Source: an uncultured Gammaproteobacteria bacterium
Lineage (GTDB): Bacteria; Pseudomonadota; Gammaproteobacteria; GCA-002705445; GCA-002716945
Assembly: GCA_902605525.1 (NCBI GenBank)
Contig: CACLCV010000008.1
Span: 1 to 38,357, forward strand
Direction of reading: 5' to 3'
Length of the DNA stretch: 38,357 nucleotides
The number at the start of each line of letters is the position of its first letter. Position 1 is the first letter of the stretch. Below are positions 1 through 38,357 of the stretch, one piece after another. Position numbers and translations under genes: made by a program. Below the pieces are notes generated by a model, which did no database searches, was not told the origin of the DNA, and was given only the letters and a program-made list of their open reading frames with translations.

Positions 1-1
1 G

Positions 2-436
2 GGTTATAACTTTATAGAAACAGCAGTGGGTGATAAGAATGTTTTAGAAGGAATTATTCAACATAATGCAAAGATTGGTTCCGAGTCATCTGGTCATGTA
101 ATTCATACCGACTCAAGTAATATACCTATTGGAGATGCCATAATCACACTAATTAAAATAATACATCTACTTGAAGCAAGTAATTCTTCACTTGATGAGT
201 TATATCCTGAATCATTGAAAATACCATCTGAGCTTATTAACATCAAAGTAACCGACAAAGAGTCTTGGATAAAAAATAATTATACAAATTTTAAGAAAGT
301 AGAAGAAATCTTAAATGAAGATGGTAGAATTCTAATAAGAGAATCTGGGACGCAACCACTAATAAGAATTCTCATAGAGCACAGATCTGAGAATACACTT
401 TCCAAAGCAAAGGAAATTATTGATAATATTATATAA
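2..436 (+). CDS. glmM: phosphoglucosamine mutase, C-terminal part (truncated by window start)
   Basis: Frame 2 is open from the window edge (GYNFIETAVGDKNVLEGI...). C-terminal signature ILIRESGTQPLIRILIE matches the GlmM family. Followed by tpiA-secG as in many gammaproteobacteria. Confidence 0.9.
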   Translation, partial: GYNFIETAVGDKNVLEGIIQHNAKIGSESSGHVIHTDSSNIPIGDAIITLIKIIHLLEASNSSLDELYPESLKIPSELINIKVTDKESWIKNNYTNFKKVEEILNEDGRILIRESGTQPLIRILIEHRSENTLSKAKEIIDNII

Positions 437-1188
437 TGTCAAAAAAAATAATCGCAGGTAATTGGAAGCAAAATGGAAACATCAAGTCAAGTATTAAGCT
501 TGCACAAGATATTATTCGCGGAGTAAAAAAAAATAATATTAAACACGAAGTAATAATATTTCCGCCAAGCATTTATCTGTTATCAATAAAAAATATTAAT
601 AAAAAAGAAATTATTAATATTGGCTCCCAAAATGTATCTGCATATAATGATGGAGCACTCACTGGAGAGATTTCAGCTACAATGTTGAAAGACTCAAAAA
701 TTCAATATTGTCTTGTTGGGCACTCAGAGAGAAGACATATCCTAGGTGAAAATAACTTATCTTTATGTGAGAAGGTTTCAAGGCTTCATGAAAATAATAT
801 TAAAGTAGTATATTGTATTGGAGAGACTCTAAAAGAGTATAAAACTAAAAGAACTAAATACATCCTCAATAAACAATTACAATCTCTATTTAAAAGCTTA
901 AATAATTCAAAAAGATCCAATCAAGTAATTATTGCTTATGAACCTGTTTGGGCGATAGGCACTGGTCTGATTCCATCAGCCAAAGAATTATCTAATACTT
1001 TTGGTTATATATATAATACTGTTAAGAGATATAACGAATCTAACAAGCCCATTAAGTTGCTATATGGGGGAAGTGTCTCGCCAGAAAATGCACAATCTTT
1101 GATGAAGACACAATACGTTAGTGGGCTTTTAATTGGTGGCGCATCTCTAATAGCAAAAAAATTTATTGATATTTGTTCCACAATTTGA
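436..1188 (+). CDS. tpiA: triose-phosphate isomerase
   Basis: AGNWKQNG, VGHSERR (catalytic His), AYEPVWAIGTG (catalytic Glu), YGGSVSPENA. Confidence 0.97.
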   Translation: MSKKIIAGNWKQNGNIKSSIKLAQDIIRGVKKNNIKHEVIIFPPSIYLLSIKNINKKEIINIGSQNVSAYNDGALTGEISATMLKDSKIQYCLVGHSERRHILGENNLSLCEKVSRLHENNIKVVYCIGETLKEYKTKRTKYILNKQLQSLFKSLNNSKRSNQVIIAYEPVWAIGTGLIPSAKELSNTFGYIYNTVKRYNESNKPIKLLYGGSVSPENAQSLMKTQYVSGLLIGGASLIAKKFIDICSTI

Positions 1189-1200
1189 GATAAATACACA

Positions 1201-1512
1201 ATGCAAACAGCGATACTAACTATTCACATCATATTGGCAGTAATTTTGATTATATTAGTGCTCGTTCAACAAGGAAAAGGCGCAGATGCAGGCGCAGCAT
1301 TTGGCTCTGGTGCATCATCTACAGTCTTCGGCGCTAGAGGTAGTGCAACATTCATGAATAAAGTTACAACAGTAATCGCTCTAAGTTTCTTTGTAACTAG
1401 CCTTAGCCTCGCCTATATCTCTTCAAATAAATCATCAGGTTCTAAAAGTTTGATTAGCGATACCGTTCAGGAAGAGACAATTGATAAACAAGAAGAATTC
1501 AATAAACCTTAA
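1201..1512 (+). CDS. secG: preprotein translocase subunit SecG
   Basis: Two TM segments, LVLVQQGKGADAGAAFGSGASSTVFGARGSATFM motif; located between tpiA and tRNA-Leu. Confidence 0.96.
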   Translation: MQTAILTIHIILAVILIILVLVQQGKGADAGAAFGSGASSTVFGARGSATFMNKVTTVIALSFFVTSLSLAYISSNKSSGSKSLISDTVQEETIDKQEEFNKP

Positions 1513-1594
1513 GCCGATGTGGTGGAACTGGTAGACACGCTGTCTTGAGGGGGCAGTGGCGTAAGTCGTGCCGGTTCGAGTCCGGCCATCGGCA
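1513..1594 (+). tRNA. leuU: tRNA-Leu (anticodon GAG), no encoded CCA
   Basis: Acceptor GCCGATG/CATCGGC, anticodon stem CTGTC/GGCAG with loop TTGAGGG (GAG), long variable arm, T-arm CCGGTTCGAGTCCGG, discriminator A then ATT. secG-leuU synteny as in E. coli. Confidence 0.93.
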
Positions 1595-1596
1595 AT

Positions 1597-2160
1597 TTAT
1601 GGACTAACCCATAAATCTTCTTTTTTATCATTTAAGAATATATTTGCTCTTCTATGTCCCTCTCTTTTAAGAAATAGCCAATCTATTTTGCACAATTTTA
1701 TTTCTACCATACAAAAAAAATCGCTTTCTTTATTCTCAATATTCTTTTCAAAGTTATCATAATTATTGATTGGAGTGCCAGGAAGAGGATTTTGAAAATA
1801 ACATTCTTTAGAAATATCACCCATTTTCTTCCATGAACTATCGGATTTTTTATTTTTATGATTAATATTTGCTATACCGAAGCACCTTATTTGGAGCTTT
1901 GACGATTTACTATAGAAAACACAACATACGTCAGGATTAGAATTTAGGTGTTCAACTTTTTCTGCGTGAAAGTTTGTATGAAATATAAGTAGATTATTTG
2001 TAGTATCATAGCCTCGTAAAACTACAGTTCTTCCAGAAGGTACTTCTCCGGTTGTGCAAAGAGTAAAAGTTCTAAAATCAGATTTTCTATTTTTCACACC
2101 ATCTAGAAGATTTGATGATATGTTTTCTCTTACATTTACTAATGTTTCTATGTCTTTCAT
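1597..2160 (-). CDS. pyridoxamine 5'-phosphate oxidase family flavoprotein
   Basis: GEVPSGRTVVLRGYD, NPDVCCVFYS, C-terminal REGHRRANIFLND..W..SP typical of PNPOx-like proteins. Confidence 0.75.
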   Translation of the reverse strand: MKDIETLVNVRENISSNLLDGVKNRKSDFRTFTLCTTGEVPSGRTVVLRGYDTTNNLLIFHTNFHAEKVEHLNSNPDVCCVFYSKSSKLQIRCFGIANINHKNKKSDSSWKKMGDISKECYFQNPLPGTPINNYDNFEKNIENKESDFFCMVEIKLCKIDWLFLKREGHRRANIFLNDKKEDLWVSP

Positions 2161-2219
2161 GAAGGTTATCTGCCTATAATGCCTGTTAGTATTTGATTAC
2201 ATATAGGATATAATAAGAT

Positions 2220-2576
2220 ATGTTATTTGAATACCTACCAATTTTAATTTTTTTATTCATTGCTTTGATATTTGCATCTGTAATGATGACCGCGGGTTTC
2301 TTTTTCGGAGGGAGTAATCCTGATTCTGAAAAAAATTCACCATATGAGTGTGGATTTGAACCGTTTGAGGATAGCCGAATGAAATTTGATGTAAGATTCT
2401 ATCTTGTAGCCATACTATTTATAATATTCGACCTTGAGATTGCTTTTTTGTTTCCTTGGGCTGTCGTTCTAGATCATATAGGTCATGAAGGATTTTTAGC
2501 TATGGCTGTATTTTTATTTATTTTACTAATTGGTTTTATATATGAATGGAAAAAAGGAGCTTTAGAGTGGGATTAG
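2220..2576 (+). CDS. nuoA: NADH-quinone oxidoreductase subunit A
   Basis: [42 protein letters not shown]. Confidence 0.97.
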
Positions 2577-3046
2577 AAAATATAAAAAGAGACGGCTTTG
2601 TTTTAGCTGACTCAGATAGTTTATTTGACTGGGCAAGAACAGGTTCGTTATGGCCTATGACATTCGGTTTGGCATGCTGCTCTATAGAAATGATGCATGC
2701 AGGCGCTTCAAGATATGACTTAGACAGATTTGGAATGTTATTTAGACCAAGCCCCAGACAATCTGATGTTATGATTGTTGCAGGCACACTTGTAAATAAG
2801 ATGGCTCCAGCTTTAAGAAAAGTTTATGATCAAATGGCTGATCCTAAATGGGTTATCTCTATGGGTTCTTGTGCTAACGGAGGTGGATATTATCACTATT
2901 CATATTCTGTTGTAAGAGGTTGCGACCGAATCGTTCCGGTGGATGTTTATGTGCCCGGTTGCCCACCAACCGCTGAAGCACTGCTATATGGCATCCTTCA
3001 ATTACAAAATAAAATAAGAAATAAAAATAGAATAAAAATTAAATAA
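2567..3046 (+). CDS. nuoB: NADH-quinone oxidoreductase subunit B (GTG start preferred over the ORF-track ATG at 2546)
   Basis: [46 protein letters not shown] at 2554-2559 lies 7 nt upstream of GTG 2567. Confidence 0.93.
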
Positions 3047-3049
3047 CTT

Positions 3050-3694
3050 ATGAATAAAATTAGGGAATTATTTCAAGAGTTAGTTATTGATTATGTTGAG
3101 TCTGACATGATTACTCTGACTGTTGATAAATTAAATCTTAGGAAAGTTCTTAAAACCCTCAAAGAAACAAAAGATTTACAATTCAATCAACTAATAGACT
3201 TATGCGCTGTTGATTTAATTGAATATGGGCAATCAGAATGGGAAACAAAAGAGACAACATCCAAAGGTTATAATAGAGGTATAAATCCTCAGTCACACAG
3301 CAGAATTGACTTTGTTACTGAAGATGTTAATGAGGAATACAAATTATGTGTAGTTTATCATCTGCTATCTATTAAATATAATGTGAGGATACGCGTTAAG
3401 TGTAATTTATCTAATGAGTCATTAATTGTTCCGTCAGTAACAGATATTTTTGCATCTGCTGACTGGTATGAGAGAGAAGCTTATGATTTATTTGGTGTAT
3501 TATTCGAAGGCCATCAAGATTTAAGAAGGATACTTACTGACTATGGCTTTATAGGACATCCCTTCAGAAAGAAATTTCCTCTAATAGGTAATACTCAGGT
3601 TACTTATGACCCTGAGCAAAAAAAAGTAGTAAATGTCCCTGTTGATATATCACCAAGAACGCTAGTTCCAAAAGTTATAAGGAAGAGAAAATGA
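3050..3694 (+). CDS. nuoC: NADH-quinone oxidoreductase subunit C
   Basis: [44 protein letters not shown]; separate from nuoD. Confidence 0.96.
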
Positions 3695-4944
3695 GCGATT
3701 ATAAAAATTTTACAATGAATTTTGGACCACAACATCCAGCGGCCCACGGAGTGTTGAGATTGATCTTAGAAATGGATGGCGAAGTTATTCGTAGCGCTGA
3801 TCCTCATATAGGACTTTTACACAGAGCAACAGAAAAATTGGCAGAGTCTAAACCTTACAATCAAAATATTGGTTACATGGACAGATTGGATTATGTCTCT
3901 ATGATGTGTAATGAACATGCATATGTTCTAGCAATTGAAAAACTATTAAAGTTAGAAGTTCCAGTAAGAGCTCAATATATTAGAGTAATGTTTGATGAAA
4001 TAACTAGAATTTTAAATCACCTTTTATGGCTTGGTGCCCATGCATTAGACATTGGGGCAATGTCTGTATTTTTATATGCATTTAGAGAAAGAGAGGATTT
4101 AATGGATTGTTATGAAGCCGTATCAGGAACAAGAATGCATGCTACATATTATAGACCTGGCGGAGTAGCAAAAGACTTACCTAATGTTATGCCTAAGTTT
4201 ATGCTAAACAAAAATCAAAATTTAAAGCAAATTGAAACACTTAATTATAATAGGGAAGGCACCTTATTAGATTTTATAGATAGTTTTGTAGATAGATTTC
4301 CTAAAAATGTTGATGAATATGAAAATTTATTAACAGAGAATAGGATTTGGAAACAAAGAACTGTTGGTATTGGTGTGGTATCACCCGAGCGTGCTATTGA
4401 TTTAGGGTTTTCTGGCCCAATGTTAAGAGGGTCTGGCGTAAGTTGGGACCTTAGAAAAAAAGAGCCTTATGAAGTATACAAAAATCTTAAGTTCGACATT
4501 CCAATAGGAACAGAAGGAGATTCGTATGACCGTTATCTAGTAAGAATACAAGAAATGAGAGAGTCTGCAAAGATTATCCAACAGTGTTGTGAATGGTTAA
4601 AAAAAGATGACGGACAACATATCTCGTCTAACTCAAAAATAGCACCACCTGATCGTGATGATATGAAAGATAATATGGAGTCTCTAATACATCATTTTAA
4701 ATTATTCAGTGAAGGTTACTGTGTACCAGAAGGTGAGGTATATGCTGCAGTGGAAGCACCAAAAGGAGAATTTGGGATATACATGATTTCAGACGGCGCA
4801 AATAAACCGTATAGATTAAAAATTAGAGCACCAGGTTTCCCTCATCTTGCGGCACTTAATGAGATGTCTAAAGGTCACATGCTATCAGACGTTGTAGCAA
4901 TAATAGGTACTCAAGATATAGTTTTTGGTGAGATTGATAGATGA
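3691..4944 (+). CDS. nuoD: NADH-quinone oxidoreductase subunit D
   Basis: [37 protein letters not shown]; upstream AAGGAAG Shine-Dalgarno-like sequence. Confidence 0.97.
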
Positions 4945-5441
4945 CGGATGCTAAACATATATTTTCAGAAAATATGACTAAAGAGATTGACTTAATCAGA
5001 AGTAAATTTCCAAAGGATAAAAGTAAGTCAGCAATAATAGAATCATTGTTAATCATTCAGCATGATAATAATGGTTTTCTCAACGATGAACTGATTGCCT
5101 CCCTAGCAAATTACTTAAGCATACAGAAAATTGATGTTTATGAAGTAGCAACTTTTTATTCTATGTTTAATTTGAAGCCTGTAGGTAAAAATACAATATC
5201 CGTATGTACAAATGTTTCATGCATGCTAAGAAATTCTGATGATATTGTTAGTCATATTGAAAAAAGATTGAAAATTAAAATTGGGGAGTCCACTAAAGAT
5301 AATAAATTTTACCTTAAGGATGAAATGGAGTGTCTTGCTGCCTGTAATGGTGCTCCGATGATGCAAGTAAATCATATCAATTATGAGAATCTTACATTTG
5401 AAAAAGTTGATAAGATATTAGATGAGATTGCTAATGACTAA
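4941..5441 (+). CDS. nuoE: NADH-quinone oxidoreductase subunit E (2Fe-2S)
   Basis: CTNVSC...[15 protein letters not shown] cluster motif; [17 protein letters not shown]. Confidence 0.95.
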
Positions 5442-6699
5442 CTTATGTACATCAACTTTTTCTCTTAAGAATCCATCAAGTATTGAGACTTATCTGTCTC
5501 AAGACGGTTATAGTTCATGGAAGCAGATAATTTCTAAACAAATACCTAAATCTGAAGTTATAACAATAATAAAAGAGTCTGGGCTTAAAGGCAAAGGAGG
5601 GGCAGGATTCTCTACAGGACTGAAATGGTCATTTATTAATTCAAGTGATCAACAAAAGTACCTTGTTTGTAACTCTGATGAAAGTGAGCCTGGTACATGT
5701 AAAGATAGGGATATACTTAGATACAATCCTCATGCTGTCATAGAAGGAATGTTAATTGCCTCTTATGCTATTGGGGCGTCTGTTGGATATAATTATTTAC
5801 GGGGAGAATTTATCGGTGATCAATGGATTGTATTTAACAAAGCTGTTAAAGAAGCTTATGAATATAATTTTATAGGTGAAAATATTTTGAAATCTAATTT
5901 ATGTATTGAGATAGTACCACTAATTGGTGCAGGAGCTTATATTGTTGGTGAAGAAACTGCAATGTTAGAATCTATTGAAGGCAAAAGAGGAATGCCAAGG
6001 ATAAAACCACCTTTCCCTGCTGTACAAGGACTGTATGGTAAACCTACAATCATTAATAACACTGAAACACTAGCCACTGTTCCATATATTATAAAAAATG
6101 GTTCGGAATGGTATAAAAATCTTGGAGTAAATGATTCTGATGGAGTAAAAATGTTTTGCATGAGCGGACATCTAAATAAACCCTCTGTAATTGAGGCACC
6201 ACTAGGTGTACCATTTTCTAAATTATTAGATGAATGTGATGGTGTACTGGATAATAAAAAACTAAAAGCAGTTATACCTGGAGGATCATCAGTTCCAGTA
6301 GTAAAAGGTGAAGATATCATGGAAACACCAATGGATTATGAATCTCTCATGAAGATAGGCACTATGCTAGGCTCAGGAGGAATTATTATAATGGATGAAT
6401 CTACATGTATGGTCTCCGTCCTTGAGAGAATTTCAAGATTTTACTATGCAGAATCATGTGGGCAGTGTACTCCATGTAGAGAAGGAACTGGGTGGCTATA
6501 TAAAACATTAGTTAAAATTAGATCAGGTAATGGCGATCAATCAGATTTAGATTTACTAAATAAAGTTGCAAATCAGATAGAGGGACATTGTATTTGTGCA
6601 TTAGGAGATGCAGCGGCTATGCCAGTTATAAGTTTTCTTAAACATTTTTGGACTGAATTTGAATATTATGTTGATAAGAAGCAATCAATGGTTATATAG
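5434..6699 (+). CDS. nuoF: NADH-quinone oxidoreductase subunit F (start 5434 preferred; ORF track 5422)
   Basis: GLKGKGGAGFSTGLKW (NADH site), CNSDESEPGTCKDR, ESCGQCTPCREGTGW (4Fe-4S). Confidence 0.96.
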   Translation: MTNLCTSTFSLKNPSSIETYLSQDGYSSWKQIISKQIPKSEVITIIKESGLKGKGGAGFSTGLKWSFINSSDQQKYLVCNSDESEPGTCKDRDILRYNPHAVIEGMLIASYAIGASVGYNYLRGEFIGDQWIVFNKAVKEAYEYNFIGENILKSNLCIEIVPLIGAGAYIVGEETAMLESIEGKRGMPRIKPPFPAVQGLYGKPTIINNTETLATVPYIIKNGSEWYKNLGVNDSDGVKMFCMSGHLNKPSVIEAPLGVPFSKLLDECDGVLDNKKLKAVIPGGSSVPVVKGEDIMETPMDYESLMKIGTMLGSGGIIIMDESTCMVSVLERISRFYYAESCGQCTPCREGTGWLYKTLVKIRSGNGDQSDLDLLNKVANQIEGHCICALGDAAAMPVISFLKHFWTEFEYYVDKKQSMVI

Positions 6700-8940
6700 A
6701 TGGATATTTATATTAATAATAACAAATACCAGGCATTAGATGATGAGACTATCATACAAGTTGCTGACCGTCATGATATTCATATCCCAAGATTTTGCTA
6801 TCATAAAAGATTAAGTGTAGTAGCAAGTTGCAGGATGTGTCTTGTTGAAGTTGAAGGCGCTAAATACCCTCAGCCAGCATGTTCTACAATTGTAAGAGAT
6901 GGTATGAAAGTTAACACTGTGGGATCGATTACAGAAGATGCTCAAAAAAGTACTATGGAATTTTTGCTAATTAATCATCCACTCGATTGTCCTGTCTGTG
7001 ATCAAGCTGGCGAATGTGAACTTCAAGATATCTCCCTAGATCATGGAGACTATAAATCAAATTATAAAGAGATAAAACGTACTGTAATAGATAAAGATAT
7101 TGGTAATCTTGTCACAACTGAGATGACTCGATGTATCCATTGTAGTCGATGTGTTCGTTTTGGAGAGGAAATTGCAGGCATAAAAGAACTTGGTATGACA
7201 GGCAGAGGAGAGAAGACTAAGATTGAAACATTTGTAAATCAAAGTCTGACTTCGGAACTATCTGGAAACGTTATTGACCTTTGCCCTGTAGGAGCATTAA
7301 ATAACAACCTGTATAAGTATAGCGCTAGAACATGGGACTTAAAGCAAATTAGTTCTATTTCTTCCAATGATTGTTTAGGTTCGAATATTCATTATCATAC
7401 TTATAAAGATGAAATTAAAAGAACTGTTCCTAAAGAAAATGATGAAATTAACTTATCATGGTTAGCAGATAGTGACCGATTTGGGCATGAGGGAATTGAA
7501 TCTGAAGAGAGAATACTTTATCCGCTTATCAGAAGTGAAAATAAGCTCATAAAATCTGATTTGGATACACTTAATGAAGTTGTATCTCAAAAAATACAAG
7601 AATATACATTAAATACTACAGCTGTGATGTCAGCACAGTCATCATGTGAAGAAATGTATTTATTTCAAAAGTTTCTCAGAGACATAGGAATTTCTAATAT
7701 TGATCATAGAAGCAAAGAGAGTGATTTTAAATATCAAGATAAATACCCTGTTATCCCGTCATTCGATATAAAACTTAGTGAAATTGAATCCATGGAAAAT
7801 ATAATTCTTGTAAACGTTAACATTACTAAAGAATTCCCCATACTATCCGTATATTTGAGAAATGCAGTCAAACAAAACTCTACTAACATTATCTCATTGT
7901 CAGCCTATGAATACTTGGAGAATTTTGATATCTCTCATTCAGAAACGTTAAGCCCAAAAGAGCTTGAAAAATATTTTACTACTAATTCAAATAATATTTT
8001 GTCAAACATAAACAAAGATAATAAAAATCTTATAATTATGGGACCATCAACAACTTATTTAAAAAATTATACTAATATTATTAATAATATAAGTAGATAT
8101 GCAAAATCGATAAATTCTAAATTATCTCTTTTAGGTGATCAATGTAATACATCAGGTGCTTGGGCAATGGGCATTTTACCTCATAGATTGCCTGGAGGTA
8201 TAGAAATTGAAGAATTTAAACAGACAGCTTACCTATCGTCATATCCTAAAAATGACTTGTTAATTGTTTATAATCTTGAACCTGAATATGATTTCTCAAA
8301 TGATACAGAAATTATAGATAGATTAAAAAACTCTAAATTCAATATATTTTTTTCTTCGTATATGACAGATTCTATTAATAAATATGCAGATGTTGTTTAT
8401 CCGCTAGCTGTTCAACAAGAATCTCATGGCTCTTATCTAAATACAAATAAACAACTTCAAGTATTTAATCAAGTTATATCACCAAGAGGTGAATCAAAGA
8501 ATGGAATAGAACTCTTATTGGGTCTTTCGAAAAGACTTGGAATTAACATTGATGATAAGCAAATCTCTGAAGATATAAATAAAATTTTATCTAATATAAA
8601 CATTAAAAGTAATTATGTTCTTGTAGACAGTATGGAGATAACAAACGAAAATAATACTCTAGAAAAAATCATTATCAGAAGCTCAAACTCTAATAACCCA
8701 ACACTTAGAAGATGTAAATCTTTACTGACCACACATGATAATGATAGTTTTATGAGTATCCCTAATAGTATGAAAATAAATAGCGAGTCAAAAATTACAA
8801 TTAATGAATTAGAAAATAGTTTGAAAATTAAAGCAAATATTAAAGTTCATGATAAACCTGATAATACTATTTTGGTAAAAATGAACGGAAGATATGAACA
8901 GAAAATTGGTTCTTACAATACTAGCGTAGAACTATCGTAA
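6700..8940 (+). CDS. nuoG: NADH-quinone oxidoreductase subunit G
   Basis: N-terminal 2Fe-2S ([15 protein letters not shown]), [31 protein letters not shown], followed by a molybdopterin-type domain. Confidence 0.96.
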
Positions 8941-9953
8941 TGGAAGCAATATTTTATATCATAAAAACCATGATATCTATTTTAGTGGTCATAGTGCCTT
9001 TATTTTTAATAGTTGCATATGTTACTTACTCGGAAAGAAAAATAATCGGATTTATGCAATCAAGAATGGGCCCAATGAGAGTAGGTCCCTCTGGTCTTCT
9101 GCAACCTATTGCAGATGTTCTCAAGCTTGTATCGAAAGAAATAATAATTCCTACTAGTGCTAACAAAGGTATTTTCCTAACAGCCCCTATGCTTATGCTT
9201 ATCCCCTCTTTATTGGTTTGGTCTGTAATTCCGCTTTCAGAATACTTTATTATTTCTAATATTAATGCAGGGTTATTATTTATTCTAGCACTCACGTCAC
9301 TAAGTGTTTATGGTGTGATATTAGCTGGATGGGCCTCTAACTCAAAATATGCGTTCCTAGGTTCTATGAGATCAGCAGCACAAATAATCGCATATGAGAT
9401 TGCAATGGGTTTTGCCTTGGTTGGAGTGTTGATGCTTTCTGGAAGTCTAAACTTGCAAAACATTATTTACGCTCAATCTGGAAGTCTGTTCAATTGGTAT
9501 TGGTTGCCTTTATTTCCATTATTCTTAATATACTTTATTGCTGGAGTTGCAGAAACTAATAGAGCACCATTTGATGTATCTGAAGGTGAGTCTGAGATTG
9601 TTGCTGGTTTTCATGTGGAATATTCTGGTATGGCATTCGCCATGTTCTTTTTAGCCGAATACATGAACTTAATATTAATAAGCATATTATGCAGTATTAT
9701 GTTTTTTGGAGGGTGGTTATCACCATTTCAAGGAACTGTAATAGATTCATATTTATCTTTTATTCCTGGATTCATTTGGCTTTCTCTTAAAACGCTTATA
9801 TTTATTTTTGTATTTCTCTGGCTTAGAGCCACTCTTCCAAGATACAGGTATGATCAAATCATGAGACTGGGATGGAAAGTATTTCTCCCAATTACTTTTT
9901 TTTGGCTTACCATTATTGGAATTTTAATATATCTTGAGTATTTACCACTATAA
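8940..9953 (+). CDS. nuoH: NADH-quinone oxidoreductase subunit H
   Basis: [59 protein letters not shown]. Confidence 0.97.
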
Positions 9954-9955
9954 TT

Positions 9956-10441
9956 ATGAACAGTATAATCAAATTCATTAAAAGTTTATTTTTCCTTGAG
10001 ATTTTTAAAGGACTAAGTATTACAGGTAAAAAACTTTATAAGAAACCTATCACCATTCAATATCCAGAAGAAAAAACACCACAATCAACTAGATTTCGTG
10101 GTCTCCATGCACTAAGAAAATACCCAAATGGAGAAGAGAGATGTATTGGTTGTAAACTTTGTGAAGCTGTTTGTCCTGCACTTGCAATAACAATTGATAC
10201 AGAAGAGAGGGCTGATGATAACACTAGGCGAACAACTAAATACGACATAGATCTCTTTAAATGTATATACTGCGGTTTCTGTGAAGAGGCATGCCCTGTT
10301 GATGCAATTATTGAGACAAGCATTTTTGAGTACCATTTTGAAAATAGAAATGATGGAATTATGAATAAAATAGATCTTTTAAAAATTGGTGATTTATATG
10401 AGCAACAAGAGTTAAAAGACAGAAGTGCCAACGACTTATGA
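9956..10441 (+). CDS. nuoI: NADH-quinone oxidoreductase subunit I
   Basis: Two 4Fe-4S motifs [12 protein letters not shown] and [12 protein letters not shown]. Confidence 0.97.
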
Positions 10442-11034
10442 ATATTGAATTAATAACTTTTTTTATATTTAGCACATTACTTATATTTACTTGTATTAAA
10501 GTTATAACATCATCAAATCCTGTGCTATCAGCGATTAATTTAGTTTTTTCATTTTTTTTATCTGCAGTTCTATGGTTGCTTCTTGGAGCTGAATTCTTAT
10601 CAATCATTCTAATTCTCGTATATGTAGGTGCCGTAATGGTCCTTTTCCTTTTTGTAGTAATGATGCTAGATATAAATATTGCAAAAAAAACAGCAGCGTA
10701 TATAAAATATCTTCCTTTAGGAATAGCAGTTTTTATAGCCTTCAACATACTCATAATTTATTTTTTCATTAACACATTTGAGAATATTGACTACAATGCA
10801 GTTAAAAATATAGAAATTATAAGTGATAGTAATACTCAAAACTTAGGTTATCTTTTATTTACAAAATATATTATTGAGTTTGAGATTGCTGGATTAATAT
10901 TATTACTGGGAATCATCTCAGCGATTGTACTTACTTATAGGAAAAATCCGAAAAATAAATATCAGAACCCTACTAAGCAGATTTCAGCTTCCAAAAAAGA
11001 TAGACTAAAGATAATAACGGATCTCAAAGAATAA
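10438..11034 (+). CDS. nuoJ: NADH-quinone oxidoreductase subunit J
   Basis: Membrane protein with [36 protein letters not shown] overlap with nuoI. Confidence 0.95.
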
Positions 11035-11035
11035 T

Positions 11036-11341
11036 ATGATTCCAATAAGTTATTATTTGATATTAAGTACAATTATATTCACTATATCAATAGCTGGTAT
11101 ATTTCTTAATAGAAAAAATATTCTTGTTTTATTAATGTCCCTAGAATTAATGTTTTTATCAGTTAATTTTAATCTAATTACATTAGGCAACTACCTGGGG
11201 GATCTTACTGGACAAGTTTTTGTATTTTTTGTATTGACTGTCGTTGCAGCTGAATCTGCAATTGGTCTAGCTTTATTGATTGTATTATTTAGGAGTAAAA
11301 AATCTATTGATGTAGATGACTTGTCGGAGCTAAAAGGTTGA
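11036..11341 (+). CDS. nuoK: NADH-quinone oxidoreductase subunit K
   Basis: [45 protein letters not shown]-like motif. Confidence 0.96.
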
Positions 11342-13260
11342 TAAATATTGCTTTGTTACTTTTACTTACTCCATTGATAGGGACACTGATCCTTTTGTAC
11401 TTGCAAAACTCATCAAAAAAACTAACTATTATTATTTCAAACTTATCTATATTATTTTCTTTCTTGCTTTCTGTGTACTTACTAATTCTTTATATATCAT
11501 CCAATGCTTCTACTTTGTCTAAAGATGTATTAGTCTTCGCTGATGTAAAGATATATTCCTTAGCATTTGGACTTTATATTGATTCATTGTCCCTAGTAAT
11601 GTGCACTGTAGTCACCTCAGTCTCCTTTCTTGTTCACTATTATTCTATCTCTTATATGAAAGATGAAAAATCATTTAATAGATTTTTTATTTACACAAAC
11701 TTTTTCACATTCTCAATGCTTCTGATAGTCTTATCAAATAATTTTTTTCAACTATTTATAGGATGGGAGCTTGTAGGGTTATCTTCTTATCTATTAATAG
11801 GTTTTTGGACTAAAAAAAATTCAGCTATTAAAGCAAACTATAAAGCATTTCTGGTTAATAGAGTGGGTGATATAGGATTAATCCTAGGGTTATGCTTGAT
11901 ATTTATTTCATATAATACAACTAACTATAATGAAGTATTTCAACTAAAAGATACTATAAATAATACAAACATAAACATTTTTGGATATACATTTAATACT
12001 CTAAGTTGTATTTGCTTATTGCTATTTATAGGTGCAATGGCTAAATCTGCACAAGTGCCGCTTCATTTTTGGCTTCCAGATTCTATGGAGGGCCCAACGC
12101 CAATATCTGCCCTTATTCATGCTGCTACTATGGTAACCGCAGGTATCTATATGGTCGCAAGGCTATCACCTCTTTATGTTTTAGCGGAGGATGTTTCATT
12201 GTTTATATTGTACGTCGGTTCGATTACAGCATTTTTCCTTGGAATAGTTGCATTAGTGCAGAATGACATTAAAAGAATTATTGCATATTCAACTATCTCA
12301 CAGTTAGGCTATATGACTGCCGCACTGGGCGCATCATTATATTCATTAGCTATATTTCATTTAATCACTCACGCTTTCTTCAAAGCACTATTATTTCTGT
12401 GTGCTGGTTCAATAATTATAAAATGTCATCATGAGCAAGATATTAGGAAAATTGGAGGTTTGAGAAGGTTTATGCCTATTACGTATATGGCATTTTTATA
12501 TGCATCACTATCTTTAATTGGTTTTCCTCTCACATCAGGTTTTTATTCCAAAGAGACAATTATTGATGCGGTGGGATATTATGGTCACACAATTCCATAT
12601 ACAATGCTTTTATTATCCATATTTACCACCACACTGTATACAGCAAAAATATTCTCCAAGGTCTTTTTTGGTGAATCTACTTTACATTTAGATAGTGAAT
12701 TAAAAAATAAAGAAAATGATTTTGAAATGTTGATGCCGCTTGTGGTATTAACCATACCTTCAGTATTTTTAGGTATATTTATTTATGACTCTTTAATGTT
12801 GGGCACATTATTTGGAACTTCGTTAGCAGCACAAGAACTTGTTGTATCATTCTACAACGATTACGTTATTAATTCTCTAAATTTTTTTCTACATTCTTTT
12901 TTAACTATTAATTTTTTAATATTAACGTCAGCTATAATCTTCGGATATTTTTATTACTATAAAAAATCTTTTGTGATAAAGACACCTTCTTTTATCAAGA
13001 ATATCTTAACAGAGGAATATGGTTTTAACATTTTTTCGTCTAAATATATTCCTGAATTTCAAAACTTTATAACTAAATATTTATGGAGACGCGTTGATAT
13101 ATCAGCTATTGATAATGGATTTGTTAATAATACATCATATTTCCTTAATAAAATTTCACATAAGGTGCGCAAAGTACATACAGGTTTCATATATCATTAC
13201 TCACTAACCATAATTTCTGCTTTAATAATATTACTATTAATCATTGGGTATAAGAACTAA
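11338..13260 (+). CDS. nuoL: NADH-quinone oxidoreductase subunit L (TTG start)
   Basis: [51 protein letters not shown] overlaps the nuoK stop (TTGA). Confidence 0.96.
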
Positions 13261-14763
13261 ATGTTTGATTATCCTATTCTTAGCTTGTTAATATGGATAC
13301 CAATACTTATAGGACTAGTGCTAATTTTATCAAAAAATATTAGCGACAATATATCTCAACTCATAACATTGCTAACATCATTTTTAATACTGGTTGTTTC
13401 AATAAATTTAACCCAAGCTTATGATCATACTACAAGCCAACTTCAATTTATTGAGCGTATCGAATGGATATCTGGCCTAAATATATTTTATTATCTTGCA
13501 GTTGATGGGATATCTGTTTCACTTATATTACTAACAGCTTTTATAAACTTTTTAATTGCAATTTATGCGTCCTCAGAAAACTATGTCAAAAAGTCTTCAT
13601 TTTTAGGTTACTTTTTAATTTTAGAAGGACTTCTCATAGGAACCTTTTCAGCATTCGATAGCATTCTTTTTTATATATTTTTTGAAAGTTTATTGATTCC
13701 ATTATTTCTAATTATAGGTATATGGGGTGGAGCTAATAGAAAATATGCTACTTTGAAATTCTTTCTTTATACATTATTTGGTTCTGTTTTAATGTTAATT
13801 TCTATAATTTATTTAGCAAAAATATCTGGATCATTTGCAATTCAGGATTTTTATTCTGTTAATCTGTCGTTTCAAGAAGAGATATTGATACTCTTAGCAT
13901 TTCTAATTGGATTTGGAATTAAAATACCAATGTGGCCTGTTCATACATGGCTGCCAGATGCACATGTAGAAGCTCCAACAAGTGGGTCAGTTATTTTGGC
14001 TTCAGTTCTTCTTAAAGTTGGTGGATATGGAATGATTAGATTTATGTTGCCGGTAACAACAGACGCGGGAATTTATTTAAGTGAGTATATGATTTATTTA
14101 TCTCTAATAGCTATCATCTATATTAGTTTTGTAGCTTATGCTCAAGAAGACATGAAAAAACTAATTGCATATTCATCTGTAGCACATATGGGTTTTGTTA
14201 CACTAGGTATCTTCCTGGTATTTAATCTACTTGACAGTAATACATCTGCTGCAATAATTGGCCTCGAGGGTGCAATGGTTCAGATGATATCTCATGGATT
14301 AATATCTGCGGCATTATTTTTTTGTATAGGAATAATATACAAGCATTCCAAATCGAGACTTCTTAAAGATAATTATGGTGTTTCTAAATTCATGCCAATT
14401 TTCTCTTTTATGATGATTTTTTTTCTTATGGCAAACTCTGGCTTACCAGGAACTTCGGGTTTTGTTGGGGAATTTCTTGTAATTACTTCATCTCTAGGCT
14501 CAAGCTTTTTATTCGGTTTTCTTGCAGCGACATCACTACTTCTATCAGCATCTTATTCACTTAAAATGGGTAAAACTGTTTTATTTGGAGATAACCTTAA
14601 AAACATTCAAGGATATACAGAATGTAGTTTTAATGAGAAAATTGTTCTAACAATTCTAATTATATTTATTTTATATCTTGGTATTATCCCAGATTACTTA
14701 TTTAAAATTATTGACCAATCCGTTATTGGTATTGTTGAGTCATTATCAGCAGGTAAAATATAA
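13261..14763 (+). CDS. nuoM: NADH-quinone oxidoreductase subunit M
   Basis: FFESLLIPLFLIIGIWG, MWPVHTWLPDAHVEAPTSGSVILA, LIAYSSVAHMGF. Confidence 0.96.
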   Translation: MFDYPILSLLIWIPILIGLVLILSKNISDNISQLITLLTSFLILVVSINLTQAYDHTTSQLQFIERIEWISGLNIFYYLAVDGISVSLILLTAFINFLIAIYASSENYVKKSSFLGYFLILEGLLIGTFSAFDSILFYIFFESLLIPLFLIIGIWGGANRKYATLKFFLYTLFGSVLMLISIIYLAKISGSFAIQDFYSVNLSFQEEILILLAFLIGFGIKIPMWPVHTWLPDAHVEAPTSGSVILASVLLKVGGYGMIRFMLPVTTDAGIYLSEYMIYLSLIAIIYISFVAYAQEDMKKLIAYSSVAHMGFVTLGIFLVFNLLDSNTSAAIIGLEGAMVQMISHGLISAALFFCIGIIYKHSKSRLLKDNYGVSKFMPIFSFMMIFFLMANSGLPGTSGFVGEFLVITSSLGSSFLFGFLAATSLLLSASYSLKMGKTVLFGDNLKNIQGYTECSFNEKIVLTILIIFILYLGIIPDYLFKIIDQSVIGIVESLSAGKI

Positions 14764-16193
14764 TGTTGAATATTTTATTTATACCCGAAATAATACTTTC
14801 AATTGGAGTGATGATAATTATTCTATTTGACTTATTTTTTCAAAAACAGAAAGGACTCTCATTCACTTTAGTACAGTTTCTATTATTAATAGCTGCCTAT
14901 TACTCTCTTAATAATAAATTTTCACCTAGTTATAGCGCATATACACTTAATGAGTTTACAAATATTTTTAAATTCATTCTTTTAGTTGGCTCTCTTACGA
15001 TATTTCACTATACATATAAGCATCTTAAATTTCTAAAAATTCTTAAAATTGAATACTTCACGATTTCATTACTAGGCCTTATAGGAACTATGATTATGAT
15101 TTCAGCAAATAGTTTACTAATGTTGTATCTTGGCATTGAATTATTATCACTATCTTTATACGCACTCATTGGTTTCAATAAAAAATCATCATTATCATCT
15201 GAAGCTGCAATTAAATATTATGTCCTAGGGGCAATGTCATCTGGCATACTATTGTTTGGTATCTCATTAATTTATGGTTTCACAGGTTCTATAGCCTATG
15301 ATGACATAGCATATCAATTGATTAATATCGATATGAATTCAGTTGATTACATAGCTATTATTTTTGGAATGATTTTTATAACTGCCAGCCTATGTTTTAA
15401 GTTTGGAGCAGCCCCATTTCATATGTGGGTTCCTGATATTTATCAAGGTTCTTTAATAAGTACTACAATATTATTGAGTACTCTTCCAAAGATTGCAGTT
15501 TTTATTGTTTTTCTTAAACTATATTTCATACCATTTATTCTTCTTAGAGAAGTATGGTCAGATATATTAATTTTTGTCGGAATGCTCTCTATAGTAATAG
15601 GGAGTCTGTTTGCTTTAACTCAAGAAAATATAAAAAGACTTCTAGCATATTCTGCTATATCTAATATAGGATTTATCATATTATCACTTGGCCTGATCTC
15701 GATCGACGGCATTCATGCATCACTATATTATACTGTGGTGTATAGTTTAACAGCACTAGCATCATTTGGCATTATTACTCATATTACCTCTAATAGTAAT
15801 GGCATTGAAAAGATAACCGATCTAGCAGGATTATCAAAGACACATCCATACTTTGCTTTTTTAATTTTAATAACTATGCTGTCTTCAGCAGGTATTCCGC
15901 CGTTAATTGGATTTCATGCAAAGTTAATGGTAATTAAGGCATTAATAAGTAGTTCGTATATTATACTTTCAATTATTGTGGTAATAATGACTGTTGTCTC
16001 AGCTTATTACTATTTAAAAGTTATTAAAACAATTTATTTTGATAACAGAGAAGATTTAATCTCAACTTACTCTAATAGTGATATAGTTTTATCGATAAAT
16101 GTTTTATCACTCATAGCTTTAGGAATTTTTCCTTATCTATTATTCAACTTAACTAGTTACCTTATGAGAATATTTTCTGTAATTTCTATTTAA
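14763..16193 (+). CDS. nuoN: NADH-quinone oxidoreductase subunit N
   Basis: ELLSLSLYALIGF, FKFGAAPFHMWVPDIYQGS, RLLAYSAISNIGF. Confidence 0.96.
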   Translation: MLNILFIPEIILSIGVMIIILFDLFFQKQKGLSFTLVQFLLLIAAYYSLNNKFSPSYSAYTLNEFTNIFKFILLVGSLTIFHYTYKHLKFLKILKIEYFTISLLGLIGTMIMISANSLLMLYLGIELLSLSLYALIGFNKKSSLSSEAAIKYYVLGAMSSGILLFGISLIYGFTGSIAYDDIAYQLINIDMNSVDYIAIIFGMIFITASLCFKFGAAPFHMWVPDIYQGSLISTTILLSTLPKIAVFIVFLKLYFIPFILLREVWSDILIFVGMLSIVIGSLFALTQENIKRLLAYSAISNIGFIILSLGLISIDGIHASLYYTVVYSLTALASFGIITHITSNSNGIEKITDLAGLSKTHPYFAFLILITMLSSAGIPPLIGFHAKLMVIKALISSSYIILSIIVVIMTVVSAYYYLKVIKTIYFDNREDLISTYSNSDIVLSINVLSLIALGIFPYLLFNLTSYLMRIFSVISI

Positions 16194-16194
16194 C

Positions 16195-16221
16195 TTGAAA
16201 ATAATTTCCATAAATTATAGA
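16195..16221 (+). promoter_or_regulatory. candidate sigma70 promoter for tRNA-fMet/rimP operon
   Basis: TTGAAA (16195-16200), 15-nt spacer, TATAGA (16216-16221), ending 11 nt before the tRNA 5' end. Spacer is short. Confidence 0.35.
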
Positions 16222-16232
16222 CTTCATACCAG

Positions 16233-16309
<77 letters not shown>

Positions 16310-16365
16310 TAAAATAATCAAATTCTCTTTCGCATTACTTCTATTTTGATATACAATACACAGAC

Positions 16366-16381
16366 GGCTCCTATTGGGGCC
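16366..16381 (+). promoter_or_regulatory. hairpin in rimP leader, possible attenuator
   Basis: GGCTCC-TATT-GGGGCC 6-bp stem followed by ATTTTAATGCTCGTTTT; a leader hairpin upstream of rimP-nusA-infB is a known gammaproteobacterial element. Confidence 0.45.
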
Positions 16382-16398
16382 ATTTTAATGCTCGTTTT

Positions 16399-16854
16399 AT
16401 GAAAGAAGTTGAAGAAAACATAATGAATAAATTGAATGAATTGCTTGTAAATGATTTGAAAGCTATAAATGTTAATATATTTGGTAATAGAGATGCTAGA
16501 AGTATTCAAATAATGATTGAGTCTGATTCTGGTGTATCCATTGATCATTGCTCAAAGGTAACAAAATTAGCTCAAAATATAATCACATTAGAAAAATATA
16601 TTGACGAAAACTATAGCATAGAAGTTTCTTCACCCGGCATAAATAGACCACTATATAATATTGATGATTTTATCAAATACCAGGGAGAAAGAGTATATGT
16701 AGAATTAAAAAAGAATATTAATAATCAGAAAAGATTCAAGGGATATTATGAGGTGATTGGCAATACGATTTGTCTCAATTATAAAAAAGAAAAAGTATCA
16801 ATAACATTCGATGCTATAAAAAAAGCTAATTTAGTTAGGGAGATAAAAATATGA
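16399..16854 (+). CDS. rimP: ribosome maturation factor RimP
   Basis: YSIEVSSPGINRPLYNIDDFIKYQGERVYVELK; position before nusA. Confidence 0.94.
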   Translation: MKEVEENIMNKLNELLVNDLKAINVNIFGNRDARSIQIMIESDSGVSIDHCSKVTKLAQNIITLEKYIDENYSIEVSSPGINRPLYNIDDFIKYQGERVYVELKKNINNQKRFKGYYEVIGNTICLNYKKEKVSITFDAIKKANLVREIKI

Positions 16855-18356
16855 ATAAAGAGATACTTCTAATAATTGACACAGTCTCTAATGAAAAAAA
16901 TGTTGATCGAGAAATTATTATTGATGCAATGGAGCATGCATTAGCATCTGCTGTAAAGAAAAAATATAAACTTGATAATAAAACTCAAGATGAAATTGAC
17001 GTGGAGGTTAGTATCAATCAAGATAATGGATCATACACGACTATAAGAAAATGGGAAGTTGTGAATGAAATGTTAGTAGATGATGAGTATGAAAAAAAAA
17101 TGCTTATTGAGTTTGCTAAAGAAAAAAATTCTGATATCAATGTTGGCGAATATATAACTGAAGAAATTGAATCAGTTGAGTTTGGTAGGATTGTTGCTCA
17201 AACAGCAAAACAAAACATAGTTGCTAGTCTCAAGGCGGCAGAGAGAAACAGAATAGTTGATCTATATGCACCCAGAATAGGAGAACTATTATTTGGTATA
17301 GTAAGAAGAGTTGACAAAAATAATGTATTCCTTGACTTGAACTCCAATGAAGGAAGCAGCCTTTCTGATGAAGCTATGATTCTGAAAGAAAATCTTATAC
17401 CCAGAGAAAATATTAAACCGGGCGACAGAATCAGGGGTTACTTGAAGGATGTACAATCAGAGTTGAGAGGTCCTCAATTATATATTTCTAGAAAATGTTC
17501 AGAGTTTTTAATTGAGCTTTTCAGATTGGAAGTACCAGAAGTAGGCCAAGGTATTATTGAGATATTAGGGGCTTCAAGAGATCCAGGACTAAGGGCTAAA
17601 ATAGCAGTTAAATCAAATGATCCAAAACTTGATGCAATTGGAGCATGTGTTGGTATGAGGGGATCCAGAGTACAGTCAGTATCTAATGAACTTGCTGGAG
17701 AAAGAATAGACATCATCCCATGGGATGAAGACCCAGCAAAATTTGTTATTAATGCTATGTCTCCTGCTGAGGTCTTATCAATAGTAGTCGATGAAACGAG
17801 TAAAACTATGGATATAGCTGTTGCAGAAGAGCAGCTATCACAGGCTATTGGACGAGGAGGTCAAAATGTCAGATTAGCAAGCGAGCTAACAGGCTGGAAC
17901 CTTAATGTGATGAGCAAGGATGATGCTGATGACAAAAATACTAAAGAAGAAGAGGAAACTGCAACTAAATTTCAAAATGAACTTAATGTAGACAATGATG
18001 TTGCTAAAATACTTGCTGAAGAAGGTTTTACTTCAATTGAAGAGATAGCATTATGTGAAATTGAAGAACTTGAAAATATAAATGGTTTTGATACAGATCT
18101 TGTAAATGAACTTAGAAAAAGAGCTAATGATGAATATGATAAGAAACAAAAAGAAATAGATGATAAGTCATCATTAAAAAACTTGTCTGATCTTACAGAT
18201 GATCATATAACATTACTTAAAAACAATGATATATTAACTATTAGTGATGTGGCAGATTTATCAATTGATGAATTGCTTGATTATATTGAGTTATCAAATG
18301 AAACTGCCGGAAAGGTTATAATGATGGCTCGTGAGAGTTGGTCTGAAGAGGAATAA
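16851..18356 (+). CDS. nusA: transcription termination/antitermination protein NusA
   Basis: S1/KH core (GACVGMRGSRVQSVSNELAGERIDIIPWDEDPAKFVINAMSPAEV), C-terminal acidic repeats as in gammaproteobacteria. Confidence 0.97.
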   Translation: MNKEILLIIDTVSNEKNVDREIIIDAMEHALASAVKKKYKLDNKTQDEIDVEVSINQDNGSYTTIRKWEVVNEMLVDDEYEKKMLIEFAKEKNSDINVGEYITEEIESVEFGRIVAQTAKQNIVASLKAAERNRIVDLYAPRIGELLFGIVRRVDKNNVFLDLNSNEGSSLSDEAMILKENLIPRENIKPGDRIRGYLKDVQSELRGPQLYISRKCSEFLIELFRLEVPEVGQGIIEILGASRDPGLRAKIAVKSNDPKLDAIGACVGMRGSRVQSVSNELAGERIDIIPWDEDPAKFVINAMSPAEVLSIVVDETSKTMDIAVAEEQLSQAIGRGGQNVRLASELTGWNLNVMSKDDADDKNTKEEEETATKFQNELNVDNDVAKILAEEGFTSIEEIALCEIEELENINGFDTDLVNELRKRANDEYDKKQKEIDDKSSLKNLSDLTDDHITLLKNNDILTISDVADLSIDELLDYIELSNETAGKVIMMARESWSEEE

Positions 18357-20524
18357 TGTCAGAAAAAGACAATATAAAACTTAAAACAGATACTTTATCC
18401 TCAAGGAAAAGTAGTGCTTCAGTGGGCGTACATGTCAAAAGAAAAAGAAAGATTATTGCTAAGCCAGTATCAAAAGCCACATTGAAAACAAATGACGTTG
18501 CTGTTGTAAAAAAAGAAGTAAAAAATTCCTCTCCATTAAAAAAAACAAATAATGAAAAAAAAGTTAAAACATTAGCTAAAGTTAGTGAACCACCAACACA
18601 AGATATTAAATCTTCAAAAAAACAAAAAATCAATAAAGATGAAAAAATTGAAAAAATGGAAAGCAAAGAGCTTCATCTTAAATCACCTAAACAAAAAAAA
18701 GACAAAAATAAAAAGAACAAAAATCATATCAAAGATATAGCTCCTACTCATAAGTTTGAAAAACCAACCGAACCTGTAAAAAGAGATGTGAAAATAAGTC
18801 AATCTATGACGGTAGCTGAACTTGCAAATCAAATGGCTTTGAAAAATACTGATCTTATATCAAAAATGATGAGCTTAGGAGTTATGGCCACTGTAAACCA
18901 ATCTCTAGATCAAGATACAGCAATTCTTATAACCGAGGAAATAGGACACAATCCAGTTATACAAAAAGAGAATGAAGATGATATTGAACAGCCAGAAAAA
19001 ATAAAAATAACTGATGGAAAAACTCGCGCTCCAATAGTGACAATTATGGGCCATGTAGATCATGGTAAAACTTCACTACTAGATCATATCAGAAAGTCAA
19101 AAATTACTGAGTCTGAATCTGGTGGAATTACACAACATGTTGGCGCATATAGAGTCAAAACTAATAATGGTGAAATAGCTTTTCTTGATACACCTGGACA
19201 TGCTGCATTCACCAGCATGAGGGCTAGGGGTGCTCAAGTAACTGATATAGTTATACTTGTTGTTTCTGCAGATGACGGAGTAATGCCTCAAACTGAAGAG
19301 GCTATTGAGCATGCTAAAGCAGCTGGTGTACCATTAATAGTTGCTATAAACAAAATTGATAAAGAAAATGCAGATCAAGAAAAAGTTAAAAATGATTTAG
19401 CTGCAAAGAATGTAATTCCTGAGGAATGGGGTGGTGAGACAATTTTTATACCTATATCTGCACTTACTGGTCAAGGGGTCGATACTCTTTTAGACTCTGT
19501 TGTCCTGCAGGCTGAAATATTAGAACTTAAAGCTCATGATACGGGCCCTGCTTCAGGCGTTGTAATTGAATCGTCATTAGATAAAGGTAAAGGACCTGTT
19601 GCAACCGTATTGATTCAAAATGGTATATTAAATATGAAAGATTTTGTTCTAGTGGGTCAAACATTCGGAAGAGTAAGAGCTCTTTTCAATGAATTTGGTA
19701 AACCAGTTAACAATGCAGGGCCAAGTACTCCTGTAGTGATTACAGGTTTGTCTGCTACACCAAATGTAGGTGACCAGTTAATATCAACAGATGATGAGAA
19801 AAAAGTTAAAGAAATTGCATCTACAAGAGAAAAAAAACAAAAAGAAATTGACATGCAAAGCAAACAAAAGAATTTCTCAATAGAATCATTTGGTAATGCT
19901 AATGGATCTAAAAAAATTATAAACTATCTAGTAAAGACTGATGTCCAAGGTAGCTGTGAGGCCATTATAAATAGCTTACAATCTATAGAAAATCCAGATG
20001 TTGGTTTGGAGATAATATATAGTGGCGTTGGTGGCATAACGGAATCAGATATCAATCTAGCTTTAAGTGCACAGGCCCATGTAATAGGGTTTAATGTAAG
20101 GGCAGATAGTAAAGCTAAAAAATTAATCGAATCACACGATATACCTTTACAGTACTTTAGTATAATTTACGATTTAATAGATGCTGTGAAATTTGACTTG
20201 TCTGGTGAACTTGAACCCGAAGTTAAAGAAGAAATTATCGGCATAGCTACTGTTAAAGATGTATTTCGTTCATCAAAGCTTGGCGCAATAGCAGGAACTA
20301 TAGTTTCAGAAGGAGTAATTGAAAAAGATCAACCTATAAGAGTATTACGCGAAAATACAGTTATTTATGAGGGAGAGCTAGAATCTTTAAGAAGATTTAA
20401 AGAAGATGTTAAGGAAGTTAAAAGCGGAACGGAATGTGGTATTGGCGTTAAGGACTATAATGATATCAAGTCTGGCGATCAGATAGAAGTTTACAAGAGA
20501 ACTGAAATCAAGCGCTCTATTTAA
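18356..20524 (+). CDS. infB: translation initiation factor IF-2
   Basis: GHVDHGKTSLLDHIR, DTPGHAAFTSMRARGAQ, NKID; Lys-rich N-terminal linker. Confidence 0.97.
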   Translation: MSEKDNIKLKTDTLSSRKSSASVGVHVKRKRKIIAKPVSKATLKTNDVAVVKKEVKNSSPLKKTNNEKKVKTLAKVSEPPTQDIKSSKKQKINKDEKIEKMESKELHLKSPKQKKDKNKKNKNHIKDIAPTHKFEKPTEPVKRDVKISQSMTVAELANQMALKNTDLISKMMSLGVMATVNQSLDQDTAILITEEIGHNPVIQKENEDDIEQPEKIKITDGKTRAPIVTIMGHVDHGKTSLLDHIRKSKITESESGGITQHVGAYRVKTNNGEIAFLDTPGHAAFTSMRARGAQVTDIVILVVSADDGVMPQTEEAIEHAKAAGVPLIVAINKIDKENADQEKVKNDLAAKNVIPEEWGGETIFIPISALTGQGVDTLLDSVVLQAEILELKAHDTGPASGVVIESSLDKGKGPVATVLIQNGILNMKDFVLVGQTFGRVRALFNEFGKPVNNAGPSTPVVITGLSATPNVGDQLISTDDEKKVKEIASTREKKQKEIDMQSKQKNFSIESFGNANGSKKIINYLVKTDVQGSCEAIINSLQSIENPDVGLEIIYSGVGGITESDINLALSAQAHVIGFNVRADSKAKKLIESHDIPLQYFSIIYDLIDAVKFDLSGELEPEVKEEIIGIATVKDVFRSSKLGAIAGTIVSEGVIEKDQPIRVLRENTVIYEGELESLRRFKEDVKEVKSGTECGIGVKDYNDIKSGDQIEVYKRTEIKRSI

Positions 20525-20525
20525 A

Positions 20526-20855
20526 ATGAGCAGAATGAATAAAATTGAAGATCTTCTTCATAAAGAAATTGCTAGTATAATCGTTACTAGAATAGATAAT
20601 CAGGATATTAAAAATACTGTAACTATCACTGACATAAAGGTTAGCAAAGATATCCGAAGTGCGATCGTGTATTTTACTACATTAAAAAATGATTTTAAGA
20701 AAATTGAAAAAATAATGAATACACTCAAACCAACAATAAAATTCTATCTATCAAAAAATGTTCATCTTAAAAGAGTCCCAGATTTTAAATTTATTTTTGA
20801 TGATACAGTAATTAAAGGACAAAAAATTAATATGCTTCTTGATTCACTCAAGTAA
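20526..20855 (+). CDS. rbfA: ribosome-binding factor A
   Basis: MSRMNKIEDLLHKEIASII...VPDFKFIFDDTV; between infB and truB. Confidence 0.92.
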   Translation: MSRMNKIEDLLHKEIASIIVTRIDNQDIKNTVTITDIKVSKDIRSAIVYFTTLKNDFKKIEKIMNTLKPTIKFYLSKNVHLKRVPDFKFIFDDTVIKGQKINMLLDSLK

Positions 20856-20862
20856 TTGATTT

Positions 20863-21744
20863 GTGATTAACGGAATAATCTTACTTAATAAATACAAATT
20901 TGTAACTTCAAACAAGGTCCTCACTCTTTTTAAAAGAAAAATGAAAATAAAAAAAGCAGGATTATTAGGAATATTAGATCCACTAGCTACAGGCGTTCTC
21001 CCTATAGTTATTGGTGAAGCTACAAAATACATTACGTATATCGAAAGTAATAAAAAAAGTTATAATGTTAAATGTAAGCTCGGTATATATAGTGAGTGTG
21101 GTGATTTTGAGTCTGAACCTATCGAATTCGATGATGAGAAATTAATAATACATAATCTGAAAGAACAAACAATTAAAGATACTCTAGCCAAATTTATTGG
21201 TGACTATATTCAGGTCCCTCCAATGTTCAGTAGCACAAAATATAATGGAAAACCTCTCTATACCTATGCTCGAAAAAATATTGAAATTAAGCGTGAACCC
21301 AAAAATAGACAGATTTATAAAATAAAATTTATATCTCTCAAATCAAATATCTTAGAATTTTCAGTTGTCTGTTCTTCTGGTACATATATTAGAACACTTG
21401 TACAAGATATTTCAAAAAAATGGGACTTACATTCATGTTTATATGGTTTGCATAGATCCGATGTAGAACCTTTTGAGAATTTTGATAATGTCACGCTAGA
21501 AAATTTAACTACTAAGAACTTTCATGAGCACTTAATTACAATACCTGATATGTTATCAAAATTGCCAAGATTATTGTGCACTGACGAAGAGATAAATAAG
21601 TTATACAATGGACTCTATATAGAAAAAAATGTAAATACTACATCAAAGTCGCTTCATAGGATTACAAGCAGAGATGACATATTTCACGGTGTTGGATTTT
21701 TTAAAGAAAATTATCTATATCCCAAAAGATTGATGAAAAGATGA
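20863..21744 (+). CDS. truB: tRNA pseudouridine(55) synthase TruB (GTG start; divergent active-site motif)
   Basis: LDPLATGVLPIVIGEATKY with catalytic Asp, KYNGKPLYTYAR, CSSGTYIRTLVQD; synteny. Confidence 0.92.
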   Translation: MINGIILLNKYKFVTSNKVLTLFKRKMKIKKAGLLGILDPLATGVLPIVIGEATKYITYIESNKKSYNVKCKLGIYSECGDFESEPIEFDDEKLIIHNLKEQTIKDTLAKFIGDYIQVPPMFSSTKYNGKPLYTYARKNIEIKREPKNRQIYKIKFISLKSNILEFSVVCSSGTYIRTLVQDISKKWDLHSCLYGLHRSDVEPFENFDNVTLENLTTKNFHEHLITIPDMLSKLPRLLCTDEEINKLYNGLYIEKNVNTTSKSLHRITSRDDIFHGVGFFKENYLYPKRLMKR

Positions 21745-21752
21745 TATTTAGT

Positions 21753-21780
21753 TTGTAATAGTGCAGGGACATGATAGAAT
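21753..21780 (+). promoter_or_regulatory. candidate sigma70 promoter of rpsO-pnp
   Basis: TTGTAA (21753-21758), 16-nt spacer, TAGAAT (21775-21780), 30 nt upstream of rpsO. rpsO has its own promoter in E. coli. Confidence 0.45.
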
Positions 21781-21809
21781 CCACACGTTAAAGAAATAGA
21801 AAAGAAAAT

Positions 21810-22079
21810 ATGGCATTAAATAATGAAACAAAAGCTGAAATTATAAAGAAATTTAAACAGTCTGATGATGACTGCGGTTCTAGCTCAGTCCAGATAGCTC
21901 TTCTTACAGAAAATATCAATAAGCTTTCTGATCACTTTAATAAAAATAAAAAAGATAATCACTCAAGGTTGGGTCTTTTAAAGATGATCATGAAAAGAAG
22001 ATCTCTAATGAGATACCTAAAAAGAACAGATATAACTACATATGAAAAGCTAATCAAAGAACTAGGACTAAGAAAATAA
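21810..22079 (+). CDS. rpsO: 30S ribosomal protein S15
   Basis: [47 protein letters not shown]. Confidence 0.97.
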
Positions 22080-24151
22080 TGCAAACAAAAGAATTTAAAT
22101 TAGGTTCTCAAACAGTAAAAATAGATACAGGTCTCATAGCAAAGCAGGCAAACGCATCGGTAACCGTAGAAATAGATGGTACAGTCATTTTAGGTACGCT
22201 TGTCGCATCATCAGAACCTAACACAAGAGATTTTTTCCCTTTAACAGTAAATTATAATGAAAAATCTTATGCTGCAGGTAAAATACCTGGAAGTTTTTTC
22301 AAACGAGAAGGAAGACCAAGTGAAAAGGAAACATTAATAAGTCGTTTGATTGATAGACCTCTTAGGCCTTTATTTGCCGCGACTTATAACCAAGAAGTTC
22401 AAATAGTTTTAACTTTAGTGTCATACAACCCAGAAATTGATCCTGAAGTTCCAGCATTAATTGCCGCATCAACATGTGTTAAGCTTGCGGGTTTACCATT
22501 TAATGGAACATTGGGTGCAGTTAAAGTTGGTTATGAAAATAATGAATATGTTCTTAACCCTACATCATCACAGCTTGAGACATCTCTCCTAGATTTGACA
22601 GTAGCTGGGACAAACAATGCTGTCTTAATGGTTGAGTCAGAGGCTAAAGAACTTACTGAAAAACAAATGCTAGATGCTGTCAATTTTGGACATGATAAAA
22701 TGCAGGTTATCATAAAAGCTATCGACGAGCTAGTTAGTGAAATGGGTGTAAATGTTATGGAAGCAGAACCTGCAGAAGATAACTCAGAGTTATACAATTT
22801 TATGAAAACAAAATATGGTAATGAAATATCTGATGCATATCAAATAACTATCAAGCAAGACAGATATGAGAAACTATCAACATTAAAAGAGGATATAATG
22901 TCTAATGAAGCTTCTGATGAAGACCACAATTCAGAAAAATTATCCGCAGTTTTTAATGATTTAAAAAAAGATATTGTAAGAGAAAGAATTCTAAGTGGCG
23001 AAAAAAGGATTGATGGAAGAGATAGTTCGACAGTAAGACCTATATCCGTTCAAACAGGTGTCTTACCGAGGACTCATGGTTCTGCGTTATTCACCAGAGG
23101 CGAGACCCAAGCCCTAGTAGTCGCTACATTAGGCACAAATAAGGATGCTCAAATAATTGATTCACTAAATGGCAGGGTTGATGATTCATTTATTTTTCAT
23201 TATAACTTCCCACCATATTCTGTGGGAGAAATTGGAATGATTGGCTCACCAAAAAGAAGAGAAATTGGTCATGGAAAACTAGCTAGAAGAGGTGTACAAG
23301 CAGTGATGCCATCTTTAGAAGATTTTCCATATACAATTAGAGTTGTATCAGAAATTACTGAATCAAATGGTTCTAGCTCTATGGCTTCAGTATGTGGTTC
23401 AAGCTTGGCAATGATGGATGCTGGTATTCCTTTAAAAGGACCTGTTGCAGGTATTGCTATGGGTTTAGTAAAAGAAGGCGATAGACATGTAGTTCTTACT
23501 GATATTCTTGGTGATGAGGATCACTTAGGTGATATGGATTTCAAGGTAGCAGGTACTGAATCTGGTATTAACGCACTTCAAATGGACATCAAGATAGATG
23601 GAATTACTTCTGACATTATGGAGACGGCTTTAAGTCAAGCAAAAGAAGCAAGACTACATATTCTAACTGAAATGAATAAAGAGTTAAGCGAACCAAGAGA
23701 CGATGTATCTCAATTTGCACCTAGATATACTACGATGAAAGTCGATCAATCTAAGATTGCTGAAGTTATTGGTAAGGGTGGTGCAGTCATTAAATCAATA
23801 GTCGAGCAAACAGGTGCAGTTATAGATATAAATGATGACGGTGTTATTAAAATAGCTGCCTCTGATCAATCAAAAAGTGATCATGCAAAGTCAATAATAG
23901 AGGAAATCACAGCTGGTCCACAAGTTGATAAAATTTATGAAGGAAAAGTAGCAAAAATAATGGACTTTGGTGCATTTGTTGCAATCACACCTAATAAGGA
24001 TGGTCTAGTTCACATATCACAAATCAGCGAAGATAGAGTCAAAGATGTTAAAGATGTATTATCTGAAGGTGATATGGTTAAGGTAAGAGTTCTAGAAGTT
24101 GATAAACAAGGAAGAGTGAAACTAACAATGAAAGGTATAGATCAAGACTAG
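22079..24151 (+). CDS. pnp: polyribonucleotide nucleotidyltransferase
   Basis: [36 protein letters not shown] ([12 protein letters not shown]) and S1 C-terminal domains. Confidence 0.97.
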
Positions 24152-24158
24152 TCCTGCA

Positions 24159-24590
24159 TTAGTCCATCTGAGTTTTTTCTAACTTTTCATGCCTTTCTTG
24201 AGCTTCGATTGAAAGTGTAGCTATAGGCCTAGCTTCTAATCTTTTTATTCCTATTGGTTCACCTGTATCCTCGCAGTAACCATAAGACCCATCATCTATT
24301 CGATTAAGCGCTTGATCAATTTTTGATATTAACTTTCTCTCTCTATCACGAGTTCTTAATTCTAATCTAAATTCTTCCTCTTGTGTTGCTGCATCATTTG
24401 GATCTGATAATTTAGACGAGTCTTGTTTCATATGATCCATTGTTTTTTCAGCTTCTGACATGAGTAATTTTTTCCATGAGTAAAGAATATTTTTAAAGTG
24501 ATTAATCTGTTCTAAAGACATATAGTTTTCACCTTTTTTAGGTTTATATGGTTTGAAGTTAAGATATTTCTCTAAATTAGATGTAGCCAT
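24159..24590 (-). CDS. dksA: DksA-family RNA polymerase-binding protein with degenerate zinc finger
   Basis: Coiled-coil D..D region (SDPNDAATQEEEFRLELRTRDRERKLISKID) and YGYCEDTGEPIGIKRLEARPIATLSIEAQERHE. Confidence 0.9.
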   Translation of the reverse strand: MATSNLEKYLNFKPYKPKKGENYMSLEQINHFKNILYSWKKLLMSEAEKTMDHMKQDSSKLSDPNDAATQEEEFRLELRTRDRERKLISKIDQALNRIDDGSYGYCEDTGEPIGIKRLEARPIATLSIEAQERHEKLEKTQMD

Positions 24591-24604
24591 ACCGATAGAT
24601 TATT

Positions 24605-24630
24605 TTGCTATTTGTTTGACATCATAGCAA
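24605..24630. repeat. inverted repeat in dksA/xseA intergenic region
   Basis: TTGCTAT (24605-24611) / ATAGCAA (24624-24630), 12-nt loop. Confidence 0.5.
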
Positions 24631-24637
24631 GTCTTTT

Positions 24638-25960
24638 TTACTTTTTTCTTTCAACATGTATTGAACCATCAGATAGTTGTATTTGAAGCTCGCAATGTAA
24701 CGTAACATCATTAATACTTTTTACAATTTTATTATTTTTGTCTCTGACAATGGCGTAACCTTGACTTAATAATAAATTAGGATTAATTTGCTTTATTTGT
24801 TGTAACTTAAGATTAATAATTTCTTTTCGAGTAATAATTTTAGAATTTAAAGTCTTTTTTATATTTCTAAATACTTTATTGATAACAATACTATAATCAT
24901 CAATATTTATTGATAACTCTTTTACTAACCTCATCTGTCTGTATTTATAATCTTCTACAGACTTATTGCTTATTTTAAATTTATTCTCTAAAGCTTTACT
25001 TAATAATTTTCTCTTGTGATTAAATTCTTTTGAAATATCACTAATAATCTTTATAGGTCTACTTATTTTAATAATAGCTAAAAAACCTTTTAATTTATTT
25101 TGTAATGAAGTAATTAAATTATTGCTTAATTTCATAAGTGCAATTTCAATATAATCTATGTCTTGTTTAAGTGTTAGGATGTCAGGAACTGATTTAATAG
25201 CTGCAGCTGTAGGAGTTTCTTGCGCAGAGTCCGATGCGTAATCTGCAAGTGTTACATCCGGTTTATGTCCAATTCCAGTAATGGTGGGTATTGATGAAGC
25301 AGATATCTCTCTTACCAAATTTTCATCATTAAATGCCATTAGGTCTTGAAGTGAGCCGCCACCTCGTACGATTAAAACAACATCCACGAAAGCATCTTTA
25401 TTTATTCTTTTGAGCTGTTTAATTAAATTTCTTGGAGCTAGTTCACCTTGAACTATAGATGGATATATATAAAGCTTTGATAAAGGATATTTTTCATTTA
25501 GTTTAGAGCAGACATCTTTAAGAGCATGGCTATCTTGTGCTGTTAATATTCCTATTGCACCAGGATATCTAGGTAAATCTTTCTTATTATCAAATATACC
25601 TTCATCAGATAGTTTCTTTTTAAGCTTTTCAATTTCTTTTTTTATAAACCCATCACCAAACTCTGATAATTCAATTATATTAAGTTGAAATTGTGCAAAA
25701 CCAGCATAAAAATCTACTTTTGCTGAGACTATTACTTCTTTGTGCAGATATTCGGATAAATCAAGACTATTTAAAGAACCTTTCCACATAACACAACTAA
25801 CTGTACTATTTAAGTTGCTATCTCTTAATTTAAAATATTGATGACCTCTTGAGGATCTATAATCCGATATTTCACCTTTGACCGTAATAGGGTATTGAAA
25901 AGCAAGCAAAATTGCTTCTCTAGCTTCAGTATTAAGTTCAGAAACGCTATATATTTTCAT
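24638..25960 (-). CDS. xseA: exodeoxyribonuclease VII large subunit
   Basis: OB-fold N-term VKGEISDYRSSRGHQYFKLRDS; GIGHKPDVTLADYASDSAQETPTAAA. Confidence 0.95.
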   Translation of the reverse strand: MKIYSVSELNTEAREAILLAFQYPITVKGEISDYRSSRGHQYFKLRDSNLNSTVSCVMWKGSLNSLDLSEYLHKEVIVSAKVDFYAGFAQFQLNIIELSEFGDGFIKKEIEKLKKKLSDEGIFDNKKDLPRYPGAIGILTAQDSHALKDVCSKLNEKYPLSKLYIYPSIVQGELAPRNLIKQLKRINKDAFVDVVLIVRGGGSLQDLMAFNDENLVREISASSIPTITGIGHKPDVTLADYASDSAQETPTAAAIKSVPDILTLKQDIDYIEIALMKLSNNLITSLQNKLKGFLAIIKISRPIKIISDISKEFNHKRKLLSKALENKFKISNKSVEDYKYRQMRLVKELSINIDDYSIVINKVFRNIKKTLNSKIITRKEIINLKLQQIKQINPNLLLSQGYAIVRDKNNKIVKSINDVTLHCELQIQLSDGSIHVERKK

Positions 25961-25983
25961 TTTTTAACTTTTCGTAAATAGAT

Positions 25984-26004
25984 ATTCTATGTATAATATA
26001 GAAT
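25984..26004. promoter_or_regulatory. palindrome containing TATAAT at guaB start
   Basis: ATTCTAT-GTATAAT-ATAGAAT; TATAAT at 25992-25997, 5 nt before guaB ATG. Confidence 0.5.
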
Positions 26005-27493
26005 GGTAGGTAGGACACATCAATCACGAACTAAAGTATTTTCTGAAGAAGCTCTAGCTTTTGATGACGTCTTACTTGTACCATCTTACTCTGATATCTT
26101 ACCTATAAATGTAAATTTATCATCTTTTTTGACTAAATCTTTAGAATTAAAAACTCCTATAATATCAGCTGCAATGGATACAGTTACAGAATCAAAAATG
26201 GCTATCACACTTGCAAGTGAAGGAGGGATAGGAATCATACACAAAAATTTATCTATAGATGATCAGGCTAAACAAGTGAGATTTGTAAAAAAATATGAAA
26301 GTGGCGTCATAAATAACCCTGTTACCGCCAATGCGAGTTCAACAGTCTCTGAGATTAATAAAATTACAGAACGATTTGGTATATCTGGTGTGCCAATAGT
26401 AGATAATAAAAATCTGATTGGCATTGTCACTAATAGGGACCTTAGATTTGTGGAAAACTCAAATACTAAAGTGTCATCTATAATGACTCCTAAAGATAAG
26501 TTGATTACTGTGACAGAAAATTATACTAAAAAGAAAGTTATAGATTTATTAAGAAAAAATAGGATTGAAAAAGTATTAATTGTTAACAGTAAATACCAAT
26601 TAAAAGGAATGATTACTTTCAAAGATATACAAAAATCATCTACATACCCAAATGCATCAAAAGATATAAACGGTAGTCTGTTAGTTGGTGCAGCTGTGAG
26701 CACAAGCAAAGAATCCTTTGAAAGAATTGATGCTTTAGTTAAAGAAAATGTTGACGTAATTACTATTGATACTGCTCATGGACATTCTAAATCTGTTATT
26801 GATACTCTAAAGTATATTAAAAATAAATATCCTGCTCAACAAGTAATAGTTGGAAATATAGCGACTGCTGATGCTGCTGAACTCTTAATTAAGAATGGTG
26901 CAGATGCAATAAAAGTAGGAATAGGCCCTGGCTCAATCTGTACTACGAGAATAGTAGCTGGAGTTGGTGTGCCGCAACTTTCAGCAATCTATCATTGTTC
27001 TAAAATAGCAAATAAACATAAAATACCATTAATAGCAGATGGTGGAATACGATATTCTGGTGATATTGCTAAAGCAATAGCCGCTGGCGCTGACTCTGTT
27101 ATGTTAGGTGGCCTTCTTGCAGGTACGGATGAATCACCAGGTGAAGTAGAGATGTTTGAGGGAAGAACTTACAAGTCTTATCGTGGAATGGGATCAATTG
27201 GAGCTATGCAAAGCGGCTCTAAAGATAGATATTTTCAAGATCATCACAGTGAAAGTAAAAAACTTATACCAGAAGGCATAGAAGGCAGAGTTCCATATAA
27301 AGGAACCATGAAAACAATCCTTCATCAACTAACAGGTGGGTTGCGATCCAGTATGGGATATTTAGGTTGTAAAAATATAAAATTAATGAAAACAAAAACC
27401 AATTTTATAAAAATTTCTAATTCTTCAAAAATAGAGAGTCACACTCATGATGTTGCAATTGTAAAAGAGCCTCCAAATTATCAACCTAAATAA
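26003..27493 (+). CDS. guaB: IMP dehydrogenase
   Basis: [21 protein letters not shown] domains, [20 protein letters not shown]. Confidence 0.97.
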
Positions 27494-29037
27494 TGATATC
27501 TGAAAGAGATTTAATTCTAATTCTAGATTTTGGTTCCCAATACACACAGTTGATTGCGAGGCGAATACGTGAACAGGGAATTTATAGTCTTGTAAAATCA
27601 TATGATACTGATATTAGCGAAATAGGGAACTTGAACCCAAAGGGTATAATTTTAAGTGGTGGACCAAATTCTGTAAACTTAAAGCAAACACTCAGGCCCT
27701 GCAAAGAGATATTTTCCTTAGAAATACCTATATTAGGAATATGTTATGGTATGCAATTACTTTCTAAAGAATTCGGAGGGAAGGTAATTAAGTCAAGCAA
27801 AAAAGAATTTGGTGATTCAAAATTCAAAATCAGTAAAAAATCCCAAATATTTAAAGATATCAAAATTAATATAGAACATAAAGTTTGGATGAGTCACTCA
27901 GATAAAGTGATTAATGTTCCTAAAAACTTTACTAAAATTGGAGAAAGCACAAATTCAAAAATTGCAGCATTTGAAAATACAAACGCAGATATTTTTGGAA
28001 TTCAATTTCATCCCGAGGTAACACATACATCTATTGGAAAAAAAATACTCAAAAACTTTATTTTGATTTGTAAATGTAAGAAATCATGGACAGCAAGTAA
28101 AATTAGTAAAGAGATGATTCATAAAATTAAATCAGATATTGGAGATGATAAAGTAATACTTGCGCTGTCTGGCGGTGTCGATTCTTCAGTTGTAGCAGCA
28201 ATATTAAGTAAGGCTATTGGAAAGCAGCTATCATGTATTTTCATTGACACTGGATTATTGAGAAAAAATGAGACAATTGAAGTGAAAAATATTACTTCTT
28301 CATTAAAAATAAATCTTATAACTGTTGATGCTTCAAGAAAATTCTTGTTAGCACTTCGTGGAGTGAAGGATCCGGAGAAAAAGAGAAAAATTATTGGAAA
28401 ATGCTTTATAGATATCTTTAATGCTGAAGCTAAAAAAATTAAAAATGTAAAATATCTTGGTCAAGGAACTATTTATCCTGATGTAATTGAATCATCATCA
28501 AAAAACTCTGAGTCAGATGTTATTAAATCACATCATAATGTTGGTGGTCTCCCTAAAAAAATGAAATTAAAGCTTGTTGAACCTATAAGAGATTTATTTA
28601 AAGACGAAGTGAGAAAGGTAGGTCTTGAGCTTGGTTTACCTAAAGCTTTAATTAACAGACATCCATTCCCAGGTCCAGGTTTAGCGGTTCGAATACTTGG
28701 AGAGATCAATCATGAGAAGATAAAAATCCTTCAAGAAGTAGATCATATCTTTATTGATGAATTAAGAAATCAAAATTTATATAATAAAATAGATCAAGCT
28801 TTAGCAGTCTTAATACCCTCAAAATCTGTTGGTGTTATGGGCGATAAGAGACAGTATGGATATGTTATTGCGTTGAGAGCAGTGAACACGACAGATTTTA
28901 TGACTGCATCAGCTTGTCAGATAAGTCATCAAACTTTAAATAATATTTCTACAAGAATAGTGAATGAAGTCAACGGTGTAGCAAGAGTGGTTTATGATAT
29001 TACATCAAAGCCACCTGGAACAATAGAGTGGGAGTAA
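27493..29037 (+). CDS. guaA: GMP synthase (glutamine-hydrolysing)
   Basis: ILDFGSQYTQLIARRIRE, GICYGMQLL, ALSGGVDSSVVAAIL, C-terminal PPGTIEWE. Confidence 0.97.
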   Translation: MISERDLILILDFGSQYTQLIARRIREQGIYSLVKSYDTDISEIGNLNPKGIILSGGPNSVNLKQTLRPCKEIFSLEIPILGICYGMQLLSKEFGGKVIKSSKKEFGDSKFKISKKSQIFKDIKINIEHKVWMSHSDKVINVPKNFTKIGESTNSKIAAFENTNADIFGIQFHPEVTHTSIGKKILKNFILICKCKKSWTASKISKEMIHKIKSDIGDDKVILALSGGVDSSVVAAILSKAIGKQLSCIFIDTGLLRKNETIEVKNITSSLKINLITVDASRKFLLALRGVKDPEKKRKIIGKCFIDIFNAEAKKIKNVKYLGQGTIYPDVIESSSKNSESDVIKSHHNVGGLPKKMKLKLVEPIRDLFKDEVRKVGLELGLPKALINRHPFPGPGLAVRILGEINHEKIKILQEVDHIFIDELRNQNLYNKIDQALAVLIPSKSVGVMGDKRQYGYVIALRAVNTTDFMTASACQISHQTLNNISTRIVNEVNGVARVVYDITSKPPGTIEWE

Positions 29038-29068
29038 GCCTTTAACCTTCAAAATTATTTTAGATTAT

Positions 29069-29422
29069 ATGAGACATAATCTTAATTTTATTTATGATAA
29101 TTGGTTAGTAATTACTGCTGCATTATCAGTTGTCATAATATTCTTCTCATTCTTTTCAGTAACTTCTCATTCTATGATACAAAGCACTGATAAATATTTA
29201 CATACAGCCGCATATTTTTTTTTAAGCTTTTCTGCTTCTCTTAGAAAACCAACTAATTATATTTTAATATTTATTTATTTTATCTTCTTTGGAATTGTAA
29301 TTGAATTGATACAGCCATATTTTGATCGCTATTTTGAATTATCAGACATTTTGGCTAACTCTCTTGGTATTTTTTTAGCAATAACTTTTGCAGATTTCCT
29401 CAGAAAATATTATTCTTATTAA
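29069..29422 (+). CDS. VanZ-like membrane protein
   Basis: DKYLHTAAYFFLSF, FGIVIELIQPYF..Y.E.SDILANSLGI pattern of the VanZ-like family. Confidence 0.7.
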   Translation: MRHNLNFIYDNWLVITAALSVVIIFFSFFSVTSHSMIQSTDKYLHTAAYFFLSFSASLRKPTNYILIFIYFIFFGIVIELIQPYFDRYFELSDILANSLGIFLAITFADFLRKYYSY

Positions 29423-29773
29423 ATGTCAGAGGCACTTTTTTATCATAACCCTAAATGTAGTAAATCCAGAAAAGCCCTTGAAATAATTGGTACTCATAAT
29501 ATTAATACTAAAGTAATACTTTATCTTAAAGATAAAATTACTAAGAGTATGCTTAAAGAGATACTTGATTCATCTGGACTATCGATTAGAGATATTATCA
29601 GAAGTAATGAAAGGGAATATAGAGAGAATAATCTAGATAATCTTAATCTTACCAAAGATGAACTTCTGGATCTTATACTCAAACACCCTAAACTACTTCA
29701 ACGGCCAGTATTTGTTTTCAAAAATAAAGCAATTATAGGTCGACCGCCTGAAGATGTTCTAAAAATTATATAA
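29423..29773 (+). CDS. arsC: ArsC/Spx-family reductase (arsenate reductase, glutaredoxin type)
   Basis: FYHNPKCSKSRKALEII with active-site Cys; LLQRPVFVFKNKAIIGRPPEDVL. Confidence 0.88.
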   Translation: MSEALFYHNPKCSKSRKALEIIGTHNINTKVILYLKDKITKSMLKEILDSSGLSIRDIIRSNEREYRENNLDNLNLTKDELLDLILKHPKLLQRPVFVFKNKAIIGRPPEDVLKII

Positions 29774-29781
29774 ATTTATAG

Positions 29782-29810
29782 TTGTACCTCTCAAATAGTT
29801 CATATATCAT
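29782..29810 (+). promoter_or_regulatory. candidate lexA promoter
   Basis: TTGTAC (29782-29787), 17-nt spacer, TATCAT (29805-29810). Confidence 0.5.
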
Positions 29811-29832
29811 ATGAGAACTTAATGAGAACTTA
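29811..29832. promoter_or_regulatory. candidate LexA operator: perfect tandem 11-bp repeat ATGAGAACTTA x2 (GAAC-N7-GAAC)
   Basis: 29811-29821 and 29822-29832 are identical; immediately downstream of the putative -10 and ending at the lexA start codon. Confidence 0.6.
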
Positions 29833-30434
29833 TGAAAGAATATTCTACTTTAACAACCAAGGAACAAAAGACCTATGACTTCATCGTTAGGTATTCAAAA
29901 AAATTCGGAAAATATCCCTTATTAACAGAAATTGCAAAGGGTATAGGGATTACATCAAAAGGTGTAGCGCATAGATATGTAAAATCTTTAGAAAAAGCAG
30001 GTAAAATCTTAAGATTTTCAAATAAACATCGTGGTATTTCTACAATAGATAAAGGCCCTCTTTTTTTAAAATCTTTAGGAAAGATTGCAGCTGGTGGGCC
30101 TATTGAAGCAATAACTGATCAACAAAGAATTGAACTTGAATACTTGTTTACCAATAAAAAATCATACGCGCTCAAGGTAAAAGGAGAATCAATGATAGAT
30201 GCAGGTATAAATGATGGAGATTGGGTAATCATTGAAGAAAGTAAAAAATTCTATAAGTCAAAAGTACATGTAATTTTAATTGACAATCAAGATGTGACTT
30301 TAAAATATATAGAAAAGGCAAGCCCAGGAGAGATAAAATTAATTCCTGCAAACAAAACATATAAAGAAACAATTTACCCTGTTGAAAGAATTTCTATTCA
30401 AGGATATGTAGTTGGACAAGTAAGAATATACTAA
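29832..30434 (+). CDS. lexA: LexA-family SOS repressor / S24 autopeptidase
   Basis: N-terminal wHTH, AAG cleavage site (KIAAGGPIEA), VKGESMIDAGINDGDWVII (Ser), DVTLKYIE (Lys). Confidence 0.93.
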   Translation: MKEYSTLTTKEQKTYDFIVRYSKKFGKYPLLTEIAKGIGITSKGVAHRYVKSLEKAGKILRFSNKHRGISTIDKGPLFLKSLGKIAAGGPIEAITDQQRIELEYLFTNKKSYALKVKGESMIDAGINDGDWVIIEESKKFYKSKVHVILIDNQDVTLKYIEKASPGEIKLIPANKTYKETIYPVERISIQGYVVGQVRIY

Positions 30435-31651
30435 TGAGTGAAAAAATCTTTATTCACGTAGATATGAATGCATTTTTTGCCTCAATAGAACAAAGAGATT
30501 ATCCAAAACTTTTGGGAAAACCTGTAGCTGTAACTAATGGAGAGCATGGCTCATGTATTATTACTTCTTCATATGAAGCTAGAGCATTTGGCATAAAAAC
30601 AGGAATGAGGATTTCTGATGGAAGAAAAATTTGTCCTCGCTTAGTTCAAAGACCATCAAGACCAAAAGTATACGCAGAAACATCAACAAGAATAATGAAT
30701 ATACTGCATAATATAACTCCTGATATTCAAATATACTCAGTTGATGAAGCTTTTCTAGAATTAACAAATTGTATGAAAATTTATAAGGAAATTAATCATG
30801 TTATATACAAGATTAAAGATCTTATTTATGAATCAGAAAACCTTAAATGTTCGATTGGTATATCATTTAGTAAATCATTAGCAAAATATGCTTCAAAAAT
30901 TAATAAACCAGATGGAATAACTTATATTAATAAAAATAATTATCACGAATATCTAGATAATGCACCAATAGATACTTTGTGCGGGGTATCAACAGGAGTT
31001 AAAAGTTTTTTAAACCATCATGGTGTTCACAAATGTTCTGATATGAAGAAGTTACCTATAAGTATTCTTTCTAATAGGTTTGGTAATATTGGCAAAAAGA
31101 TATGGCTGATGGCAAATGGAAATGATTTTGAAGGACTCATTTCAGACTTAAATCATCCGAAAAGTCTTGGTCATGGAAAAGTATTAAAGCCTAATACAAA
31201 AAGTAGCTATTTAATAAAAAAAGTATTCCTAAGAATGTCAAATAAATTAGCATTACGTTTACGTAAATCTAATTATGAATCAAATATTTTCTTAATAGGT
31301 GTAAAAATAAAAGCAGGGTGGATACAAAAGAAAATCAAAATAGAGAAAGCTACGTGTAATCGAAATGATATATTTAATATTTGTTTATCTTATCTAAATC
31401 TGTTCGAAAAAAATACGGGCATTTATCAAGTTCAAGTTACAGCTTTAAACCCCTTAAAGAAGAATACGCAAATGGACATTTTCAGTGAAGATAATCATAA
31501 GAGTGAAGTTTTAGATCTAGCACTAGAGAACATATATGATAAGTTTGGCCCCGAGACTATTAAGCCCGCTCGCTTAATTAGTGACCATACAGATAGCCCA
31601 GACGTAATAGCCCCAGCATGGAGACCGAGTGGACATCGAAAATCGGTATAA
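30434..31651 (+). CDS. dinB: Y-family DNA polymerase (DinB/Pol IV-like)
   Basis: HVDMNAFFASIEQRDYP, SVDEAFLELT, SFSKSLAKYASKINKPDG; clamp-binding-like QMDIF; start overlaps lexA stop. Confidence 0.9.
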   Translation: MSEKIFIHVDMNAFFASIEQRDYPKLLGKPVAVTNGEHGSCIITSSYEARAFGIKTGMRISDGRKICPRLVQRPSRPKVYAETSTRIMNILHNITPDIQIYSVDEAFLELTNCMKIYKEINHVIYKIKDLIYESENLKCSIGISFSKSLAKYASKINKPDGITYINKNNYHEYLDNAPIDTLCGVSTGVKSFLNHHGVHKCSDMKKLPISILSNRFGNIGKKIWLMANGNDFEGLISDLNHPKSLGHGKVLKPNTKSSYLIKKVFLRMSNKLALRLRKSNYESNIFLIGVKIKAGWIQKKIKIEKATCNRNDIFNICLSYLNLFEKNTGIYQVQVTALNPLKKNTQMDIFSEDNHKSEVLDLALENIYDKFGPETIKPARLISDHTDSPDVIAPAWRPSGHRKSV

Positions 31652-31682
31652 AAAAAGGCCGAGGGGGTAGATTCGGCCTTTC
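31651..31682 (+). terminator. Rho-independent terminator-like hairpin after dinB
   Basis: AAAAAAGGCCGA-GGGGGTAGAT-TCGGCCTTTC; 6-bp GC-rich stem flanked by A and T tracts. Confidence 0.7.
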
Positions 31683-31708
31683 ATTAAAGGGGTGGGGATA
31701 TGACATCT

Positions 31709-31727
31709 TGTCTGTATCCTGTCTATA
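31709..31727 (-). promoter_or_regulatory. 11-bp-period direct repeat (TGTCTGTA/TGTCTATA), possible MerR/CarH operator
   Basis: TGTCTGTA 31709-31716 and TGTCTATA 31720-31727; on the minus strand TATAGACA...TACAGACA. Confidence 0.45.
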
Positions 31728-31815
31728 ACATTACTCTAACAAAATAGACATGTCAATAATAAATATGAACAAAAACTATACAAATATCAAAAATAATGAT
31801 ACTGTCTGAAAAATA

Positions 31816-31837
31816 ATAGACAATACTTTGACAAATG
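31816..31837 (+). promoter_or_regulatory. 11-bp tandem half-sites ATAGACAATAC-TTTGACAAATG overlapping a consensus -35 (TTGACA)
   Basis: Both units fit the nTnnACAnnnn pattern; TTGACA at 31828-31833, TATAATAAT at 31848-31856. Confidence 0.5.
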
Positions 31838-31896
31838 GTATGGAAAATATAATAATTAGAAACAATGACAAGGATAAGTCCAACATTAGTTTGCAA

Positions 31897-32844
31897 ATGA
31901 AAGAAGATTTAGCTGCTAAACCTAGACATTTAATTCAAGTTGTCAATAGACGGACGGGCTTAAGCTCTGATGTAATTAGAGTATGGGAAAAAAGGTACCA
32001 AGCAGTAATTTCTCATCGAAATGATACAAACAGAAGACTATATTCAGATAAAGATATAGATAAACTAACTCTCCTAAAAAGAGCAATAGCTGCAGGCAGG
32101 AGAATAGGTGATATAGCTGCACTGTCGTACGACGACCTCTTTGAACTCGTAATGGGAGATGAATCAACTGCATCCATAGGCTACAAAAGACCTAGCACAG
32201 GTACTATCATGGAATTGTTTGACGAGGCAGTTTCATGTATCAAAGAAATGAATAGTTGGAAACTAGATAATGTTTTATCAAATGCAGTAGCTATATTAAG
32301 CACAAATGATTTTTTAATTGAGTTCATTAAACCTTTAAGTAATTACATACAAGATGAGTGCTCAAGAGGGAGTATAAGATATTCACATGAAAAGATGTCG
32401 AAGCTTTGTATTAGAACATGTTTAAACAATCTTTATTTGAATCTTCGTTCATCAAAAGAGGATTGTCCTAGACTTGTTATAGCCTCATTGTTATCTGAGC
32501 ATGAGAGTCTAGACACTCTGATGCATATGATTGTTGCTCAAAACATTGGATGGGATCTTACTTATATTGGAAATGGCGTCCCACATGATGAAATAACTTT
32601 TGCAGCATCTAAGGTTAAAGCACAGGTAGTTGTATTAGCCATAAACAACCCAAGAGATATCGCTAGAAAAATTTATGAAATCAAACATATTAGAGATAAA
32701 GCTGATAAAACAGAGGATATAATTTTAATCGGCTCTCAATGTAGTGACTATAAACAGCTCAGTAATGAGTTTAACATCAATATATCAAATGATTTAACAA
32801 GTTTTAGGTTATCTTTGGAAAGGCTCTATAGCTTAATTCGATAA
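31897..32844 (+). CDS. MerR-family regulator with CarH/LitR-like C-terminal domain (start uncertain: TTG 31828, ATG 31840 or ATG 31897)
   Basis: IQVVNRRTGLSSDVIRVWEKRYQAV..R...NRRLYSDKDIDKLTLLKRAIAAGRRIGDIA (MerR HTH), then helical bundle and Rossmann-like cobalamin-binding-type domain. Confidence 0.82.
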   Translation: MKEDLAAKPRHLIQVVNRRTGLSSDVIRVWEKRYQAVISHRNDTNRRLYSDKDIDKLTLLKRAIAAGRRIGDIAALSYDDLFELVMGDESTASIGYKRPSTGTIMELFDEAVSCIKEMNSWKLDNVLSNAVAILSTNDFLIEFIKPLSNYIQDECSRGSIRYSHEKMSKLCIRTCLNNLYLNLRSSKEDCPRLVIASLLSEHESLDTLMHMIVAQNIGWDLTYIGNGVPHDEITFAASKVKAQVVVLAINNPRDIARKIYEIKHIRDKADKTEDIILIGSQCSDYKQLSNEFNINISNDLTSFRLSLERLYSLIR

Positions 32845-35568
32845 AGTATTCTTTAGGCTTTCCAAAGATAGAATATCATTTTCAATTTTTTTTCTGTTTG
32901 CAATATTTTGATTAATAATTTCAGCAGGAGCTCTTTCTATAAAGCTTTTATTGTTAAGTTTTGAATCAATTTTACTGATAACACCCTTAAACTGCATAAT
33001 CTTATTTTCGATTTTATTTAATTCATCTTTGACATTAATCATATTTTTAATCTGTAAGTATAAAACAAATTTATCATCTATTAGTTCGATATAATCATGA
33101 TCATCGAATTCAATATCATCAGCAATAGATAGTTCAATACCTGACAGGTTATTTATAAGCTTAACATTCTCAGTGATATCTAGATTAATCACTTCATTTT
33201 TTACAATTATTTTTGCAGCGATGTTAACTTTTGGATGAACACCAAGCTCAGTTCTGCTTTTTCTTATTTTCTTGATAATTTCTTGTATAATACTTACTCT
33301 TTCATATATATCTTCTTCTTTAGAAATTCGAATTTGGGATGGAAATTTACTATTCATTAGGCCTGGTTCATCTACAAGATTCTTATGGTACAGATTACTC
33401 CAAATTTCTTCTGTAATAAAAGGTATAATAGGATGGCAAATTTTAAGTATTCTAATTATAGAATATATTAAATAATTCTTTGTAGTCTCTGTCGTATTAT
33501 TTTTAACTATCTCTAGGTACCAATCACAATATTCATTCCATACAAATTCATAAATACTATTTGCCATTAAATCAAATCTATATGTTGAACTATATTTTTT
33601 AAAATCCTTAGCAACATTATCTAGTCTATACATTATCCATTTATCAAATATTGTAGCAGCTGATGTATTTAGATTTTCTTTGTACTCATAGTCATCACAT
33701 GTAAGCATTATAAATCTTGATGCATTCCATAGCTTATTACAAAAATTTCTATATCCTTCTATTCTATGTAAGTCAAAGTTAATGTCTCTGCCTGTGGAAG
33801 CCATTGCACAGAAATTAAATCGTAATGCATCTGCCCCATACTCTTTTATTCCATTAGGAAAATCTCTTTTTGTTTTTTTGACTATATTCGCTTTCTGCTT
33901 TTCATTGATTAGACTCTCAGTTCTTTTTTCGATAAGTTTTTCAATAGATATGCCCTCTATAATATCTATTGGGTCAATAACGTTACCAATAGATTTAGAC
34001 ATTTTCTTGCCTTCTGAATCTCTAACGAGACCATGAATATAAATTTTATTAAATGGGATCTTTTTTGTAAACTTAAGGCCCATCATAATCATTCTTGCAA
34101 CCCAAAAGAAGATAATGTCAAACCCAGTAACTAAGAGATTAGTGGGATAGTATTTTTCAAATATTCCATTATTCTTTTTCCAATCAAGAGTTGAAAAAGG
34201 CCATAGTGATGACGAAAACCATGTATCCAAAACATCATTATCTCGAGTTAGTTCAGTTTCTTTTTTGATAGCATATTTTTGTCTTACATTTTTTTCATTT
34301 TTACCGACATAAACTTTTCCATCATTATCGTACCAAGCTGGTATTCTGTGCCCCCACATTATTTGCCTACTAATGCACCAATCTTCAATATTGTCTAACC
34401 AGTTGAAATAAATTTTTTTCCAGTGCTCAGGAACAAAACTAATTTTTCCATCCTTAACCACCTCTATACCATCATTTGCTATTTCTTTCATATTCATGAA
34501 CCATTGACTCGTTAGTAATGGTTCGATTATTTCACCCGTTCTTTCTCCTATTGGCACAGTTGTCTTATAAGGTATTTGTTCTACAAAGACACCAATATCA
34601 TCAAGATCTTTAATTAAATTATCTCTTATTTCATGTATATTCATTCCAATATATTTTTCATGAACATTCTCATTCATAGATCCATCCTTATTTAGGATAT
34701 TTATAAACTCTAAATTATGTTTCTTACCAATTTTGTAGTCATTAAAGTCATGTGCTGGTGTAATTTTCAGACATCCAGTTCCAAAATCTATATCTACAAC
34801 TTCATCTTGTATTATCGGTATTTCTTTATCGATCATTGGCAAAATTACTTGTTTTCCTATGAGATGTTTATATCGCTTGTCATTTGGATTAATACATACT
34901 GCTGAATCTCCAAAGAAGGTCTCCGGCCTTGTAGTAGCAACAGTGATAAACTCGTTTGAATCAACAACTTTATATCTTAAATGATACAAGTAACCATCTT
35001 TTTCTTCATTTATAACTTCTAAATCAGATACAGCTGTTTGAAGCTTAATATCCCAGTTAACAAGTCTATTACCTCTATAAATTAATTCACTATCATAAAG
35101 TTCAATAAAGATATCTCTAACATTTTCTGATAAATCATCATCCATTGTGAATCTATTTCTTGACCAATCCGCAGAGGAACCTAGTCTTTTCGTCTGATTG
35201 ATAATTGTGTTTCCAGAAATCTCCTTCCATTTCCAAACCTCATCTATAAATTCATCACGACTAAGGTCTTTGATATTTTTGCCTAAACTTTTAAGTCTAT
35301 TTTCTACCACTAGCTGTGTAGCAATACCAGCATGGTCAGTGCCTGGTTGCCATAAAACGCTCTTACCAAGCATGCGATGATATCTAACAAGAATATCAAT
35401 GATAGTATGTTGGAATGCATGACCCATATGCAACGTTCCTGTTACATTAGGTGGAGGCAACACTATAGAAAATTTAGATGTAGATTCTTTTGCTAAAAAA
35501 GATTTTGTCTTCTCCCAAGAATTATAAATCTTCTCTTCAATTTCTCTCGGCTTATATTGTTTGTTCAT
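32833..35568 (-). CDS. valS: valyl-tRNA synthetase
   Basis: PPPNVTGTLHMGHAF (HIGH), EGKKMSKSIGNVIDP (KMSKS), C-terminal coiled coil. Confidence 0.97.
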   Translation of the reverse strand: MNKQYKPREIEEKIYNSWEKTKSFLAKESTSKFSIVLPPPNVTGTLHMGHAFQHTIIDILVRYHRMLGKSVLWQPGTDHAGIATQLVVENRLKSLGKNIKDLSRDEFIDEVWKWKEISGNTIINQTKRLGSSADWSRNRFTMDDDLSENVRDIFIELYDSELIYRGNRLVNWDIKLQTAVSDLEVINEEKDGYLYHLRYKVVDSNEFITVATTRPETFFGDSAVCINPNDKRYKHLIGKQVILPMIDKEIPIIQDEVVDIDFGTGCLKITPAHDFNDYKIGKKHNLEFINILNKDGSMNENVHEKYIGMNIHEIRDNLIKDLDDIGVFVEQIPYKTTVPIGERTGEIIEPLLTSQWFMNMKEIANDGIEVVKDGKISFVPEHWKKIYFNWLDNIEDWCISRQIMWGHRIPAWYDNDGKVYVGKNEKNVRQKYAIKKETELTRDNDVLDTWFSSSLWPFSTLDWKKNNGIFEKYYPTNLLVTGFDIIFFWVARMIMMGLKFTKKIPFNKIYIHGLVRDSEGKKMSKSIGNVIDPIDIIEGISIEKLIEKRTESLINEKQKANIVKKTKRDFPNGIKEYGADALRFNFCAMASTGRDINFDLHRIEGYRNFCNKLWNASRFIMLTCDDYEYKENLNTSAATIFDKWIMYRLDNVAKDFKKYSSTYRFDLMANSIYEFVWNEYCDWYLEIVKNNTTETTKNYLIYSIIRILKICHPIIPFITEEIWSNLYHKNLVDEPGLMNSKFPSQIRISKEEDIYERVSIIQEIIKKIRKSRTELGVHPKVNIAAKIIVKNEVINLDITENVKLINNLSGIELSIADDIEFDDHDYIELIDDKFVLYLQIKNMINVKDELNKIENKIMQFKGVISKIDSKLNNKSFIERAPAEIINQNIANRKKIENDILSLESLKNTLSN

Positions 35569-36001
35569 TATATTTATTATGCATTAAAGTAAAATTATTT
35601 TTCTTATATTCTAAAAACTTATTTCTACTTATGGATTTTTTTGATTCATCAGTATCTACGAATTCATAGATATTAATATTATGTTCAAGGTTCACTAAAG
35701 CATTATCATAATTATTTATAATAGAGGTATAATCGTTAAATAATCTGAGTTTATCAAGATTTTGTATAGATAATAATATTATTGGCGTATCAATTACGTC
35801 TCCCTTATTATAAATCTTATGTGGTAAAAAACTATTCTGTTCAAAAGACCAAAGTAATTTATCTAGTTCTTCAAGCTTTTCATAATCATCAATTATGATA
35901 ATATTTTCATCTTTTTTGTATAAACATTTAACAAATTTACAAAGACATAATTTAATATCATGATTTATTTCAATTGAATAAAAATTTACGACTGATTTCA
36001 A
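35552..36001 (-). CDS. holC: DNA polymerase III chi subunit
   Basis: VNFYSIE start, LWSFEQNSFLPHKI; located between pepA and valS as in gammaproteobacteria. Confidence 0.82.
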   Translation of the reverse strand: MKSVVNFYSIEINHDIKLCLCKFVKCLYKKDENIIIIDDYEKLEELDKLLWSFEQNSFLPHKIYNKGDVIDTPIILLSIQNLDKLRLFNDYTSIINNYDNALVNLEHNINIYEFVDTDESKKSISRNKFLEYKKNNFTLMHNKYNEQTI

Positions 36002-36003
36002 TT

Positions 36004-37446
36004 TTATTTATTTGTCATCACAAAGTCTGTAAGTAATTTTACTGGTCTACCTGTTGACCCTTTGTCATTTCCCGAATCCCATGCTGTACCAGCAATGTCT
36101 AGATGTGCCCATTTTTCTTCCGTTGTGAAATTAGCTAAAAATGCTGCAGCAGTTATGGCGCCACCATACCTACCACCTATATTTTGTATATCAGCAAAAT
36201 TAGTTTTTAGTTCATCAAAATAGTCACTATATAATGGTAATTCCCAAACACGATCACCCGTCTTATCAGCAGAACTTTTAATCTTCTTGGTTAGAACATC
36301 ATTGTTTGAAAATAATCCTGATGGATATTTTCCAAGACCAACTAGGCATGCACCTGTGAGTGTTGCCATGTCTAATATATATCTAGGTTTATATTTTTTG
36401 GAAAATGTTAATGCATCACACAAAACTAATCTTCCTTCTGCATCAGTATTTAGTATTTCGATTGTGATACCTGACATGCTTGTTACTACATCTCCTGGTC
36501 GAGTAGCTATTCCACTAGGCATATTTTCAGCACATGCTAATATGCCTATAACATTATTTTTTAAATTCATTTCAGCACATGCTTGCATAGTACCAATAAC
36601 TGAACCTGCTCCTGACATATCATATTTCATTTCATCCATATTAGGCGATGGCTTTAGAGATATGCCTCCTGTATCAAATGTAATACCTTTACCCACTAAC
36701 ACGATAGGCTGTTTATTTTTTATAGGCATATATTTAATTATTACAAGTTTTGCTGGTTGTGTACTTCCTTGCGAAACAGATAGCAATGATCCCATTTTAA
36801 GAGTACGCATCTGTTTCTCATCCAGTACTTCCACTTTTAAGTTCTTATTTAATTTTTCTAATTTTTTTGATTCTTTTGCTAAAAAAGTTGGGTTACATAT
36901 ATTTGGAGGGGTATCGCCAAGGATTCTTGCTTTATTAAGACCATTAGCTATCGCAATTGAAATATCTATGGTGTTGTTCAGTTGCTTATTAGAAATTTTA
37001 CTTGAAACATTTAATAAACACTCCTTCAAAGATGAAGTATTCGTCTTTTTATAACTATATTGAGTTTTTTCAACCTCTATAATACTAGATTTAATATGAT
37101 CATAATTCCTAATAGCTATGTTATTGAGATCAAGCGAGATTTTTTTAATATTATAACCATTGATTTTCTTTAGCGCAGAATTAAGATTTTTTTCATAATT
37201 TTGAATTGTTAGCTTGTTTTTTTGACCAAGACCAACAAGAAAGTAGTTTTTTTCATACATTTTACTAGAAAACACATTCATTGAACCTGATGTACCAGTG
37301 ACTAATTTACTAGATATCGCTAATTTTACATCTTCAAACACGGCATCGCTGAGGGCAGACTTATTAAGGCTTGATAGTTTATCTTCATAGACGAATAATA
37401 AGTTGTAATCGGCTTTTGAATTTTTGTTGAATCTTAGGTATTTCAT
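36004..37446 (-). CDS. pepA: cytosol (leucyl) aminopeptidase, M17
   Basis: VGKGITFDTGGISLKPSPNMDEMKYDMSGAGSV, NTDAEGRLVLCDAL. Confidence 0.96.
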   Translation of the reverse strand: MKYLRFNKNSKADYNLLFVYEDKLSSLNKSALSDAVFEDVKLAISSKLVTGTSGSMNVFSSKMYEKNYFLVGLGQKNKLTIQNYEKNLNSALKKINGYNIKKISLDLNNIAIRNYDHIKSSIIEVEKTQYSYKKTNTSSLKECLLNVSSKISNKQLNNTIDISIAIANGLNKARILGDTPPNICNPTFLAKESKKLEKLNKNLKVEVLDEKQMRTLKMGSLLSVSQGSTQPAKLVIIKYMPIKNKQPIVLVGKGITFDTGGISLKPSPNMDEMKYDMSGAGSVIGTMQACAEMNLKNNVIGILACAENMPSGIATRPGDVVTSMSGITIEILNTDAEGRLVLCDALTFSKKYKPRYILDMATLTGACLVGLGKYPSGLFSNNDVLTKKIKSSADKTGDRVWELPLYSDYFDELKTNFADIQNIGGRYGGAITAAAFLANFTTEEKWAHLDIAGTAWDSGNDKGSTGRPVKLLTDFVMTNK

Positions 37447-37522
37447 GATATTTCCAAATAATAAAGTTATACTGATTTAATGGTTTAGATTAACACTTTT
37501 ATTTGACCTTGTAATTATTACT

Positions 37523-38357
37523 TTGAATTTAATTAGCCAATATATTTATAAAAACTCCCTTCAGTCAGTGTTATCTGTTTTATTAATTCTTTCGCTTATA
37601 CTTTTTGCAAATACAGGACTAAGATTGATGGAGGACGTTAATGATGGCGGTATTCCATCTGTATTTTTATTACAGTTACTGAGTTTAAAAATAATACAGT
37701 ACTTCTCTTTACTTATACCTATCAGTTTGTTTTTTGGAATAATAATTGCCCTCAATAAGCTGTACGTATCCAATGAGATGGTAATTATGAAGGTAAACGG
37801 CTATTCAAATAAATTAATATCCGTGATTCTCACAAGAATAATTGTTATTACAGCTATCATTGTCATGCTTTTCAATTGTTTTATTACACCTTATACAGTA
37901 GATGTTAGATCTGAAATCGAGCATCGAATCGTTCATGAACAAAAAATATACTCTTTGCGTGATAAAAATTTCACAATTAGCAATGATGGATCAAAGGTAA
38001 TTTATATTAACAATAAAAATAAGCTTACTACAGCTAATGTATTTATTAAATCTAAAAATAATGAATCAAACTCAATTAGTATCTCATCTGGAATATCAAC
38101 AACAGAATCTAATGACGACTTAATTAAATTATTGGAGGGTAAGTCATATTTATTCAATCCTGATGGAAGTTTTAGTTCTACTGAGTATCTCAATCAAGAT
38201 ATTTTATTATCCAATGAAGTTCCTAAAAGTATAAATAATGATCTAGAGTCTAAGTCTATTTTAGAATTACTTCAGCTTGATGATATTTTGTCCTTTTCTG
38301 AAATTCTAAAGAGATTCTCTATGATAATAGCAACATTGATACTTGGCTACCTTGCAA
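37523..38357 (+). CDS. lptF: LPS export permease LptF, N-terminal part (truncated by window end; putative TTG start)
   Basis: Open frame to window end, absent from the ORF track: LNLISQYIYKNSLQSVLSVLLILSLILFANTGLRLMEDVNDGGIPSVFLLQLLSLKIIQYFSLLIPISLFFGIIIALNKLYVSNEMVIMKVNGYS; divergent from pepA as in E. coli. Confidence 0.85.
   Translation, partial: MNLISQYIYKNSLQSVLSVLLILSLILFANTGLRLMEDVNDGGIPSVFLLQLLSLKIIQYFSLLIPISLFFGIIIALNKLYVSNEMVIMKVNGYSNKLISVILTRIIVITAIIVMLFNCFITPYTVDVRSEIEHRIVHEQKIYSLRDKNFTISNDGSKVIYINNKNKLTTANVFIKSKNNESNSISISSGISTTESNDDLIKLLEGKSYLFNPDGSFSSTEYLNQDILLSNEVPKSINNDLESKSILELLQLDDILSFSEILKRFSMIIATLILGYLA

Follow-up and report, generated by a model that had tools for sequence, protein, structure and literature searches.

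A direct-repeat element at the lexA gene of an uncultured gammaproteobacterium and its predicted role as the operator of a divergent LexA

The LexA box of the Alphaproteobacteria, described for Caulobacter and its relatives, is the direct repeat GTTC-N7-GTTC (PMC3323433, PMC9578287, PMC12700426), whereas CTGT-N8-ACAG serves most beta- and gammaproteobacteria as SOS box, and the literature that describes this second box assigns the direct repeat to the Alphaproteobacteria (PMC3323433, PMC9578287, PMC8565304). Lateral acquisition of an alphaproteobacterial lexA by Acidobacterium capsulatum is on record through the title of a study cited in open papers, and Pseudomonas putida and Xanthomonas possess second LexA proteins, with two regulons that have different boxes (PMC9578287). 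For a direct-repeat LexA box in the Gammaproteobacteria we found no description in the open literature, and work behind subscription may hold one. We describe here a direct repeat at the lexA gene of an uncultured gammaproteobacterium, its conservation among relatives and the type of LexA protein with which it is associated.

The repeat at lexA and its conservation in the family

In the window, by which we mean the whole 38,357-base stretch of DNA that was analysed, ATGAGAACTTA is found twice head to tail at positions 29811–29821 and 29822–29832, the second copy ending on the A of the lexA ATG, and this pair is the sole case of exact head-to-tail 11-mers in the window. The first-pass annotation, made from the letters of the window, was therefore right about a perfect tandem repeat that touches the start codon and about the position of the TATCAT hexamer in front of it (Table 1). 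The pattern of the alphaproteobacterial-type box, GAAC-N7-GAAC, is present upstream of lexA at 29815–29829, which is its only match in the window; as shuffled windows contained at least one match in 33 of 100 cases, a lone match is unremarkable and the window site by itself proves nothing, so that the proof has to be supplied by conservation. When up to one mismatch was allowed, CTGT-N8-ACAG matched the whole window 9 times against 9.4 expected, with no match near lexA, just as had been noted earlier, and a canonical gammaproteobacterial SOS box at this gene was rejected because the matches are at chance level. A TATAAT-like sequence abuts the operator in other genera of the window's family (nine-member alignment); a consensus promoter scan at lexA returned no plus-strand promoter above threshold.

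Table 1. Features of the lexA region, in window coordinates
Feature	Start	End	Strand	Basis
Candidate −35 element TTGTAC (weak; 3/6 consensus bases), separated from the −10 by 17 bp	29782	29787	+	Sequence inspection
Candidate −10 element TATCAT	29805	29810	+	Sequence inspection
Predicted LexA operator GAGAAC-N5-GAGAAC, direct repeat of 11-bp period (GTTCTC-N5-GTTCTC on the other strand)	29813	29829	+	Family and class conservation
Operator half-site 1, GAGAAC	29813	29818	+	Invariant columns, nine-member family alignment
Operator half-site 2, GAGAAC	29824	29829	+	Invariant columns, nine-member family alignment
lexA (200 aa); no other full-length LexA was found in genomes of the family	29832	30434	+	Pfam LexA_DNA_bind and Peptidase_S24 above cut-offs
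Recognition-helix codons, residues 42–50 (SKGVAHRYV)	29955	29981	+	LexA alignment (alpha, gamma, E. coli)
Autocleavage site Ala87-Gly88	30090	30095	+	Invariant in alignment of 15 sequences
Catalytic Ser120 codon	30189	30191	+	Invariant in alignment of 15 sequences
Catalytic Lys158 codon	30303	30305	+	Invariant in alignment of 15 sequences
Gene of a 405-aa Y-family translesion polymerase, second in the operon; its start overlaps the lexA stop (TAATG)	30434	31651	+	Pfam IMS domains; adjoins lexA in the family

LexA homologues were retrieved from relatives, among which the window's family has 17 complete lexA loci. All 17 carry an exact GAGAAC-N5-GAGAAC, placed 19 or 20 nt in front of lexA's first codon, a motif whose per-position chance, calculated from base composition, is about 3e-8; the alignment of upstream regions that had been suggested as a check thus found the repeat in relatives. 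Among nine aligned family members the two GAGAAC units and the ATG are invariant while the flanks drift and the five spacer bases vary, the spacers seen in the family being TTAAT, TTTAT, TTATT, CTTAT, TTTAC and TTTAA. Because the spacer varies, the perfect identity of the two 11-mers is incidental: judged by this alignment, the element kept by evolution is GAGAAC-N5-GAGAAC, and the 11-bp identity carries no meaning of its own. What the first-pass annotation had proposed, a direct-repeat operator read by a divergent LexA in a gammaproteobacterium, is supported by comparative genomics, but in a stricter form than its GAAC-N7-GAAC.

The exact motif was present in 18 of 25 family genomes, with one copy in each, 17 of these copies being at lexA and the remaining one falling within coding sequence, in a genome where lexA was not detected. 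Two genomes (G010 and G011; loci L294 and L295) have kept the lexA-linked polymerase and lack lexA, and there the direct repeat before the polymerase is absent as well, which fits a site that belongs to LexA. Neither lexA nor the lexA-linked polymerase is present in genomes G009, G022 and G024. One-mismatch sites across the window's genus all lie within coding sequence and were for that reason rejected as LexA targets; the loose pattern GAAC-N7-GAAC was rejected as a means of defining the regulon of the window's own genome, since the reversed control gave 24 matches and the pattern itself 7. The upstream regions of recA in the window's family contain no GAGAAC-N5-GAGAAC site. Indeed, operators at recA and other repair genes, such as a multi-gene SOS regulon would have, were seen in some other gammaproteobacterial families, whereas in the window's own genus and family the operator was found only at lexA. 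The first-pass expectation of further sites near recA or uvrA failed in part for this family, directly at recA and, as to uvrA, in so far as a genome-wide search saw no site besides that at lexA; it held for recA in some of the other families. Taking exact sites and, within the genus, one-mismatch sites, the family's regulon seems to consist of one operon of lexA and a translesion polymerase gene, to which weaker targets may be added.

Since the polymerase start lies inside the lexA stop, the two genes probably form one translationally coupled operon. The genome, which is small and 73 % complete, encodes two Y-family polymerases, the 405-aa lexA-linked protein, which falls short of the NCBI DNA polymerase IV cut-offs, and a 361-aa DinB-like protein (G000:C2:37333-38280) whose gene has no operator. 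In a genome of the same genus a umuC-like gene lies beside an S24 (UmuD-like) gene, with the upstream region off the contig (G007:C40, L059). The metagenome origin of a same-genus relative suggests that the window organism is marine.

The LexA protein and its phylogenetic position

The product of lexA has the domains of a LexA protein, an N-terminal LexA DNA-binding domain (PF01726, 24.2 bits, cut-off 23.7) followed by an S24 peptidase domain (PF00717, 80.6 bits), and it retains both the Ala-Gly cleavage site and the Ser/Lys dyad (A87-G88, S120 and K158). Its score of 107.8 bits against TIGR00498 is 3 bits short of the NCBIfam equivalog cut-off of 110.95, which is a score limit for naming and not a structural feature, and such a shortfall is to be expected of a divergent LexA. 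E. coli LexA provides its best matches among solved structures, and alignment to that sequence agrees with the earlier remark that the recognition region is unlike that of E. coli: the helix residues Asn, Glu and Glu, which in E. coli LexA contact DNA, are replaced by Gly, His and Arg. More generally, the type of recognition helix tracks the type of operator across groups, the two gammaproteobacterial direct-repeat clades having SKGVAHRYV and SRGSLHKHI, the alphaproteobacterial proteins SKSGIHRLI and the canonical gammaproteobacterial proteins SPNAAEDHL, so that the window helix SKGVAHRYV has Ser-Lys and His-Arg in common with the alphaproteobacterial helix and is unlike the canonical one.

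As some lexA loci had been retrieved by motif, a fair count of operators takes only those retrieved by protein. Counted in this way, GAAC-N7-GAAC (on either strand) lies upstream of lexA at 22/28 and 12/14 loci of the two gammaproteobacterial direct-repeat clades and at 30/32 alphaproteobacterial loci, and at 0/7 canonical gammaproteobacterial loci and 0/17 loci from other phyla; in six of the 28 members of the first clade the region before lexA is without an exact direct repeat. In the full lexA set, control patterns of equal composition were found 0–3 times per group. The GAGAAC form is present at none of the 32 alphaproteobacterial lexA genes; the window site, for its part, does not match the extended alphaproteobacterial consensus, which is without that form, while the window and gammaproteobacterial sites consist of GAGAAC twice. 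Such a comparison suggests that the window operator works like the alphaproteobacterial box but is a variant of it.

In a tree of 75 LexA sequences, the window LexA was placed in a gammaproteobacterial clade (gammaDR1; 100/99) together with LexA proteins of a methanotroph, Thiodiazotropha and many unnamed families, and not inside the alphaproteobacterial clade. A second gammaproteobacterial direct-repeat clade (100/100) contains Sedimenticola, Methylobacter and Thiogranum, while the alphaproteobacterial LexA proteins form one branch (100/99) and the canonical gammaproteobacterial proteins another (100/100), both apart from the direct-repeat clades of the Gammaproteobacteria. The half-site core, the spacing and the similar recognition helices might be taken as signs of a recent acquisition of both LexA and its box from an alphaproteobacterial donor, as has been published for A. 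capsulatum; however, long branches separate the alphaproteobacterial LexA from the clade of the window's family, and the alphaproteobacterial operators lack the GAGAAC form. A recent transfer was rejected, as it found no support in the tree, and we consider it very unlikely. By its position in the tree, the window LexA is a distinct gammaproteobacterial lineage within a large clade of that class rather than a recent import, so the first-pass annotation correctly recognized a gammaproteobacterial genome with a divergent LexA but not that the system extends far beyond one odd genome.

Of 36 genomes with a direct-repeat LexA that were checked, 7 also hold a canonical LexA and 29 do not, and the canonical protein is lacking in all six members of the window's family among those checked. 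Elsewhere in the clade, one genome (G053:C42; L026, L237) has two LexA genes of this clade separated by about 3 kb, and the exact operator is present at just one of the two. The alpha- and gammaproteobacterial direct-repeat LexA proteins lie on the same side of a branch with values of 91/88, which would allow a single origin, and a tree that forces the gammaproteobacterial direct-repeat proteins together with canonical gammaproteobacterial LexA was not rejected (p-AU 0.42). It is conceivable, though in our estimation rather doubtful, that all direct-repeat LexA proteins of the two classes descend from one ancestor that already read a direct repeat, that the CTGT-N8-ACAG system of E. coli was a later replacement and that the window's family retains the old type shrunk to a single lexA–polymerase operon.

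Distribution of the motif in the Gammaproteobacteria

Among the matches listed for 274 gammaproteobacterial genomes, GAGAAC-N5-GAGAAC occurred 133 times and its reversed control 39 times. In 43 genomes from at least 33 gammaproteobacterial families the motif lies upstream of a LexA homologue at a distance of no more than 200 bp; it also lies upstream of recA in three genomes, and before umuD-like genes and Y-family polymerase genes in some. A class-wide motif list covers 74 genomes, 40 of which contain matches with no link to lexA, recA or a Y-family polymerase gene; some of these are at umuD or helicase genes and many are probably due to chance. Three genomes have the operator before a DEAD/DEAH helicase gene whose product matches TIGR03817 (L212:1-1194, L264:1-1245 and L276:1253-2446), and this helicase is possibly a further SOS gene of the gammaproteobacterial direct-repeat clade. 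In about 13 other gammaproteobacterial genomes two facing operators, approximately 6–18 bp apart, precede lexA, a polymerase gene or a helicase gene (L028, L079, L109, L230, L268, L271 and L276, among others).

This distribution bears on two further explanations of the repeat. In the window's family the element touches the start codon, from which its spacing is fixed, and each copy holds an ATG, all of which might be expected of a translation-start feature in which a small tandem duplication copied the start codon with its context (ATGAGAACTTA ATGAGAACTTATG) and no repressor is involved. However, families elsewhere in this LexA clade have the motif 30–90 bp upstream, on either strand and often as two copies facing each other, it is also found upstream of recA or polymerase genes in relatives, and it is GAGAAC that stays constant while the spacer and the ATG-like bases vary, so that we give this explanation very little credence. 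Equally remote is an operator of another regulator that sits at lexA by chance: LexA is a predicted binder of the site and the motif occurs once per genome in the family, but the motif and this type of LexA go together across 33 families, the motif is present at other SOS genes and lacking at canonical lexA genes, and the genomes that keep the polymerase gene without lexA do not have it.

The proposed switch and its relation to known systems

Our reading is that GAGAAC-N5-GAGAAC acts as the autoregulatory LexA operator of the lexA–polymerase operon, forming a single-operon switch with recA outside it; we put the probability of this at about 0.9. It is based on the computed conservation of the site, its association with the LexA clade and, in relatives, with SOS genes, and the cleavage and helix residues, which together support the view that a gammaproteobacterium has a direct-repeat LexA operator and a LexA of non-E. 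coli type. From these we infer binding, dimer geometry, promoter position and RecA-triggered induction as follows. The half-sites, in the same orientation and 11 bp (about one helical turn) apart, would present themselves on the same face of the helix and, starting 3 bp past the −10-like element, would cover the expected transcription start. A LexA dimer could then place its two DNA-binding domains side by side and head to tail on the half-sites and so block the promoter, head-to-tail docking being the simplest reading by analogy with the alphaproteobacterial system. Upon DNA damage, RecA filaments would induce the Ser120/Lys158 dyad to cut LexA at Ala87-Gly88, as the conserved residues lead us to expect, and LexA and the translesion polymerase would be produced. 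Most genomes of the family have a recA gene and, recA there being without an operator, RecA synthesis would not depend on LexA; LexA and the lexA-linked polymerase would be the only products to increase in the response, and its inducibility would rest on RecA protein already present.

If the gammaproteobacterial LexA group, represented in at least 33 families, does read a direct repeat, the SOS regulons of many uncultured marine, methanotrophic and sulfur-oxidising lineages would have been sought by an unsuitable motif. The matched changes in box and helix would provide a natural series in which to study the recognition of a direct repeat by a repressor of two-fold symmetry, and a one-operon regulon in a marine genome of about 1 Mb would be a minimal SOS response of LexA and a translesion polymerase only.

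Among known systems, the Bacillus or Gram-positive box, GAAC-N4-GTTC, has the same GAAC half-site core but is inverted, in contrast to the direct repeat described here, and it was found at none of the gammaproteobacterial direct-repeat lexA genes. The second LexA proteins of P. putida and Xanthomonas resemble the present case in that a non-canonical LexA exists beside or instead of the usual one, as in the seven genomes that hold both types; their boxes are reported to have other, palindrome-like sequences. With canonical E. coli LexA the window protein shares the domain order, the cleavage site and the catalytic dyad, but it differs in the three substituted helix residues, and its gene is without CTGT-N8-ACAG. 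In operator and helix the likeness is to the alphaproteobacterial system, in which successive GAAC cores upstream of lexA itself likewise share one orientation and an 11-bp period and the recognition helix likewise has Ser-Lys-(Ser/Gly) and His-Arg. The alphaproteobacterial box is, however, approximately GAAC-N5-TAGAAC, whereas the gammaproteobacterial form has G-A before both cores, and the two kinds of protein occupy separate, well-supported branches.
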